This document shows positions 1 through 64,000 of a stretch of DNA of 64,000 nt, in pieces; positions within the stretch are counted from its first letter, which is position 1, and every line of letters starts with the position of its first letter. Under the pieces are notes generated by a model. The model made no database searches. It was not told the DNA's origin and saw nothing but the letters and a program-made list of their open reading frames with translations. Position numbers and translations under genes: made by a program. The stretch comes from Lentilactobacillus otakiensis DSM 19908 = JCM 15040 (GTDB lineage: Bacteria > Bacillota > Bacilli > Lactobacillales > Lactobacillaceae): contig NZ_AZED01000011.1 in NCBI RefSeq assembly GCF_001434145.1, positions 62,667-126,666 on the forward strand, given 5' to 3'.

Positions 1-182
1 AACACTACTGCTGGCAATGCCGACCGACTGAGGCACAGCTACTTTGAAAATAAATTCAATGTGCTCAACACCGGAATAATAGTCAGAAAAATATACAACA
101 CCGCTACCAGTACCGTGAAATCCACAATCAGTAATGTAAAGGAATCCACAAAATAATTCGTAGACTCAACTCTTTGTGCCAG
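1..182. other. No clear gene; possible 3' remnant of a membrane protein
   Basis: No convincing gene is seen here. On the minus strand one frame stays open from about position 290 to a TAG near 46. Its last 30 or so codons are strongly hydrophobic (Leu, Ile, Val, Phe), as in a membrane segment. It has no plausible start or ribosome site and runs back into the structured repeat at 183-324, so it may be a decayed gene end or chance in a T-rich strand. Confidence 0.2.
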
Positions 183-324
183 GATTTTGCTGGCTTGGTA
201 TTGCCAGCCATAGTGAAAGTGTTGTTGAAGCCGATGAAATCGGCGATTACAACACCTTTGTATTTCAAGACTACAGGCTTGAAATCAAAGCCACTATGGC
301 AGGCGGAACCAAGCCAGCAAAATC
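183..324 (+). repeat. Structured repeat R1, copy 1
   Basis: A 17-bp perfect inverted repeat (183-199 with 308-324) encloses a 108-bp core. The core has a closing stem (GCCATAGTG with CACTATGGC) and two inner hairpins (GTGTTGT...ACAACAC enclosing GCCGAT..ATCGGC, and TTTCAAG...CTTGAAA). The core recurs at 11649-11755 with two compensatory changes in the last stem (TTTCGAG...CTCGAAA there). The outer arms are unrelated in sequence between copies but complementary within each. It lies downstream of the guaB terminator. The function is unknown. Confidence 0.85.
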
Positions 325-365
325 ACACCACTCGATAATCGTACATTTCAAAAATATTTGGACGC

Positions 366-401
366 AAAAAAACAGGTCAATCGCAATCAGCGATTGACCT
401 G
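366..401 (-). terminator. guaB terminator
   Basis: A 12-bp perfect stem (CAGGTCAATCGC with its complement) and 5-nt loop are followed on the minus strand by seven T residues. Confidence 0.9.
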
Positions 402-413
402 CATCGATTTTAA

Positions 414-1565
<1,152 letters not shown>

Positions 1566-1740
1566 CTATCTCGCTCCTTCTTTAATGTTGATTGCTTAAT
1601 AACTTATCATTTTCATTTTCGTTAATCAACGTATCAGATAAAATTCTCATACGCTTTTAATAAAAGTGAGGCGACTGTTAAGCAAATCGTTTTCTGAAAT
1701 TGTATTGATTATACACGACTCCCCCGAATAAATAAAGGCT

Positions 1741-1802
1741 ATTGTTCATGTTTTTTAAGTTCTTGAGCAATTATGTCTGACTTTCTAAGTATAATGTTCG
1801 TG
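1741..1802 (-). promoter_or_regulatory. Possible PurR boxes upstream of guaB
   Basis: Minus-strand CGAACATT (1793-1800) and TGAACAAT (within 1741-1750) resemble the core CGAACWWT of Gram-positive PurBoxes, 45 bp apart. They lie 180-235 bp upstream of guaB and upstream of a TATAAT element near 1710. The match is by eye only. Confidence 0.3.
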
Positions 1803-1821
1803 TTTAAACCGTTTAAAGTAT

Positions 1822-1865
1822 AAAAAATAAGGCTCACTCAAACAAAAGGTTGTTTGAAAAGCCTT
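1822..1865 (-). terminator. Terminator of the DUF951-ychF-DUF1129 unit
   Basis: The stem AAGGCT..TCAAACA with TGTTTGA..AGCCTT is followed on the minus strand by a T-rich tract. Confidence 0.85.
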
Positions 1866-1891
1866 ATAAATCAATGTTTTAATTAGTTTCT

Positions 1892-2638
1892 TTAGAAAAC
1901 GCCACCGGTAATGTTAAAACGCCGTTTAACGAAGAATGATCCAACTCCGGACAACACACCCAGCACAATATAGACAATTGGATTCAAAACAGGATTCATA
2001 ACGGTTGGCAGGATTGATGACACAGTGAAGATTCCCATCCACACGATCAGGAATAAGACAACCAAGATAATTCGAATCCAGACAGAGTATTGGTGCTTGA
2101 CGCCAGGTGTGAACATCATGGTCACAACTGGAATTCCAAGTCCAGCAACTGCAGCACTAATTAAAATTCCAGTAATTCCCATCATTGGTGCATGTTGGCC
2201 ACCCTTGGTTGGCAGGAAGTAAAGAACCCCATACATCAAGAAGAAGATTGTCAAAAATAGAATGGCGTTGTAACCGGCATTCTTCCAGTAATCTCGACGT
2301 GGGTCTGCTGGACGTGCCGGTGGATGAACCGTCGTTTCGACCTTTTGATCAACAGTCCCCCACATATTTCGGGCAGTTTTTCCCGACTTTTGACCCTCCA
2401 ACAATTCTTGAATCATTGTCTGGACGGTCTCATTTTTCTTGTCTGCAGACAGTTTGGTAGCGCCAAGTGCCTGGTTAAATTTAAACATGTATTCTGCATT
2501 TCGTTTGGTTAACCCAATATTCTCAAACTGGGAATGAATCACTTTTGTTGCGTGACTCCTGTCTTGATGAACCTGGGCATTCTTTGCACGCGCCTTATCA
2601 TTTGCATTGCGCTTTGCTGTTTCATCGTTGCTACTCAC
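1892..2638 (-). CDS. DUF1129-type membrane protein
   Basis: A 248-residue protein with a soluble charged N-terminal half (about residues 1-115, rich in Lys, Asn and Gln) and four to five hydrophobic helices after about residue 118. This matches the DUF1129 family of lactobacillar membrane proteins; its function is unknown. The likely start is the GTG at 2638, eight bases after AAGGAG. An earlier in-frame GTG at 2647 overlaps that ribosome site. It follows ychF by 26 bases and probably shares its transcript, ending at the terminator at 1822-1865. Confidence 0.7.
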   Translation of the reverse strand: MSSNDETAKRNANDKARAKNAQVHQDRSHATKVIHSQFENIGLTKRNAEYMFKFNQALGATKLSADKKNETVQTMIQELLEGQKSGKTARNMWGTVDQKVETTVHPPARPADPRRDYWKNAGYNAILFLTIFFLMYGVLYFLPTKGGQHAPMMGITGILISAAVAGLGIPVVTMMFTPGVKHQYSVWIRIILVVLFLIVWMGIFTVSSILPTVMNPVLNPIVYIVLGVLSGVGSFFVKRRFNITGGVF

Positions 2639-2664
2639 TAGCTTCACTCCTTAAAATAAACGTC

Positions 2665-3765
2665 TTAAACGTTAAATCTGAATTCAACAATGTCGCCATC
2701 TTGCATGACGTAATCTTTACCTTCAAGACGCAGTTTACCTGCTTCTTTAACGGCTGCGGGTGTTTCAAATTTGTCCAGGTCATCAAAGGCCATAACTTCA
2801 GCCCGGATGAATCCTCGCTCGAAGTCGGAATGGATGATCCCGGCAGCTTGAGGGGCCTTGGTACCCTTCTTAAACGTCCAGGCACGAGTTTCCTTGCCAC
2901 CTGCAGTGAAGAAGGTTTGTAAGCCAAGAAGCTTGTATGAGGCTCTGATAAGCCGGTTTAAGCCAGGCTCCTTAACCCCTTCTGCATCCAGAAATTCGGC
3001 TTTTTCATCGTCATCAAGTTGGGCAATTTCTTCCTCAGGACCCGCAGCAACCGCAATGGCTTCTGCGCCTTCCTTTTGAGCGAATTCCTTGATTTCTGGG
3101 AAATATTTAGAATTCTCAGGATCTGCCATATCGTCTTCAGCGATGTTGGCGACATAGAGAACTGGTTTGCTGGTCAATAAGAACAGGCCTTTGACAATCT
3201 TTTGTTCATCTTCATCAAAATCGATTGAACGAACTGAGCCACCGTCTTCCAGGACTGGCTTAATCTTTTCAAGCACGGCCAATTCAGCCTTGGCTTCTTT
3301 ATCGCTCCCTTTAGCAGCGCGTTGAACTTTGCCCAAACGCTTGTTAACGGAATCCAAATCAGCAATGCCAAGTTCGAGGTTGATGGTGTCAATATCGTCT
3401 AAAGGATCTACCTTACCGGAAACGGTCGTGATGTTATCATCGTCGAATGCCCGGACAACGTGAACAATTGCGTCCACCTGACGGATGTTTTCAAGGAACT
3501 TGTTTCCAAGTCCTTCACCTTTGCTGGCACCCTTTACAATTCCGGCAATATCAGTAAATTCAAAAGTGGTTGGGACAACTTTCTTGGCTGGAATCAATTC
3601 TTGAATCCGGTCAAGACGCTTGTCGGGAACTTCAACCATCCCGACGTTTGGATCGATAGTTGCAAATGGATAGTTGGCCATTTCGGCTCCGGCCTTGGTG
3701 ATGGCATTGAACAAAGTTGACTTGCCGACGTTTGGTAGGCCGACAATTCCTGCAGTTAAAGACAT
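2665..3765 (-). CDS. ychF: YchF/Obg-family ATPase
   Basis: A ribosome-associated, translation-linked P-loop ATPase of 366 residues, the normal family length. The P-loop GLPNVGKSTLFNAI (residues 8-21) and the switch-region DIAGIVKGAS are present. The G4 position reads NIAED rather than NKxD, as expected for YchF, which prefers ATP. The C-terminal TGS-like domain ends in DYVMQDGDIVEFRFNV. It lies 22 bases after the DUF951 gene, the standard arrangement in Firmicutes near the origin. Confidence 0.97.
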   Translation of the reverse strand: MSLTAGIVGLPNVGKSTLFNAITKAGAEMANYPFATIDPNVGMVEVPDKRLDRIQELIPAKKVVPTTFEFTDIAGIVKGASKGEGLGNKFLENIRQVDAIVHVVRAFDDDNITTVSGKVDPLDDIDTINLELGIADLDSVNKRLGKVQRAAKGSDKEAKAELAVLEKIKPVLEDGGSVRSIDFDEDEQKIVKGLFLLTSKPVLYVANIAEDDMADPENSKYFPEIKEFAQKEGAEAIAVAAGPEEEIAQLDDDEKAEFLDAEGVKEPGLNRLIRASYKLLGLQTFFTAGGKETRAWTFKKGTKAPQAAGIIHSDFERGFIRAEVMAFDDLDKFETPAAVKEAGKLRLEGKDYVMQDGDIVEFRFNV

Positions 3766-3787
3766 AACTTAAACGCTTCTTTCTGGT

Positions 3788-3973
3788 TTATTTTTCAGCT
3801 TTTTCAAGGATCTTTTTTAATTTATGATCAAATTCTCGTCTGGGCATCATTACAATGTGGCCGCAGCCGGTGCATTGAATCTTGATGTCTGCGCCCATCC
3901 GAATGATCTGCCAGCGGTTGGTACCGCATGGATGCGGCTTCTTCATTTCAACTAAGTCATTTAAATCATACAT
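3788..3973 (-). CDS. DUF951 small zinc-ribbon-like protein
   Basis: A 61-residue protein of the DUF951 (YyzM-like) family. It starts MYDLNDLVEMKKPHPCG and contains two Cys features (HPCG and CTGCGH) that look like a small metal-binding ribbon, then a basic tail. The family is always found next to parB and ychF in Firmicutes, and its role is not known. Its AGGAG site is well placed. The repeat R2 copy A lies between it and parB. Confidence 0.85.
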   Translation of the reverse strand: MYDLNDLVEMKKPHPCGTNRWQIIRMGADIKIQCTGCGHIVMMPRREFDHKLKKILEKAEK

Positions 3974-3994
3974 GGTGAAATCGCTCCTCTCAGG

Positions 3995-4130
3995 TAGAGT
4001 GTGACGAAGCCCGGTTTGCCCCCGGAGTGTAAGTCGGAAAAATCAATGATGAACGGTTTTGGTTCATCGTTGATTTTTTTGACTTACACAGTAGGGGGCA
4101 GGGCTGTCGGAACACATTTCAGCTAGGTAA
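3995..4130 (+). repeat. Hairpin repeat R2, copy A
   Basis: The conserved left end (AGAGTGTGACGAAGCCCGG, then CCCCCGGAGTGTAAG) and right end (CTTACACAGTAGGGGGCAGGG then CGGAACACATTTCAGCTA) enclose a long hairpin around 4031-4080 whose sequence differs from other copies. It sits between parB and DUF951 in the par operon, so it would be transcribed and could attenuate or process that message. The same ends recur near 16757, 45803, 46795 and 58813, and less clearly near 59930. Confidence 0.8.
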
Positions 4131-4162
4131 CAGGTGAGCTTGCACTACACCCCGTCGCCCAT

Positions 4163-5047
4163 CTAGTCCAAATCAACCCCAAACATCTCCAAAATCCGGT
4201 TCAAATCATCGGTCGAAGTATACTCAATTTCGATCTTACCCTTGCCCTTCTTGCGAGATGAGTTAACGATTGAAACCGGCGTCCCAAATTTTTCTTGTAA
4301 TTGCCCTTCTGATGCACGGACAAATGGGGACTTTCGGGTTGTTTTTTTCTTTTTGGAGGGCTTGTTGCCATTGATCTTGGCAGCCGCTTGTTCAAGCTGG
4401 CGAACTGTCAACGATTCATTAACCGATTTACGAGCCAACTTGATGAGTTCCTGCTTATTGTTAACGGACAATAGCGTTCGTGCCTGACCCATCGACAGCT
4501 TCTTATCTTCCAACATTTTTTTAACTTCAGTTGGCAGGCCTAAAATCCGCAGATAATTAGCGATGTAAGGCCGACTCTTACCCAAACGAGTGGCAACCTG
4601 TGCCTGGGTCAAATCCAAGCGGCTCATCAGCATGTTATAAGCTTCGGCCTCCTCAAGGGTGGTCAAATCCTCACGCTGTAAGTTTTCCATCACAGCAATT
4701 TCCATCATCTGTTCTTCGTTGGCGCTGCGGATAATGGCTGGAATCGTTGGCTGCTTGGCAATCTTGGATGCTCGTAGTCGACGTTCACCAGTTAGGAGTT
4801 CAAATGACTCGACTTCTGGATCCGGTTGACGAACGATGATTGGTTGGAAAACCCCGGAATTCTTGATTGAATGAGCTAAATCTTCCAGCGCTTTCTGATC
4901 AAAATGATGCCGTGGCTGATACGGGTTGGGCTTGATCGTGCTGACCTTGAGATCAATCACGTCTTCCTTACTCGTATCAACATTATTGTCTTGGAACAGG
5001 GCTTCAATTCCCTTCCCAAGACCGGTTAACTTTTTCTTATTCGCCAT
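4163..5047 (-). CDS. parB: Chromosome partitioning protein ParB (Spo0J)
   Basis: A CTP-dependent DNA-binding clamp that loads at parS sites and recruits SMC. The 294 residues include the N-terminal LGKGIEALF ParA-contact peptide, the CTP-binding GERRLRAS box, a helix-turn-helix around TQAQVATRLGKSRPYIANYL (about residues 150-170), a basic linker rich in Lys, and a C-terminal dimerisation domain. It overlaps parA by 11 bases with its ribosome site inside parA, so the two are translationally coupled. Confidence 0.95.
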   Translation of the reverse strand: MANKKKLTGLGKGIEALFQDNNVDTSKEDVIDLKVSTIKPNPYQPRHHFDQKALEDLAHSIKNSGVFQPIIVRQPDPEVESFELLTGERRLRASKIAKQPTIPAIIRSANEEQMMEIAVMENLQREDLTTLEEAEAYNMLMSRLDLTQAQVATRLGKSRPYIANYLRILGLPTEVKKMLEDKKLSMGQARTLLSVNNKQELIKLARKSVNESLTVRQLEQAAAKINGNKPSKKKKTTRKSPFVRASEGQLQEKFGTPVSIVNSSRKKGKGKIEIEYTSTDDLNRILEMFGVDLD

Positions 5048-5804
5048 GGTTTGCCAGCACCTCTTTTGCCAGATTCATATATTTCTCTGCACCTTTTGAC
5101 TTTGGGTCGTAATCCATAATTGGCAGACCATAGCTTGGTGCTTCAGATAAGCGGACGTTTCTTGGAATAATTGTGTCATAGACTTCGTCCTTGAAGTATT
5201 TGCGAACTTCAGTGTTAACCTGTTCACCCAAATTCGTGCGGGCATCGTACATGGTTAACAGGACGCCTTCGATCTTCAAATTAGGATTGAAATGTTTCTT
5301 AACCAATTGAATGGTATTCAACAGTTGGCTCAATCCTTCCAGGGCATAGTATTCACTCTGAACTGGGATCAAAATTGAGTTGCTGGCAGTAAATGCATTA
5401 ATGGTGATCAATCCAAGCGAAGGCGGACAATCGATCAGTACAAAATCGTATTGGTCCTTGACGACATCCAACGCTGCTTTTAAGCGGGTTTCACGAGCCA
5501 TCTGCGGTGTCAATTCAATCTCGGCCCCAGACAACTGAATGGTAGCTGGCACGATATCCAAACCTTCGTGTGAAGTATGGACAATCGTTTCTGCCATCGG
5601 CTCTTCGTTGACCAGCACATCATAGATATCTTTTTTAATGTCGGCTTTGGAAACCCCGACACCACTGGTTGCATTACCTTGGGCATCGGCGTCGACCAAG
5701 AGAATTTTCTTCCCTAACGAAGCCATCCCGGCACCCAGATTCACCGCCGTGGTGGTCTTGCCGACACCGCCCTTTTGGTTCGCAAGCGCAATTACGTATG
5801 TCAT
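5037..5804 (-). CDS. parA: Chromosome partitioning ATPase ParA (Soj)
   Basis: A deviant Walker-type ATPase of 255 residues that works with ParB in origin segregation and DnaA control. The N-terminal motif ANQKGGVGKTTTAVNLG carries the signature lysine, DADAQGN is the A' motif, and FVLIDCPPSLG is Walker B. It starts after GGAGGG. It lies 13 bases after rsmG, with no noc gene between them. Confidence 0.96.
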   Translation of the reverse strand: MTYVIALANQKGGVGKTTTAVNLGAGMASLGKKILLVDADAQGNATSGVGVSKADIKKDIYDVLVNEEPMAETIVHTSHEGLDIVPATIQLSGAEIELTPQMARETRLKAALDVVKDQYDFVLIDCPPSLGLITINAFTASNSILIPVQSEYYALEGLSQLLNTIQLVKKHFNPNLKIEGVLLTMYDARTNLGEQVNTEVRKYFKDEVYDTIIPRNVRLSEAPSYGLPIMDYDPKSKGAEKYMNLAKEVLANHGE

Positions 5805-5817
5805 CTTTCATCCCTCC

Positions 5818-6555
5818 TCATCGTTTGATTTGATCCAGTGGTTCCCGGTTGGGGGTTCCTGGCTTTCTTGGATATTTTTTCGGTGTGTCTTTAACCTTAT
5901 CAATCACAATGATATGTCTTTCTTCATCAGAAATCGGCAGGGAAAATTCAAAGTCACCAGAAACTTTAGCGCCCAATAATTTAATGGCCGGTTCAGCATC
6001 AGCAAGTTCCCCTTCGGCTTTGGCAGCCTTTAAAGCCACCATTTTGCCACCGACTTTGGCTAATGGCAGACAAAGTTCGCTTAATACTGTTAGACGAGCG
6101 ACAGCCCGAGCAGTCACCAAATCATACTGCTGACGGTGCTCTGATTTCTTGCCGCCAAATTCTTCTGCACGGGCATGAAATAATTCCACGTCTGTCAGAT
6201 GTAACTTGTCGACTAAAGTTTGTAGAAAGTTAATTCGCTTATTCAATGAATCAACGATCGTGACCTTGAGTTGTGGAAAGAGAATTTTTAACGGTAATGA
6301 CGGGAATCCAGCTCCAGCTCCCACGTCACAAATTGCTAACGGCTCTGTTTGGATCTGTGAAACAAAAAAGGCTGGCGTAATGGAATCATAGAAATGTTTG
6401 AGATAAACTTCAGACTTTTCTGTTATCGTGGTCAAATTAACGTGCTCGTTAACGGCCACCAACAGCTTAAAATAGGCATCGAACTGATCCATTTGCTGAT
6501 CGGTGACTTCGATACCTTTATCCAAAAGTGCTTTTTTGAATTGATCATTGTTCAT
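5818..6555 (-). CDS. rsmG: 16S rRNA (guanine527-N7)-methyltransferase
   Basis: Methylates G527 of 16S rRNA using S-adenosylmethionine. The 245-residue protein has the SAM-binding motif [15 protein letters not shown] (about residues 75-90), the [11 protein letters not shown] segment, and the ARAVARL region typical of GidB/RsmG. It heads the rsmG-parA-parB cluster. An inverted repeat resembling permuted parS half-sites lies just upstream at 6574-6592. The start is supported by AGGAG nine bases upstream. Confidence 0.96.
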
Positions 6556-6573
6556 TCTTAACTTCTCCTGATG

Positions 6574-6592
6574 TGTGAAACAATCTGTTTCA
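6574..6592. promoter_or_regulatory. Inverted repeat made of parS-like halves
   Basis: GTGAAACA-ATC-TGTTTCAC is a perfect 8-bp inverted repeat directly upstream of rsmG. Its halves are those of parS (TGTTTCACGTGAAACA) but in permuted order, and TGTTTCACGT continues to 6595. It could be a weak ParB site or another operator. Confidence 0.4.
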
Positions 6593-6599
6593 CGTCTTA

Positions 6600-6816
6600 T
6601 TATACTTTACCTTAAAATTGCTTTACTGACAAGGTAACCACAGACATTTGTTTGAGCATACATATTTAATTTTAACATGTTTCGAAAGGGATTCCTGTTG
6701 TTTGGTAAATTGTTTTAAAGCCAGAATGAGGGATGGCTGCCTGTAGTTCGCCAGACGTCTTAGTGACAACCATCGGCGATGAATTTCAAAAGAATGGTTA
6801 GATTTGACGGTTCACT
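6600..6816. other. Intergenic stretch with nothing recognised
   Basis: Between the rsmG upstream region and the terminator at 6817 there is no ORF, strong palindrome or known leader on either strand. Confidence 0.5.
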
Positions 6817-6843
6817 AAAAAGAGCAACCAGTCGCCTGATTGC
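6817..6843 (-). terminator. Terminator of the 43-residue ORF
   Basis: GCAATCAG and CTGGTTGC (minus strand) form an 8-bp stem with one G-U pair, followed by TCTTTTTAG. Confidence 0.65.
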
Positions 6844-6915
6844 TTCAACCGAAGATTATTAATTTTATTCTAGCTAAAATTTAAAATGTGATTCAACCAC
6901 AATATAATCAATAAT

Positions 6916-7047
6916 CTATTCTCCCAAATACATGTAAATCATTGAAATCAGCCCATAAGTCCGCACGGTTGATTTCTTTTCCTCGGCTTGCTTCTCACTC
7001 ACTAGTTCCTGGTAAAGGGCTTGATTCTCATTCGAAGTATTTTGCAT
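6916..7047 (-). CDS. Small hypothetical protein, 43 residues
   Basis: Reads MQNTSNENQALYQELVSEKQ...GLISMIYMYLGE. The N-terminal two thirds are hydrophilic and likely helical; the end is short and hydrophobic. GGAGG lies eight bases before the ATG, the spacing used by most genes here, and a terminator follows, so it looks like a real monocistronic gene. I do not recognise a family. Confidence 0.6.
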   Translation of the reverse strand: MQNTSNENQALYQELVSEKQAEEKKSTVRTYGLISMIYMYLGE

Positions 7048-7135
7048 CTCAATGACCTCCCTTCTATTTCATAATACACCCATTTTCATATTCGATTAAA
7101 ACTAATTTTAGGTGGTCCAAATAAAACCACATACT

Positions 7136-7173
7136 AAAAGCCGAGGCAAAAGTAAACCAACCTTTGTCTCGGC
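7136..7173 (-). terminator. oppA-pepT operon terminator
   Basis: The stem GCCGAG.CAAA.G with CCTTTGTCTCGGC is followed on the minus strand by TTTTAG. Confidence 0.8.
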
Positions 7174-7188
7174 CTCACTATGAATCGA

Positions 7189-8475
7189 TTAAAATAATTT
7201 GACGGGCGTCTCATCCCTATGCCCAAATTCCCGCACATGTTCTTGGACGATTTCCGCCACCACCTGGGCCGTTTTAGCCATTGCTTCAGTGCCGACATAC
7301 TCATATGGACCGTGGAAGTTATCACCGCCATTGAAGAGATTGGGCGTTGGAATTCCTTTCGCAGTAATTGCGTTGCCGTCCGTTCCACCTCTAAATGGCG
7401 TAATGTTTGGCTTGATTCCCAGCCGATCATAGATGTTCAAAGCCAAGTTAACGATGTATGGATGCTTCTTCACAGTATCGCCAATGTTTTGATACTGTTC
7501 GTTAATTTTCAACGTCACTCGAGGGGCCTCAAAGCGATCATTAATCTGATCAACAATTTCCCGCAGCAATTCCAAATTACGCTGATATTTTTGGGTGTCA
7601 AACTCTCGCACGATTAAATTAATGTGTGCTTCAGCCACCGTTGCACCCATATCGGTTACCAAAATGAAGCCTTGATGATCGCGACTCTTTTCCGGGACTT
7701 CATCTTTAGGCAATGAGCTGACAATTTCATTTGCCAATGTCACAGCGTTGACCATCAAACCATAAGCATCCCCTGGGTGAACGGCAGTCCCTTGAATATC
7801 AATTTTAGCTTCGGACGCATTAAATGTCTCCGCTTCAATTTGGCCAGGTTGACCGTTATCCAAGGTATATGCAAATTCGGTACCAAATTCTTTGGCCGGA
7901 AATCGTTTGGCACCCCGCCCAATTTCCTCGTCAGGACCAAAGGCAACTTTGATCTCACCATGTTCAACTTCAGGATGGGTTAAGAAGTACTTGAGGGCAC
8001 CGAAGATTGCGGCAATCCCCGCTTTGTCGTCCGCACCAAGTAAAGTCGTGCCGTCAGTGGTAATCACGCGTTGGCCAACATATTTCTTGAGCAGTGGAAA
8101 TTCTTTTGGGCTCAAAACAATCTTTTTCTCTGCATTCAATACAATGTCGCCACCATCGTAATCAGGATGAACTTGCGGCTGAATATTTTCAGCATTGAAA
8201 TCCGCCGTGTCCAAGTGGGCAATGAAGCCAATCGAGCTTAAATCCTTGTCCGAATTACTGGGTAAAGTTCCAAGTACATAGGAATTTTCCGGTTCATACT
8301 TGGCATCTTTAATCCCCAGTTCCTGAAGATCCTTCTCAACCATTTTAGCTAACTTCACTTGACCAACAGTTGTCGGTACGGTGTGACTGCTAGCGTCCGA
8401 CCGTGTATTGACCTTGGCGTATTTGATGAACAACGATTCAATTAATTCGCTATCGAAATCTGATATTTTGCTCAA
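7189..8475 (-). CDS. pepT: Peptidase T (tripeptidase)
   Basis: A zinc-dependent M20-family aminopeptidase that removes the N-terminal residue of tripeptides in the cytosol. It is 428 residues, slightly longer than usual. The metal and catalytic motifs are all present: AHLDTAD, LGADDKAG, PDEEIGRG, AVHPG and PFRGGTDGN. The start codon is TTG, seven bases after AGGTG, and that ribosome site overlaps the stop codon of the upstream oligopeptide-binding gene. Import of peptides and their hydrolysis are thus translationally linked and controlled by the T-box leader at 10244-10520. Confidence 0.95.
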   Translation of the reverse strand: MSKISDFDSELIESLFIKYAKVNTRSDASSHTVPTTVGQVKLAKMVEKDLQELGIKDAKYEPENSYVLGTLPSNSDKDLSSIGFIAHLDTADFNAENIQPQVHPDYDGGDIVLNAEKKIVLSPKEFPLLKKYVGQRVITTDGTTLLGADDKAGIAAIFGALKYFLTHPEVEHGEIKVAFGPDEEIGRGAKRFPAKEFGTEFAYTLDNGQPGQIEAETFNASEAKIDIQGTAVHPGDAYGLMVNAVTLANEIVSSLPKDEVPEKSRDHQGFILVTDMGATVAEAHINLIVREFDTQKYQRNLELLREIVDQINDRFEAPRVTLKINEQYQNIGDTVKKHPYIVNLALNIYDRLGIKPNITPFRGGTDGNAITAKGIPTPNLFNGGDNFHGPYEYVGTEAMAKTAQVVAEIVQEHVREFGHRDETPVKLF

Positions 8476-8485
8476 TTAGGTTCAC

Positions 8486-10135
8486 CTACTTTGCAATATA
8501 TGTTGTTTTCCAGTCGTAAGGAACACCAGCTGGGTTGTAAACAACGTTCTTAACATTCTTACGTAGCAATTGTGACTTTGCTACTTGATAGAGCGGAATT
8601 GTTCCCTGATCATTCATTAGTGTTTTTTCAGCTTGAACCAAGTTATTCCAGCGCTTTTCGGGTTGATTACCAAATTTATTTTCAGATTGATCAAGTAAGG
8701 AGTCATACTTTGAACTCTTATAACCACTGGTATTGTAACTAGAACCTTTTTCGAAAACATCTAAGAAATTAATTGGATCGGCAAATACTGATTGCCAAGT
8801 TTGAACAGTGGTTTGATAGTTCTTCGCTGCCTGTTTTGAAATCAATTGTACGAATGGAATCGACTGAACTTGAATTTTCACTCCAGGAAGCTTTTGCAAG
8901 TCGGCTTGGATAAATTCTGCAGCATCTTTACTACTGTCGGTGTCAGAGGTTAACAGTGTTACATGGAGTTGCTTAATCCCAGCTTGTTTATATCCCTTTT
9001 TCAACAAAGTTTTTGCTTGTTTCAAATTGTAACTAACTGCATCTTTTACATAGGCTTCCTTGTCAAAGGCTTCACCTGTCTTGGGATTATTTCCCATCTT
9101 GGAAGGAACGAAGCCTTTCAATGGAACTGATCCATCTTGCAAAACATTCTTAGTCAACTGCTCCCGGTTGATTGCTAAAGAAAACGCCCGGCGAATATTA
9201 AAGTTCTTGAATGCTTTCACTTTATTTTGGTTTAAATCTAACCGAGTGGTGGCAGTTGGTAGGCGTTTTACAAAGTTAGGGTTGTGTTGATTGTTCTTTA
9301 CTTGCTGTCCACTTAATAATGTGGCATCAGTTTTCTTAGCTGTAAATAAATTGTAACTGGTAGTTGTATCCTCTGACACCAATTCATTAATTTTATTCAA
9401 GTGAACTGCTTTTTTGTCCCAGTATGAATTATTCTTAGCCAAAGTCCATGATTTGCTAGTCCCACTCCATTTGGTTAACTTGAATGGTCCGTTTGAAACT
9501 GTATATTTTGATGCTGTCCCATATTTGTCGCCAAACTTTTTGACAGCATTTTGATTAATTGGGAAAAACAACGGCCAAGCTAATAGCTTTTTGAAATATG
9601 TAACTGGTTTGGTCAGCGTAACTTCAAGTTTGTATTTACCGTCTGCCTTAATTCCAAGAGAACTAACTGGCTTCTTGCCAGAATTAATTCCTTCAGCATT
9701 CTTCACTTGGAAGAAGTAAAATGCATCTTGAGAAGCAGTCTTCGGTGCCACCGTTCTTTGCCATGAATAGACAAAGTCTTTAGCGGTGACTGGATCGCCA
9801 TTAGTCCATTTAACGCCCTTACGCAAATTAAATATATAGTGTTTGCCGTTATCAGTGATTGAAGTTTTCGTTGCCAAGGCCCCTTTGGGCGTTCCATTCT
9901 TATCCAAGCGATACAGTCCTTCTTGGGTGTTCATCAAAACATCAAAGCTCAAAGTATCTGTCGCTTTCGAAATATCAGCTGTGGCAAGGGCTGTATTTTC
10001 AGTCCAGTTAAGTGTTTGCGTTTTAGCATATTTACCAGTACCACCGTTGTTTGACTGTGAGGTTTTTCCACAACCAGTAAGAATTAAAATCGTTGCGAGT
10101 GCTGTGGAAGCTGCGAATATTTTCTTTAAGTTCAT
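8486..10135 (-). CDS. oppA: Oligopeptide ABC transporter substrate-binding lipoprotein
   Basis: A 549-residue OppA-family (SBP_bac_5) lipoprotein that captures peptides outside the membrane. The signal peptide ends in the lipobox LTGC, so Cys22 would be lipidated. A Ser/Asn linker follows, then family features such as VKWTNGDPVTAKDFVYSWQR (about residues 110-130) and NIRRAFSLAINREQL. No permease or ATPase genes are adjacent, so it is probably an additional binding protein for a transporter encoded elsewhere. It is followed after 10 bases by pepT and preceded by a T-box leader. Confidence 0.9.
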   Translation of the reverse strand: MNLKKIFAASTALATILILTGCGKTSQSNNGGTGKYAKTQTLNWTENTALATADISKATDTLSFDVLMNTQEGLYRLDKNGTPKGALATKTSITDNGKHYIFNLRKGVKWTNGDPVTAKDFVYSWQRTVAPKTASQDAFYFFQVKNAEGINSGKKPVSSLGIKADGKYKLEVTLTKPVTYFKKLLAWPLFFPINQNAVKKFGDKYGTASKYTVSNGPFKLTKWSGTSKSWTLAKNNSYWDKKAVHLNKINELVSEDTTTSYNLFTAKKTDATLLSGQQVKNNQHNPNFVKRLPTATTRLDLNQNKVKAFKNFNIRRAFSLAINREQLTKNVLQDGSVPLKGFVPSKMGNNPKTGEAFDKEAYVKDAVSYNLKQAKTLLKKGYKQAGIKQLHVTLLTSDTDSSKDAAEFIQADLQKLPGVKIQVQSIPFVQLISKQAAKNYQTTVQTWQSVFADPINFLDVFEKGSSYNTSGYKSSKYDSLLDQSENKFGNQPEKRWNNLVQAEKTLMNDQGTIPLYQVAKSQLLRKNVKNVVYNPAGVPYDWKTTYIAK

Positions 10136-10243
10136 AAATTTAATTCCTCCAAATAATTGTCATTTTTTTACTTGTCTGATCATTTCAACTTGTGAGCATC
10201 GCATCTGATATTTCATAAAATCATCCCCTTAAATATGAGAAAA

Positions 10244-10520
10244 CAAAAAGCGTCCCTTAGCCCAACTATGGACTAAGGGACGCTTACGCGCGTTACCACC
10301 CTGTATTCGTGTATTAGAAATACACCTCGACGGCACCACTTGGAATCGATACCCGGCAAAATAACGCTTGCTAACGAGTCATCGGCATTGACCGATAACT
10401 TGTTCGGAGCTCATCTTCATTATCTTAGTAATTGAACCTCTCACCAAACGGCTCTTCTCTTTAAATTACGTTGATAACTACTCTTCTCGTCATCACATTG
10501 TTCTCATGTGTTTTTAATGT
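10244..10520 (-). promoter_or_regulatory. T-box leader, specifier probably GAT (Asp)
   Basis: The minus-strand leader contains the T-box core AGGGTGGTAACGCGCG (10288-10303). Right after it is the terminator stem AAGCGTCCCTTAG/CTAAGGGACGCTT plus T run (10246-10285). Stem I elements AGAGTAGT, GGTGAGAG and GAAGATGAGCTC are present. By the pattern GAA-codon-GA seen in the Bacillus glyQS leader, the specifier would be GAT, so uncharged tRNA-Asp would switch on oppA-pepT. The core is certain; the specifier assignment is inference. Confidence 0.85.
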
Positions 10521-10527
10521 TAAATCC

Positions 10528-10556
10528 ATTATGCCAATTTGGTATCAACGTGTCAA
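10528..10556 (-). promoter_or_regulatory. Promoter of the T-box-oppA-pepT operon
   Basis: TTGACA (10551-10556), a 17-bp spacer and CATAAT (10528-10533) form a near-consensus sigma-A promoter that would start transcription just before stem I of the T-box. Confidence 0.85.
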
Positions 10557-10568
10557 GGGCTAAACTAA

Positions 10569-10727
10569 TTACATTTTGGCAAGTTCGGCCATGACTTCTT
10601 GAACAATCTTGTTTCCAAATACTTCATCAGCGGATTTCTTGAGAATTTTTTGCTGAGTTGCTTTGGACAATTTATTGCCATGTACATTTTTTATGAAAGT
10701 TGTCTTTATTTGTTTGTTATCTTGCAT
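10569..10727 (-). CDS. Small ORF after the Fic gene, 52 residues
   Basis: Starts MQDNKQIKTTFIKNVHGNKLS and ends VMAELAKM. It is basic in the first half and likely helical. It lies 15 bases downstream of the Fic gene with AGGAG before its ATG, so it is co-transcribed. Fic toxins are often paired with a small inhibitory partner that carries an inhibition helix (S/TxxxE/DG), but I cannot see a clear copy of that motif. A partner or antitoxin role is a guess from position alone. Confidence 0.6.
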   Translation of the reverse strand: MQDNKQIKTTFIKNVHGNKLSKATQQKILKKSADEVFGNKIVQEVMAELAKM

Positions 10728-10742
10728 ACCTTTTCACTCCTA

Positions 10743-11504
10743 CTATTTAGGAAAATCGTCCTTTAACTGCTCTATCGTATTCCAATCTTCATTGAACAAA
10801 TTTAATCTAACGTTATCAGAAATATAGCTTGAAATCTCTTCAAAGTCAACTGCTTTCACTGCAATCTGAACTGAAAAATCAATCAATTCTTGTCTTAAGC
10901 CCTTATGAAAAATGAAATCATATCCGTTCGAATGAAGAAAAACCAAAGTAGCGACCATCGCTGTTCTCTTATTTCCATTTGAAAATGCCTGAAGCCCGGC
11001 ACTCTGAGACCACAAATAAGTTGCTTTATTCAAAATTGTGGGGTGCCGATTTACACCATACATATACGGATTATTTAATGTATACGCCACATTTTCTATA
11101 TGTCCACGATCTCGGATGCCATACTCTCCGTACACACCATCTTCTTTATATATTTGTTGTGCTTTAGAATTATAATCTATCAAGTTTTCAACGCTTGGCG
11201 CCACGGTTTCAATGGGAAAAAGAAAAATTCGATTTTTGATTTGTTGGTTGTACAGAACATTTAAAGCGAAAGCTTCGAAGTCAACATCAAGTTTAACTGG
11301 AACAATTTGATCAACCTCGTCATCACTCTGCTCCGTATACGTTTTGATTAACAGATTGATAACTTCTTGCTGCTGTTCCGGGGTGTCAAACGGCGTAACT
11401 AGTTGCACAGAATATTGAACATTTTGGAAATATGAGCCTTTAATCTTCCCCTTCCCAAAATTGATGGGTTTCAGTTCATCTTTGAAAGAATCTTCGTGTG
11501 TCAT
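10743..11504 (-). CDS. Fic/Doc-family protein with degenerate catalytic motif
   Basis: Fic-fold proteins transfer AMP or phosphate to hydroxyl groups of target proteins. In this 253-residue protein the Fic motif lies at about residues 172-181 and reads QAFSNGNKRTA. The GNKRT half is intact, but the usual catalytic His is Gln and the metal-binding Asp/Glu is Asn. About 105 residues precede the Fic core, of no recognised family. It could be an inactive regulator, an enzyme with altered chemistry, or a member of a Fic branch with a relocated base. It is followed by a 52-residue ORF; its start has a weak ribosome site. Confidence 0.75.
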   Translation of the reverse strand: MTHEDSFKDELKPINFGKGKIKGSYFQNVQYSVQLVTPFDTPEQQQEVINLLIKTYTEQSDDEVDQIVPVKLDVDFEAFALNVLYNQQIKNRIFLFPIETVAPSVENLIDYNSKAQQIYKEDGVYGEYGIRDRGHIENVAYTLNNPYMYGVNRHPTILNKATYLWSQSAGLQAFSNGNKRTAMVATLVFLHSNGYDFIFHKGLRQELIDFSVQIAVKAVDFEEISSYISDNVRLNLFNEDWNTIEQLKDDFPK

Positions 11505-11630
11505 TCAATATAACCTCGTCTTAAGATTTCAAATTATAGTCCACATATATTATATACGAAAGTGAGCTCTACAATATTTTATTGCACTCAATTATTCACC
11601 CCAGCTTGAAATATACCGTTTCAGTAGCTC

Positions 11631-11773
11631 GCCCTTCAGTCCCTCGGCATTGCCAGCCATAGTGAAAGTGTTGTTGAGCCGATGGAATCGGCGATTACAA
11701 CACCTTTGTATTTCGAGACTATAGGCTCGAAATCAAAGCCACTATGGCAGGCGGAGCCGAGGAACTGAAGGGC
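11631..11773 (+). repeat. Structured repeat R1, copy 2
   Basis: Outer arms GCCCTTCAGTCCCTCGGC (11631-11648) and its complement with one mismatch (11756-11773) enclose a 107-bp core nearly identical to that at 200-307. Core differences are one indel, one loop change, one stem-loop substitution and a compensatory base-pair swap. The one arm mismatch would be a G-U pair if the minus strand were transcribed. It lies between the nucleoside hydrolase terminator and the Fic gene. Confidence 0.85.
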
Positions 11774-11789
11774 AGCGGAAGGTGCCCAC

Positions 11790-11820
11790 AAAAAAAAGCG
11801 GCCAGAGACATTCTGGCCGC
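11790..11820 (-). terminator. Terminator of the nucleoside operon
   Basis: The 9-bp stem GCGGCCAGA/TCTGGCCGC is followed on the minus strand by at least seven T residues. Confidence 0.92.
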
Positions 11821-11829
11821 AAACAATTT

Positions 11830-12744
11830 TTACTTATTAATCTTAGAAACTTCTTCCAAGAACCATTTATTGAAAGCCTCAGCATCAATATCCACACAAA
11901 CATTGGCATTGGTCTGACCATCATGATAGGCACCACGGATATCGCCGACGGTTTCACCAATGGCAGGACCATCAGTCACAATGTCGATCCACATTTTCTT
12001 AGTGGTGATGGCTTCAGGATGAAGCAGGTAGAAAATAGTATTCACATCGTGCATCGCGATTCCGTCAGAACTGTTGTCACCATCATGAATGATAATGTCA
12101 TGCAGCATCTTACCGGTTTCGTTCATGTGCTCAAGCTTGCTGAGAGAGTCAGGGGTCAGCAAGGCCTTCATGGTAATGTCCAAGCCGACCATGGTAATCG
12201 GAATGCCAGAATTGTACATGATTCGAGCAGCATCCGGATCGGTGAAGACGTTGAATTCAGCAGCAGAAGTCATGTTACCTTTGCCGAGTGAGCCACCCAT
12301 TGCAACGATTCGTTCGATGTGATCTTTGACTTCAGGGTATTCGCTGAACAGTAAAGCGATATTGGTATATGAGCCAGTTGGCACCAACGTAATCTTTTCA
12401 TCGCTGCTCATGATGGTTTCCCGTAAAGCTTCAACGGCGGTCACATCCAAAGGCTTTGGCAGATCTTCAGGAAAATCATAGCCAGGCATCCCTGACTCGC
12501 CATGGATTCGGGCAGCATCTTCAAATTCCTTGATCAGTGGCTGCTTGGCACCTTCAGCAACCGGCACCTTCTTGTTAAAGAAGCGGACGATCTTCTGCGC
12601 ATTCTTGGTTGTCTTGTCAACAGTGACGTTACCGGCAACGCTGGTAATCAATTTCAAATCAATCTCAGGATCATTCAGCGCCATGGTCAAAGCGGCAGCA
12701 TCATCAATTCCGGGATCAGTATCCATAATAATTTTGATGGTCAT
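11830..12744 (-). CDS. Inosine/uridine-preferring nucleoside hydrolase
   Basis: Hydrolyses ribonucleosides to ribose and free base. The 304-residue protein begins MTIKIIMDTDPGIDDAAAL, the calcium-binding Asp cluster of the IUNH family, and contains the VAMGGSLGKGNMTSAAEFNVFTDPDAA segment broken here by family insertions. I chose the ATG at 12744, preceded by AAGGA at eight bases, over an earlier ATG seven codons upstream. It is the last gene of a nucleoside uptake operon whose permeases would supply its substrates or export or import the free bases. Confidence 0.93.
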   Translation of the reverse strand: MTIKIIMDTDPGIDDAAALTMALNDPEIDLKLITSVAGNVTVDKTTKNAQKIVRFFNKKVPVAEGAKQPLIKEFEDAARIHGESGMPGYDFPEDLPKPLDVTAVEALRETIMSSDEKITLVPTGSYTNIALLFSEYPEVKDHIERIVAMGGSLGKGNMTSAAEFNVFTDPDAARIMYNSGIPITMVGLDITMKALLTPDSLSKLEHMNETGKMLHDIIIHDGDNSSDGIAMHDVNTIFYLLHPEAITTKKMWIDIVTDGPAIGETVGDIRGAYHDGQTNANVCVDIDAEAFNKWFLEEVSKINK

Positions 12745-12839
12745 GATAAGTTCCTTTCCAAACAATATTTGTCGATATCAAACGCTTACAATCAACTCCT
12801 AACAAGAAGCGAACCGCAAAGTCCGCCCACTTGCTACTT

Positions 12840-14153
12840 CTATAATAAGGCACTAAGCACCAAATCACACAAGAATAAAAATCCTAATACATAAGTTGCG
12901 ACAGTCAATTCTTTTTGCCTGCCGGCAGCAATCTTTAAGATTGGATAAACAACGAATCCAAACGCCAAACCAGTGGAAATACTACTGGTAAATGGAATCA
13001 AAACAACAATCAGAAACGCTGGGAACCAATCGGAAAAATCAAACATATTAATTCGACTGAGCTGGTTCATCATCAAGGCACCAGTAATGATAATGACGGG
13101 TGCAATCGCTGCTTGAGGCACGAAGGCCAACAGCGGGATAAAAAACAACGAAATGGCAAACATGATCCCGGCGACGATTGACGTCAAACCGGTACGGCCG
13201 CCACTCTCAATTGCCGAAGCACTTTCCGCAGCGGCAACCGTGGGGCTAGTTCCCAGAATTCCGGAAAGAAAACTGGTCACAGAACTGGCCTGAAATGCCT
13301 TTTTGAATTTCTTGGGATTCGGCATGATGCCTTCCAAAAGCCCCATCGATTCAAACACCAAGATCATGGTCATCGAAAACACAGCGAGAATAAATGGAAT
13401 CGTGAGAGCATTGCTAAAATTCCCTTTGGCAACAATCGACGAATACCGCCCAATATCACCAATCCCAACGGACGGTGATACCTGATCCTTGATGCCAAAC
13501 AAAATTCCAACAACGGATGTCACCAGAATTCCAATGAAGAAGCCACCGGTGATGTTGCGGACAAACAAGAACAACGTGAGCAGCAAGCCAAACAGCGCCA
13601 ATAAGGTTGCCGGTTTGGTTAAATCACCAAGCGCCAGAATTGAGTTGGTTCCCTGTTTGATCAATTGAGCCTTTTCCAGCCCAATTTCCACTAAGAACAA
13701 TCCAATGCCGGCGGTAATCCCCGCTTTCAAAGTTTCCGGAATTCCCTTCGCCAAAATCTCACTCAATTTGGTGAATGCGATCAAGACGTAGATAATACTG
13801 GAAACAATTGAAATGGCTAAAGCTTCCTGCCAAGACAGGCCCATCGCCACAACCACTGTATAAGTGAAGAAGGCGTTGACCCCCATTCCAGGCGTCAGAA
13901 TGACTGGCGCATTGGCCCAGAATCCCATAATCAAGCAGCCGATGAACGAGGAAATAATTGTCGCAAACACACTTAAGTCGGTCGGAATCCCAGCATCTTT
14001 TAAAATCATCGGATTCACAATGATGATGTAAGAAATCGCGAAAAAGCCTGTAATTCCGGCAATCAATTCTCGTTTGACCGTTGCTTTATCTCGTATAGCC
14101 TCACGAAGAGGCAGCCGGTTAGCTACCTCTTCTTCTCTTTGTAACTTATCCAA
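12840..14153 (-). CDS. NCS2-family purine permease (AzgA/PbuG-like)
   Basis: A membrane transporter for hypoxanthine, guanine or adenine, 437 residues with about 12 hydrophobic segments. Family marks are ELIAGITGFFAISYIIIVNP near the N-terminus, GMGVNAFFTY, GIPETLKAGITAGIGLFL in the middle, and ATVAAAESASAIESGGRTGLT. The start is TTG, eight bases after TTAGG. It follows the CNT nucleoside transporter by 30 bases and precedes the nucleoside hydrolase, which fits a combined nucleoside and nucleobase uptake unit. Confidence 0.92.
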   Translation of the reverse strand: MDKLQREEEVANRLPLREAIRDKATVKRELIAGITGFFAISYIIIVNPMILKDAGIPTDLSVFATIISSFIGCLIMGFWANAPVILTPGMGVNAFFTYTVVVAMGLSWQEALAISIVSSIIYVLIAFTKLSEILAKGIPETLKAGITAGIGLFLVEIGLEKAQLIKQGTNSILALGDLTKPATLLALFGLLLTLFLFVRNITGGFFIGILVTSVVGILFGIKDQVSPSVGIGDIGRYSSIVAKGNFSNALTIPFILAVFSMTMILVFESMGLLEGIMPNPKKFKKAFQASSVTSFLSGILGTSPTVAAAESASAIESGGRTGLTSIVAGIMFAISLFFIPLLAFVPQAAIAPVIIITGALMMNQLSRINMFDFSDWFPAFLIVVLIPFTSSISTGLAFGFVVYPILKIAAGRQKELTVATYVLGFLFLCDLVLSALL

Positions 14154-14183
14154 AAATAAAACCTAACTTTCTAGTTAAAAAGT

Positions 14184-15461
14184 TTACCAAACGAATAATC
14201 CAACGATTCCGGCAGACATCAAGGATACCAAGATACCTGAAAGAAGCATTGTACCAACGTTTTTACTGATCAAATCGTTCTTTTCCTTGTCAACCAATCC
14301 TTTGAAGGCACCGATAATCATACCGGTCGTTGAGAAGTTGGCGAATGAAGTGATGAAGACAGTTAATTGTGCTTGGTAGTGAGCTGGGAAGATGCTGAGG
14401 TTGTTGATGGTACCGGCAATCTTACCCATAACAACGAATTCGTTGGTAACTAACTTCATACCCATGAATTGTGCGAACTGGAATGCCTGGCTGACATCCA
14501 GACCCATTAACCATGCAAATGGGAACATGATGATTCCTAAGATATGTTCCAATGATAACCATGGGTTAAACAAAGCCAAAATCTTATCGATCAAAGCAGC
14601 CAAAGCAACAAAGGCGATAACGTTGGCAGCAATGATTAAGATCAAACGGCCGGCACCCAAGATTGAGTCACCCAAGAATGAGAAGTATGGTTCACGTTTA
14701 CCGTTAGCTTGAACGTCGCCGGATTCAACAGCGGCTTCGCTAACACCTGAGCCACCCATTTTAGCAACAGTATCTTCTTCAGGAGTAACTTTAACGGGGT
14801 TTAATAAACTAGTGATAATCAAGGCGTTTAACACGTTCAATGGAACGGCAGTCAAAACATATTGGCCAGGAACCATTTGTGTATAAGCACCGATGATTGA
14901 GGCGGTAACACATGACATTGACATCAAAGCCAAGGTCAAATTACGTTTTGCTGACATTTGCTTTAATTGAAGTGATGAAACGGCAAGTGCTTCAGTGTTA
15001 CCTAAGAACATCATTTCAACGGCAAAGAATGATTCGAACTTTGGAGCGCCGGTGATGAATGAAAGTCCACGGCCGACCCACTTGATGATCCATGGTAATA
15101 CTCCAATATATGTAAGAGTATCAAACAATGGCACAATCATCAGGATTGGCAGTAACGCGCTGGTGACAAAGTTCATTGATTTGGCAGTTCCACCAAATTG
15201 TGGGGTAACCCAGTTAGGCAAGGCAAAATTGATTCCTTGGTAGGCAACTTGAACTAACCAGTTGAATCCGTCGGCAGCAGCTTTAACTGCGTCACGGCCC
15301 CAAGCAAAACTAGTCAATATCCATGCAAGAACAAGGTTAATAACTAAAACAACGGCAACTGAACGCCAGTTGATACCTTTTTTGTTATTTGAAAACAAGA
15401 AAGCAATTCCAAGGTATACGGCGACACCCAGAATATTGACCAGTAAATATGATAATTGCAT
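14184..15461 (-). CDS. Concentrative nucleoside transporter (CNT/NupC family)
   Basis: A cation-coupled nucleoside importer of 425 residues. The segment FFAVEMMFLGNTEALAVSS matches the CNT gate region, and QFMGMKLVTNEFV and TGMIIGAF match the C-terminal transport core. The ATG at 15461 is preceded by AGAGG; a start 12 codons earlier lacks a site. It lies in the operon between the phosphopentomutase-like gene and the purine permease. Confidence 0.93.
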   Translation of the reverse strand: MQLSYLLVNILGVAVYLGIAFLFSNNKKGINWRSVAVVLVINLVLAWILTSFAWGRDAVKAAADGFNWLVQVAYQGINFALPNWVTPQFGGTAKSMNFVTSALLPILMIVPLFDTLTYIGVLPWIIKWVGRGLSFITGAPKFESFFAVEMMFLGNTEALAVSSLQLKQMSAKRNLTLALMSMSCVTASIIGAYTQMVPGQYVLTAVPLNVLNALIITSLLNPVKVTPEEDTVAKMGGSGVSEAAVESGDVQANGKREPYFSFLGDSILGAGRLILIIAANVIAFVALAALIDKILALFNPWLSLEHILGIIMFPFAWLMGLDVSQAFQFAQFMGMKLVTNEFVVMGKIAGTINNLSIFPAHYQAQLTVFITSFANFSTTGMIIGAFKGLVDKEKNDLISKNVGTMLLSGILVSLMSAGIVGLFVW

Positions 15462-15587
15462 ATTCTGAAATCCTCTTTTCTGAATTTTAAACGACAATAA
15501 TTGCTAAACAACGATGAAGATGACTAGCTATCCCCCTCTGTGATGGAATTGGTTTTATAAATTAAACCCTAAATGATGTGCGGTGAA

Positions 15588-16418
15588 CTATTTCAATTCA
15601 CCAAGAAAACTATGCCCAATGGACTCATTGGAAAAGTCGAGGCCAAAGATTTCACCAATCGTGGCACCTACATCTGCAAGTGTTCTTCTGATACCTAGAG
15701 CCTTGCCCTCAGGCAGAGAAGAAACGTATGCAATCAGTGGCAGGTATTCACGAGTTGGTGTAACGGCAAGGGCTGGGTCATTGGCATACGATGACGTAAT
15801 GATCAAAAGATCAGTGCTGTATAACTCACGCATTAAGCGTGCCAAATGCTGATCTGCCAATTTCAGAGAATCAATGCAGCCCTTGCGATCGCCGGTGGCC
15901 GCATTTTCCTGGAGCCCCATGGCGCGAAAATAAAGCAGCCCATTATTAGGCTTGATCACCTGTTGATGGAGCTGATAAAAGCCGGCTTCATCGGTGTTAA
16001 CAGGAATGACTTCGGCCTCATTTTGATTGGAAAGGTAACTCTGATAGTTGCTGATCAGAATCGAATGAACCCCCAGCAAGCCGACAATTGAATCAATCAC
16101 GCTGGTCGTCCGGGTGGCCGCTTGAAAATCAAACATTTCCCGTAACCCACTGAGTTCTGAATTCTCTTCACTCTTGCTGCGGATCTTGCCGAAAAAGCCA
16201 ATCGGTTCCTCAACTGGTGGCAAGCCGACAACTGGATCAGCGTAACGAATGTTTCCCAGTCCCATCCGGCTTAAAGTAGGCAACTGAAAGTCAGTCCCCT
16301 CCAAAGTCGCAATGTGACCCAATGTGTCCGCTCCAACTGATTCATATCGATTTGCGTCGCTGGCCTCACCGACACCTAAAGATGCCAAATCAAGAACAAT
16401 CACTCGACGAAAGTTCAT
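15588..16418 (-). CDS. Phosphopentomutase-like protein lacking catalytic residues
   Basis: A 276-residue relative of DeoB (normally about 390). The N-terminus VIVLDLASLGVGEASDANRY..VGADTLGHIA and the end TREYLPLIAY..ADVGATIGEIFGL are clearly DeoB-like. The first metal-binding Asp (D10) is kept. The phosphorylated Thr region (TGHWE in DeoB) reads SGLREM. The ADHGND metal motif reads SSYAND, and the His before TREY is Thr. The cap domain is shortened. Conversion of ribose-1-P to ribose-5-P by the known mechanism is therefore unlikely. As first gene of the nucleoside operon it may sense or bind a sugar phosphate; that is speculation. Confidence 0.8.
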   Translation of the reverse strand: MNFRRVIVLDLASLGVGEASDANRYESVGADTLGHIATLEGTDFQLPTLSRMGLGNIRYADPVVGLPPVEEPIGFFGKIRSKSEENSELSGLREMFDFQAATRTTSVIDSIVGLLGVHSILISNYQSYLSNQNEAEVIPVNTDEAGFYQLHQQVIKPNNGLLYFRAMGLQENAATGDRKGCIDSLKLADQHLARLMRELYSTDLLIITSSYANDPALAVTPTREYLPLIAYVSSLPEGKALGIRRTLADVGATIGEIFGLDFSNESIGHSFLGELK

Positions 16419-16545
16419 TAGAAGCTTCCTTTCCAGAACAAAAATGTGAAATAGAAAAATATTCTATGTGAATAGAATACCGCATTTGAGAAGTAAGTGG
16501 AAATAAAAATCACGAAATGACGTGAGGTAATACGGTTTACTTTAA

Positions 16546-16559
16546 TGATTGCGTTTTCA
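16546..16559 (-). promoter_or_regulatory. cre-like box at the nucleoside operon promoter
   Basis: TGAAAACGCAATCA (minus strand) matches 13 of 14 positions of the cre consensus TGWAARCGYTWNCW. It lies directly after the -10 box, overlapping the predicted transcription start, so CcpA binding should repress the operon. Confidence 0.65.
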
Positions 16560-16587
16560 TTATATCAAAGTGTTTTGATCGCGTAAA
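16559..16587 (-). promoter_or_regulatory. Promoter of the nucleoside operon
   Basis: TTTACG (16582-16587), a 17-bp spacer and a consensus TATAAT (16559-16564) on the minus strand, about 130 bp upstream of the phosphopentomutase-like gene. Confidence 0.75.
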
Positions 16588-16599
16588 CAGAAATATTTT

Positions 16600-16757
16600 G
16601 CCTGGGTGGGATTTATGGAATTTGTCTGGTTTGGGTTTTGAGAATGGGAATTTGTTGGATGAATTTTTGGGGGTTAGTGGAGTTTGTTTGTGGGATTGTT
16701 TGGTGGACCTTGTTTGTGGAGTTTGTTTTATGTATTGGTTGTTTGGTGGTTCTCTGT
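16600..16757. other. Strand-asymmetric G/T-rich low-complexity stretch
   Basis: The plus strand is almost free of C over about 160 bases and repeats motifs such as TTTGTTTGTGG and GGAGTTTGTTT. The minus strand is correspondingly C/A-rich. It lies between repeat R2 copy B and the nucleoside operon promoter and codes for nothing convincing. Confidence 0.7.
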
Positions 16758-16891
16758 TATCTAGCTGAAATGTGCTCCGACGACCCTGCCCCCTACTGTG
16801 TAAGGCAAAAATTTTAACGATGAACAAGAACCGTTCACCATTAAAATTTCTGCCTTACACTCCGGGGGCACCCGGGTCTCGTCGCACTCTA
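16757..16891 (-). repeat. Hairpin repeat R2, copy B
   Basis: Read on the minus strand it starts AGAGTGCGACGAGACCCGGG and ends GGAGCACATTTCAGCTAGAT, enclosing GTGTAAGG..CCTTACAC and an inner stem AATTTTAA..TTAAAATT type hairpin. The ends match copy A closely while the inner stem differs. It abuts the terminator of the candidate noncoding RNA. Confidence 0.85.
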
Positions 16892-16943
16892 CAAAAAAAT
16901 AGGATTCAAACTCGCTTTTTGAACTTGCAAGTTTAAATCCTAT
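16892..16943 (-). terminator. Terminator of the candidate noncoding RNA
   Basis: A 17-bp stem with two G-U wobbles on the minus strand (they would be C-A mismatches on the plus strand), 11-nt loop, then seven T residues. Confidence 0.9.
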
Positions 16944-17655
16944 ACGGAAGGGAACTTTGGGGTAAATACCCACTTCATTAAAACTTTAATGTCTTATCGC
17001 CTCAATCTAACTATTTGTTGATCCAACTGCCGCAAACTTTAATCATTTTTCACGTTTTTACTTTATTGATAAATTTGCCGTGGTGTCAACATTTTGGTTC
17101 TTCGTGCAACTAACATACTTGGTACAACTGCTTGATACCGGTACATAAACCTAAGGTGCATGGTACTTGTTAATCGTGAACCTTAAACTTAAAACCTTTT
17201 GGAACTTTCATCAACTTGATATCACATCAATTTGATATTCGAAATGAATCTCTCAGACTCACTACAAGTGACCTCTGTACATAACCCTTTTCAATTACTC
17301 CACTAGGTTTTCAATAGCGAACCATCGAATTCATATTTGAACATGTGTGACTCATAACATTATATTCAAACACTTAATCACCTGAATTAACCTTCTGTTA
17401 TTTTAAACTGTAACAATTTGAAACTCTGTGAATCTTTGAAACAATCGGCTAAATAAAACATTCTATTCGAACTTCCATGCTTCTATGAATCGTGAACCTC
17501 AAACTCTTAAAACTTAAAATAAACAACTATGCGTTCTACATGTGAAACATTTGAAAATAATCCTGTGACATAACAACATATTAATCTTGGATCAGAGAAC
17601 ATTCAAAGTAGGCTGAAACCCCTATGCTTCGAACTTCTTTTCCCTTCCTTGACTA
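16892..17655 (-). ncRNA. Candidate long noncoding RNA, about 760 nt
   Basis: No ORF of useful length exists on either strand from 16974 to 17655, yet the stretch has both ends of a transcription unit. At the 3' end a 17-bp stem (16899-16915 with 16927-16943) precedes TTTTTTT on the minus strand. Two of its pairs are G-U only if the minus strand is the RNA, so the strand is well supported. At the 5' end there is a promoter overlapped by a perfect cre box. The AT-rich interior repeats an approximately 25-nt block (17172 and 17488) and TTCGAA motifs. It is not a recognised RNA; ROOL or GOLLD-like large RNAs are possible relatives. Confidence 0.65.
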
Positions 17656-17684
17656 TATAATATCATATCTGTAAGCGTTTGCAA
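17656..17684 (-). promoter_or_regulatory. Promoter of the candidate noncoding RNA
   Basis: TTGCAA (17679-17684) and ATTATA (17656-17661) separated by 17 bp on the minus strand, within the A/T-rich TATGATATTATATAG segment. The exact -10 hexamer is ambiguous by a few bases. Confidence 0.55.
17670..17683 (+). promoter_or_regulatory. cre box (CcpA operator)
   Basis: TGTAAGCGTTTGCA matches all 14 positions of TGWAARCGYTWNCW. It overlaps the -35 region of the ncRNA promoter, a repressing position. Confidence 0.8.
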
Positions 17685-17745
17685 GTATTAAATACTCTTT
17701 TTTTGAATTTATTTCGGAACGTTGCTTTCACGCGGTTCAGAGCAT

Positions 17746-17780
17746 CAAAAAACACGGTTGCTTAGACGCTCAACCGTGTT
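17746..17780 (-). terminator. Terminator of the Ser/Thr-rich surface protein gene
   Basis: AACACGGTTG/CAACCGTGTT form a perfect 10-bp stem followed by a T run on the minus strand. Confidence 0.9.
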
Positions 17781-17792
17781 CTGTCTTCGTTA

Positions 17793-18887
17793 TTATTTAA
17801 AAAGAAATCTCAATGGATCAAAGGCAATAAACGTAACCCCGGCAACTGCGATGACCGCCAAAGTTGCCATGACGGGAAGGGTTTCAGAAATCCCAGTCGA
17901 ATCGTGTTCCATGTACTTAACATGCTTGACTGGCGTGGTCAAAGTTGCCTTACTGCCAGTTACGGTTGTAATCGTACCGGGCTTCTGGGCTGTTTTCAAG
18001 ACATGACGGTAAATCGTGTTTGAAAACGCGTTAAATGTCAGTAGTTTGGTCTTATTGCTCGTAATCGCACTCGCCGCCTTGACTGCCTTTGGATCACTGT
18101 TCGTGACCTTATCAGCAAAGGTATCGCCTACAATATCGTTATGGACGTTTGAGCTCTCAATAATTGTCTGATCAGGGACAATCAAAGTCTCTTCAGTCTT
18201 GCCAGGTTGGGCTGTATCTGGCGATTCAAGCACAACCGTCGAATCGTCAGGTGTGTCTACTGCAGATGATGCAGTTTGAGCTTGAACATCTGAATCAGAT
18301 TTATCGGCATCTGGGATAACCTTATCGACAACGGTTTTCACAACATTATCGATTGCGTCATCCCCTGCGCCAACTACTGAAGCGCCAGCATTTAAATCAC
18401 TGCTGGTCGCGCTGGATGAACTGGTTGCAGAACTGGTACTCTCACTAGCAGTGCTTTCTGACTCGGAATCAGCTTGTTGGGTAGTTGTCTGTTGTGGTGT
18501 GGCAGAACTAACCGAGCTTTCGGAAACCGCAGTCGTTTCACCCTTGGCATCGCTAGTATCGTCATTATCCGTTGGTTTGACCTGGTTATCCTTGGCATCA
18601 CCATATGTAGTCGTCACGCTACTGCTGTCAGAATTTTTGTTTGCTTTAGAATCATCAAGTTGACTGCTTGAACTGCCCTCAGAATCAGTGTCTGCAGAAG
18701 TGTTGGATGACGTCCCGTTTGCTGGGTTGGCAGACACAGTCGACTTGGAATTACTGATTGATTGAACTTCCGTCGATGACTGCGTTGAGCCGGTAGTAGC
18801 AGCTTGTGCCTGAGTACCTACCCCAAAACCGCCAAAGACTATCAACGAAAACAACAGTGTTAACCTGTATTTTGATTTCGTATTCAT
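17793..18887 (-). CDS. Secreted Ser/Thr-rich membrane-anchored surface protein
   Basis: A 364-residue protein with a signal peptide (residues 1-29, ending TQAQAA), then about 160 residues of low-complexity Ser, Thr, Asp, Ala and Gln, likely a stalk or glycosylated linker. A less biased region (about 180-320) follows, with a C-terminal hydrophobic helix ending FDPLRFLFK. The ETLPVMATL before the helix resembles the layout of a sortase signal but lacks LPxTG. It is divergent from the SGNH hydrolase gene. I do not recognise a functional domain. Confidence 0.75.
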   Translation of the reverse strand: MNTKSKYRLTLLFSLIVFGGFGVGTQAQAATTGSTQSSTEVQSISNSKSTVSANPANGTSSNTSADTDSEGSSSSQLDDSKANKNSDSSSVTTTYGDAKDNQVKPTDNDDTSDAKGETTAVSESSVSSATPQQTTTQQADSESESTASESTSSATSSSSATSSDLNAGASVVGAGDDAIDNVVKTVVDKVIPDADKSDSDVQAQTASSAVDTPDDSTVVLESPDTAQPGKTEETLIVPDQTIIESSNVHNDIVGDTFADKVTNSDPKAVKAASAITSNKTKLLTFNAFSNTIYRHVLKTAQKPGTITTVTGSKATLTTPVKHVKYMEHDSTGISETLPVMATLAVIAVAGVTFIAFDPLRFLFK

Positions 18888-19085
18888 TATTTATTGACTC
18901 CCCCGGTTACATACTTGTCAAATCTCAAGCTTGTGAATCTTGCTAAAAGTAAGCATAATTGATTTACTAAAAATAAGCAAGTTGTGCGCAAACTCTTCAC
19001 TTGAGTGTAAGCGGTATGTAAGGGTTTCGTAACAATATCATGCTAAAGTAATACATAGTTGAAATTTTATGAGGAGATAATCAAT

Positions 19086-20273
19086 ATGAATAAACGTTTT
19101 TACATAGCGACTGCGATTACAGCCGCCTTGGGGGTTGCGGCATTGATGACGCCTGCTCACGCCGCAGCAACGGATCCGACGACTCCGACTTCAACAAGTT
19201 CGTCCAGTACTAAATCAAAAACATCAAAGGATACCACGCCAAAAGTCATCCCGGCAGCGACCATCGTCTCTACTGAAGATTACGACCAGCCGCTTCCCTA
19301 CCATATGAAGTCCGGCTATGTCTATACCACATCCGGCTTGAACAAGACGCTGGGATCCGCTAAAAACTTTGCCAAGATTACCTGGTACACTTATAAAAAA
19401 GCTGTCATCGACCGCTCTGCACAAGGCAAAGGCAACTCTGTCTGGTACTATGTTAAGAGTGGTTCCGGTAAGCAAAGCGGCTGGGTTTGGCACGGCAGTC
19501 TCCAGGATATTTCGGAAGGAACGTTTAACATCGCAATGAAAAATAGTGACTACTTCAAATCAGATAAAATAATCACCATGGGGGATTCAATTACTGCCGG
19601 TTACGATGGCTATGAGACTTTGGATGCCGGTTACCCAACCTGGCTGTCCCGTTACCTTGGTACCACGGTTGATAACGCTGCTTATAACGGTGCCTTCTTA
19701 TGTGATGCCGGCGATATGTCAACGCCTGGTGATCTCGGCACAACTGTCAGTGACACCAACTTCGCCAAATACGACGTTGCCACGATTGCTTACGGGACCA
19801 ACGACTACGGCCATACGGATTCAACTATTGATCAGATTAAAAATACTTTGGATTCCAACATCAAGAAGATGAAGGCTGAAAATAAAAATTTGATTATTTA
19901 TGGGTTCCTGCCAATCACTCGTTATGATAATAACCAAAATTCAGATGACATTGTTGGCCAAGCCGGCTATACAATGAATGAATTGCGAGCAGCAGAAGCG
20001 CAGGTTTACGAGGATAACAATGTGCCATACCTCAACTGGGCAGACGTTGATCCTGATTTAATCACCGACGCCAACCACATCGACCGTTTCAACGATGGTC
20101 GTTTGCATCCCGCAGCCAAAACTTATCAGTTGATGGCAAGAGATATTGCCAAGTTCATGATTGACAATTTCCCAAAGGATCAGATTAAGAAGTCGACTTC
20201 GACTAAGAAGACAACCACTAAATCAACCACCGCTACAAAGAAAACCACAACGAAAACATCAACTAATTACTAA
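19086..20273 (+). CDS. Secreted SGNH/GDSL-family hydrolase
   Basis: A predicted extracellular esterase or lipase of 395 residues. A signal peptide (about 1-29, ending AHAAA) is followed by a Thr/Ser/Lys linker and an SH3-like region (about 70-155). The SGNH domain follows: the nucleophile block MGDSITAGYDG, the GTNDYG block III, and DGRLHP carrying the catalytic Asp and His. The C-terminal 25 residues are a Thr/Lys-rich tail that may bind the wall. I chose the ATG at 19086, preceded by AGGAG, over an ATG nine codons earlier. Confidence 0.88.
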   Translation: MNKRFYIATAITAALGVAALMTPAHAAATDPTTPTSTSSSSTKSKTSKDTTPKVIPAATIVSTEDYDQPLPYHMKSGYVYTTSGLNKTLGSAKNFAKITWYTYKKAVIDRSAQGKGNSVWYYVKSGSGKQSGWVWHGSLQDISEGTFNIAMKNSDYFKSDKIITMGDSITAGYDGYETLDAGYPTWLSRYLGTTVDNAAYNGAFLCDAGDMSTPGDLGTTVSDTNFAKYDVATIAYGTNDYGHTDSTIDQIKNTLDSNIKKMKAENKNLIIYGFLPITRYDNNQNSDDIVGQAGYTMNELRAAEAQVYEDNNVPYLNWADVDPDLITDANHIDRFNDGRLHPAAKTYQLMARDIAKFMIDNFPKDQIKKSTSTKKTTTKSTTATKKTTTKTSTNY

Positions 20274-20285
20274 TCGCGCATCAAT

Positions 20286-20328
20286 AAAGGCAGGTTTCCA
20301 AAATCAGGAGACCTGCCTTTTTGTTTTT
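20286..20328 (+). terminator. SGNH hydrolase terminator
   Basis: AAAGGCAGGT.TCC pairs with GGAGACCTGCCTTT, followed by TTGTTTTTG. It probably also separates the convergent NlpC/P60 gene. Confidence 0.9.
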
Positions 20329-20332
20329 GCAT

Positions 20333-21379
20333 TTAGTTAAATGGCCGGGCAATCCCAGCAATATCTGAGCGTTGTCCATTACGAATCGGCTGAACCATGA
20401 TTCGTGGCGGCCAGCTTTCGATCACTTTGTTTTTACCAAGATAAATTGCCACGTGCCAAATGACGTGAGTACCCGGTTGGTAATAGAACACCAGGTCACC
20501 TCTTTGACGATGGGAATAAGCAACGTGTTTGAATTTCTTGGATGCCCACAAGTTTCGCGAGTTCCATTCATTACCAGGATAGGCATGGTGAATCGAACTA
20601 GTTGGCAGTGGATTGATACCGCCTGCATATAGTCCCTGCATCACCAATCCAGAGCAGTCAGTTCCATACTTGGGGCTCGATGAAGAACCAACCAAATATG
20701 GATTGCCCATGTAACGGTAGGCTTGATGAATCATTGCTTCAATGTGGGCTGAACGACCGTTCCACGCATGGGCTTTCAATGGGGCAACATAACTATCAAT
20801 CCCCGTCCAAGCTTTTTTGGAAAAGCCCATCTTGAGCCATGTCTTTTCGTTGACGTTTCCGGTCACTTTCAAATGGTGCCGCTGTTGAAATCGTTTGACG
20901 GCGTTATAAGTTGCTTGGTTATATTTATCGTAACCTGCAAAAGTGCCCATCTTGCGCATAATATACCAGGTCTTGATCCCCTCGTAGTGACGTTTAACAG
21001 TGTAACCAATCTTACCAAATGGCTTAATCTGCGTGTAATTGACTTGGTAATACTTTTTCGGGTTCTGATAGCCCTTGGTCTTGACGACAAATTTCTTGCT
21101 GGCAGTCAAATACTTGCCGGTATTGGTTTTAAGCACCGGTGCCTTGCCATCTTCATGGATGACTTGACTGATTTTGGCAAAGTGATTGGCTGAAACTTTA
21201 GTGGCTTTATGTGTCTTTTCAGCATCCCGATATAAGATCACAGAATGTTTGGTCTTGATGATTCCAGGATTAGTGGTGTAGTAGTTAGAGTTAGCATGTA
21301 CGCCGGTCGCCCAGGCGAAGGCTAGCAAAACGGTGAAGACTGCTGCTGTGGTCACAATGATTCGTTTAAAATGTGTCAT
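20333..21379 (-). CDS. Secreted NlpC/P60 peptidase with peptidoglycan-binding domain
   Basis: A cell-wall endopeptidase of 348 residues. A signal peptide (about 1-30) is followed by an SH3-like region, a PG_binding_1 domain (about 155-195, YNQATYNAVKRFQQRHHLKVTG broken by family positions) and a C-terminal NlpC/P60 domain. That domain has the catalytic Cys in GTDCSGLV and His in WHVAIYLG. It likely cleaves peptide stems of peptidoglycan during growth. It lies 21 bases downstream of the C39-like gene. Confidence 0.9.
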   Translation of the reverse strand: MTHFKRIIVTTAAVFTVLLAFAWATGVHANSNYYTTNPGIIKTKHSVILYRDAEKTHKATKVSANHFAKISQVIHEDGKAPVLKTNTGKYLTASKKFVVKTKGYQNPKKYYQVNYTQIKPFGKIGYTVKRHYEGIKTWYIMRKMGTFAGYDKYNQATYNAVKRFQQRHHLKVTGNVNEKTWLKMGFSKKAWTGIDSYVAPLKAHAWNGRSAHIEAMIHQAYRYMGNPYLVGSSSSPKYGTDCSGLVMQGLYAGGINPLPTSSIHHAYPGNEWNSRNLWASKKFKHVAYSHRQRGDLVFYYQPGTHVIWHVAIYLGKNKVIESWPPRIMVQPIRNGQRSDIAGIARPFN

Positions 21380-21400
21380 GTCAAAGCATCCCTTCCATAA

Positions 21401-22231
21401 TTAGTAACTCAGTGCTCGATAGCCATCCCTTGAACGATGAGTCTGCATCGTTTTGATCTTCATACTGGTCTTTTTCTTCGTCCAAGGATCGTTGTAATAA
21501 AATCTCGAACTGGAATAGCCCGTGATGGTAATTGCATGATTGACAAAGCCGTCAACATTATTGACCCAAACCACTACTGGATGTTCGGTAGCAATCTTAG
21601 CCTTGATCCTAGAAACGTTGGCCCCGGTCATGTTCACCGCACTGCCTGCGTGACGTTTGACAACTCTCATGAGTCCTTTGGGGTAAATGTACCAGCCAGT
21701 CGGGCTGTATGGGCTGCCGACAAACCCTTTGTTGGGGTTGCGGCTGCGTGGCACCTGTTTGGCCAGCTGCATTTTAGTGACTTTTGAGCCGGCAAAATTC
21801 AGCATCATCGTTGTCGCAACAATTTCACAGCCAGTCGGTAGTTCCGGCCGTTGAGCAATCAGCGGCACATTCAGCCAGCGATATGATTGATCGGTGGCGT
21901 TTAAGTGAACCCACCCCGTGAAGGTTCGATATGTAAATTTAACCCAGGTCCCTGTTCCAGCCGTTTCTTGCTTGGTGACATGGATCTTCTTATTTTTGAA
22001 CTCATGGCCAAATGCGATTGGCTTAAGGTTATCTTCGGAAGTCTTCCAACCACCGGATTTGTAAATGCCATAATCATGGGAAGTTGAACGAATCCGGGTA
22101 TAGTAGTTTGCCACCTTGAGATTGGTTGGATGAACATACGTGGTATCCGCGTTTGCGGTAAGGGGACCAATGATAAAAACTGCCAACAACCCCAGGATTA
22201 TCAGTAGGCTCCGGAAAATAGTCTGCTTCAT
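21401..22231 (-). CDS. Secreted C39-like cysteine peptidase
   Basis: A 276-residue protein with a signal peptide (about 1-28), an SH3-like region with TGTWVKFTYRTFTGWVHL, and a Peptidase_C39_2-type domain. Catalytic features are LPTGCEIVATTMML (Cys) and NHAITITGY (His) with FYYNDPW downstream. The role is probably wall-peptide cleavage. The ATG at 22231 has AGAGG upstream. It may be co-transcribed with the NlpC/P60 gene. Confidence 0.85.
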   Translation of the reverse strand: MKQTIFRSLLIILGLLAVFIIGPLTANADTTYVHPTNLKVANYYTRIRSTSHDYGIYKSGGWKTSEDNLKPIAFGHEFKNKKIHVTKQETAGTGTWVKFTYRTFTGWVHLNATDQSYRWLNVPLIAQRPELPTGCEIVATTMMLNFAGSKVTKMQLAKQVPRSRNPNKGFVGSPYSPTGWYIYPKGLMRVVKRHAGSAVNMTGANVSRIKAKIATEHPVVVWVNNVDGFVNHAITITGYSSSRFYYNDPWTKKKTSMKIKTMQTHRSRDGYRALSY

Positions 22232-22385
22232 GATTTGCCTCTCATTGTATAAGATATGTGTCATTATACTATCTTTTTATAAGTGTTTCTATGGTATTTA
22301 GTAATTAATAGTTGACGGCGTGAATTAAAAGTGTTTTCTTGCTGGCAACTCAAAGATGATACTAGAAATAATTAAATGCAAAACA

Positions 22386-22421
22386 AAAACCAGCGACCCG
22401 AAATTAATCGGATCGCTGGTT
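22386..22421 (-). terminator. slp1 terminator
   Basis: AACCAGCGA.CCGA stem with complement, T-rich on both sides, so it may act in both directions. It ends the 3' UTR of the first S-layer gene. Confidence 0.85.
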
Positions 22422-22438
22422 TATTTTTATATCTGCCT

Positions 22439-22600
22439 GGAAGAAATATGCTTGAAGTATCCCTTCCGTTCCAGCAGATTATTCGTTACCTGTGTGCAAC
22501 TACAAATCATATTGACGGAACGGTGATTCCATAAAGCGGACGACCAAATCACTTTGGTCGACATTACATATTAAGTTTGTAGAGCTGGAATTGGTAAAAA
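22439..22600 (-). repeat. Shared 3' UTR block of slp1 (copy 1)
   Basis: Hairpin GGAAG.AATAT-GCTTGAA-GTAT..CTTCC (22439-22467), then a degenerate second element with CAACTACAAATCATATTG, then a GACCAAA/TTTGGTC hairpin (about 22541-22563). The same order recurs after slp2 and slp3. Confidence 0.6.
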
Positions 22601-22629
22601 TATGGGACAAATGAGAATGCTAACAATGA

Positions 22630-24243
22630 TTACTTAGCAACATAATCAGTGTTGGCGTTAGCATCAGTCGTTTGTGTTGGAAGTGCTTTGCTAGTGATAT
22701 AACGTTGCATTACAACTTTAACGGTAGCGCCCTTTTGTTGAGTTGGAGCATTGTTATTCAAAGTAGCCTTACCATCAAAACTATAGAAGTAACGTTGAGT
22801 ACCATTATTTAAGTCTTGACCAAAGAATCCAGTAACTGGACCATTGTTATGAGTATTGGTGTTAGGGAAAGTCAATTCACCAGCTGGAGCAGTGTAAGCA
22901 TTAGGTGCAAGAATTAAATTATAAATGAATCTTCCGCCACCATCTTTGTTAGTTAAAGTCCAATCTTGGAAGTAGTCGTTCATATTGAATGATCCGGCAG
23001 TCTTATTATCTGGAAGAGCTGCAGCTTGTTGAGCAGCAGTTAATGCAGGATAACCTGATGCAAATGCAGTTGCTGGAAGAGCAGTAATTGCACCACCTTC
23101 AGTATCTTGATAATAATACTGAACCTTTGTTTGTGCTGCTGTTGGTGTAACATCAACCGTCAAAGTATCACCAAACTTAGCACCAGAAATAACTGGGCTG
23201 ATAGTAAGGTTCTTTGCATCAGATGCAGCGGCTTGGCCATCAGTAGTCTTAAATGCATAGCCTGATGGTGCACCAGCATTTACAAGATACTGAGTCAAAC
23301 TATAACCTGCACTGTTTACCAATGCATTAACAGCGTTTCCTTGCTTAGTACCAGTAGAAGCAGTGGTCCAGACGTTAGTCTTGTCCAAAGTCTTACCAGT
23401 AGTAACATCACGGTACGCAATCTTCACACTAGTATCAGCGTTAAAGTTATCAACTGGAGTAGCAGGAGTAGCTTGTGCTAAACCACTGTATAAGATCCAG
23501 CCATTAGCCTTGCTGTTAGCAGAGTCGGTTGCTTGGATTTTAACCCAAAGGTCACCTTCACGAGTACGAACAGTTTGGTCAACAACTTTAAATGTTGCGT
23601 CCTTGTATGGCGTTGAGTCGGTGATTACTCGGCCCTTCTTATATTGAGTCCATGCAGGATAAGTGTAAGTTACTTCAGTACCATCGTTAGAAGTACCAGG
23701 GTTGGCAATCTTGTAAGTTGCAGCTTTTTGAGTAGCACTCAAAGCATTGGTTTGACCTTGAGTGTTAATCGTAGCACTTGAACTTACAGAACCGTTTGCG
23801 TCTGGGTTAGCTGCTGGATCAGTCGTTGTGTTGTATTGTGCAACACCGCCGCCGAACGCATCAGATGACTTACCACCGTAAATCCAGCCACGGTATGCAC
23901 CATCAAATGATACAACCTTGTAGTAAACTGAGCCACGGTTAGTAGTCGCAACACGGTAAGCACGTACGTTGTGTTGTGAGCTCTTTGAGTTTGCGAAACT
24001 GCCTAAAACAGCCTTGCTTGCCTTAACTCTGGCACCACGTAAAGTACCAGCCTTAGTATATAAAGCACTCTTACCAGTGAAATTAACGTTACGAGAAGTA
24101 GCGTCCCCGCCAAGAGTTTTATTGGATGTTACTTTAGCGTAAGACTTTGCGCTTGCTTGAGTAGCATTAGCAGTACCAACTGCTGCAACCAATCCCAAAG
24201 CGGCAACACCAATGAAAAGAGACTTTTTCAAAGTATTTTTCAA
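22630..24243 (-). CDS. S-layer-type surface protein, subfamily A (slp1)
   Basis: A 537-residue secreted protein. The start is a TTG at 24241-24243, eight bases after GGAGG; the longer ATG frame upstream has no ribosome site. The signal peptide is cleaved about after Ala32 ([10 protein letters not shown]). The wall-binding region (about 33-265) has two blocks: [20 protein letters not shown]...RGWIYGGKS and [22 protein letters not shown]...REGDLWVKI. The variable C-terminal half has [35 protein letters not shown] and the end NTDYVAK, shared with slp2 and slp3. The type matches L. brevis/L. buchneri S-layer proteins, which crystallise on the wall surface. Confidence 0.88.
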   Translation of the reverse strand: MKNTLKKSLFIGVAALGLVAAVGTANATQASAKSYAKVTSNKTLGGDATSRNVNFTGKSALYTKAGTLRGARVKASKAVLGSFANSKSSQHNVRAYRVATTNRGSVYYKVVSFDGAYRGWIYGGKSSDAFGGGVAQYNTTTDPAANPDANGSVSSSATINTQGQTNALSATQKAATYKIANPGTSNDGTEVTYTYPAWTQYKKGRVITDSTPYKDATFKVVDQTVRTREGDLWVKIQATDSANSKANGWILYSGLAQATPATPVDNFNADTSVKIAYRDVTTGKTLDKTNVWTTASTGTKQGNAVNALVNSAGYSLTQYLVNAGAPSGYAFKTTDGQAAASDAKNLTISPVISGAKFGDTLTVDVTPTAAQTKVQYYYQDTEGGAITALPATAFASGYPALTAAQQAAALPDNKTAGSFNMNDYFQDWTLTNKDGGGRFIYNLILAPNAYTAPAGELTFPNTNTHNNGPVTGFFGQDLNNGTQRYFYSFDGKATLNNNAPTQQKGATVKVVMQRYITSKALPTQTTDANANTDYVAK

Positions 24244-24377
24244 ATGACATTCCTCCAATATGTTAAAGATTATGATAAGTATAACGCACTTCAAACAAAA
24301 GTCGATGTGTTTCCGAGATTTGCTCAAGTGATTAACCAACCTTATCTAGTATATCATCTTTGCCGACGCTTCCCAAA

Positions 24378-24413
24378 CGAAACAAACGACCCGTATTAAA
24401 ACGGCTCGTTTGT
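24378..24413 (-). terminator. slp2 terminator
   Basis: AACAAACGA.CCGT stem, loop ATTAAA, complement; T-rich flanks on the minus strand. Confidence 0.8.
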
Positions 24414-24428
24414 TACGACACTATTTAA

Positions 24429-24489
24429 GGAAAAATATGCTTGAAATATTTTTCCCACTTCGCATAAACTGCTTGATTGAATATGCGAA
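24429..24489 (-). repeat. Twin hairpins in the slp2 3' UTR (copy 2)
   Basis: GGAAAAATAT-GCTTGAA-ATATTTTTCC (24429-24455) and TTCGCATA..GCTTGATTG..TATGCGAA (24459-24489). Both loops carry GCTTGA. They lie between the slp2 stop codon and its terminator. Confidence 0.75.
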
Positions 24490-24531
24490 AACGATTGTTC
24501 ATATCATATTGGAGGTTGCTTGAACACAAAA

Positions 24532-24567
24532 GGGAGGGCTGGGCGAATGATCGCCTAATCCCCCCTC
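24532..24567 (-). other. Hairpin after slp2 stop
   Basis: A GC-rich hairpin GGGAGGGCT.GGCGA with its near-complement and TTTTGTG on the minus strand. It is the first element of the slp2 3' UTR and could be an early terminator. Confidence 0.6.
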
Positions 24568-24631
24568 TTGGACTAGTTTGAAGTATTTGAAGCTACTTTT
24601 TAATTAACATATCGGCGTAGGCTATTTAAAC

Positions 24632-26254
24632 CTATTTTGCGACATAATCAGTGTTAGCGTTCGCATCAGTTGTTTCTGATGGAAGAGGAAGGCTGGTCGT
24701 GTAACGTTGCATAACAACCTTAACTGTTGCACCTTTCTCTTGACGACTTGCATTATTGCTGATTGTGTCAGCACCGTTAAATACATAGAAGTAACGTTGA
24801 GATCCACTGTTCAATGACTGACCAAAGAATCCAGTTGTCTTTAACAGGTTAGTCGAAGTGGTTCCTGGAACTGTTAATTGGCCGGTTGAAGCAGTATATA
24901 CATTTGGTGCCTTGATCAGTTGGGCAATAAATTTAGCGCCACTTGCAGGAGTTGATCCAGCTCCGTAATCCGCAAAGTAATCAGACATATTAAATGTATC
25001 TGAGGTGGTTGTGGTGTCAGGAAGTGCCGCAGTTTGTTCAGCAGAAGTCAATGCTGGATAGCCATATGCAAATGCGGATGAATCCAGAGCAGAAATTGTG
25101 CCACCAGCTTTGTCTTCATAGTAATACTGAACCTTTGTGGTTGCAGCAGTTGGCGTAACATCAACTGTTAAAGTGTCACCATATTTTGCATTTGTAATTG
25201 TTGGACTAACATTTAAGTTGCTTGTAGTAGCGGTGGTGCTACCATCACTCGTCTTAAATGCGTACCCTGATGGTGCACCCGCATTAAGAATGTATGATGA
25301 AAGGTTGTAGCCACTAGTGTTCAATGCAGTTGTGCCGACAGTATCTCCTTCCTTGGTACCAGAAGTTGCTGTGGTCCAAGTCTTGGTCGTGGAAATTGTC
25401 TTACCAGTCGAGACATCCCGATAGGCAATCTTCACGCTGGTATTTGCATCAAAGGTTGAGGTTGGTGTAGTTGAAGCAGTGGTCAAACCGCTGTACTTGA
25501 TCCAGCCATTAGCCTTACTGTTAGCTGAGTCGGTTGCTTCGATCTTAACCCACAAGTCGCCTTCACGAGTCCGAGTTGTTTCATCGGTGATCTTGAAAGT
25601 AGCGTCCTTGTATGGCGTTGAGTCGGTGATAACGCGGCCCTTCTTGTATTGAGTCCATGCAGGATAAGTGTAAGTGACTTCAGTACCATCGTTTGATGTA
25701 CCAGTGTTGGCAATCTTATATGTGGCAGCCTTCTGAGCGGTGGTCAAAGCAGAAGTTTGACTCGCTTGAGACGAGGTTGTTGAGTATGATGATGCTGACG
25801 ATGAGCTCGTGTCAGTTGATGCTGTTGGGTCAGTAGTTGTGTTGTATGACTTGATGCCACCTGCAAATGCAGTGGTTGACTTACCACCGTAGATCCAACC
25901 ACGGTATGTACCATCATATGATACAACCTTGTAGTATACGGACCCGCGATTAGTTGTAGCTACTCGGTAAGCCCGCCAGTTTTTCTCACTGCTTTTTGAA
26001 GTTGAAAGGCTTGATAATGTGGCTTTAGTTGCCACAGTCTTAGCACCTTTCAATGTACCAGCCTTTGTATAGAGGGCATTGGTACCATTGACGTTGACGT
26101 TACGACTAGTGGCGTCAGTTGTTAAGGCTTTGTTAGATGTCACCTTAGCATATGATTTGGCGCTCGCATTCGTAGCGTTGGCAGTCCCAGCAATTGCGAC
26201 AAAACTTAAGGCTGCAATTCCTGTATAAATTGATCGTTTTAAATTTTTATTCAT
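24632..26254 (-). CDS. S-layer-type surface protein, subfamily A (slp2)
   Basis: A 540-residue paralogue of slp1 with ATG start (GGAGG eight bases upstream) and cleavage about after Ala32. A Ser/Thr linker (about residues 155-180, [14 protein letters not shown]) separates the two wall-binding blocks and is the most divergent part against slp1. The C-terminal domain carries [45 protein letters not shown] broken by family positions, and the same NTDYVAK end. It is close enough in sequence to slp1 and slp3 to allow homologous recombination. Confidence 0.88.
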
Positions 26255-26442
26255 TTTCCATTCCTCCTTACAAAGAATACATTTAGTATAACTTGTTTAT
26301 GGAGCAGTGACATTACGGTGTTTAAACAAAATTCTTAAGTTATTTCAAGAATGTGACATGTATAAAACAATGCGTCAAAAGTGAATAGATATTCTTAAAG
26401 TTTGCATATTTTAAGGTGTAGTTAAGGTAAGCGTTGTTCAGC

Positions 26443-26479
26443 AAAAAAGGAGCGTGTCGAAATGAATCGACCCGCTCCT
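26443..26479 (-). terminator. slp3 terminator
   Basis: AGGAGCG.GTCGA stem with complement, followed by TTTTTTGC on the minus strand and by GAGTTTTT on the plus strand. Confidence 0.88.
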
Positions 26480-26495
26480 GAGTTTTTAAATTTAC

Positions 26496-26556
26496 GGAAG
26501 AGATACGCTTGAAATATCGTCTTCCACTCGCATAAACCGCTTGATTGAATATGCGA
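26496..26556 (-). repeat. Twin hairpins in the slp3 3' UTR (copy 3)
   Basis: GGAAGAGATA-CGCTTGAAA-TATC.TCTTCC (26496-26525) and TCGCATA..GCTTGATTG..TATGCGA (26528-26556). The stem bases differ from copy 2 in a compensatory way while GCTTGA is kept in both loops. Confidence 0.75.
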
Positions 26557-26603
26557 CTACAAATCATTTTTTATCATATTGGATTGAACTTTTAGGATTA
26601 ACA

Positions 26604-26642
26604 AAGGGGCCGACCAGGCTACTACCTCTGGTCGAACCCCCT
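26604..26642 (-). other. Hairpin after slp3 stop
   Basis: GGGG..CGACCAG pairs with CTGGTCG..CCCC, then TTTGTT on the minus strand. It corresponds in position to the hairpins after slp1 and slp2. Confidence 0.6.
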
Positions 26643-26718
26643 TATTAACTTGTAGAGCTGTGCTTTGTTTTGAGACCTGAAATGGATGTGTTTTGAAAAT
26701 CGATGATACTTTTAGTTG

Positions 26719-28350
26719 TTACTTTGCAACATAGTCAGAGTTAGCATTTAAATCAGTACTTGGTTTAGCTGGAGTCGTATTTGTAGTGTACTTAGTAAAT
26801 ACAAAGTTTACAGTTGAACCAGTCTGTACTGATGATGCATTAGCAGCATCCGTTGCAGCTTGATCGTATACATAGAAGTAGTATACAGGTTGAGAAGCTG
26901 ATGACTTGGAATCATCTTTTTGGCCATAGAAACCAGTTAGAGTGCCATGATTTTCATTTCCAGCCGCGTCCCAAATATTACTATTAACACCGCTGATCTT
27001 TTGAGCATTTGGTGACTTGGTAGTGTCATTCAAAGCTTTAGTAAAGGAGCCATTAGAACCAAAGTATTTTCCAAATTCAAATGTCTTGTCCTTGTCAAGA
27101 TTGACAGGTAAAGCGGCTTGTTGCGTTGATGCAGTTAAGGTTGGGAAACCATACAAGAAGTCGCTGGCTTTCAAATCAGAGTTAGTTGCACCATTTGTAC
27201 CCGCAACTTGGAACTTAACCTTTGTGGTTGCAGCAACTGGCGTTACATCGACAGTTAAAGTGTCACCAAACTTAGCAGTGCTTGCATCTGGTGTTACAAC
27301 CGCATTCTTACCATCAGTACCAACTGCTGAGCCATCTGTAGCACTACTCTTCAGCTTGTAGCCAGCAGGCGCATCGGTTGATCCGATGAAGGTCAAAATG
27401 TTTTCACCTTTAGCATCAGTGTTAGTTGAAACACTGTCGCCTTGCTTAGTACCAGTTGCAGAAGTAGTCCAAGTGTTAGTCTTGTCTAAAGTCTTACCAG
27501 TAGTGGTATCACGATAAGCAATCTTAACACTCTTGCTTGCATCAAAGTCAGTTGTTGGTGTAGTTGATGAAGCCTTAGTTAACCCACTGTACTTGATCCA
27601 GCCATTAGCTTTGCTGTTAGCTGAGTCGGTTGCTTCGATTTTAACCCATAAGTCGCCTTCGCGAGTACGAGTAGTTTCGTCAGTAACCTTGAAAGTTGCA
27701 TCCTTATATGGAGTTGAGTCGGTAATAACGCGGCCCTTCTTGTATTGAGTCCATGCAGGGAAAGTGTATGTGACTTCAGTACCATCATTTGATGTACCGG
27801 TAGTCGCAATCTTGTAGGTAGCAGCTTTTTGAGCCGCGCTTAAACCATTAGTTTGGTTTGAAGTGCTGCCTGAAGCTGATGATGCTGACGAACCTGAAGT
27901 GGTTGTGTCAGTCGTTGCTGCAGGAGTTGTGGTTGTGTTATATGCTTCAACACCACCGCCAAATGCAGATGCTGATTTACCACCGTAGATCCAGCCACGG
28001 TATTGGCCGTCAAATGAAACAACCTTGTAGTATACTGAGCCGCGGTTAGTGGTAGCAACACGGTATGCACGAACGTTGTGTTGAGAAGTTTTGCTGTCAG
28101 CAAAAGTTCCTAATGTAGTCTTGCTTGCAGTAACGCTGGCACCCTTTAATGCGCTTGCTTTAGTGTATAAAGCTGAGCTTCCAGTAAAGTTAACGTTACG
28201 TGATGTTGCATCACCAGATAATGCCTTGTTAGACGTTACCTTGGCGTATGTCTTTGCACTAGCTTGTGTGGCATTGGCAGTTCCGGCAACGGCAACGAAG
28301 CCAAGAGCGGCAATCCCGACAAAGAGTGATTTTTTCAAAGTATTTTTCAA
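26719..28350 (-). CDS. S-layer-type surface protein, subfamily A (slp3)
   Basis: A 543-residue paralogue. As in slp1, the likely start is TTG (28348-28350) exactly eight bases after GGAGG. An ATG two codons upstream is too close to the ribosome site. The signal peptide is cleaved after TQASA. The wall-binding blocks are near-identical to slp1, with a Ser/Gly/Thr linker. The outer part is more divergent than slp1-slp2: it keeps [18 protein letters not shown] and [19 protein letters not shown], but the last 180 residues ([17 protein letters not shown]...) are largely its own. Confidence 0.88.
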
Positions 28351-28540
28351 ATTCATTTCCTCCAAATTTAAAACAAATAGTTCTGTTAAGCGCGCTAAAC
28401 AACGTGTGATATTACTAAAAAGTAGCCAAACTTTTTTATTGGCAGTAATATTTCACTGGTTAGAACTTTATCACAGATTTGAAGAAAAATGTATATTTGA
28501 AGGAAACGTTCACAAAAAAGTCACATTTATACGGGCAAAT

Positions 28541-28579
28541 AAAAGCGCCTTATCCCAACGTTTACGTGGGGTAAGGCGT
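28541..28579 (-). terminator. slp4 terminator
   Basis: The 11-bp stem CGCCTTA.CCC/GGG.TAAGGCG is followed by CTTTTATTTG on the minus strand. Confidence 0.85.
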
Positions 28580-28714
28580 ATTACTTAGTCAAAATTGGTA
28601 CTTTTAAATGTGTATATTTTGTGTATAAAGTGTGAAGATTTTGTGAAGATGTTTGTTTGGTTAATTAAACAGCGGTTAATTATAATGGTTCGTGCAACCT
28701 TAACGATGATCACA

Positions 28715-30544
28715 CTACTTAGCGACACTGGCCGAAGCTTTGGTTTCATCGCCAAGGTATAAGACTCGGGCTGGGTCTCCAAATTTACCGCCTTGAATTG
28801 ATTCGAGAACAACTGAATACGTGATTGTTTTATCAGTAGGGTTCAAATCATCACCGAGTTCAACATACTTTGGAGAAAGAAGTGTATTCAATTTATTGGA
28901 ATTCAAATAGTCGATAACCATTCCACTTGTGAAGCTATCTCCGGGTTTGCCGGTTAAACCACTCAAGTTTACATTGGTAGAATTATATTGATGTTCAGCA
29001 GCATTTTTGAAAGCCCTGTTAACAGCACTGATTGCATCTGTTCGATCAGTACCAGTCAAAGCATTAATTTGAGCAATTACGCTACCGTTCGCCTTGGGGT
29101 CTTGCTTCATGAATTCGGCAGGACTTAATTTAATTTCGGGGCCAATATCAGTTAACTTAAAGTCCGCTTGAGCAGTTGCATATTCCGAGGTAGTTCCAGT
29201 CAGCAATGTACCAGTCGCATCAAGCCCATCATAGATGGTAATCGGACTAACGGCAGAAGCAACTGGACTAACTTCAACATAAACTTGGCCGCCAAAGGAA
29301 CCTTGAGTGATCTTCTGAATTTGTGCAGGGGTCAAAGTAGAATTAGCAAGCGCGAATCCTGTACCAGTAAGCTGACTGTTGATCGAGTCTTGAAGTTTAC
29401 CTTGTTCATCAGCGCTCAGGCTACCAACAGTGGTTCCTCTAGTAGCACCGGTTCGCATCCAATCAAAGCTCTTAATGACAGTCCCGTCTGACTTAATTAA
29501 ATTAATTCGAACAGCGTTGTCAGCGATACTTGAAACAGCGTTCACAGTAATATTAATAAAACTGCCAAAGGTTGCCTGTGCAATTTGCGTCATTTGTGCA
29601 CTACTCAACGAATTCAATCCATAAAATGTACCGTTCAAAGCACTTTGAATCTTGCTTAAAATATCGCTTTGATCTGCCTGTGTGATGGACCAAACACCGT
29701 TGTTGTTTATTCCAAAAGTGGTCCCTTTTTGCGCATTTGCACGAGAATAATCGAAGGATTTAATGGTCTTACCAGAGGCATCCACTAAATTCACTCGAAT
29801 AGCATTGTCGGCGACTTGATCAACTGCTTGGTTCTGAGTCAAACCGCTGAACAAAATCCAGCCTGCAGCTGATGAGCTGGCATTATTTGGATCATAGATA
29901 TGAACCCACTGATCATTCTCGCGGGTTCGAGTCCCAACTTGGTCAATTTTGAAATTCGTGTTGGCATAAATCGTTGAATCAGTGATCGCACGGCCCACCT
30001 TGTATTGGGTCCATGACGGGGCCTTATAAGTCACTGATTTGCCATCATTCTGAGTGCCTGGTGTAGTAATCTTGTATGTGGCATTTTGTTGAGCAGCAGT
30101 TAAAGCCGACATCCCCTGGTTGTTGAAAGTTGAATACTTGGTCAAGCCACCACCAAACTTGCCGGTGCTTTTCCCACCATAAATCCAACCACGATGCTGA
30201 CCATCAAAAGTCACAACCTTGTAGTACACAGAACCACGATTAGTGATCGCAACACGATAAGCGCGAACATTACTCTGAGAATTATTTGAAGCAGCAAGCT
30301 GAGCCAAAGTTCGTTTTGATGCAACAACACGTGCCCCCCTCAAAGTCCCCGCTTTGCTATAAAGAGATTTAGAACCTGTGAAATTCACATTTCGACTATT
30401 CCCAGGCAATGATAACTTATAATTTGTAGAAATCTTCGCATATGATTTTGCACTAGAATTCGATGCTGTATAGATCCCCCCGCCGACACTCAATCCTAAA
30501 ACAATCATGCTTAAAAGCATTGATCTTTTCATCTTCAAATCCAT
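28715..30544 (-). CDS. S-layer-type surface protein, subfamily B (slp4)
   Basis: A 609-residue paralogue and the most divergent signal peptide of the set (cleavage about after Ala32, SNSSA-KSYAK). The wall-binding region is shared with all copies ([25 protein letters not shown]). From about residue 245 two tandem repeats of about 85 residues begin DNAIRINLVDASGKTIKSFD and DNAVRINLIKSDGTVIKSFD. Each ends in an FG..V.V/I.V strand, the mark of subfamily B. The C-terminal part (PITIYDGLDATGTLLTG onward) is unique. GGAGG lies only five bases before the ATG. Confidence 0.87.
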   Translation of the reverse strand: MDLKMKRSMLLSMIVLGLSVGGGIYTASNSSAKSYAKISTNYKLSLPGNSRNVNFTGSKSLYSKAGTLRGARVVASKRTLAQLAASNNSQSNVRAYRVAITNRGSVYYKVVTFDGQHRGWIYGGKSTGKFGGGLTKYSTFNNQGMSALTAAQQNATYKITTPGTQNDGKSVTYKAPSWTQYKVGRAITDSTIYANTNFKIDQVGTRTRENDQWVHIYDPNNASSSAAGWILFSGLTQNQAVDQVADNAIRVNLVDASGKTIKSFDYSRANAQKGTTFGINNNGVWSITQADQSDILSKIQSALNGTFYGLNSLSSAQMTQIAQATFGSFINITVNAVSSIADNAVRINLIKSDGTVIKSFDWMRTGATRGTTVGSLSADEQGKLQDSINSQLTGTGFALANSTLTPAQIQKITQGSFGGQVYVEVSPVASAVSPITIYDGLDATGTLLTGTTSEYATAQADFKLTDIGPEIKLSPAEFMKQDPKANGSVIAQINALTGTDRTDAISAVNRAFKNAAEHQYNSTNVNLSGLTGKPGDSFTSGMVIDYLNSNKLNTLLSPKYVELGDDLNPTDKTITYSVVLESIQGGKFGDPARVLYLGDETKASASVAK

Positions 30545-30677
30545 AATATCCTCCTCAATTGAATAACGTTTAACCGATTCTTATTTTACTCTAATAAACA
30601 TTGGTACACCACATTTATTTATAACGTTTCTTATATAGTCAGGTAATAAATTACCTATACAAAAATTAAAACTTTTC

Positions 30678-30692
30678 GCATGAAATTCATGC
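30678..30692. promoter_or_regulatory. Palindrome between slp4 and the nuclease gene
   Basis: GCATGAA-A-TTCATGC, perfect 7-bp arms, 55 bp before the nuclease start in the divergent promoter region. A possible operator. Confidence 0.4.
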
Positions 30693-30746
30693 TAAACTGA
30701 TAAATGTGCAATAGATCACAGCAATTATTTGAGGAGTGAATTTTAT

Positions 30747-31613
30747 ATGAAGAAGATCATCTATTGCTTCCTGTTGACTGTCATGATGGTTGGTGGCGTT
30801 ACTTATACGCAGCCAACGACCACTTCCGCCTCGACGACTGTGTACGTCACTCGCACCGGGAAGCATTATTTTTATCACCGGCACAATCGGGGATTGAACC
30901 GGGCCAAACACGTGTATAAGGTAAAATTGTCGACTGCTCGGAAACGCGGCCTGACGCTTGCCAAGACCGACTATAATCCACATAAACGTAAGGTGACTCG
31001 CAAGCGGGCCAACCAAGCTAGGAAGAAAGCCAGGCGAACCAGTAACAAGCCAATTCGAGTCAATGGCAAGCAGATTGTGATCATTAATCACAATCGACCA
31101 AAGTTCTCCAAGAGCACCCTTTCTCGTCGTCATGGTGCTTGGCAAAAGTACGGTAACCTTGATTTCTTGAACCGAGCAACGACTGCTAACGCAATGCTGA
31201 ACAAGCGATTAATGCCGACCGGCCAACGTGAGCCGCTGTATGTTGACCCAACCGGCTGGCATAACAAACGCATCAAAGGTGGCTGGTTGTATAATCGCTG
31301 TCACTTGATCGGCTATCAATTGACCGGGCAGAACAATAATCTAAAGAACCTGATTACCGGAACCCGATCACTGAACACCCCAAGCATGCTTAAGTATGAG
31401 AACCAAGTCGCCTATTACCTTCGTGGCAGCTACAAACACTATATCCGTTATCAGGTACGGCCAGTATTTAAAGGCCACGATTTGTTAGCCCGTGGCGTTC
31501 AAATGCAAGGTAAATCAATCGGCAGCAATCGTGTTCATTTTAATGTCTATATTAAGAACATCCAACCTGGCGTGAAGTTAAATTACAGGACTGGAACTAG
31601 TCGGGTTGGTTAA
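30747..31613 (+). CDS. Secreted DNA/RNA non-specific endonuclease
   Basis: A 288-residue protein with a short signal peptide (about 1-28), a strongly basic middle (about 30-110) suited to binding nucleic acid, and a beta-beta-alpha-metal nuclease core. The core motif reads WLYNRCHLIGYQLTG, equivalent to DRGH in EndA/NucA, followed by NLITGTRSLN with the metal-binding Asn. It resembles streptococcal EndA-type nucleases, used for DNA degradation or uptake. The ATG at 30747 has AGGAG ten bases upstream; a TTG six codons earlier would place the ribosome site inside the gene. It interrupts the S-layer array on the opposite strand. Confidence 0.9.
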   Translation: MKKIIYCFLLTVMMVGGVTYTQPTTTSASTTVYVTRTGKHYFYHRHNRGLNRAKHVYKVKLSTARKRGLTLAKTDYNPHKRKVTRKRANQARKKARRTSNKPIRVNGKQIVIINHNRPKFSKSTLSRRHGAWQKYGNLDFLNRATTANAMLNKRLMPTGQREPLYVDPTGWHNKRIKGGWLYNRCHLIGYQLTGQNNNLKNLITGTRSLNTPSMLKYENQVAYYLRGSYKHYIRYQVRPVFKGHDLLARGVQMQGKSIGSNRVHFNVYIKNIQPGVKLNYRTGTSRVG

Positions 31614-31624
31614 TTGAATGTATG

Positions 31625-31671
31625 TATGAAAGCAGGGCATCCCGCGATTGGGATGCCCTGCTTTCATACAA
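31625..31671 (+). terminator. Nuclease gene terminator
   Basis: A 19-bp perfect stem (31625-31643 with 31650-31668) and 6-nt loop. The T tract after it is weak, so strand use is less certain. Confidence 0.7.
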
Positions 31672-31696
31672 TTCATTTCTTCAACTCGTTGCACGG

Positions 31697-31876
31697 CTAA
31701 CTTTTATCATTTGTCTTTTTAGGCTCATCAAAATTTCCATCAAAAAAAGTATCCTTAGAGTCGTCCCACTTTTCTGCTGCTTTAAGATATGGGATCAAGT
31801 CCTCAGGTGTGAGATCCTTTGCTGCCTGATCTACAAGTTTCATTAATTCTTCATGCTTCATTAAGTACTCAGCCAA
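31697..31876 (-). CDS. Small acidic protein, 59 residues (paralogue 1)
   Basis: The likely start is TTG (31874-31876), eight bases after GAGG. The product contains LTPEDLIPYLKAAEKWDD and a charged acidic tail. The next gene upstream encodes a relative (LTVDDLIPYLQDAENW). There is no signal peptide. I do not recognise a family; the repeated DLIPYL..AE.W motif may be a small binding helix. Both lie beside, but on the opposite strand from, the nuclease gene. Confidence 0.6.
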   Translation of the reverse strand: MAEYLMKHEELMKLVDQAAKDLTPEDLIPYLKAAEKWDDSKDTFFDGNFDEPKKTNDKS

Positions 31877-31922
31877 TGATATCACCTCTACGCACCGGGA
31901 CAGGGCCAAAAAATAGTATACA

Positions 31923-32105
31923 CTACTTCTTGATTTTGGTAGCTTGTTCTTCTACGTTATCCGCAATGTTGTCAAATTCATCTTGCTGGTTCTTTTGCCA
32001 ATTCTCAGCGTCCTGTAAATATGGGATAAGATCATCTACAGTTAATTCTTGCGCCATTTCATGAATATCTTTTCTAATTTCTTCATCGCTTTTTAAATAC
32101 TTCAT
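31923..32105 (-). CDS. Small acidic protein, 60 residues (paralogue 2)
   Basis: Reads MKYLKSDEEIRKDIHEMAQ and includes LTVDDLIPYLQDAENWQKN. It aligns end to end with the 59-residue product of the next gene, which supports the ATG at 32105 although its GGGAG is 13 bases away. The function is unknown; the two are probably an old tandem duplication. Confidence 0.55.
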   Translation of the reverse strand: MKYLKSDEEIRKDIHEMAQELTVDDLIPYLQDAENWQKNQQDEFDNIADNVEEQATKIKK

Positions 32106-32194
32106 TGTATGATTTGTTCTCCCAATTTTTGCACTATCCATTGCAATTATGATATCAAACCATAACCTTAAATTCAATTACCTTTCTTTTCAAG

Positions 32195-32224
32195 TAAAAA
32201 ACAAGGCCACGACTTTGGCCTTGT
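32195..32224 (-). terminator. slp5 terminator
   Basis: ACAAGGCCA/TGGCCTTGT stem followed by TTTTTTAC on the minus strand. Confidence 0.88.
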
Positions 32225-32239
32225 TTCAATCAAAAAGAT

Positions 32240-34168
32240 TTATTTGGTAAGTTGATCATATGTGTAATAAGCCTTCACAGGATTCCCGTAAGTTCCCTCG
32301 TCAGCTTTATATGATTGGAATGTGAACTGAGCCCAATCATTAGTATCTTTCGCTGGCGCTTGATCAAATTCACCACTTGGAGAAAATACTGGGATTTTTA
32401 CGGATTTAAGAGTATTGAGAGCTGAGTGACTCACATAGTTAAGTGCAGTTTCATCAGTAAACTTACTTCCTGGATTTCCACTGAACTCATCAAAGTTAAG
32501 CCCTGTGGAAATAAACTGAGTTTTAGCTTGATTTACATATGCTTCACTAATTCCATCGTATGCTGCCTTCCGAGCTTCGTTATCTTTAATTCCACTCAGG
32601 AAGTTAGTCAGAAGATCTTTACCATTACTGTCTGCTAATTGTGCTGCAGTCACATTAAAGGTTCTATTTGTTGGTGTTGCAGCACCACTAGCAGTCGGAT
32701 TTTCGACAAACTTGTCAGCACCTACACTATCTGGAATCGAATATCCATTTGGTGTTGTGCTGTATACTCCAGAAACACCTTTTAATGCCACAGCAGTTTT
32801 GTCATCTGCATCTTTCTGTTTTCCGTATGGTGTAATAGTACTAATTCCATTTGATACCGACACCACATTCAGATAAACCTGCCCACCATACTGCCCGCGA
32901 GCGATGGTATCAATCTGGCTATCTGTCAGCGTGTTGCCACCCGATAACTGGTAACCTGAGTTGGCTAATGCCGAATTCACCTGACTTTGGATGGTTGACT
33001 TGTCGCCGTCCGCCAAAGTCCAGTTGGTACTGCCGGTCACGGCCGTTCCAACGTTACTTCCCTTAACCGCGCCACCTTTGACAAAATCAATTGTCTTGAG
33101 TGATGTGCCGTCTGGTTTACGGAAATTAATCCGGAGTGCGTTGTCGGCAATGTTTGTCACCGCAGTTACCGCAATGTTCACTGAACTACCAAAATTAGTC
33201 TGAGCGATCTGTGCCATCTGAGCAGTCGTCAACGAATCAAGTGTGTAGCTGGTTCCATTCAACGCATCCCTAATTTGATTCTGGATACTGGTTCGATCAG
33301 ACATACTGATAGTCCAATTGCCGTTATCGTTGTACCCAAAGTTGGTCCCCTTCTTGGCACCGTCACGAGTTACGGTGATCGTCTTAATCACCTTACTGCT
33401 GTCGCTTGGATCCACCAAATTAATTTGGATCGAGCTGTCAGCGATCGGTGCGTCGACTTGTTTCAAACCGCTGTATAGAATCCAGCCGTTTGCCGGCGAG
33501 TTGGCATCCGCGGTATTGGTTACATGAACCCACTGATCACCTTCACGGGTCCGAGTTCCAACTTGGTCAATCTTGAATTTAGCATTTGCGTAAGGCGTCG
33601 AGTCGGTAATCGCACGCCCAACCTTATATTGAGTCCAAGCCGGCTGTTTGTAGGTCACAGTCTTGCCATCATTAGCAGTTCCCGGACTGGAAATGCTGTA
33701 AGTCGCATTCTGCTGAGCATCAGTCAAGCTGGAAAGGTTGGTGTTTTTAAATGTGTCAAACGACGTTACCCCGCCGGCAAATGTTGACTGAACTTTCCCG
33801 CCGTAAATCCATCCCCGGTACGCGCCGTCATAGGTCACGACCTTATAGTAAACGGATCCGCGGTTAGTCGTCGCAACCCGGTATGCCCGGACGTTATTCT
33901 GCGAGCTCTTCGAATTAGCTAATTTCTTAACTGTTGTGATCGAAGCCACTTTTTTGGCACCTCGCAGCGTACCGGCCTTGGTATACAAGGCGTTGCCGCC
34001 AGTGAAATTAACATTTCGGCTGGTAGCTGCGCTGGTCATCTTATGATTCGATGTCACCCGCGCGTAACTCTTAGCATCGGCGGAATGGGCATTGACCGTT
34101 CCGGCAGCCGCTAAAAATCCAAGGGCAGCCAGTGATAGGAACATTGATTTCTTGAGATTAGATGTCAT
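32240..34168 (-). CDS. S-layer-type surface protein, subfamily B (slp5)
   Basis: A 642-residue paralogue, the longest of the array. The ATG at 34168 has GGAGG at eight bases. Cleavage is about after Ala32 (HSADA-KSYAR). The wall-binding blocks are followed by two 85-residue repeats (DSSIQINLVDPSDSSKVIKT; DNALRINFRKPDGTSLKTID) that closely match slp6 and slp7. The C-terminal 200 residues begin ITPYGKQKDADDKTAV and end YYTYDQLTK, different from its neighbours. GC-richer codon choice than slp6 in the first half suggests they have diverged or recombined. Confidence 0.88.
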   Translation of the reverse strand: MTSNLKKSMFLSLAALGFLAAAGTVNAHSADAKSYARVTSNHKMTSAATSRNVNFTGGNALYTKAGTLRGAKKVASITTVKKLANSKSSQNNVRAYRVATTNRGSVYYKVVTYDGAYRGWIYGGKVQSTFAGGVTSFDTFKNTNLSSLTDAQQNATYSISSPGTANDGKTVTYKQPAWTQYKVGRAITDSTPYANAKFKIDQVGTRTREGDQWVHVTNTADANSPANGWILYSGLKQVDAPIADSSIQINLVDPSDSSKVIKTITVTRDGAKKGTNFGYNDNGNWTISMSDRTSIQNQIRDALNGTSYTLDSLTTAQMAQIAQTNFGSSVNIAVTAVTNIADNALRINFRKPDGTSLKTIDFVKGGAVKGSNVGTAVTGSTNWTLADGDKSTIQSQVNSALANSGYQLSGGNTLTDSQIDTIARGQYGGQVYLNVVSVSNGISTITPYGKQKDADDKTAVALKGVSGVYSTTPNGYSIPDSVGADKFVENPTASGAATPTNRTFNVTAAQLADSNGKDLLTNFLSGIKDNEARKAAYDGISEAYVNQAKTQFISTGLNFDEFSGNPGSKFTDETALNYVSHSALNTLKSVKIPVFSPSGEFDQAPAKDTNDWAQFTFQSYKADEGTYGNPVKAYYTYDQLTK

Positions 34169-34300
34169 AAAGTAATCCTCCTTAACAATACATAACAGTG
34201 TCTTTCTCTTTGGGTACATTGTTAGTATATCTGAGGTATGATTGGGATCTCAATTTTAAAGTCTGGAAAATTGGAAATTAATTATGATGGTGATAAGTAT

Positions 34301-34333
34301 AAAAATAAAGGATCCCTTTATAAGGAATCCTTT
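34301..34333 (-). terminator. slp6 terminator
   Basis: AAAGGATTCC/GGGATCCTTT stem followed by ATTTTTATAC on the minus strand. Confidence 0.8.
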
Positions 34334-34357
34334 ATTACGAGAACATAGTATCAGCAG

Positions 34358-36229
34358 TTAGTTAGTAGTAAGGGGTGTATCAGTGTAGTTGTAATATACA
34401 TTTACGTTACTACCATAATTACCACTGTTTGCAAAATTGAATACATAATTGCCTTGATGCCAACTGATGTTACCATTTGTATCAAACTTAGGATAAATAG
34501 GTGACTTCATTGACTTCATAGCTGCATTACCCGTAATTTGGTTGGCAATTGCAGTGGCAGGGAATGAGGTTCCATTTGTTCCTGGACCATAATCCCAGTC
34601 TTGGGCCTTATCGAAGATATATTGTGACAAAGCTGAGTTTGCGAACAAGGCATTTACAGCTGCTACCTTGGTACTGTCACCGTATTGAGTCTTGAACCAG
34701 GTTTGAAATTTCGTAAGTTTATCTGAATTCTTAGAAATTGCCAAGATATCATTTGCCGACAAATTAGTAACCGTTGATGCATCGGTAGCTGTTGTTGGAA
34801 CATTGGTCAATACAGCATTTGTATCATAACCATTATTTGTAGCGTCTGAATTAAAGGCCTTCAAAACATTTGAAACTCCATTAATCGTTACGTTAGGAAC
34901 AATGGTAGAAGTCTCATTGTTGGTAGGTACAACACTAATATAAACCTGTGTCCCAAACGTACCACGGGCAATCACATCCTGCTGGTTAGCAGTCAACGTA
35001 TTGCCACTAGCTTGCAGCTGGTAACCAGTGCCATTCAAAGCAGTGGTAATTTGATTTTGAACATCAGTCAAGTCACCGGAAGCCAAAGTCCAGAGTGAAC
35101 TGCCTGAAACAGATGATCCGGCAGCATTACCCTTGACCGCACCAGACTTAGCCCAGTCCATGGTCTTCAGTGAAGTGCCATCGCTCTTAACAAAGTTAAT
35201 TCTCAAAGCATTGTCAGCGATGTTAGTTACTGTATTAACTGGCAAATTGATTGAACTGCCAAATGTTGCTTGACCAATTTGTGCCATTTGGGCAGTAGAT
35301 AAGTTGTCAAGCCCATAAGTGGTGCCGCTCAATGCGCCTTGAATTTGATTCAAGATGCTTGCACGGTCAGAATTTGAAATTGACCATGTACCATTACTAT
35401 TTGTACCGAAGTTGGTACCCTTTTGAGCACCATTTCTGGTAATCGTAATGGTCTTAACAACTTTAGTGTTGTTGGATGGGTCAACCAAATTAATTTGGAT
35501 GGCGTTGTCAGCAACGGGTGCTGCGACTTGTTTCAAACCGCTGTAAAGAATCCAGCCGGTAACAGGTGAGTTGACGTTGGATGGGTCATATACGTGAACC
35601 CATTGGTCGCCTTCACGAGTACGAGTTCCGACTTGGTCGATCTTCAAAGCAGTGTTGGCATAAGGGGTTGAATCAGTAATTGCCCGGCCAACCTTGTATT
35701 GTGTCCATGCAGGCTGCTTGTAGGTAACGGTCTTGTTATCATTGGCAGTGCCTGGGCTGGCAATGTTATAAGTTGAATTCTGCATATCAGATGTCAAAGT
35801 ACCAGTCTTGAAGGTATCGTATTGAGATACACCTCCGCCAAATGATGCCTGGCTCTTACCACCATAAATCCAGCCACGGTAGGCGCCATCATAAGTTACA
35901 ACCTTATAATAAACGGAACCCCGGTTAGTAGTGGCAACTCGGTATGCACGAGCGTTATTACGTGAATTGCTTGAGTTGGCGAGCTTTCGTACAGTTGTCG
36001 TTGAAGCAACCTTACGAGCGCCTCGTAGTGTTCCTGCCTTGGTATAAATGGCATTTCCACCATTGAAGGTCACATTTCTACTTGTCGGATCAGTCGTCAT
36101 CTTTTGATTAGATGTCACACGAGCATAGGTCTTGGCGTTGGCAGTCTGTGCATTAACAGCACCGGCAGCTGCGACAAAGCCTAAAGCAGCTAATGACACG
36201 AACAAAGTTTTCCTTAAATTGTTGGTCAT
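34358..36229 (-). CDS. S-layer-type surface protein, subfamily B (slp6)
   Basis: A 623-residue paralogue. The ATG at 36229 lies nine bases after GGAGG. Cleavage is about after TANA-KTYAR. The two tandem repeats start DNAIQINLVDPSNNTKVVKT and DNALRINFVKSDGTSLKTMD; GALSGTTYGLDNLSTAQMAQI in the first repeat is shared almost unchanged with slp7 apart from one or two residues. The outer region (STIVPNVTINGVSNVL onward) is specific to this copy and ends in a Tyr/Asn-rich segment. Confidence 0.88.
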   Translation of the reverse strand: MTNNLRKTLFVSLAALGFVAAAGAVNAQTANAKTYARVTSNQKMTTDPTSRNVTFNGGNAIYTKAGTLRGARKVASTTTVRKLANSSNSRNNARAYRVATTNRGSVYYKVVTYDGAYRGWIYGGKSQASFGGGVSQYDTFKTGTLTSDMQNSTYNIASPGTANDNKTVTYKQPAWTQYKVGRAITDSTPYANTALKIDQVGTRTREGDQWVHVYDPSNVNSPVTGWILYSGLKQVAAPVADNAIQINLVDPSNNTKVVKTITITRNGAQKGTNFGTNSNGTWSISNSDRASILNQIQGALSGTTYGLDNLSTAQMAQIGQATFGSSINLPVNTVTNIADNALRINFVKSDGTSLKTMDWAKSGAVKGNAAGSSVSGSSLWTLASGDLTDVQNQITTALNGTGYQLQASGNTLTANQQDVIARGTFGTQVYISVVPTNNETSTIVPNVTINGVSNVLKAFNSDATNNGYDTNAVLTNVPTTATDASTVTNLSANDILAISKNSDKLTKFQTWFKTQYGDSTKVAAVNALFANSALSQYIFDKAQDWDYGPGTNGTSFPATAIANQITGNAAMKSMKSPIYPKFDTNGNISWHQGNYVFNFANSGNYGSNVNVYYNYTDTPLTTN

Positions 36230-36356
36230 TTTAATAATCCTCCTTTGCAAAACATAACAAATATCTTTAATATCACTACATCTTCATTATATATTAGGTA
36301 TACTTTTTGTTCAATTGTTTCGACTCATGTTATGGAAGCGGGTTCAAAATAAGGCC

Positions 36357-36393
36357 TAAAAAAGAAGCTTCCTCAAACTGAGAAAACTTCTTC
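36357..36393 (-). terminator. slp7 terminator
   Basis: GAAGTTTTCTCA/TGAGGAAGCTTC stem followed by TTTTTTAGG on the minus strand. Confidence 0.85.
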
Positions 36394-36467
36394 CAGAGTA
36401 TTACACAACAAGACACTCATATACTATAGACTTTTTAAGGTTAACAAATATGATATTACTTACTCAA

Positions 36468-38309
36468 TTATTGGTATGAGTAATATGCATTAGCAGGTTT
36501 ACCAAAAGTCCCTGGTATCAAATCTCCATTCGATACTTTGTAGGTAATCGTGCTATCTGTCGATTTAGTTGTTCCATCCTGATTGAATACCGGGTAGGTA
36601 GGTGACGTTAAGGTTGTCATATTATTATCACTCAAGTATTTCATAACATCACTAGCTGAGAATGAAGCGCCAGATACTCCTTTAAATCCGTTAAAATTCA
36701 AATTTGCGAGTGAATATTCATTTTGAGCTTCAGCCTTAAACGCATCGTTAACTGCCTGAAGGGCCGTATCTTTGTCAACGTAATTTGCGAGGACTTTAGC
36801 TACAACAGTCTTATCTTTAATAGCATCCGTTGCATTAGTTGTTACTGTAATATAGCCACCTTGCGGGGTCTTTTCACTTAAACTAACAGTCCCAACAATC
36901 ACTGAAGAACTCGTCCCTGTTAATTGATGAGTACTCAGTAAATTGATCCCTTGGAACGCATAAGGTGTAATCGGGCTTACAGTAGTAGCTGGTACAGGCA
37001 CAACACTAATATAAACTTGTCCACCAAATGTACCACGCGCAATCTGATCAATTTGAGCGGTGGTCAGTGCATTTGTAGTGGTATCAAGCTGGAATCCAGA
37101 ACCACTCAATGCAGAAACAAGTTGTGATTGAATGTTGGCTTGATCAGTTGAATTCAATGCCCAGTTAGTATTACCACTTGGCAAGTATCCAACATTGGCA
37201 CCTTTAGTAGCTCCAGACTTAACCCAGTCGCTGTACTTAAGAATCGTGCTATCAGGTTTTACAAAGTTAATTCGTACCGCATTATCCGCAATATTCGTAA
37301 TCTTGTTAACAGCAATATTAGTTGAACTACCAAAGTTAGTCTGAGCAATCTGAGCAATCTGTGCAGTGCTCAAATTATCCAATCCATAACTCGTACCATT
37401 CAAGGCGCCACGAATTTGGTTCAAGATGCTTGAACGATCTGAACTTGAGATAGTCCAGTTATTACCATCAAGATAACCAAAGTTGGTACCCTTAGTAGCG
37501 CCGTTACGAGTAACCGTAATTGATTTAACAACGTTGTTATTGTTGCTTGGATCTACCAAATTAATTTGAATGGCGTTGTCAGCGATTGGTGCTTGAGCTT
37601 GAGTCAAACCACTCATCAAGATCCAGCCGTTAGGTGCTGTTGTTGCAGCGTTTGTGGCCGTGATGTGAACCCATTGATCGTTTTCACGAGTTCGAGTTCC
37701 CACTTGGTCAATCTTGAATGTCGTGTTGGCATATGGTGTTGAGTCGGTAATTGCTCGGCCAACCTTATATTGTGTCCATGCAGGCTGCTGATAAGTAACG
37801 GTCTTAAAATCATTTGCAGTACCTGGATTGGCAATCTTGTAAGTAGCATTTTGTTGGGCAGTGGTCAAAGTCGACAAGTTCTGGTTATTAAATGTGGTGT
37901 ATTGAGTTACCCCACCACCAAAGCTTGATAAGCTCTTACCGCCATAAATCCAGCCACGATACTGACCATCGAAGGTAACGACTTTGAAGTAAACCGATCC
38001 CCTGTTGGTGGTTGCGACTTGATAAGCCCGGACGTTGCTGGTTGAAACGTTTGAGTTTGCCAACCCCATCAATGTACTTTGACTCGCAACTTTTCGAGCA
38101 CCTTTCAATGTGCCGGCCTTAGTGTACAAGGCATGAGTCCCAGTAAAATTAACATTTCTGTTCTGTGCCAAAGTTGACATCTTTTGATTTGATGTCACGT
38201 GTGCATATGTTTTAGCACTCGCATTTTGAGCATTTGTTGTTCCCGCAACTGCAATGAAGCCCAGTGCAGCGATGGACAGGAATAATGATCGTTTAAGATC
38301 AAATTTCAT
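36468..38309 (-). CDS. S-layer-type surface protein, subfamily B (slp7)
   Basis: A 613-residue paralogue. The ATG at 38309 is eight bases after GGAGG. The signal peptide ends NASA-KTYAH. The wall-binding part is as in the others (YFKVVTFDG...RGWIYGGKS, where Tyr of the usual YYKVV is Phe). The two repeats start DNAIQINLVDPSNNNNVVKS and DNAVRINFVKPDSTILKYSD. The last 180 residues (SPITPYAFQGINLLSTHQLTG onward) resemble the layout of slp8 and slp5 C-termini only loosely. Confidence 0.88.
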   Translation of the reverse strand: MKFDLKRSLFLSIAALGFIAVAGTTNAQNASAKTYAHVTSNQKMSTLAQNRNVNFTGTHALYTKAGTLKGARKVASQSTLMGLANSNVSTSNVRAYQVATTNRGSVYFKVVTFDGQYRGWIYGGKSLSSFGGGVTQYTTFNNQNLSTLTTAQQNATYKIANPGTANDFKTVTYQQPAWTQYKVGRAITDSTPYANTTFKIDQVGTRTRENDQWVHITATNAATTAPNGWILMSGLTQAQAPIADNAIQINLVDPSNNNNVVKSITVTRNGATKGTNFGYLDGNNWTISSSDRSSILNQIRGALNGTSYGLDNLSTAQIAQIAQTNFGSSTNIAVNKITNIADNAVRINFVKPDSTILKYSDWVKSGATKGANVGYLPSGNTNWALNSTDQANIQSQLVSALSGSGFQLDTTTNALTTAQIDQIARGTFGGQVYISVVPVPATTVSPITPYAFQGINLLSTHQLTGTSSSVIVGTVSLSEKTPQGGYITVTTNATDAIKDKTVVAKVLANYVDKDTALQAVNDAFKAEAQNEYSLANLNFNGFKGVSGASFSASDVMKYLSDNNMTTLTSPTYPVFNQDGTTKSTDSTITYKVSNGDLIPGTFGKPANAYYSYQ

Positions 38310-38391
38310 ATCTAACCCCTCCTCAGAAATATGTAACATAATACCTTTCCTTTACCTAACCCATTATATATGACTAATTGAGGGGGTACAA

Positions 38392-38430
38392 TAAAATAAC
38401 CTTGGAAATTAAAAAAACGTTTCCAGGGTT
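38392..38430 (-). terminator. Carbonic anhydrase terminator
   Basis: AACCCTGGAAA/TTTCCAAGGTT stem (one mismatch) followed by ATTTTATTG on the minus strand. Confidence 0.7.
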
Positions 38431-38439
38431 ATTATATTG

Positions 38440-39072
38440 CTACTTATAAAATTCGATTGATCGCCCATTCAAGGGTTGTAATTTTCGGTCATCTTTGCCG
38501 AAATGTTTCCTAAACCACTCAACCTGATCGTCGCTGACCGTGAAATCAGGATTGCTAACCAGCAGCCATTCGACACCCTCGGTCAATGGTGGTGTCGTCA
38601 ATGATCCCAGGTAGTGGAACCCGACTGGATACCATGGCGCCCAGTCTTTGATGTTCAAATCGACTGGTTCCGTCTCACCTTTTTCATAGTTATCGATAAT
38701 CTTTTGAAATGGTGCATTAGGTGTTTCACCGTGCTCCACCAATAGTGCCACGACACACAATTGACCAATCACGTTTTTGTGAACCATGTGAATTTCCAAT
38801 GGGCAACGTCGTCCATTAATCACGTGTTCCGATGGTGAATGGAAATGCGCCTGCTGGAATTCAAAGTTGCGACCGAAGATTTCTGCCGACCCCGATCCAG
38901 TTAAGCGAATGGTGGTGCCATCATCGATTTCTTGTTTTAATCGGTAGTCCTCTAAAACATGGTAATTCAACTGACCACGTTTGGCGGACAACTTACTCGT
39001 ATCAATTTTAATTGGTGACTGCAGTTCCCCGAAACCGTTAGGCCACTTGTCCTGCTGATTGTAATCAAGCAT
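38440..39072 (-). CDS. Alpha-class carbonic anhydrase
   Basis: Interconverts CO2 and bicarbonate with a zinc ion. The 210-residue protein has the zinc His residues in QAHFHSPSEH and EIHMVHKN and the GSLTTPPLTEGVEW segment, all diagnostic of the alpha class. There is no signal peptide, so it should be cytosolic, which is less common for bacterial alpha enzymes. It sits alone inside the S-layer array with its own GGAGG site and terminator. Confidence 0.93.
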   Translation of the reverse strand: MLDYNQQDKWPNGFGELQSPIKIDTSKLSAKRGQLNYHVLEDYRLKQEIDDGTTIRLTGSGSAEIFGRNFEFQQAHFHSPSEHVINGRRCPLEIHMVHKNVIGQLCVVALLVEHGETPNAPFQKIIDNYEKGETEPVDLNIKDWAPWYPVGFHYLGSLTTPPLTEGVEWLLVSNPDFTVSDDQVEWFRKHFGKDDRKLQPLNGRSIEFYK

Positions 39073-39127
39073 ATACGTTCCTCCCCCGTTAGCGCTTCAG
39101 ACTTTATTTTACACTTTTTGGGCAAAA

Positions 39128-39235
39128 TAAAGAAGCCACCCCTGAGAGGATGGCTTCCTTTTATTTGAAATATGTTTCAAAGAGCAACAACCTGCATGTA
39201 AGCCAACTTACATTCCGGTTATTAACCGCTCTTTT
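39128..39235 (-). terminator. slp8 terminators (two hairpins in series)
   Basis: AAAGAGC..GCTCTTT with an inner GTAAG/CTTAC stem (about 39178-39235), then AGGAAGCCATCC/GGGGTGGCTTCT followed by TTATTTTG (39128-39159). Confidence 0.75.
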
Positions 39236-39246
39236 CCACACTCTGA

Positions 39247-40854
39247 TTAATCGTAAAATGAGTAGAACACATTAACCGGTGACCCAATCGTCCCATTCGA
39301 TGCTGAACTTGCAGAGTAGTTAATCGTGTTCCAGACAACTTGGATATTGTTGCCATTGGCACCACTTGCAGGAACGATGAATTGCGGATACTTAGGTGAT
39401 TGCAAGGTCATCAAGCTTGGATTACTACGTACATAGCTCATCAGCTGATCGCTGGTAAATGTCGAGCCGTTCGCTGCACTGCCATTGGTGAAGTTCAAGC
39501 CAGATGGTGCAACGTATTGCCCTTCAGCGGCGGTCTTGAACATGGTGTTCAAACAAGTCAGGTATGCTGGCCCAAAATTATCTTTATCATTATTGTAAGC
39601 CGTGGTCATTTCACTCAAAATGGTCTGCTGCTGTGCTTGGGTAAAATTATTGAAATCAGATGCAGACAGGTAACCTGTTTGATTGCCGGTCGTATTTGGA
39701 TTGGTATCAATAAAGTTACCACCGGCATTCACAACGCCATTATTCACACCAGTCAGTGCGTGTGTGCCCAAGTTGTTAGTAGCGCTGGCATTCGTGTTGG
39801 TTGCATATGGTGTGATGGTGCTAAATGCGGTGTTGGTCGTGGTACTGACAACCGGAATGTTGACGTTGCCGGTTCCAAATTGAGCAGCAGCCAAGGCAGC
39901 CCGCTCAACCGTGGTCAAGGTGCTGGAATCCAGTTTGTAACCACTGTTAGCCAAGCCGGAATTGATTTGGCTAAGAATGTCATTGGCTTGAGCATCCGTC
40001 AAAGTCCAAAGACCGGAAGTCGTTGAATATTGACCTAAAGTCGTGCCTTTGACAGCGTTAGTAACAGCGTAATCAACGGTTTTAACGGTCTTGCCATTTG
40101 GATCATTCAAATTAATCCGAATCGCGTTGTCGGCTTGCTGAGTCTGAACAGGAGTTAAGTCACTCAAACGAATCCAGCCATTGGCAGCGGTGTTAGCAGG
40201 TTGTAATGATGTAATGTGAACCCAAACATCATCACTGCCTTCACGGGTTCTGAAGCCACTTTGGTCAATCTTAAAGGTTGCGTTGGCGTAAGGTGTTGAA
40301 TCAGTGATCGCCTGGCCAATCTTATACTGGGTATATTGTGGTGCGTCCCAGGTTACTGAATCAGTGCCGGTTCCTGGCGTGGTAATCTTGTAAGTCGTCA
40401 ATTGTGGGTTAACGCCACTCATGACGGTTGGTGAAAATGTCGTGTAAGGTGCAATTCCACCAGCAAAGCTGCTTTGTGATTTACCACCATAGATCCAACC
40501 ACGGAAGTTCTGGTCAAATGAAACAACCTTGTAGTATACCGAACCTCGGTTAGTTGTTGCGACACGGTAAACCCGGAAGTTCGCAGTCGATACTTTGGCA
40601 TTTGCCAAATTAGTGACAGTTGATTTGGAAGCAACTACTCGAGCTCCTCGTAAGGTGCCAGCCTTATTATATAAAGCATTGGTCCCAGTCATGGTGACAT
40701 TTCGAGTCGTTGGATCAGAGTTCAAAACTGAATTAAATGTGACTTTAGCGTAAGTCTTAGCGCTGGCAGTCTGGCTGGTCGCAACCCCCGCTGCGGATAC
40801 CAAGCCTAATGCTGCTATTGAGATAAATAATGACTTTTTAAGATTCATTTGCAT
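39247..40854 (-). CDS. S-layer-type surface protein, subfamily B (slp8)
   Basis: A 535-residue paralogue with the ATG nine bases after GGAGG. Cleavage is about after TASA-KTYAK. It differs from slp4-7 in having only one of the 85-residue repeats (DNAIRINLNDPNGKTVKTVD to FGTGNVNIPVVSTTTN). The outer part, from STITPYATNTNASATNN, includes a Asn/Thr-rich stretch. The second wall-binding block reads TREGSDDVWVHI, with two extra residues against the other copies. Confidence 0.88.
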   Translation of the reverse strand: MQMNLKKSLFISIAALGLVSAAGVATSQTASAKTYAKVTFNSVLNSDPTTRNVTMTGTNALYNKAGTLRGARVVASKSTVTNLANAKVSTANFRVYRVATTNRGSVYYKVVSFDQNFRGWIYGGKSQSSFAGGIAPYTTFSPTVMSGVNPQLTTYKITTPGTGTDSVTWDAPQYTQYKIGQAITDSTPYANATFKIDQSGFRTREGSDDVWVHITSLQPANTAANGWIRLSDLTPVQTQQADNAIRINLNDPNGKTVKTVDYAVTNAVKGTTLGQYSTTSGLWTLTDAQANDILSQINSGLANSGYKLDSSTLTTVERAALAAAQFGTGNVNIPVVSTTTNTAFSTITPYATNTNASATNNLGTHALTGVNNGVVNAGGNFIDTNPNTTGNQTGYLSASDFNNFTQAQQQTILSEMTTAYNNDKDNFGPAYLTCLNTMFKTAAEGQYVAPSGLNFTNGSAANGSTFTSDQLMSYVRSNPSLMTLQSPKYPQFIVPASGANGNNIQVVWNTINYSASSASNGTIGSPVNVFYSFYD

Positions 40855-40943
40855 ATTTGATCCCCTCCTAATACATATCTTTACTACACCTATATTGTAA
40901 CGCTTCCAAAATTGGGTTGTGTGGAAATGAGCTTTTGGATTAA

Positions 40944-41159
40944 TTATGGCTTTAACTCCGGATCCTCAGCCATGTCCTTTTGATAATCATAATTCTGCCA
41001 CTCAGATTGCTCAAAAATGTTTTGATGAACGGGTGTGTATGAAATCTTCCCGTCGTCACTCGATGAAACCTCAAAACGAGTTCCAACAACTGCTTTCAAT
41101 TCCACAGGTACTGGCAACACCAACTCACCATCAATCTTCTGTACTTCAACTATCGCCAT
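40944..41159 (-). CDS. Orphan AbrB/MazE-type antitoxin-like protein
   Basis: A 71-residue protein MAIVEVQKIDGELVLPVPVE followed by VGTRFEVSSSDDGKISYTP. This is the swapped-hairpin beta-fold pattern of MazE/SpoVT-AbrB DNA-binding domains, with an acidic C-terminal tail that would wrap a toxin. GGAGG lies seven bases before the ATG at 41159. No toxin gene follows; slp8 is next. It may act in trans or be a remnant of a toxin-antitoxin pair. Confidence 0.65.
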   Translation of the reverse strand: MAIVEVQKIDGELVLPVPVELKAVVGTRFEVSSSDDGKISYTPVHQNIFEQSEWQNYDYQKDMAEDPELKP

Positions 41160-41182
41160 CCGATCACCTCCATCGAAATTTA

Positions 41183-41222
41183 ACAAAAATCCCCGCCCCA
41201 GCCAAAGCTGAAACGAGGATTC
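41183..41222 (-). terminator. Terminator after the truncated slp9
   Basis: AATCCTCG.AGC pairs with GCT.CG.GGATT and is followed by TTTTTG on the minus strand. Confidence 0.75.
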
Positions 41223-41241
41223 AAAATTCAATGTTCAAATA

Positions 41242-41979
41242 TTATTGAGTAATAGTGCCGGTTGCAGTTAAGCCATCAAGCTTAATCCAGCCGTTAACAA
41301 CAGTATATTCTGGTGTTGTTGAAACGATGTATACCCAAGTGTCGCCTTCTTGAGTTCGAGTTCCGATACGGTCAAGACGGAATCTTGCCATACCGTAGTT
41401 CGAAGTGTTATCAATTTGGCGATCGTCATGGTTCAATTTGTATTCTGTGTACATTGGATCCATGTAGGTTGCGCTGCGACCATCATTGGCAATACCAGGA
41501 TTGGTAATGCGGTATTCAGTGGTCTTTTGAGTTGGGGTCAAAGTACCTTCAGTAAAGGTTTGAGTTGGTCGGATACCACCGCCAAAGGTTGAAGTGCTAC
41601 GGCCACCGTAAACCCAGCCACGATATTGGCCGTCAAATGAAACAACCTTGTAGTAAACGGAACCCTTGCTGGTAACACCGTAACGGTATGCACGCAAGTT
41701 ATTCTTTGATTGATGTTCACCAATGAGGTCCTTGATGGTTGCTTTAGTAGCAACAACACGAGCACCCTTCAAAGTGCCCATCTTGTTGTACATAGCATTG
41801 CTGCCAGTGAAGACAACGTTTCTGTCATATGGGTTAGTCTTTAAAACACGGTTAACCTTAGTTGTTGGATATGACTTCTTCTTGGCATTAGCAGTTGTAG
41901 TCCCCGCTGCAGCAAACAAACCAAGAGCTGCGATAGATACAAATACAGTAATGAACGAATATACGAAAAAGGCCGACAA
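41242..41979 (-). pseudogene. 5'-truncated S-layer paralogue (slp9)
   Basis: About 240 codons match only the wall-binding half of the family ([20 protein letters not shown] and DGRSATYMDPMYTEYKLN...TQEGDTWVYI), ending soon after WIKLDGL, so the S-layer assembly domain is absent. The signal peptide core VSIAALGLFAAAG is present, but the basic start is replaced. The only upstream start codon, a TTG at 41977-41979, lies inside the terminator stem of the DUF2922 gene and has no ribosome site. It is most likely silent, as a recombination reservoir or remnant, unless transcribed by read-through. Confidence 0.75.
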
Positions 41980-42003
41980 CAGGAATATTTCCCATTGTCG
42001 GCC
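41966..42003 (-). terminator. Terminator of the sigma-DUF1659-DUF2922 unit
   Basis: GGCCGACAA/TTGTCGGCC, 9-bp perfect stem, followed by TTTTTCG on the minus strand. It overlaps the broken 5' end of slp9. Confidence 0.88.
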
Positions 42004-42049
42004 TCTTCATCGGTAACCGTAGCTAATTACCGCTATGCAATTGTGTTAA

Positions 42050-42277
42050 TTATTCTCCGCGAGTATCGAACAACTTATCGATTTCAGTCTTACGATATTG
42101 AGCGGCGATTGGTGTGGCGTATGGATCGATGCCGTCACGGTCGAACATCTTTAATTTAGAGATGTCTTCCATGGCTTTGGTAACAGCGTCGGCATTCAAG
42201 TCCCCGTTGGCATAGTTGATTGACAGAGTCTTGAGCTTCTCGTCTGAAGTTTTGAAAATCAATTCTAATTTACGCAT
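42050..42277 (-). CDS. DUF2922 family protein
   Basis: A 75-residue protein MRKLELIFKTSDEKLKTLSI...DLNADAVTKAMEDISKLKMF, matching DUF2922. This small family is usually encoded right after a DUF1659 protein in Firmicutes. Its role is unknown. It is the last gene of the unit, with a good GGAGG site. Confidence 0.8.
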   Translation of the reverse strand: MRKLELIFKTSDEKLKTLSINYANGDLNADAVTKAMEDISKLKMFDRDGIDPYATPIAAQYRKTEIDKLFDTRGE

Positions 42278-42306
42278 ATGTGTTTCCTCCTATTAGTTAG
42301 TTAAGA

Positions 42307-42564
42307 TTACGCTTTTGGTGCTGCTGGAGCAGCTGGTGCTGGCTGTGCTTTTGGTGCGTCACTGAGTTCAACATGGTCAGTTGAAGATACTGATGCGTCA
42401 GTGATGTTGCCGTCGATCAGGCTTTCAAGGACCTTGGCGAATGAAGCAACTTTTTCGGCGGTTACATTTTCAGTAACGTACGCAAAAGAATGCTTAACAC
42501 CCTTCTTGTGATCCTCATTAACCAACGTATAGGTAACATTTGATTTCATCCAATCTTTTTGCAT
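42307..42564 (-). CDS. DUF1659-like protein
   Basis: An 85-residue protein with ENVTAEKVASFAKVLESLIDG, the conserved helix of DUF1659-type proteins, and an unusual Ala/Pro-rich tail (KAQPAPAAPAAPKA). It is paired with DUF2922 downstream and a sigma-like factor upstream. The function is unknown. Confidence 0.65.
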   Translation of the reverse strand: MQKDWMKSNVTYTLVNEDHKKGVKHSFAYVTENVTAEKVASFAKVLESLIDGNITDASVSSTDHVELSDAPKAQPAPAAPAAPKA

Positions 42565-42599
42565 ATTCTTTCTCCCTTTTTCTGATTAGTTTGTAAGTC

Positions 42600-42611
42600 G
42601 TTGGCGCCAAC
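42600..42611. promoter_or_regulatory. 12-bp palindrome before the DUF1659-DUF2922 pair
   Basis: GTTGGCGCCAAC is a perfect palindrome 36 bp upstream of the DUF1659-like start and after the sigma gene. A possible operator or part of a dedicated promoter. Confidence 0.35.
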
Positions 42612-42660
42612 CCTTACATATGTTACTAACAAAATGAACCCCCAAAAGTGTTACCTTTTT

Positions 42661-43203
42661 TTAGAACTTTTTTTGAAGTTTCGCAATAACCTTGTTACGC
42701 CAGGCATGAACCGACTTTCGGCTCACGTTACACTCCTTGGCAATCTCCGAAATATTCATTCCATAATCATATGCCAGAACTAAATATCTGATTTCTTTCG
42801 CGTTCAGATACTGCATTAATTCTTTAGAAAGAATGTGCGTGTCGTAATAGCCCACTGAGTTTTGATTGTCAGGAAGTTCCGCCAGCGGATCCACATTGTC
42901 ATCAGGAACTTCAATATGCTCAGTAATCGTAATTTGTTTGTGCAGATAATTAATCAAATCCCAATAGACACCACGATAGATAAATGCCAGATATGATTCT
43001 GGTTCCTTCTTCAGATTAATTGCCCGGATGTATTTTTCTACAAAGGATAACATCCCCTCTTGGACCATATCCTCATAATAGGTGTTGGTCTTGGAGATGT
43101 GCAGCTTCTTGAGGACACCATACACCACCAGCTCATGGTCGCCGTCTAATAGGAAGTTGAATGCGTCTTGGTACAATTTGATTTGCTTGTCGTCTTGTTT
43201 CAT
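42661..43203 (-). CDS. Sigma-70 family RNA polymerase sigma factor
   Basis: A 180-residue alternative sigma factor. Region 2 is seen in YYEDMVQEGMLSFVEKYIRA and YRGVYWDLINYLHKQ (about residues 40-95). Region 4 has a helix-turn-helix in MNISEIAKECNVSRKSVHAWRN near the C-terminus. It resembles the SigH/ComX-like group. I chose the ATG at 43203 with AAAGGTGG upstream. It probably drives the DUF1659-DUF2922 genes, and no anti-sigma gene is adjacent. Confidence 0.82.
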   Translation of the reverse strand: MKQDDKQIKLYQDAFNFLLDGDHELVVYGVLKKLHISKTNTYYEDMVQEGMLSFVEKYIRAINLKKEPESYLAFIYRGVYWDLINYLHKQITITEHIEVPDDNVDPLAELPDNQNSVGYYDTHILSKELMQYLNAKEIRYLVLAYDYGMNISEIAKECNVSRKSVHAWRNKVIAKLQKKF

Positions 43204-43426
43204 TATGAATCCACCTTTAATTTTGTTGGGTGATCCATTGGCCAATGTCACAAGAAGATAGTATATATAGTAGGAAGCGTGCGAACAACGCGGGAGATTT
43301 ATTTTGTTTATGGGGTGTAAAGGCTGATGTGGTGCGTTTATTGCGCGTTCCCCTCGGCTGACTTTTTAGGAAAATGCAGCGATTTGGTGAATCTTTCGTA
43401 TAATATGTATTTAACGAGGTGATTGG

Positions 43427-43912
43427 ATGAAAATGGCGACGGAACAAGAAGCATTGGATTTGCTGGGACAAGTTGGCATTACATATCGGCGAGTCGACCA
43501 CCCTGCCATTTGGACAATGGATGATCCGAATGCGCCCAAGGGACTGGCTGAGGTGAAGAATCTTTTGCTGAAGGATAAGAAAAGTGACCAGTTCTATCTG
43601 TACTTGGTGGATGACCACCGGGTGGATTTTAAGTCGCTGACCGATCAATTGGGGCTGGCGCACAGCCGGTTGACCTTCGCCAGTGAAGAGGAGTTGGAAT
43701 CATTGCTTGGCGTTGTGTCGGGCATGGTCACCCCACTAGCGTTGATGCACGATACCGACGACCAGGTGAAGGTGCTGATTAACAAGTCACTCCAAAGCAT
43801 GCCGGAAATCTCGGCGCACCCGAATGTGAATACGGCGACGATCTTGATGTCGTATGCGGATTTGGTGAAGGTGTTGGCGGCGATGGGGAAGGTGCCGGTT
43901 GTGATTGAATAG
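43427..43912 (+). CDS. ProX/YbaK-like aminoacyl-tRNA deacylase
   Basis: A 161-residue free-standing editing domain related to the insertion domain of prolyl-tRNA synthetase (PrdX/ProXp). It would hydrolyse mis-acylated tRNA such as Ala-tRNA-Pro. Family features are YRRVDHPAIWTMDD near the N-terminus, LLLKDKKSDQFYLYLVDDHRVDFKSL broken by family positions, and GVVSGMVTPLALMHD, the substrate-binding G.V.P.G/M loop. GAGGTG lies seven bases before the ATG. Confidence 0.88.
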   Translation: MKMATEQEALDLLGQVGITYRRVDHPAIWTMDDPNAPKGLAEVKNLLLKDKKSDQFYLYLVDDHRVDFKSLTDQLGLAHSRLTFASEEELESLLGVVSGMVTPLALMHDTDDQVKVLINKSLQSMPEISAHPNVNTATILMSYADLVKVLAAMGKVPVVIE

Positions 43913-43913
43913 T

Positions 43914-43963
43914 AAAAGGCTGATGAACAGTTCCTCGTGTGAGGGGCGTTCATCAGCCTTTTT
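43914..43963. terminator. Bidirectional terminator
   Basis: AAAAGGCTGATGAAC/GTTCATCAGCCTTTTT between two convergent genes, with A and T tracts on both sides. Confidence 0.9.
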
Positions 43964-43983
43964 GGTTTGCCTTGCTATTCTTT

Positions 43984-44406
43984 TTAAATCTCATCCGGAT
44001 ACTCATAATGCAGCCCCGGCACGCCCAATGTATTGAGCATGTCGACCTTGAGATAGTCCAAGATATTTTCCGGAATCTCAGGTGCAACCAAGACAGCGAC
44101 GTTTCTGGATGCTACCACGCCTTTGACCAAATTACGGTCGTTGCCGTCCACTTGGAAGTGGGCTTCATCGATTGGTTCATATTTGTAACCCAGGCCACTT
44201 TGGATTCCTTCCGTCAGAATGTCTTCAATGGCCGTGTCTGGGTAGTCTTGATGATGCTGAACAATGCCGATAATCTGACCGTGTCCCCAATCGAAGATCG
44301 AGAAGTTGCCGTCAGGATCACTGACCATTCGCGTTAATGCAGGTACGATGTCGCTTAAGTTCTTGCGACTGACTTTTTTGATTTGTTCGTTATTTTCATT
44401 TGCCAT
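43984..44406 (-). CDS. Hypothetical protein, 140 residues
   Basis: A soluble acidic protein starting MANENNEQIKKVSRKNLSD with ALTRMVSDPDGNFSIFDWGH and the tail GVPGLHYEYPDEI. There is no signal peptide or membrane segment. The ATG at 44406 was preferred to an earlier start 29 codons upstream, whose translation includes a Cys-rich segment unlikely to be coding. I do not recognise the family. Confidence 0.65.
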   Translation of the reverse strand: MANENNEQIKKVSRKNLSDIVPALTRMVSDPDGNFSIFDWGHGQIIGIVQHHQDYPDTAIEDILTEGIQSGLGYKYEPIDEAHFQVDGNDRNLVKGVVASRNVAVLVAPEIPENILDYLKVDMLNTLGVPGLHYEYPDEI

Positions 44407-44548
44407 ATTCTCATCCCATGTTTGTATAAATTTAGTACTCTCATAGTAAATGCTACAACAATTTGAATGCGCTAACAAGCAGAGTATATCCATATTAGCG
44501 CGGCATGAACGAACTCAATTTTCTCTAAGCTAAACTGTTTCACCATAA

Positions 44549-44582
44549 TAAAAGGGATCCAGCCACAATCGACTGCATCCCC
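44549..44582 (-). terminator. Terminator of the HPr-like gene
   Basis: GGGGATGCAG/CTGGATCCC stem followed by TTTTATTATG on the minus strand. Confidence 0.75.
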
Positions 44583-44598
44583 ATTTCTACATATTCAC

Positions 44599-44886
44599 TT
44601 AATTTGCGTCAAGTGCGACCTGTTCGACGACACCTTCACTCTTCAAATAGTCAACGATGCCAGCCATGGCTTCCTGCTCATCTTCGCCGTTAGCCTGAAT
44701 TTCAACGTAGCTATCCTGGGGAATTCCCAACGACATGACGCCCATGATTGATTTAAGATTAACCGTCTTACCATTATACGTGAGCGTGACGTCCGATGCG
44801 TAATTTTGGGCTGCCATAACCAATCGAGTTGCCGGCCGTGACATGATTCCCGTCTCTGCTAATACCTTGAATCTACTCATTTCCAT
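44599..44886 (-). CDS. Crh-like HPr paralogue (Met15, Ser46)
   Basis: A 95-residue HPr-fold protein. The active-site segment of HPr (TGIHARPAT) reads TGIMSRPAT, so the phosphorylated His15 is Met15 and sugar transport phosphorelay is impossible. The regulatory segment VNLKSIMGVMSLG is intact, with Ser at residue 46, the target of HPr kinase. This is the pattern of Bacillus Crh (which has Gln15), a corepressor for CcpA. A matching cre box lies upstream at 44946. A catabolite-repression role is inference; the residue changes are seen directly. Confidence 0.85.
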   Translation of the reverse strand: MEMSRFKVLAETGIMSRPATRLVMAAQNYASDVTLTYNGKTVNLKSIMGVMSLGIPQDSYVEIQANGEDEQEAMAGIVDYLKSEGVVEQVALDAN

Positions 44887-44945
44887 TTCACTTCGCCTCT
44901 TAGATTGATTGACTTTGATTCTTAAACTAATATATTAATGGATAT

Positions 44946-44959
44946 TGTAAGCGTTTTCT
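44946..44959 (+). promoter_or_regulatory. cre box upstream of the Crh-like gene
   Basis: TGTAAGCGTTTTCT fits all positions of TGWAARCGYTWNCW, 60 bp upstream of the HPr-like start. It would make the gene itself a CcpA target. Confidence 0.75.
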
Positions 44960-45238
44960 AACGAACAATCAACACGTTCAGCCACTATTTGGTGAGTTTG
45001 ATGAGAAAATATAACGGCTTTGTGAAATTTTGTAAACCAACAGCTCCATTCTTAGTTTTGATCAATATTTTAGTTAGTCTTGTCAACCAACCTCACGAAT
45101 TCTTTAGGCTTTCCATACCAAATCTTTAACACTATTTCAGCCTGCAATCTTCCGTCAACGGATCACAAATTTCCTGTAATCGTCCTGCAAAGTTGATCAG
45201 TTATCCTGCTGGTACCAAATAAAAAACGAGGTGTTCTT
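44960..45238. other. Divergent promoter region
   Basis: A/T-rich upstream region shared by the Crh-like gene and the NlpC/P60 gene. Apart from the cre box I see no strong palindrome. Confidence 0.4.
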
Positions 45239-45805
45239 TTGAGATTTACTAAAACAATTTTGAGTTTCGCCGTCGCCGGTGCCATCATGGGTGGCGCGGT
45301 TACGTCAGCGAGTGCTGATACTTATACCAACGCAGGACAGGGAACTTACAACAGCGGGTACAGCCAGAATTATAATGGCGGCTATACCGGGCAGAGCAAC
45401 ACCACCAACAACACGGTGACGACCAACACGACCTCATCGACTGCCGACCAAGTAGTTGATTTGGCCAAACAATTGGCAACCCAAAACATCCCTTACGTAT
45501 GGGGTGGCGAGTCATTGAGCGGAATGGACTGCTCCGGCCTGACCGATTATGTTTATCAGAAGGCAGCCGGCATCAGCCTGGGCCACTACACAGTTACGCA
45601 AGAGAGTCATGTGACTAAGAAGGCTGTTTCGGCAGCTCAACCTGGCGACTTGCTGTTCTGGGGTAATGAAGGCGCATCGTACCACGTTGCCATCTATATT
45701 GGGAATAACCAGTATGTAGCAGCACCACAACCGGGTCAAAACGTTGAAATTGAGACAATTAATTCGGCGTTTATGCCTAGTTTTGCGGGTCAAGTAACTG
45801 GTTAG
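45239..45805 (+). CDS. Secreted NlpC/P60 hydrolase
   Basis: A 188-residue wall endopeptidase. A signal peptide (about 1-26, ending SASA) is followed by an Asn/Tyr/Gly/Thr-rich linker (about 27-68) and a compact NlpC/P60 domain. That domain has the catalytic Cys in SGMDCSGLTDYV and His in SYHVAIYIG. The start is TTG, seven bases after GAGG. It has no separate binding domain; the linker may fill that role. Repeat R2 copy D begins at its stop codon. Confidence 0.88.
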   Translation: MRFTKTILSFAVAGAIMGGAVTSASADTYTNAGQGTYNSGYSQNYNGGYTGQSNTTNNTVTTNTTSSTADQVVDLAKQLATQNIPYVWGGESLSGMDCSGLTDYVYQKAAGISLGHYTVTQESHVTKKAVSAAQPGDLLFWGNEGASYHVAIYIGNNQYVAAPQPGQNVEIETINSAFMPSFAGQVTG

Positions 45806-45938
45806 AGTGCGCACCAAGCCGGTTAGCTTTGGAGCATTAATGTAATAACCAGTTTTGATGCGGGTCATGCATCGAAGCTGGTTATTGGATTAAGCGGACA
45901 AAGTTGGCTTGCGTAGCACGTTTCAGCAAAATAACAGC
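45803..45938 (+). repeat. Hairpin repeat R2, copy D
   Basis: Begins AGAGTGCGCACCAAGCCGG and ends GTAGCACGTTTCAGC, with the inner hairpin AATAACCAG..GATGC..GCATC..CTGGTTATT. The left end overlaps the stop codon of the NlpC/P60 gene. Confidence 0.75.
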
Positions 45939-45945
45939 AAAAAAT

Positions 45946-45991
45946 AGAGGTGTCCTCCCCGATCAAATATTTCGGGAAAGGACACCTCTTT
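45946..45991 (-). terminator. tenA terminator
   Basis: AGAGGTGTCCT and its complement close an inner CCCGA/TCGGG stem, followed by ATTTTTTG on the minus strand. Confidence 0.88.
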
Positions 45992-46005
45992 AATTTGCGT
46001 TCATT

Positions 46006-46719
46006 TTAGAGCATTGGGGCACCTTTACCATCCAAGGCGACTGCTTTCCAATTGTCCCAAGTAATCTGCTTGTATGCCGCATCCCAGAAGTACCACTCCA
46101 GCAGGCAGCTCTTCAAAAACGTTTGCTTGGCCTGTTCCTGTTCGCGTGGTGTGGCGGATTCAGCTTCGTGATCAATGATTCCGAAGAATTTTTGGATATA
46201 GCCATTTGGCCCCTCGAAGTCACCGCCACCGATGTTCAGGAAGTCCTTAAACGGCTCATCCTGGACGCGGGTCTGCTTGCGCATGAACTTACCAAGCTCA
46301 ATGTACATCCACTCTCCTGCGGCAAATGACGGCAGAATTTGCAGAACACTGTGGGTTTGGATCGTGGCCGCCATGTGCTGACGATACATTTGGTTGATCG
46401 GCTGGATCGGCGTTTGCTTGAGAGTTTCCCAATCGTGAGGCATCGATTCCGGCTCGCGGGCTAACCAATCTCGCAGCATGGTGAGCTGCAGGTCCTGACG
46501 TTTGTGGAATAACAACGCCTGTTCTGTGTTGGTGCTGTAATTAATCAAGGCGTTAATGACGGCGACCTCGTTATACTCAAAGGCAATGTCTTGTTCGTCG
46601 TAGTAGTGCAGCTGTTCCGGCGTTAATTTACCATTGATGATTCCCTGGACAAACGGATGCTTCTCGTTGGCGATCAGGTACGGTTGGGCTTCAAACAAGA
46701 TATCTTGTGACAGTGACAT
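46006..46719 (-). CDS. tenA: TenA-family thiaminase/aminopyrimidine hydrolase
   Basis: Salvages thiamin breakdown products by hydrolysing aminopyrimidines, feeding thiamin synthesis. The 237-residue all-helical protein has family marks YYDEQDIAFEYNEVA and FLKSCLLEWYFWDAAY, with the catalytic Glu near the C-terminus. The segment LPSFAAGEWMYIELG carries Ser where classic TenA has its catalytic Cys, so it may belong to the TenA_E-like group. A TPP riboswitch precedes it, and no other thi gene is near. GGAGG lies upstream of the ATG. Confidence 0.92.
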   Translation of the reverse strand: MSLSQDILFEAQPYLIANEKHPFVQGIINGKLTPEQLHYYDEQDIAFEYNEVAVINALINYSTNTEQALLFHKRQDLQLTMLRDWLAREPESMPHDWETLKQTPIQPINQMYRQHMAATIQTHSVLQILPSFAAGEWMYIELGKFMRKQTRVQDEPFKDFLNIGGGDFEGPNGYIQKFFGIIDHEAESATPREQEQAKQTFLKSCLLEWYFWDAAYKQITWDNWKAVALDGKGAPML

Positions 46720-46752
46720 GGTGGTTCCTCCTTGTGTGGCGGTAGTGCTTGG

Positions 46753-46793
46753 GTAAAAAAATAACAGCTGACTGCAATTTGCAGGTTAGCTGT
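46753..46793 (-). terminator. Expression-platform terminator of the tenA leader
   Basis: ACAGCT..CTGCAA/TTGCAG..AGCTGT stem followed by TATTTTTTT on the minus strand, 34 bases before the tenA ATG. Confidence 0.88.
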
Positions 46794-46794
46794 A

Positions 46795-46920
46795 ATCTAG
46801 TGGAAACGTGCTTCGACGAACCAGATGCTAACTTCTAAGAATGCTTGGATTAAAGTCCCAAGACTAGGGACTTCAATCCAAGCACCCTTAGAAACAGCAT
46901 CTACCAGTTCTTGTCGCACT
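46795..46920 (-). repeat. Hairpin repeat R2, copy E, inside the TPP leader
   Basis: On the minus strand it starts AGAGTGCGACAAGAACTGG and ends CGAAGCACGTTTCCACTAGAT. The inside is a long hairpin (AGATGCT..CTAAGGGTGCTTGGATT..AGTCCC with complements). It lies exactly between the TPP aptamer and the terminator. Confidence 0.85.
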
Positions 46921-47005
46921 CTGATTCTTCCTTCGACAGTGCTAACTGTATCAGGTTCAATGGGTATTTCTCAGCCTTTCGGCACCCCAGACCACGGTTT
47001 ATTTG
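46921..47005 (-). promoter_or_regulatory. TPP riboswitch aptamer
   Basis: Minus-strand GGGGTGCC..GGCTGAGA..ACCC..TGAACCTGAT..GTTAGCACTG..GAAGGAA is the THI-box consensus in order. Bound thiamin pyrophosphate should favour the terminator at 46753-46793 and lower tenA expression. Confidence 0.95.
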
Positions 47006-47055
47006 GTTGTACAAGTTAATTATATCTAGGCAACACACCACATACAAGAGGAATA

Positions 47056-47403
47056 TTAAAGTGTTTGATGAATATTGTCTAACACCATGTCCAACAGATC
47101 AGGTGTGATGGACTCATGAAATCTGAATGGGCGAGCTCGGTAATCAAAGCAGCTTAATTGCTCAACGAATATTGTCCCCTCCGTTGTGGTTCGATCATCC
47201 AAAGAAACATGTAAAGGATGATAATATTGCCCATGCGAGACTGGAACACACCAGATAAATGGTGACGTGGCTGATAATTGTTGCTTGCTGACAACTAAAG
47301 CAGGATGCCAGCCCTGTTCTTCATGTCCACGAGAAGGATTAAAGTTAATATCAATGATGTCACCTTGCTTGGGCATATATGCCGGGTTCTGAGTTTCTAC
47401 CAC
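47056..47403 (-). CDS. MazF/PemK-type toxin
   Basis: A 115-residue putative mRNA interferase. PKQGDIIDINFNPSRGHEEQGWHPALVVS is the MazF N-terminal pattern (here interrupted by family positions), followed by WCVPVSHG and TTEGTIFVEQLSCFDYRAR. It starts at a GTG three bases after the antitoxin stop, with AAGGAG inside the antitoxin gene, so expression is coupled. All core features look intact. Confidence 0.88.
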   Translation of the reverse strand: MVETQNPAYMPKQGDIIDINFNPSRGHEEQGWHPALVVSKQQLSATSPFIWCVPVSHGQYYHPLHVSLDDRTTTEGTIFVEQLSCFDYRARPFRFHESITPDLLDMVLDNIHQTL

Positions 47404-47406
47404 AAT

Positions 47407-47691
47407 TTACCAAATCTCCTTCCCAGTCGGCCGCTTCTGTGACCAATCTTTTAAATCTTCAGGCTGCTTATATGTTTCCGGTGTCCCAGTGTAGTTCGCA
47501 TACTTTTCTGCTAACGTCGGTTTGTCCTCAGGTTCAAGTGCCAAGATATCACGTCCATTGTGATGCACCGTTATCACTCTAATTTTTGTGCCTTCAGTCA
47601 AATTGCCAGCAGCTAGTGCTTTCTTGCTCAAAAATGCACCGTGCCCATTTCCCCACTTAGTAATCTTTGTTTCGCTGATTTCATTAACCAT
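47407..47691 (-). CDS. MazE-type antitoxin (AbrB fold)
   Basis: A 94-residue protein. The N-terminal SETKITKWGNGHGAFLSK and GTKIRVITVHHN give the AbrB-like DNA-binding domain, and the acidic, Pro-rich tail would bind and block the toxin. GAGG lies upstream of the ATG. First gene of the toxin-antitoxin pair; autorepression is expected for the family. Confidence 0.85.
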   Translation of the reverse strand: MVNEISETKITKWGNGHGAFLSKKALAAGNLTEGTKIRVITVHHNGRDILALEPEDKPTLAEKYANYTGTPETYKQPEDLKDWSQKRPTGKEIW

Positions 47692-47877
47692 TAGGGAGCA
47701 CCTCTCTTCATTATTTCCTTCAGTTTAACCAAATGTTTAAACATGGTCAACTAAAGCATCTCAACTTGGATCATGATCACCTCCTCAGACAGGACCCACA
47801 TTAAATTAAATACGAAAGTTTTGCTCGTTTTTTTGAAATTCATGACGAACATCGGCCAACAGAACATCCATCTAACT

Positions 47878-47907
47878 TTGCCAAAGGGCTACGTATTGAA
47901 TTATAAT
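47878..47907 (+). promoter_or_regulatory. Promoter of the first small membrane protein gene
   Basis: TTGCCA, an 18-bp spacer and TATAAT. The segment CGTATTGAATTATAAT and the following AAGTACTAAT recur before the second copy (TATAAT at 48488-48493). Confidence 0.65.
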
Positions 47908-47937
47908 AAAGTACTAATAGGTGTTGGGGGGATCAGC

Positions 47938-48357
47938 ATGGTCGAATACACATTGTTAACACTAATTGCGATTGGGTGCTTCGGGATGACGATGTATTGC
48001 ATCAGCCTGCTGAGCGGCAATCAAGAATCCACAGACGATCAGAAGCCAGATGAGCCACATCTCTACGAAGGCAAAACGCCCCAGTATGATGTTGAAGTTG
48101 AACCCGGAACCTACCATTACGACCCGGTGACGGGCAAGACCGATGTCCCAATTGATGAGTTTGACCTGTACATGCTGTATACGATTGATAATCTCCCACG
48201 TGGGCAGAAGTTGAAATTGAACCCAACCGATCAGGCGCTGACTGACAAGCTGAAAAGTCCCGCCGGACATTGGGATCAATTTCCTCCGGCAGTCCAACAC
48301 TTACCAATGGTTTGGACAATTGGTGGGCATGGGTTGGTGCTGTTGAGAATTAAATAA
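47938..48357 (+). CDS. Small membrane-anchored protein, tandem copy 1
   Basis: A 139-residue protein with one N-terminal membrane helix (about residues 4-25) and an acidic soluble domain. It contains YDVEVEPGTYHYDPVTGKTDVP, here split by conserved positions, then FDLYMLYTIDNLPRGQKL and a final VWTIGGHGLVLLRIK. The ATG at 47938 follows GGGGGA; upstream in-frame codons have no site. It is closely related to the next gene. I do not recognise the family. Confidence 0.72.
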   Translation: MVEYTLLTLIAIGCFGMTMYCISLLSGNQESTDDQKPDEPHLYEGKTPQYDVEVEPGTYHYDPVTGKTDVPIDEFDLYMLYTIDNLPRGQKLKLNPTDQALTDKLKSPAGHWDQFPPAVQHLPMVWTIGGHGLVLLRIK

Positions 48358-48370
48358 ATTTAACGTATAT

Positions 48371-48408
48371 AGGACTCGGAGTTGTTTAGCTTCGGGTCCT
48401 TTTCTATA
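48371..48408 (+). terminator. Terminator of copy 1
   Basis: AGGACTCGGAG/CTTCGGGTCCT stem followed by TTTCT. Confidence 0.75.
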
Positions 48409-48523
48409 TATCGATTTTGAGAGTGTTTAGCCACCACTCCCCAATCTTCAAAAAGTCCAATTCCACATGTTTTCCAACGTATTGAATTATAATGAAGTAC
48501 TAATGGTGGTTAGGGGGATTCGG

Positions 48524-48937
48524 ATGGTTGTTGAATACTTCTTGATAATCGGCATCGCTTGCAGTGGCCTGGTGACCATGTGTATTAGTGTGCTCTGGGC
48601 CGACCGGAATGCACCGAAGCCACTGCCCCCGGAACCTCGTTTGTATGAAGGAAAATTGCCCAAATTCGATGTCGAAGTCGAACCTGGAACTTACCAGTAT
48701 GATCCGCAAACCGGCGAGACCAACATCCCGGTCAATGAGTTCGATTTGTGGATGCTTTATACAATTGACAACCTGCCGAGAGAACGACAGGTGCTGTTAA
48801 ATGACGTAGACCTGAACTTGACTCAGCAACTCAAGAATCCTGAAGGTGACTGGTCGCAATTTCCACTGGCAGTTCAGGAAATGCCGATGATTTGGACGAT
48901 TGCTGATCATGGCATGGTGCTGTTGCGAATTAGATGA
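48524..48937 (+). CDS. Small membrane-anchored protein, tandem copy 2
   Basis: A 137-residue paralogue of the preceding gene. It has a membrane helix at residues 4-25, then FDVEVEPGTYQYDPQTGETN, FDLWMLYTIDNLPRERQ and IWTIADHGMVLLRIR. GGGGGATTCGG precedes the ATG at 48524. The upstream promoter block is duplicated together with the gene, so both are probably expressed in the same way. Confidence 0.72.
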   Translation: MVVEYFLIIGIACSGLVTMCISVLWADRNAPKPLPPEPRLYEGKLPKFDVEVEPGTYQYDPQTGETNIPVNEFDLWMLYTIDNLPRERQVLLNDVDLNLTQQLKNPEGDWSQFPLAVQEMPMIWTIADHGMVLLRIR

Positions 48938-48944
48938 ACACATG

Positions 48945-48985
48945 AAAAAGGACTCGAAGCGATTTGGCTTCGCGTCCTTTATTTT
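48945..48985. terminator. Bidirectional terminator
   Basis: AAAGGACTCGAAGC/GGCTTCGCGTCCTTT between convergent genes, followed by ATTTTG. Confidence 0.8.
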
Positions 48986-48992
48986 GATTAGA

Positions 48993-50885
48993 TTAGTAGT
49001 TTCCCTGAATCACAAGTTTCTTGTTAGCAGATACGTATTGCCCGTTGGTTAACTGATATCTGGTAGTCAAATTATGCTTCACGAGCTTCTTCACATGCAG
49101 ACGGGTGCCCTTTTTGTAGTGATGGGCTTTGCCAGTTAGGCTAGCAGTCTTGTATGAGTTGACGCCCTTTTTAGCGATGACCGTGATCTTTTTGTTCTTT
49201 GGCATCGTTTGGTAATAGACGTTTAGAACATAATTCTTGTTGGCTGTGATGTAGCCAGTCTTGCCATAATGCTTGGACTGTTTGTTCACATCACGAACCT
49301 TGTAGCGGAGTGCCCCACCATTGGACTTGGCGTACCCCGTCACGACAAACATTGGTCGGTTGACACGGGTGCGCTTGGTGTACTTGGCAATCCGATCAGA
49401 CTTGCTAAAGGTTGGATCGCTGTACATGTAAATCGCTTTGGTTGAGTAAACAGCCGTCCCTTTAACCGCAGCATAATTTGGTAGACCAGTTGTACCGTCT
49501 GCCTTGTTTGGTGTGGTTGGATTCCAGTTTGGATTGGTGCTTGGCGTTGTGTTGCCATTCGTATTTGTGTTGGTATTGGATGAGCTTCCGCCGCCATGGT
49601 TATTCGATGGTGTTACTGGAAGTGGAACTGGTGTGACTTTGTATAGACGTAATTGGATACTTCCAGTTCCCCCTGTATCCAAACCACCATTACCACCACC
49701 AGAAAAGTTAGGGGTTACACCATTGAATTGGTAATAGTATGAAGTGGCGGTCTTATTTGTCGACGCATCAGGTGCAAAGTCATACCCGAGTGCCTTTAAG
49801 GCTTGTTCCAAGGGATATCCATTAGACGCTTTTAAGGATCCTATTTTGGTTAAATCCAAGTAAAAAAATGATCCGGTAAAGCCTACATGATCTAATGTAC
49901 TGAAAAGCTTAGTTTGAACATCCCCTTGAACAGGTCCATCTCCGTCGTTCAGATTCTCCCAGAAGATCTCTCCATTTGCACCGATTTGAGGCATTAGATC
50001 TTGGACATTTTTGGGAAGAGGTGTGAAACTGCCATCTTTATTTTCCACGGTTGCAAGATACTTTCCACCACTCAAACTGTCTTGTTGGGCAATTCTTGCT
50101 TTAGTCCGCAATTCTACTCCATGGTCGTCTGGTGCATATGAATAGTCAGTCAACGTTGCCCAGTTGTGGCTATACAGATATTTATCAAGTGCAGCTTTAT
50201 CTGTAAGATTCAGCCTTAATGGAATTTTGATGCTCCAAGAATTTCCAGGATGCAGGGTACCTCTTACACGGAACCTATCCATCGTTGACCAGTCTGCGTC
50301 AGCGGGGACCGTTTCCGACGCGGGATGTGATCCAGGTAAAAAATATTCCTTTCCAGCAATGTATGTTGTAAGCACCATTTCGCTCTGGCTGTCAGCTTCA
50401 GGGGCAATGGACGACTGCCCCCGACTATTATCATAAATTAAGGGTGCGTCTGAACTGTCTTTCAAAGGCAATCCAACAATTTCATTAACCTTTTTATCTT
50501 CCTTTGTGTTGTTCGTAATCGTAAAATTCATTGTCAGATTTTTGTAATGGTCTGCATTAATAATGGTCTTACGATAAGTACTGTTATCTCCGATAAGTGC
50601 ATAATTTGAATCTTCAAGATTACCGCTATCATCCGTTGCTTGAAAATACAGTGAATGTTCAAACCCATTTGGAGTTTGTGGTGTCTGCATTGATTGTCCG
50701 CTCACGGTATTCGTGTACATCGCCCCGGTAAAAGTAGTATTAACGGTCGAACTCACACTAGTTTGAGTTGTTTCTGCCAAAGCAGTTGCTTGCTGACCAA
50801 TAACCGGCGCACTTAATACTAAGCCCGCCAAAACTGCAGCACTAAAAGACAATTGCTTCAGCAACATTTTATGTTTAATATTCAA
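48993..50885 (-). CDS. Large secreted surface protein with C-terminal DUF5776-like domain
   Basis: A 630-residue protein. The start is TTG (50883-50885), seven bases after GGAGG. The signal peptide ends near residue 37 (TALAE). The large N-terminal domain (about 40-430) has no recognised family and is predicted beta-rich, with an Asn/Thr/Gly/Ser linker at about 435-475. The C-terminal 150 residues (VYSTKAIYMYSDPTF..RVNRPMFVVTGYAKSNGG..LVIQGNY) recur in the next gene and at the window end. This C-terminal domain is probably the wall anchor. Confidence 0.8.
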   Translation of the reverse strand: MNIKHKMLLKQLSFSAAVLAGLVLSAPVIGQQATALAETTQTSVSSTVNTTFTGAMYTNTVSGQSMQTPQTPNGFEHSLYFQATDDSGNLEDSNYALIGDNSTYRKTIINADHYKNLTMNFTITNNTKEDKKVNEIVGLPLKDSSDAPLIYDNSRGQSSIAPEADSQSEMVLTTYIAGKEYFLPGSHPASETVPADADWSTMDRFRVRGTLHPGNSWSIKIPLRLNLTDKAALDKYLYSHNWATLTDYSYAPDDHGVELRTKARIAQQDSLSGGKYLATVENKDGSFTPLPKNVQDLMPQIGANGEIFWENLNDGDGPVQGDVQTKLFSTLDHVGFTGSFFYLDLTKIGSLKASNGYPLEQALKALGYDFAPDASTNKTATSYYYQFNGVTPNFSGGGNGGLDTGGTGSIQLRLYKVTPVPLPVTPSNNHGGGSSSNTNTNTNGNTTPSTNPNWNPTTPNKADGTTGLPNYAAVKGTAVYSTKAIYMYSDPTFSKSDRIAKYTKRTRVNRPMFVVTGYAKSNGGALRYKVRDVNKQSKHYGKTGYITANKNYVLNVYYQTMPKNKKITVIAKKGVNSYKTASLTGKAHHYKKGTRLHVKKLVKHNLTTRYQLTNGQYVSANKKLVIQGNY

Positions 50886-51017
50886 TTTGATCCCTCCAAA
50901 AAAGCCCCATACATAACATTTAATGATCTTATTATAATGTGGATGACATTCCATGTCTACTTATATGATTATCGAAGCGTTAACTTTTTTGTAATGTAAA
51001 TACCAATACCTGTAATA

Positions 51018-51054
51018 ATAAAAAGCATGGCAAGTATGCCTACTCACCATGCTT
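51018..51054 (-). terminator. Terminator of the MucBP-like protein gene
   Basis: AAGCATGG/CCATGCTT stem followed by TTTTATT on the minus strand. Confidence 0.75.
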
Positions 51055-51069
51055 CATAATCCTATTCAC

Positions 51070-52431
51070 TTAATAATTCCCCTGAATCACAAGCTGCTTA
51101 TTTCCAGTCACATAATCACCATTAGTCAATTGATAACGAGTGGTCAAATTGTGCTTAACAAGCCTCTTGACATGTAGATGAGTGCCCTTCTTGTAGTGGG
51201 TCGCCTTGCCATTCAAGCTTGCTGTCCTGTATGCATTAACACCCTTCTTGGCAATGACGGTGATCTTCTTGTTCTTCGGCATCGTCTGATAATAAGCATT
51301 TAAAACATAACGCTTGTTAGATGTGATGTAGCCAGTCTTGCCATAATACTTGGAGTGTTTATTCACGTCACGAACCTCATATCGAAGTGCTCCGCCGTTG
51401 GACTTGGCGTAACCCGTTACGACAAACATCGGTCGGTTGATCCGCGTGCGCTTAGGATATTTAGCAATTCGGTCACTCTTATCAAAGTTTGGTGAACTGT
51501 ACATATAAATTGGCTTAACGGCATAGACAGCATCGCCCTTAACCTCAGCGTAGTTTGGCAAACCGGTTTTGCCATCGGCAGGCTTAGGTGTCGTTGGATT
51601 CCATGAATTGTTATTTGGTTGTGGTGCCGGAGTTGGGGCTGGACTTGGTGTAACTGGTGTTGGTGGAATTGGGACCACGTGAATCACCAATGTCGCATTC
51701 TGCTTGCTAGCCAAGTCGTAATTGATTGGCGAGTAGCTTACCAGCTGATATCCGGCCGGCAAGACTGGCTTGTACTGACCCTTCTGGCCCAAGAAGCCAG
51801 TGATGGTGTCCCGTTTGACGATGGAACCGTTGTTGTCATTGACGTACTCGATGGGCATGGTGGCCTGTTGGTAGTCGTAGATGATGGTGAAAGTTTGAGG
51901 AACACCCGTACTTGCGACGCGATCCATATCAACGGCGACGTCCGGTTGAAATGCCACACCGTTTTTATACCATTCGATGTACTTAGCAAGGCCCTCATTC
52001 ATAGTCGTGAAAGTCGTATCAAGTTGTTGCTCTAAGGTTGCTTTATCTATTGAGTCTGACACAGGGTCATGTCCAGTAATGACTAAATATGAATCCAATT
52101 CATCATTGGCTGAGTTGACGGTAAATTTGGTTGATACATAAAATGGCGATAACTTGGGATTGTATTGCACATCGACTTCCCTCAACGTATCAGCCACCGG
52201 GTATCCAGGTACCGTGGCATCAATATTTTTAGCATCCGTCTTATATGTAAGTGTTTGAGCAGCTTTTAAAGTGTTGCCTTTTGTATCGACAACCTTGACA
52301 ACCGCCTCGGCACCGGTAGGGTCAACAACCGGCTCGTCAGCCCGCGCATTCGTCCCTCCGACAAATAACGTGAGCATCACAGCCCCCATCGTTAACAGCA
52401 TCCAATTAAAACAATTCATCCGCTTCATCAT
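51070..52431 (-). CDS. Secreted MucBP-like protein with DUF5776-like domain
   Basis: A 453-residue protein. The signal peptide ends near residue 32 (ARAD). Repeats resembling MucBP modules follow: AEAVVKVVDTKGNTL with a VPGYPV segment, and MPIEYVNDNNGSIVKRDTITG then GYQLVSYSP. A Pro-rich linker (PTPVTPSPAPTPAPQP) leads to the C-terminal domain that is almost the same as in the preceding entry. A role in adhesion is plausible from MucBP but unproven. The ATG at 52431 is eight bases after GGAGG. Confidence 0.82.
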   Translation of the reverse strand: MMKRMNCFNWMLLTMGAVMLTLFVGGTNARADEPVVDPTGAEAVVKVVDTKGNTLKAAQTLTYKTDAKNIDATVPGYPVADTLREVDVQYNPKLSPFYVSTKFTVNSANDELDSYLVITGHDPVSDSIDKATLEQQLDTTFTTMNEGLAKYIEWYKNGVAFQPDVAVDMDRVASTGVPQTFTIIYDYQQATMPIEYVNDNNGSIVKRDTITGFLGQKGQYKPVLPAGYQLVSYSPINYDLASKQNATLVIHVVPIPPTPVTPSPAPTPAPQPNNNSWNPTTPKPADGKTGLPNYAEVKGDAVYAVKPIYMYSSPNFDKSDRIAKYPKRTRINRPMFVVTGYAKSNGGALRYEVRDVNKHSKYYGKTGYITSNKRYVLNAYYQTMPKNKKITVIAKKGVNAYRTASLNGKATHYKKGTHLHVKRLVKHNLTTRYQLTNGDYVTGNKQLVIQGNY

Positions 52432-52536
52432 TTTCACGGCCTCCCAACAGCCATCACAATTTTCCTCAACTCCATTGTACAATTTAGGCATATTTTATCA
52501 AAGTGGATGGTTATGGCAAAAAATAAAATCTGGCCA

Positions 52537-52573
52537 CAAAAAAAGCATGACGAATAATACTATTCATCATGCT
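52537..52573 (-). terminator. Terminator overlapping the DUF1836 stop codon
   Basis: AGCATGACGAATA/TATTCATCATGCT stem whose 5' arm includes the last codons of the DUF1836 gene, then TTTTTTTG on the minus strand. Confidence 0.9.
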
Positions 52574-53075
52574 TGTCATCATTATTAACTAACCCATTTA
52601 ATCGATTCTTTGCCGACAGCCAGAACAAAATTGACTGCACGGCATCGTACTGCATCAAAGTTGCCTGACTGGCGGATTTTAATTCCAAACTGGTCGGATC
52701 GGAAAGCTCCTTGCCTGCTTTGGCTGCCTGTTCGTTGAACATGATCACAAAATTATTGTAGCCAACTTTGGGTGAACCAGATCCCAGCAAGGCCATCAGA
52801 CCGGCCTTCACTTCATTCAATGAGAAGATGTTTTTCAACAGGCCGACAACAATAGCGCCGGCGAGCTGAGTCCGTTGGTATTTTTTCTTGACCGGCGGGA
52901 CCAAAATCTTCGCCTTGAAGTAATTATGCAGCATTGTTTTCGTAATTTTATCGCCGATAATCGGTTCCAAGTACCCATTCGTCAGGTCCAGCAACTGATC
53001 CAGGTGCAGTGAGAACGTTGGCAGCTCTTCCCACATCGGTAATTTAATTTGAAGCTCGGTAGTCGTCTTTGGCAT
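52560..53075 (-). CDS. DUF1836 family protein
   Basis: A 171-residue protein with WEELPTFSLHLDQLLDLTNGYL, then ITKTMLHNYFKAKILVPPVKKKYQRTQLAG broken by family positions, the DUF1836 pattern. The N-terminal half resembles a MerR-type winged helix, so DNA binding is possible; the role is unknown. The ATG at 53075 has GGGAG upstream. It lies 16 bases after degV and is probably co-transcribed. Confidence 0.82.
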   Translation of the reverse strand: MPKTTTELQIKLPMWEELPTFSLHLDQLLDLTNGYLEPIIGDKITKTMLHNYFKAKILVPPVKKKYQRTQLAGAIVVGLLKNIFSLNEVKAGLMALLGSGSPKVGYNNFVIMFNEQAAKAGKELSDPTSLELKSASQATLMQYDAVQSILFWLSAKNRLNGLVNNDDKHDE

Positions 53076-53091
53076 CGAACCGCTCCCTCTT

Positions 53092-53958
53092 TTATTCGCC
53101 TTCGCCAACCTGCACGCCCACCCCGACAAGACCGGGACCAGTGTGAACCCCTAACGCTGGTGAAATGCTTCCTCTATAGATTTTAAGTTGTGGGAAGGTT
53201 GAGTGCAAGCGATCGTAGACTTTTTCTTGAAGCGGCACGTCGGCACCGTTGGCCACTCCGACACGGACGCTCTTGTGGCTGGAAATCAATTTCTCAACCA
53301 AGGCAACCATTTTGGAAATGGCTTTCTGCTCGGAACGAGCTTTGGCGACTGGAAAGTAAATGCCATCCGAATCAGTCGCAATTACCGGTTTGATGTTCAG
53401 AACCGAGCCAATCAGTCCAGCCACTCGACCGATCCGACCGCCAGCCCGCAGGTATTTCAAGCTGGGAATGTAGAAAAAGGTCCGGCTATTCTTGACGGAT
53501 TGTTTGAGGAAGGTCATCGTCTCATCAAAGGTTTGGCCGCAGTCGATCATCTCTTCGGCGTACACGGCAAACAGACCGCTGCCAATTCCAATATTCTTGG
53601 TGTTGATGACGTCCATTTTGATGTCGGTGGTTTCTCTAGCCACGTTGGTGAAGATGCCAAACGTGGTTGAAAGCCGAGCTGAAACCGTGATGCCGATGAT
53701 GTGATCAAAACCGCGTTTTCTCAGCTTGTCGACACTCGCCTCCACACTTCCTTGAGTTGGAGCGGCAGTCTTCGGAAATTGATCCTCCTGGCCAAGCCGG
53801 GCATAGAATTCTTCTGGAGTAATATCGACATTATCGCGATATTCTTTACCGGTCATAGTCACCAGCATCGGGGCAACTTCGATATTATCGTATTTTTGTA
53901 ACAGTTCTGCGGGTACATCAGAACCGGAATCAGCTAGAATAGCAATCTTTTCAGGCAT
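53092..53958 (-). CDS. DegV family fatty-acid-binding protein
   Basis: A 288-residue protein starting MPEKIAILADSGSDVP, with the TSQGS-like APTQGSVEAS and the HIIGITVSARLSTTFGIF segment of the DegV/FakB fold. Such proteins bind a fatty acid and present it to the FakA kinase for phospholipid synthesis. AAAGGAG precedes the ATG at 53958. No fakA is adjacent. Confidence 0.92.
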   Translation of the reverse strand: MPEKIAILADSGSDVPAELLQKYDNIEVAPMLVTMTGKEYRDNVDITPEEFYARLGQEDQFPKTAAPTQGSVEASVDKLRKRGFDHIIGITVSARLSTTFGIFTNVARETTDIKMDVINTKNIGIGSGLFAVYAEEMIDCGQTFDETMTFLKQSVKNSRTFFYIPSLKYLRAGGRIGRVAGLIGSVLNIKPVIATDSDGIYFPVAKARSEQKAISKMVALVEKLISSHKSVRVGVANGADVPLQEKVYDRLHSTFPQLKIYRGSISPALGVHTGPGLVGVGVQVGEGE

Positions 53959-54045
53959 GTAGGGGTCTCCTTTTATTCGGTACGTAGTTTTCAATACTAT
54001 TTATGTAGTATTGTATACCTCATGTGTAGGTTGTCAATGCCATAA

Positions 54046-54075
54046 CAAAAAGGAACGACCGTGGGAGCCGTTCCT
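54046..54075 (-). terminator. Terminator of the 44-residue ORF
   Basis: AGGAACG/CGTTCCT stem followed by TTTTTGTT on the minus strand. Confidence 0.75.
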
Positions 54076-54091
54076 TACGGACATCATTCAA

Positions 54092-54226
54092 TTATTTATG
54101 CCAACCGTATTTCTCAAATGTCGCAACCATCTCATCCTCTGTCAAAGTATTGCCAGTTTCAAAATCCTTAAATCCAGTTTCAATAATTGCACCAATCCGA
54201 GCATTCTCTACTTCCTCTGAGTTCAT
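54092..54226 (-). CDS. Small protein, 44 residues (..EKYGWHK)
   Basis: Reads MNSEEVENARIGAIIETGFK and ends LTEDEMVATFEKYGWHK. The pattern of a helix followed by G..LTE.EM...F resembles the C-terminal part of small antitoxins, but no toxin is adjacent. A frameshifted paralogue lies just upstream. The ribosome site is weak. Confidence 0.55.
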   Translation of the reverse strand: MNSEEVENARIGAIIETGFKDFETGNTLTEDEMVATFEKYGWHK

Positions 54227-54251
54227 AAAACATTTCTCTTTCTGCTGATGA

Positions 54252-54390
54252 CTAATCATGCCAGCCATACTTGCCAAATTTTTGCTCCATCTCTTCTTCT
54301 GTTAAGAGCTTTCCTTCTTCAACATCTTTAAATGCTGCCTCAATGATTTCACGATCATGTTGCAATTTTTAAATTGGTTTGTTCGTCCAT
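54252..54390 (-). pseudogene. Frameshifted paralogue of the 44-residue protein
   Basis: GGAGG lies eight bases before an ATG at 54388-54390, and the frame opens MDEQTNLK then stops. Skipping one base in the A-run near 54365 restores REIIEAAFKDVEEGKLLTEE and the end FGKYGWHD, which matches the downstream gene. The gene is therefore broken by one base, or the A-run was miscounted in sequencing. Confidence 0.6.
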
Positions 54391-54516
54391 GCTTTGATCC
54401 TCCAACATATAATAAAGAACTTGATTATAATCCGCATCTCATATTTTAACCCATTTTGGATAAGTTGGACTGTTTTTGCTCCACACTTTTTAATAAGCTA
54501 TGTTCCTCTACAACAT

Positions 54517-54543
54517 AAAAAATAACGAACAAATGTGTTCGTC
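54517..54543 (-). terminator. ABC transporter gene terminator
   Basis: ACGAACA/TGTTCGT stem followed by TATTTTTT on the minus strand. Confidence 0.75.
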
Positions 54544-54556
54544 ATTTTTCCCATAT

Positions 54557-56497
54557 TTATTCATAACTCAAACTCTCAATTGGATCCAACCGTGCAGCCG
54601 ATGCCGCCGGTGCCAATGCCGCCAAGAGTGAAATGAAGATGGCGACCACGAAGCCGAAGATAACGTTGCCTGGTGTGATCTGCATGATGGAATAATTGAT
54701 TCCGCGTTGAGCGATGTTGTTCGCCACAACTTGCAGTAATTCCGCCAAGGCGATGGCTAAGGCCGATGAGAATAATCCGATAAAGAAGGCTTCAGAAAAG
54801 AACAGGTTTCGAATACTGCCCTTGGATGAGCCCAATGCTCGGAGGATTCCGATTTCCTTGGTTCGCTCGGAAACACTGATGTAGAGCACAACAATAATCA
54901 TGATCGCTGATACCAAGAGTGAAATCCCGGCAATCGTTGCGAGAACGTTGACCGCCAGTGTGATGTAAGTGTTCAACGTATCAACAAAGCCGCCGACACC
55001 AGTGATTTGGTAAGCAGCCTTCTTCTTATCATTTTTGAAGGTCTTAATTTTGTTGGTCACTGGTTTGACATTCTTCACGTCACCTTTGATCTCAACCGTC
55101 ACAAAATTAGGCTGAATCTTGATGCCCTTTGATTTGTACAGTGATTTCATGGTGTCATAAGTGATTGAAGTAGCGCCGGTACTGGCCTTGGCAATTCCAC
55201 TCACTTTCAAAGTCTTGTTCAGCATGACCGGGCGTTTTTTGTTATTCAGTGTATTTTGGTAGAAAGTGACTTTCTTGCCAATCAGCGAATTTGGATTCTT
55301 CTTATTCAACTTCTGAGCGTATTCCTTGGTTAGCATGATTTCGCCGTTCTTAGGCGCATGCCCTTTGGAAATACTCTTAGTCAGCATGGTGCTGTTGTGG
55401 GTCTGCATAAATGAAATGGTTGCCGTCTTACGGCCCATTCGAATTTGTGTCCCACCTTGAACGAAGTAGCCGTCCTTAATGCTCTTCACATTCTTGATGT
55501 CCTTCAAACGGTTCTTATCCTTGGCCTTCATGGTGACTTTATCCATGTCAACACTGGAATTGGTTGGAACGTTTTGAGTAACTTGGACAGCATTAGGATT
55601 AACCTGCGAATAGATTTCGTGGTTAATATACCCTTGAACACCATTACCAAGCCCCAGCATGACAATCACACTGAAGATTCCGATGGCCGCCCCAAAAACG
55701 ATTAGCAGGTTTCGTTTTAAGTTGTAGCGCATGTTCTCCAAGGCCATTTTTAACGTAGCGCCAAATCTCAATGTGTGAGTGGATAACTCATTGGCTTGTG
55801 ATTTTTCATAGCCTTGCTTGATTGATTTGTCTTCACTAATTTTCCCATCAGCCAGTCGAACGATTCGAGTTCCGTGATTGGCCACGGTTTCCGAGTGGGT
55901 AACGGTGATGACCAGTTTGCCGTCTTTGGCGATTTGGTCGAGCAAGGTTAAAATTTCTTGCGTATTTTGACTGTCCAGTGCACCAGTTGGCTCATCGGCG
56001 ATAATAATTTCCGGATCAGACGCCAATGCCCGGGCAATCGCTACCCGCTGCTTTTGGCCACCCGAAAGCTGGTTGGGATATTTGCGCATGTGGTCTTTCA
56101 AACCGACCTGCTCCAACAGCTGACGGGCACGGGCTTCCTGCTGCTTATGACTTAATTTGGTCATCTGCAGGGAGACCATGACGTTGTTAAAAACAGTCAG
56201 ATGGCTAATCAGATCGAAGTTTTGAAAAATAAAGCCGATGGTTTGGCGACGGTATGCGTCCAATTGTTTGGCGGTATCGTGACGCAAGGACTTGCCGTTT
56301 AAGACGACATCCCCGGAATAATTACTATCCAAGCCACCAATAATGTTCATCAAAGTTGTTTTCCCACCGCCGGATTCACCGACGATTGAGACGAATTCCC
56401 CTTGGTCAAATGACAGGTCAATTCCAGTCAAAACTGGGAATTCTTGGTTTTCAAGATAATAGGATTTCTTGATGTTATGAAGTTCTAAGTAGCTCAT
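54557..56497 (-). CDS. MacB-type ABC transporter, ATPase and permease fused
   Basis: A 646-residue fusion. The ATPase (about 1-235) has Walker [10 protein letters not shown] (about 40-47), signature LSGGQKQR and Walker [13 protein letters not shown]. The permease part has one membrane helix at about 265-290, a large extracytoplasmic domain (about 290-510) and three C-terminal helices around [20 protein letters not shown] and the [13 protein letters not shown] coupling segment. Such MacB/YknYZ-like proteins export peptides or act in stress and bacteriocin resistance. The substrate cannot be told from sequence. No adaptor protein gene is adjacent. Confidence 0.9.
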
Positions 56498-56594
56498 GTG
56501 GTCCTCCATTCGTGATGCTTGCGATTAGCATATCAATTAATTTTAACGCAGTTTGTTGGCTTTGGATACCGCAAGGCTCTGATAAGTGCAAAAG

Positions 56595-56627
56595 AAAAAG
56601 CCTTGGCACAGTTGAGTGGTCAAGGCT
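56595..56627 (-). terminator. Terminator of the SecB-like gene
   Basis: AGCCTTG/CAAGGCT stem followed by TTTTTCTTTT on the minus strand. Confidence 0.85.
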
Positions 56628-56640
56628 ACATTATTAAATT

Positions 56641-57081
56641 TTACTGTTGCTTGGCACCAAACAAAGTATCAATCAACTGTTCACGCTTCAAGATAGTTGG
56701 TGTGCCAAATGCCTTCAAGCTCAAGTCAGCTAAAGTTGCGACCAAGTAGTCAACAACTGGTTGAGCAAAGCTGTTACGAAGGTTCTTGTCGTCATCAATT
56801 GTCTTTTGGATGGCGTCGTTGTCGGTCAAGCTGCTGGGAACTTGATAGACACCGGCAATGGTTGCGGTGAAGTAGCTCTTAGCCAATTCGTCATCATACA
56901 ATTTGAAGGTTGAAACCACCTGAACAACACTCATAGTTGAAGTGTCTGCAGGATCATTAGGCAAAGCCAAACGGGTTTCTGCATTGATCTGAGGGCCTTT
57001 TTGCGGATTGAAATTACTCCGGTCAAAGTTCAAACCGTCCAAGCGAACGCCCATTAACTGCCAATTATTATTTTCTGCCAA
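56641..57081 (-). CDS. Hypothetical protein, SecB-like/DUF1149-like
   Basis: A 146-residue soluble protein. The part VVQVVSTFKLYDDELAKSYF with ATIAGVYQVP and an early GLNFDRSNFNP resembles the beta-sheet pattern of SecB-like chaperones, as in DUF1149 of Lactobacillales; the resemblance is weak. The likely start is TTG at 57081, eight bases after AAGGTGG; the GTG at 57093 lies within that ribosome site. Confidence 0.6.
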   Translation of the reverse strand: MAENNNWQLMGVRLDGLNFDRSNFNPQKGPQINAETRLALPNDPADTSTMSVVQVVSTFKLYDDELAKSYFTATIAGVYQVPSSLTDNDAIQKTIDDDKNLRNSFAQPVVDYLVATLADLSLKAFGTPTILKREQLIDTLFGAKQQ

Positions 57082-57256
57082 TTTATTTACCACCTTATAT
57101 TTATTCGAATATGCTACACGTTCATCGTATCATACCAGTGATTACATTTGCATTACTTATAGGTAAATTAAGAACTTTAACCACACATAGAATTTTTAGC
57201 CAATGTGTCATATTATAGAAAGGTAGATTTTCAAACTAATGCAATGGAGTTATACA

Positions 57257-57622
57257 ATGACAATTAATGAAATGCTGACTGAAATTGAATCATATCAACA
57301 CAAATTGAACTTAGCTGATGATTACCTGTTCAATATCGTTGAGTTTGACCCAGTGGAAATCAAGGCCTACCGAGATCACACTGCACCAGAAAGTGCTTAT
57401 CAGGCGACTTTGAAGCAAATCAAGCGCCTCTACCTGCTGAGTTTGTCGCCGGAAGAGTTGCTCAACCGAATCCACAACGCTCAAAAGGCAGCCAGTCTCT
57501 CGGATGCTGATGCAATTAAAATAATGGGAATTGAGGATAGTAAACTGGCTGATTTCAAAGCGGGCTTACTACCAACCATGAATTACGTGACCGCTTTGTA
57601 TGCTCTGAAAGCTAACATCTAA
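57257..57622 (+). CDS. Hypothetical protein, 121 residues
   Basis: A soluble, mostly helical protein with ESAYQATLKQIKRLYLLSLS and a helix-turn-helix-like C-terminal part (SLSDADAIKIMGIEDSKLADFKAG broken by positions) as in small regulators, although I cannot assign a family. GGAG lies seven bases before the ATG at 57257. Confidence 0.6.
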   Translation: MTINEMLTEIESYQHKLNLADDYLFNIVEFDPVEIKAYRDHTAPESAYQATLKQIKRLYLLSLSPEELLNRIHNAQKAASLSDADAIKIMGIEDSKLADFKAGLLPTMNYVTALYALKANI

Positions 57623-57674
57623 AAAATCACCACGGCCACTCATCTTTAAGATGAGTGGCCGTGGTGATTTTTTA
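57621..57674. terminator. Long bidirectional terminator
   Basis: Perfect arms of about 25 bp (AAAAAATCACCACGGCCACT and its continuation to CATCT) around a 3-base loop, between two convergent genes and touching both stop codons. Confidence 0.93.
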
Positions 57675-58316
57675 ATGAACAAACGAAACAGCATCAATGA
57701 TAGCTGCCAAATCTCGATTAATCTTCTTAGTCACGTCTGAGATCAAATGATACTGATCAGACCTCATGACTTCTTTGAGTCTCAACTCAACTGTTTGTGC
57801 CTCATCCTTCGGGAATATCTGATGAATCAATCCCGAATTAACTAACAGAATTGCCAACATCGAGTTCTTCTCCGAAGGCTCTTTTTTTGCAGTGGCATCA
57901 TTATATAACTGCGTCAAAATCCGGTCGGTCAGGGTTTGGTTATCGTAGTAGGTCTTATGATCCACTTCCAGGTATCCATCCTTAACCAATGCGTCACAAA
58001 TTGCTTGAGCAAATTTAGTCACCCGACGTCGACGGACTGACAAGACAGAATCCCGCACATAATTGCTGACAGTTTGCGGTTGACCCTTCTTAATATCATC
58101 GGTGATCGGCTTCAGATAATCGGTTGGTGCTTTGGACACCTGGGCGATGACCATCCGATTTGCTGGTGTCAGGTCCATCGTCCCATCTCGGAGTAATTCA
58201 ACAATTTCTGACAGCAGCAAGCATGCCGCAATTTTACGATCCTTAAATGCACTCAACTTCGGCTTTTGATTAAGCACACACAACACAAATTCCTGCGTAT
58301 AAGTTAACCCGTCCAT
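57672..58316 (-). CDS. GPP34-like protein (tentative)
   Basis: A 214-residue helical protein starting MDGLTYTQEFVLCVLNQKPK, with ACLLLSEIVELLRDGTMDL and later MLAILLVNSGLIHQIF. The opening helix pair and its LLLSEI..L segment resemble GPP34 (Golgi phosphoprotein 3-like) domains, which bind lipid head groups, but I am not sure. The ATG at 58316 is eight bases after GGGGG. A poor cre-like motif (12 of 14) lies near 58364. Confidence 0.5.
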   Translation of the reverse strand: MDGLTYTQEFVLCVLNQKPKLSAFKDRKIAACLLLSEIVELLRDGTMDLTPANRMVIAQVSKAPTDYLKPITDDIKKGQPQTVSNYVRDSVLSVRRRRVTKFAQAICDALVKDGYLEVDHKTYYDNQTLTDRILTQLYNDATAKKEPSEKNSMLAILLVNSGLIHQIFPKDEAQTVELRLKEVMRSDQYHLISDVTKKINRDLAAIIDAVSFVH

Positions 58317-58462
58317 AAGCAACGCCCCCTGGCTTCACAATCTCATTACCTCAAAAATAGCCTAAATGAAAACGCTTAGCAAGAAATATGTTCTTTGAGT
58401 ATTTGCGCATTTCTAACTGAAAATACTATACTGAAGGTTAGAATAATTAGGAGGCAATTATT

Positions 58463-58813
58463 TTGATTTATATTAACATTCATTTAATATCTTGGATCTT
58501 GCTGATCATCTCAACCGTGTTAGCATTTATTCTCAAAAACAAGTCGTCAATCGTTTTTCAGATGATCACGCGGGTATTGTACATCCCCATTCTGATCTCG
58601 GGCTTCATGCTGGCGCTGTATCGAGTACCACGTGAACCGGTCTTGGGAAGTCTCAAAGTCATTTTGGGTTTGGCGGTTATCGCATTGCTGGAAATTGGCT
58701 TTGCCAGAAAGAACCACAAGAACTTGGCGGCCAATATTCTTTGGACACTGGGAATTGTGTTCGTGTTGACCAGCTTGTTGGGACTTGTGTTGGCGGGATG
58801 GTATTTCTTTTAG
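58463..58813 (+). CDS. DUF1516 (YisL-like) membrane protein
   Basis: A 116-residue protein with four membrane helices (INIHLISWILLIISTVLAFI; a second around ILISGFMLALYRV; then KVILGLAVIALLEIGFA and IVFVLTSLLGLVLAGWYFF). The His-Trp opening and layout match DUF1516/YisL. The role is unknown. The start is TTG, eight bases after GGAGG. Confidence 0.82.
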   Translation: MIYINIHLISWILLIISTVLAFILKNKSSIVFQMITRVLYIPILISGFMLALYRVPREPVLGSLKVILGLAVIALLEIGFARKNHKNLAANILWTLGIVFVLTSLLGLVLAGWYFF

Positions 58814-58866
58814 AGAGTGCGACAAGACCCGGGTGGCCCCGGAACACGTTTCGGCTAAATAAAAGT
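58813..58866 (+). repeat. Minimal R2 repeat, copy C
   Basis: AGAGTGCGACAAGACCCGGG is followed almost at once by CCCCGGAACACGTTTCGGCTA. Only the conserved ends are present and the variable hairpin is missing. It starts at the stop codon of the DUF1516 gene. Confidence 0.75.
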
Positions 58867-58892
58867 GAACAACCCAGCATTTAACCTAATAA

Positions 58893-58936
58893 CGGCCCGG
58901 ACAAAAGCATCAAAACATGTCCGAGCCGCTTTTCTC
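58893..58936 (+). terminator. DUF1516 gene terminator
   Basis: CGGCCCGGACA/TGTCCGAGCCG stem followed by CTTTTCTC. Confidence 0.8.
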
Positions 58937-59148
58937 ATACGCATAGATCACCCATCTAAAACGGCAAAGTTCTACTAACAAAAACAAAGTAGGTATGAAC
59001 TTTTTATGGGGTGTCGGTTCATCACTTATTTGTTATATTAGTATTGCGTTTCGATAATCTGGTGGTATAATTGATTTTTGAGTAAACCGATATATATGGG
59101 GATGTACGGGGAATCGATTTGCTACAAAATGAATAATCGGAGACCATC
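58937..59148. other. Upstream region of the matrixin-like gene
   Basis: No gene or strong structure; contains A/T-rich promoter-like stretches before the GGAG site of the protease gene. Confidence 0.4.
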
Positions 59149-59868
59149 ATGAAAAGATTCCTAGCATTCCTCGTGACCGGTTTGGCATTTATCCTAACCT
59201 TTAGTGCAACTATTGGGCTTGGGGTAACAATTGCTAAAATCGATCCTCAAATGAATACGACCATTGCATATGCCAAGCGGGTGAAGCCCAAAAAGCCTCA
59301 AAAGGTTCAGCCAAAGCAGCCGGCAAATTCGGTCAAAACTGCACCACAGCCTCAAGACATCACGGTTCCGGTTGCGACTGTTCCACAGGCAAAGCCGGCA
59401 GTCACAGTACCAACGCCGGCAAAATACCGCTGGGCAAGTACCACGATTACATATACAATCCAAACGCCATCCAATTACTACCGCGACATCTGGCAGCAGG
59501 CGGTTTCTGCGTGGAACGAAACCCAACAGGTTAATCTGGTCCCCGCGACTAATGACAAAGCAGATATTACACTTACCGTGGATGCCACAGATAACCTGAA
59601 CTATGCTGGAATGACAACTGTTAGATATTTCAGCGAGACTAAGAATGATCTCCATCTCTTGGCGCCCACTACTTCAACAATTTACTCCAACAATTGCGAC
59701 CTATATCAATACACGACTTTGGAGCGCGTCCACGTTGGCGAACACGAACTTGGCCACTCATTGGGACTAGGACACTCAAGTGATCCAAGCAGCATCATGT
59801 ACCCCACTGTTTGCGATAACGAAATTACATCGGGTGACGTGGCTGGGTTGGTTCAGGCTTATAAATAA
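59149..59868 (+). CDS. Secreted matrixin-like zinc metalloprotease
   Basis: A 239-residue protein. A signal peptide or N-terminal anchor (about 1-38) is followed by a Lys/Pro/Gln-rich linker (about 43-88) and a catalytic domain beginning WASTTITYTIQTPSNYYRDI. The zinc site GEHELGHSLGLGHSSD with the Met-turn SSIMYP is the metzincin consensus HExxHxxGxxH...M. No propeptide cysteine switch is seen. It probably acts on surface or wall proteins. It is preceded by GGAG at six bases and ends at a good terminator. Confidence 0.9.
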   Translation: MKRFLAFLVTGLAFILTFSATIGLGVTIAKIDPQMNTTIAYAKRVKPKKPQKVQPKQPANSVKTAPQPQDITVPVATVPQAKPAVTVPTPAKYRWASTTITYTIQTPSNYYRDIWQQAVSAWNETQQVNLVPATNDKADITLTVDATDNLNYAGMTTVRYFSETKNDLHLLAPTTSTIYSNNCDLYQYTTLERVHVGEHELGHSLGLGHSSDPSSIMYPTVCDNEITSGDVAGLVQAYK

Positions 59869-59881
59869 AAAATTCAAATGT

Positions 59882-59920
59882 AACTGAATCAAAGTGTGAA
59901 AGCTTTGGTTCAGTTTTTTT
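59882..59920 (+). terminator. Matrixin-like gene terminator
   Basis: AACTGAATCAAAG/CTTTGGTTCAGTT stem followed by TTTTTTG. Confidence 0.9.
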
Positions 59921-59929
59921 GTAGTGTCG

Positions 59930-60005
59930 TATCAATCTGGCCGAAATGTGTGGAAAAGGCTGATCACTGCCATTTAAGGGTACAAAGCGCCTTCCCCTGT
60001 ACTCT
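59930..60005 (-). repeat. Divergent R2 repeat, copy F
   Basis: On the minus strand it starts AGAGTACAGGGGAAGGCGC and ends CACACATTTCGGCCAGATTG, with a short inner pairing (GGAA.GGC/GCC.TTCC). It is only partly like the other copies. Confidence 0.45.
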
Positions 60006-60393
60006 AAAAAAGATTGGCACTCAGCTAACTTGAGTTCCAATCTCCTTGTTTCTCGTACAAACAACTACCCCAATTTGAATCTAACCTATCCATCCCCAGA
60101 CAAAACAACAATTGAAGGGGGAGATTTTGCCTGCGGGTGGGCAGGCACAAACCAGCAAATTACAATCACATTGTGTTGGGGTGTTACAGGCCCTTGGGTG
60201 GCAACCTGCAACACTGTATCCTTTGAAGAAGATACATGTGCTCACCTTCTTTCAGTTCCTCTCATTTGCCGTAAGAGTACCATTTTCCACTGAGCAATTC
60301 TTTGTGCAAAGTTACAAACATTTCTCACCTCATTTGGCGAAAAATGCGGTATTGTAAAGGTAATGATAACTGTCGAATTATGGGGAGGCGACT
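60006..60393. other. Intergenic region before pucR
   Basis: No convincing gene. Holds small hairpins such as TTGCCTGC..GCAGGCA (about 60127-60150) and GTGTTG..CAACAC (about 60174-60214). The segment GGGTGGCAACCTGC looks a little like a T-box core but lacks the ACCGCG part and a following terminator. Confidence 0.45.
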
Positions 60394-61584
60394 ATGATGA
60401 TCGATCTTCAACGAATTGTCAGTAATGAGAAAAATCGAATCGTTCAAGTCAACCAGGTACCACTCGAAGGACGCGTCGTCAACGGCATCACGATCATGGA
60501 CAGCGGATCAGCGGACGGCTGGGCGAAAACCGGCGAGCTGGTGATTACCAGTTCCAAGATGATGCCGGAAAACATCGATGATGCTAAGCAGCTGATCCGA
60601 GAGTTGGTTGACCGTAAAATCAGCTGCCTAATGGTCAAACCCTATACCCATGACAAGGCAGCCGAATTTCCACACGCAATTATCGATTTCGGGGATGAAC
60701 TCAACCTGCCGTTATTTGCGATTAAAGATCACGTCACGTCGATTCAGGTCTTGAACAGTATCAATGCGCAACTCTTGGAAGGTCGACGAATCGGTAAAAT
60801 GGCTGACCTCGATCTGGATTATTTGTTAAAATCCAATTCAGCTTCAGAAAAAGATTTTGTTTTCATCTCTGAATTAAAAGGAATGAATTTATTTGACCTC
60901 AACATTCGCTTGGTCAAGATTTCTTTCGCCCAAGCGCCCCAGCCTAATGAACGGCTGTCCGTCCAACTTGATTTAGTCAATCAAATTCACGAATTCTTCT
61001 CCCACGCTCAACGTGAGAACCGGATCATGACTTATTTCATCCTCGAAGCAACCAACGGCGCCACCGTCATCTCGTTCTTTAACCATGCGCAAACAGAGTT
61101 GCCGCCAAACGATCGAACACGATTTACGACACTTTTCAAAAATGTGAACATCACTCGTTTTACCGTGTTCGAAGGTGTATCAGGAATGCATCCGGCCAAG
61201 AAAATTCACCGGGCATTCAGTGAAGCCAGCTTTGGTGTGGAAGTCGCCAAGACGCTCGGATGGTCAGAACGGCCAGTCTTTTATCGGGATGTCAGCTTGT
61301 GGGACCTCGTCAACAAGATTTCCAAAGCCCAAGACAGTCGGTTGTATCCAGTGGAAATGGATGAGATTTTAGAAGATCCGGAAATATATGAAACAATCAA
61401 GGAATTCTTCAACCAAAACGAATCGATTAAGGAAACCAGCGAGACGTTGTATACCCATCCCAACACGATCCGGTATCGATTGACCCAAATCTATAAGCAA
61501 ACTGGATTGGATTATCGGCATACCAATGATAAGTTTTTGATTTACATTGCCTTGATTAAAAAAATGATGAAAAATGCCAAATGA
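60394..61584 (+). CDS. PucR-family transcriptional regulator
   Basis: A 396-residue regulator. The N-terminal PucR domain (about 5-125; GRVVNGITIMDSGSADGWAKTGELVITSS broken by positions) is the type linked to purine-catabolite sensing. The middle GGDEF-like region is weak, and the C-terminal HTH_30 reads SETLYTHPNTIRYRLTQIYKQ. GGAGG precedes the start; an ATG one codon later has the spacing more usual here. Targets are unknown; the nucleoside operon in this window lies 44 kb away. Confidence 0.88.
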   Translation: MMIDLQRIVSNEKNRIVQVNQVPLEGRVVNGITIMDSGSADGWAKTGELVITSSKMMPENIDDAKQLIRELVDRKISCLMVKPYTHDKAAEFPHAIIDFGDELNLPLFAIKDHVTSIQVLNSINAQLLEGRRIGKMADLDLDYLLKSNSASEKDFVFISELKGMNLFDLNIRLVKISFAQAPQPNERLSVQLDLVNQIHEFFSHAQRENRIMTYFILEATNGATVISFFNHAQTELPPNDRTRFTTLFKNVNITRFTVFEGVSGMHPAKKIHRAFSEASFGVEVAKTLGWSERPVFYRDVSLWDLVNKISKAQDSRLYPVEMDEILEDPEIYETIKEFFNQNESIKETSETLYTHPNTIRYRLTQIYKQTGLDYRHTNDKFLIYIALIKKMMKNAK

Positions 61585-61595
61585 ATACCTTATGT

Positions 61596-61636
61596 AAAGT
61601 GAGTGAGACAGATCCCCTGCCTCACTCACTTTTTGC
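61596..61636 (+). terminator. pucR terminator
   Basis: AAAGTGAGTGAG.CAG/CTG.CTCACTCACTTT stem followed by TTGC. Confidence 0.88.
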
Positions 61637-61771
61637 TTTATGTCCAACAAATCCTCCAAAAATTTTGTACTAAAAGCAAACAATTTTGAAAACAAAACAG
61701 TTATATTCTAGGGCGAAGGGGAGAAAATTGTTCGAGGAGTCTGTTTGTTTTTAGAGGGGGAGTTGTTTCCT

Positions 61772-64000
61772 ATGAATCGAATCAATAAAGCGTTACTACT
61801 AATGGCGGCATCGGCTGGTGCATCATTTGTGTTGATGAGCACACAGACGGTGACACCAGTTTCGGCCAAAGTTAGCCAGAGTTTAATTGCTAAGAAAGCC
61901 GCTGTGAAGACGCCGGGGTTGAAGGCAGATGCGGTTGGGGATGATCAAAGTGGGCAGATTGGTGATGTTAATTGGAACATTACTGGAACTGTCCTTACCA
62001 TTAGCGGTGGAACTCTTCCGTCAAGAACGCCTCAAGAAGGTGCAGGCAGTTATCCGTGGTATGACAATCAAATTACCGAGATCCATATTACCGGTCCACT
62101 TAAGCTGGAAGGCAATGCCCCCGAGGGATTCTTCTCGGGCAAGCCTAACCTGACAGGTATTACCGGATTAGCGAACCTAGATCTGTCAGATGCCACTAGC
62201 ACCTCACACATGTTTGCTGGTACGAATGTTCCTAACCTGGATATGTCTCAGCTTCACACTGGCAATGTAAAAGATATGAATGAAATGTTTGCTAACGGTA
62301 CTTTTAATACTCTTGACTTAACAGGACTAGACACTCACAGTGCAACTACGATGGCCGGCATGTTCAGCAGCAGCCGTAATTTGACTGAGGTCAACCTGGA
62401 TAGCATCGATACCAGTCATGTCACAGACATGTCCAAAATGTTTTATGACGTTCCAAATCTTGAGGGGATTGATTTTGGAAATATCAGCACCAAGAATGTG
62501 ACTGATATGAGCGCAATGTTTGCCCAAGATACATCACTCAAGAGTTTGGATTTCTCCAAAGACCCAAATTTTGACACAGGTAATGTGCAATTTATGAATG
62601 ATATGTTTACACTCGACACTGCCATGATCTCGTTAAACGTTTCAACATTTAATACGGAAAACGTCGTTGACATGCACAATATGTTTGCTCAAGATTCATC
62701 GATGACTTCGTTTGATCTCGCAAACTGGAAAACGGGTAATGTCACTGACATGAGCACAATGTTTGCCCAAGATCCGGCTCTCACCACTCTGGATCTTTCA
62801 AACTTTGACACTGGTAATGTTGAAACCATGGAAATGATGTTCGATGAGGATACTGGCCTAACATCACTAAATGTTTCTAGTTTCAAAACTGACAAAGTAA
62901 AAAATATGAGTGGAATGTTTTTAGGTAATACTTCTTTACCTGCCCTAAATGTTCGTAGCTTTGACACTTCCAACGTCACTGATGCGTCAATTATGTTTGG
63001 CTACGACACCGCGTTAAAGGCACTGGATCTATCTTCTTTTGACCTCACTAAAGCAGGGCAAATTGATAGCATGCTTGGTGAACTTCAGAGCTTGCAGCGA
63101 ATAACGCTGGGCGGAAAAACTTTCCTGGTTTCCAAATTAGGTGAGATTGCAAGTGATGCTGCACTTGGCAAACCAGCTGGTGGAGATGAATGGCAGGCCG
63201 TTGCCGGTGGGACAATCGCAAATCCTGCTGGCGCAAAATTTACTCCAGACGCTTTAATGGCACTTTACGCCAATGATCAAACTCCACCGGCAAAGGAAAC
63301 TTATGTCCTGCCGGGTCAAACTGATCAATCCGCCATCGAACTCGTCCCAGCAACCACAATTCCTTTAGGCGGTACATTTGACCCTGCCAAGGTATTTATT
63401 TCGGCAGTCACGCCAGAAGGTGTTCATTTGACTAATTTAAATGATGCTATCGGGGCTGGCTTATCCATCACCGGTGCTGATTTCAACACCAACACCCCTG
63501 GCCAATACACAGTCAACTTCAAGTTTGCTGGTAGCGATAAGAGCGCGAAAACCATCGTCACGATCAACTCAAACGGCGGTGGCGGTAACGTCACCCCTCC
63601 TGCACCAAACCCGACACCGACGCCAAATCCTACGCCAACTCCAACGCCGCAACCGACACCACCTGTAAAGCCGGAAACCCCAACGATTCCTGGTAATGTG
63701 ACCAAGAAGAAGCACGCCGTTTATGCTTTGAAGGCCATTTACCTCTACAAGAATCCAACCTTCAAGAAGAGTCAGCGAATCGCCGCTTACCCGAAGCAAA
63801 AACGGACTAACCGACCAATGTTTGTCGTTATCGAATACGGTCGTTCCAGCAACGGTACCCTTCGTTACAAGGTTCGTGACGTTAACCATGGTCGCAAATC
63901 AGACGGCAAGATTGGTTACATCACCGCCAACTGGAAGTTTGTTCGTGGCGTTTACTACCAGTCAGTTCCGAAGAACAAGACGATCACCGTCATCTCCAAG
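61772..64000 (+). CDS. BspA-like (DUF285) surface protein, cut by window end
   Basis: At least 743 residues, open to the last base. A signal peptide (about 1-33, ending VSA) is followed by about ten BspA-type repeats of 23-25 residues (about 145-415) with the pattern L.L..FDT.NVT.M..MF. A region with a possible Ig-like fold comes next, then a Pro/Thr/Asn-rich linker (about 610-640). The C-terminal domain (VYALKAIYLYKNPTF..NRPMFVVIEYGRSSNG) is shared with the genes at 48993 and 51070. It is probably an adhesin or wall protein. AGGGGGAG lies upstream of the ATG. Confidence 0.88.
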   Translation, partial: MNRINKALLLMAASAGASFVLMSTQTVTPVSAKVSQSLIAKKAAVKTPGLKADAVGDDQSGQIGDVNWNITGTVLTISGGTLPSRTPQEGAGSYPWYDNQITEIHITGPLKLEGNAPEGFFSGKPNLTGITGLANLDLSDATSTSHMFAGTNVPNLDMSQLHTGNVKDMNEMFANGTFNTLDLTGLDTHSATTMAGMFSSSRNLTEVNLDSIDTSHVTDMSKMFYDVPNLEGIDFGNISTKNVTDMSAMFAQDTSLKSLDFSKDPNFDTGNVQFMNDMFTLDTAMISLNVSTFNTENVVDMHNMFAQDSSMTSFDLANWKTGNVTDMSTMFAQDPALTTLDLSNFDTGNVETMEMMFDEDTGLTSLNVSSFKTDKVKNMSGMFLGNTSLPALNVRSFDTSNVTDASIMFGYDTALKALDLSSFDLTKAGQIDSMLGELQSLQRITLGGKTFLVSKLGEIASDAALGKPAGGDEWQAVAGGTIANPAGAKFTPDALMALYANDQTPPAKETYVLPGQTDQSAIELVPATTIPLGGTFDPAKVFISAVTPEGVHLTNLNDAIGAGLSITGADFNTNTPGQYTVNFKFAGSDKSAKTIVTINSNGGGGNVTPPAPNPTPTPNPTPTPTPQPTPPVKPETPTIPGNVTKKKHAVYALKAIYLYKNPTFKKSQRIAAYPKQKRTNRPMFVVIEYGRSSNGTLRYKVRDVNHGRKSDGKIGYITANWKFVRGVYYQSVPKNKTITVISK

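Follow-up and report, generated by a model that had tools for sequence, protein, structure and literature searches.

The window, a stretch of 64,000 nucleotides from Lentilactobacillus otakiensis DSM 19908 = JCM 15040 (contig NZ_AZED01000011.1), carries on its minus strand a candidate gene for a long RNA, upstream of a row of nucleoside genes. The features of the locus, in window positions, are as follows.

17684-17679, minus: -35 hexamer TTGCAA (promoter scan)
17670..17684, minus: cre box TTGCAAACGCTTACA, 0 mismatches to WTGNAANCGNWNNCA, overlapping the -35 hexamer (17679-17684)
17657..17662, minus: -10 hexamer TATTAT after a 16-nt spacer (promoter scan)
16892..17650, minus: putative RNA gene, about 760 nt, with homologues in three genera; 5′ end placed from the -10 hexamer
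17642..17648, minus: P1 5′ strand GGAAGGG, pairing with 16946-16952
17606..17612, minus: P2 5′ strand CCTACTT, long-range pairing with 16969-16975
17253..17325, minus: M domain, a stem with covarying pairs and a conserved internal loop, Lentilactobacillus only (placed with model R1)
17016..17091, minus: Pa/Pb double hairpin (Pa, 17086-17091 with 17016-17021; Pb, 17072-17078 with 17032-17038)
16995..17003, minus: constant word GAGGCGATA (GAGGCGAT in all three genera), from alignments
16969..16975, minus: P2 3′ strand AAGTGGG, long-range pairing with 17606-17612
16946..16952, minus: P1 3′ strand CCCTTCC, pairing with 17642-17648
16892..16943, minus: intrinsic terminator, 17-bp stem and U-tract (fold; hairpin and T-run in homologues)
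16559..16587, minus: putative separate operon promoter TTTACG-17-TATAAT (promoter scans)
16546-16560, minus: putative second cre box ATGAAAACGCAATCA, just downstream of the operon -10
11830..16418, minus: gene row encoding a metalloenzyme-superfamily (DeoB-like) protein, NupC-type transporter, Xan_ur permease and nucleoside hydrolase, recurring in three genera

Comparisons were made over 44 regions, of which 39 were two-ended; one end was missing in G008 (the contig begins inside the RNA), G004 (P1 altered), G001 (truncated), and G184 and G050 (rejected matches), which were left out of the two-ended set. A sequence-only reading of the locus had described a long stretch lacking a useful open reading frame (ORF), bounded by a promoter-like element with a perfect cre box on its -35 region and by a 17-bp terminator whose two G-U pairs suit the minus strand alone, and each of these elements was recovered. 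The promoter TTGCAA-16-TATTAT (17684-17657) is conserved among the homologues, and TATTATATAGTCAAGGAAGGG at the -10 position is almost unchanging in the alignment across Lentilactobacillus. A promoter match by itself would be weak evidence; because the scan of the region returned 11 promoter-like sites versus 4.7 in shuffled sequences, the promoter was judged on its conservation, which is what should count. In the minus-strand fold, the terminator stem (16943-16927 with 16915-16899) has 17 pairs, an 11-nt loop and a U-tract of seven U (16898-16892), and inspection by eye showed two of its pairs to be G-U on the minus strand and A-C if read on the plus strand; the terminator scan missed it, since scan loops were limited to 3-8 nt. 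In a permissive test run without a control, a terminator-like hairpin followed by a T-run was found after the RNA in 38 of the 39 two-ended loci, G021 being the exception. The minus-strand folding energy gave z = -2.5, with 1 of 20 shuffles equally good, an excess that is only suggestive of a structured RNA. No ORF of at least 40 aa overlaps 16974-17720 on either strand. The repeat blocks noticed in the interior near 17172 and 17488 are real, as an 18-nt repeat of 94% identity (17172-17189 and 17488-17505), but the copy near 17172 is recognizable in just a few homologues, so the repeat lies outside the conserved core; the interior TTCGAA motif, likewise pointed out earlier, sits at 17628-17633, within a local stem when this sequence is folded by itself. 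Adjoining the 3′ end of the RNA is a 136-bp palindromic REP/MITE-like element (window 16755-16890, minus), which has 33 matches of 68–100% identity in the same genome and pieces dispersed in related genomes.

Homologues, which the same reading had proposed to seek in Lentilactobacillus, were found by DNA search in 22 of 24 genomes of that genus, its own genome included, the two misses being genomes 88% and 86% complete. One of the 22 (G001) is a truncated copy retaining only the first ~110 nt; here (L035:4010-4170) a natural internal deletion has left the promoter, the cre box and ~110 nt of the RNA beside the U-tract. Two covariance models, R2 built from the 3′ core and R3 from all three genera, were both trained on some of the genomes that they afterwards detected. 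With R3, all 35 Levilactobacillus genomes matched, at one match per genome, as did 13 of the 15 Secundilactobacillus genomes, the remaining two having no match. Applied to 301 genomes of the family at E ≤ 0.1, R2 gave 38 matches, comprising 14 in Lentilactobacillus, 12 in Secundilactobacillus, 10 in Levilactobacillus and two (G184 and G050) that were rejected as being without GAGGCGAT. In the same 301 genomes, R3 gave 44 matches, 40 of them within the three genera; R3 matches in G099, G195, G156 and G306 (24.8–27.2 bits) were rejected for having no GAGGCGAT within the surrounding 4–4.5 kb, and one in G541 (38.9 bits) for lying inside a reading frame, which we take to be that of PlsX. The order-wide R3 search of 198 genomes, run with the stricter filters used for all searches over more than 40 genomes, gave four matches, three in Lentilactobacillus and one false match inside a protein gene. 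Moreover, a pattern scan of 84,980 named genomes yielded 46 stretches, of which 33 scored with R2, all titled Lentilactobacillus, Secundilactobacillus, Levilactobacillus or unplaced Lactobacillus; the other 13, all from outside Lactobacillaceae, had no R2 score and were rejected. Complete second copies were present at other genome sites in L. hilgardii and L. farraginis. Within the reach of these models, the RNA appears to be limited to three related genera, within which it is dispensable, judging from the two Secundilactobacillus genomes without a match and the truncated copy in G001.

Scored against the consensus WTGNAANCGNWNNCA, a cre box with at most one mismatch lies on the -35 region, that is, at the promoter as in genes of the CcpA regulon, in 39 of 39 two-ended loci; 36 were exact as scored (in G023 the box was scored one base away on the opposite strand) and three had one mismatch. 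By consensus arithmetic with equal base frequencies, an exact cre box would be expected by chance in fewer than 1 in 1000 such 75-base stretches. Its letters vary by genus yet fit the consensus (TTGCAAACGCTTACA, TTGTAACCGGTTACA and others), and this persistence of the fit despite the changed letters favors selection for CcpA binding. A cre box over the -35 region leads to repression. From the position of the box, the RNA gene is very probably repressed by CcpA, and the RNA is probably expressed once preferred sugars run out.

The predicted architecture of the RNA is retained while its sequence drifts between homologues. The distance from P1 strand to P1 strand is 436–703 nt in the 39 two-ended loci, or about 490–760 nt with the terminator. 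RNAalifold returned no pairs on A4, a MAFFT alignment of the three genera, a failure blamed on misaligned arms in A4, and because it gave no structure, helices were searched for with swap controls. The covarying pairs anticipated by the sequence-only reading were indeed found, in P1, P2, Pa/Pb and M, by shuffle and swap controls in place of R-scape; these controls leave the relatedness between sequences uncorrected. P1, which would join the two ends, is GGAAGGG/CCCUUCC in Lentilactobacillus, GGAAAGG/CCUUUCC in Levilactobacillus and GGAAGAG/CUCUUCC in Secundilactobacillus, so that between genera two of its seven pairs go from GC to AU, both strands having changed. Its 5′ strand was located by exact complementarity to the 3′ strand, and where several candidates existed the one with the best cre box was chosen; its pairing in 39 of 39 loci is therefore by construction. 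Its spacing is not by construction: P1 was scored 8 nt past the -10 hexamer in 33 of the 39 loci, and in the remaining six, for which the script chose another site, the hexamer is nonetheless present 8 nt upstream in the printed letters. G004, recovered by R3 though outside the two-ended set, has by eye a P1 with one more changed pair and a one-base bulge.

The arms of P2 lie ~34–76 nt inside the 5′ end and ~20 nt ahead of the P1 3′ strand. They occur as CCUACUU/AAGUGGG, CCCGCUU/AAGCGGG, CCCGUUU with AAGCGGG or AAACGGG, and UUUCCGUUU/AAACGGAAA, with one mismatch each in G010 and G023. Over 37 distinct loci, the P2 score was 20.1, versus a mean of 16.8 and a maximum of 18.6 in 300 swaps, 15.6 in between-genus swaps and 13.2 with a shuffled 5′ arm; this test kept the row of G005b, whose 3′ arm came from the wrong place. 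The pair comparison kept the row of G198, whose 5′ arm was mispicked there (five pairs) and for which the swap-test run found a longer helix. A local hairpin GGGU-ACCC was dropped from R3 as conflicting with P2. In 35 sequences, the Pa/Pb helices survive many changes of sequence, and the CGG and CAG that lie between the two are conserved; Pa had a mean of 7.4 pairs, versus 5.8 with swapped arms and a maximum of 6.4 in 1000 swaps of those 35 sequences, among which misanchored rows were kept (L032 at a wrong CAG, L077 at an earlier one).

The M domain, evaluated in 17 sequences that do not include the present locus, had 11 of 17 pairs changed on both sides. Its cells changed on both sides numbered 42 versus 15 in shuffles (0 of 500 as high), and 94.5% of cells were paired versus 84.9% in shuffles and 23–43% when slid, while further pair types (17) did not exceed the shuffled mean (17.0). 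R1, the model of this domain, matched 14 of the 301 family genomes, all Lentilactobacillus, and gave nothing convincing on the loci of the other two genera (best E 0.45). At L033:6042-6203, assigned to sp. Marseille-Q4993, M is followed in the same RNA by a weaker second match (39.7 and 23.8 bits). In a Secundilactobacillus interior (L126:5952-6067), a 21-nt AU-rich repeat occurs six times in imperfect form.

Across the aligned homologues that were accepted, GAGGCGAU is unchanged, the word having also served as an acceptance test. Being constant and apparently unpaired, it could be the seed of a trans-acting base-pairing RNA, a sponge or antisense regulator tuning carbon or nucleoside mRNAs, a role with which catabolite control, the conserved neighborhood described below and the interior repeats, near-tandem in one Secundilactobacillus, would agree. 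Much of the conservation lies in covarying helices, however, the interior changes fast and the RNA is large for such a regulator, and we consider this alternative unlikely.

That the promoter, cre box, P1, P2, core word and terminator recur in three genera points to more than chance. Decayed, non-functional DNA or a mobile element, which the dispersed 136-bp palindromic element beside the 3′ end might bring to mind, would hardly preserve these elements, give a single match in each of the 35 Levilactobacillus genomes or show covariation, and we regard such an origin as highly improbable.

An mRNA for a small protein is equally hard to credit. Sense ORFs are present, the longest being 20–54 aa across the 39 loci and 32 aa in the present RNA (shuffled mean, 44), but none exceeds what shuffles allow (p 0.16–1.0), and peptide comparison across genera gave only three weak, short matches, two of them forming one reciprocal pair (best E 0.002). 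The comparison covered sense ORFs; those on the antisense strand, the longest of 91 aa, were counted only. A conserved reading frame, which would have spoken against the sequence-only reading, was thus not found in the 39 loci, and neither was the other outcome that it had named as contrary, a match to a known RNA family at the locus or in five relatives. Rfam 15 (4227 families) at gathering thresholds gave no match to the RNA, the matches in the window being only a T-box leader (10502-10273, minus) and a TPP riboswitch (46999-46911, minus), both ordinary. At E ≤ 10, positions 16700-17850 gave only microRNA-type matches to the adjoining palindrome and an lncRNA fragment at E 9.4, the microRNA names being rejected as matches to the palindrome at 16783-16877; five relative loci gave no match at E ≤ 1. 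Covarying helices without a conserved reading frame, the combination by which a large structured non-coding RNA is recognized, were thus found together.

Among known large RNAs, ROOL (RF03087), linked with an abundant lncRNA of L. salivarius in PMC12286853, is similar in being large, structured and found in lactobacilli among others, with no protein product known (PMC12286853 and PMC5643018). ROOL, however, is described in the former as residing in phages and prophages, often near tRNA islands, whereas the present RNA lies beside a nucleoside operon. The ROOL model did not match it, either at positions 16700-17850 at E ≤ 10 or in five relative loci at E ≤ 1, and in 12 genomes no match was above the cut-off, one of 15.9 bits lying elsewhere in G007; 14 control genomes were also negative, so that this search had no positive control. 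GOLLD (RF02032), in PMC12286853 a large ornate RNA of Lactobacillales and phages, had no model match at the locus or in the relatives tested, and none above the cut-off in 12 genomes (one of 16.6 bits, E 0.041, elsewhere in G007; controls also negative). OLE, a large, structured, protein-binding RNA of Gram-positive bacteria according to PMC12286853, had no match in the all-Rfam scans (4227 families; the locus and five relatives). The RNA is thus, by its predicted features, comparable in kind to ROOL, GOLLD and OLE without matching their models. The L. plantarum supermotifs (LPSM) of 800–1000 nt are likewise long non-coding RNAs of a lactobacillus but, by description only, occur in many copies and are specific to L. 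plantarum (PMC5643018), whereas the present RNA is mostly single-copy and belongs to three other genera; the main text of PMC5643018 makes no mention of 'ccpA'. The 6S RNA of lactic acid bacteria is also non-coding, and 'over a third' of the genes for it have a cre site (PMC8414754), but no 6S match was found by Rfam at the present locus. No earlier description of the RNA was found in the open literature of PubMed Central, a scope outside which most subscription journals lie.

The nucleoside gene row lies downstream of the RNA on the same strand in 38 of 38 readable primary loci, its first gene missing in some, while the gene on the other side of the RNA mostly varies by genus. These 38, which include the truncated copy of G001, are the 44 neighborhood entries less two rejected (G184 and G050), two at contig ends (G004 and G021) and two second copies (G007b and G005b). 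An RNA-seq paper on L. buchneri (PMC4521753) lists nupC, a permease and rihB; its main text contains none of the words 'non-coding', 'ncRNA' and 'intergenic'. The constant order of RNA and operon in three genera, held though the other neighbor changes, is what would be expected if the RNA served the nucleoside operon as a very long 5′ leader, an attenuator or riboswitch-like element whose terminator is the switch. However, the RNA has, ahead of the operon, its own terminator-like hairpin (38 of 39 loci in the permissive test), and a scan without a chance control placed a promoter-like site in the interval separating the two in 33 of 38 loci. The form of this site repeats within each genus: 6 of 20 Lentilactobacillus have TTTACG-17-TATAAT, 8 of 10 Secundilactobacillus have TTTACG-17-TAGAAT or TTTACG-17-TAAAAT, and 8 of 8 Levilactobacillus have TTTACA-17-TATATT. 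Moreover, an extra gene separates RNA and operon in three species (G002, G010 and G023), the transporter gene occurs without a detected upstream RNA in G042, G078 and G012 (R3 negative on those stretches), the operon promoter is intact in G001 where the RNA is truncated, and the second copies in two species have no such operon behind them. Because the operon seems to own a promoter and to survive without the RNA, the RNA is probably not its leader, a role that we judge quite improbable. An exact cre box is also found at the operon promoter in 15 of 20 Lentilactobacillus and 0 of 18 others, and RNA and operon may be under common CcpA control in many Lentilactobacillus.

A second small RNA candidate of ~60–110 nt, with a TATAAT-type promoter, constant UUCCUUGGCAGGGGC, a variable hairpin and a terminator, was noticed near the nucleoside operon in Secundilactobacillus, two Lentilactobacillus (G002 and G010) and one further genus, there on the opposite strand. 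UUCCUUGGCAGGGGC was found in 37 of 213 loci, 13 of which were aligned; positions of the candidate are L126:6559 (+), L123:6060 (-), L197:1679 (+), L036:2993 (-), L116:4663 (-) and L201:2458 (-). Rfam gave no match on L070, which contains it.

Collectively, the comparison of genomes points to a conserved promoter, cre box and terminator, a covarying architecture free of any conserved reading frame, and a spread over three genera, and by these features the locus appears to represent a new family of large, structured, stand-alone non-coding RNA, set apart from LPSM by description. The stand-alone structured RNA proposed by the sequence-only reading thus agrees with an RNA that has its own cre-promoter and terminator in three genera, covarying helices, no conserved ORF and no Rfam match. 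We infer its transcription, its repression by CcpA and its function as a scaffold. CcpA bound to the cre box over the -35 region would block the promoter, and the RNA would be made when preferred sugars are exhausted. The transcript would then fold with its two ends joined by P1 and with P2 as a second long-range helix, with the unchanging GAGGCGAU lying as a strand from P2 to the Pa/Pb hairpin, while the fast-changing interior would bear extra domains, and it would stop at its own terminator. It would most likely act as a folded RNA, our best guess being a scaffold for a protein or for itself, rather than as an mRNA, antisense RNA or leader. Taken as a whole, a stand-alone gene encoding a large, structured RNA without a protein product, blocked by CcpA at its cre promoter, switched on by sugar exhaustion and functioning through its fold, is the reading that we find likely.

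Much more tentatively, and with more doubt than belief, the RNA might be a chromosomal, starvation-controlled ornate RNA of heterofermentative lactobacilli that assembles into a multimer of RNA alone or into a body of RNA and protein. It would then be the housekeeping equivalent of the cages that phage-linked ROOL and GOLLD form, and would come on when CcpA is released as sugar runs out. Only a few classes of large, structured RNA are known from bacteria; two of these, ROOL and GOLLD, form RNA cages of unknown function, the ROOL nanocage being octameric. The RNA described here is predicted in almost all species sampled from three food-lactobacillus genera, and its cre box provides a built-in clue to physiology. 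Were it deleted, and its expression switched by sugar, in laboratory strains, the role of large ornate RNAs would become directly testable.
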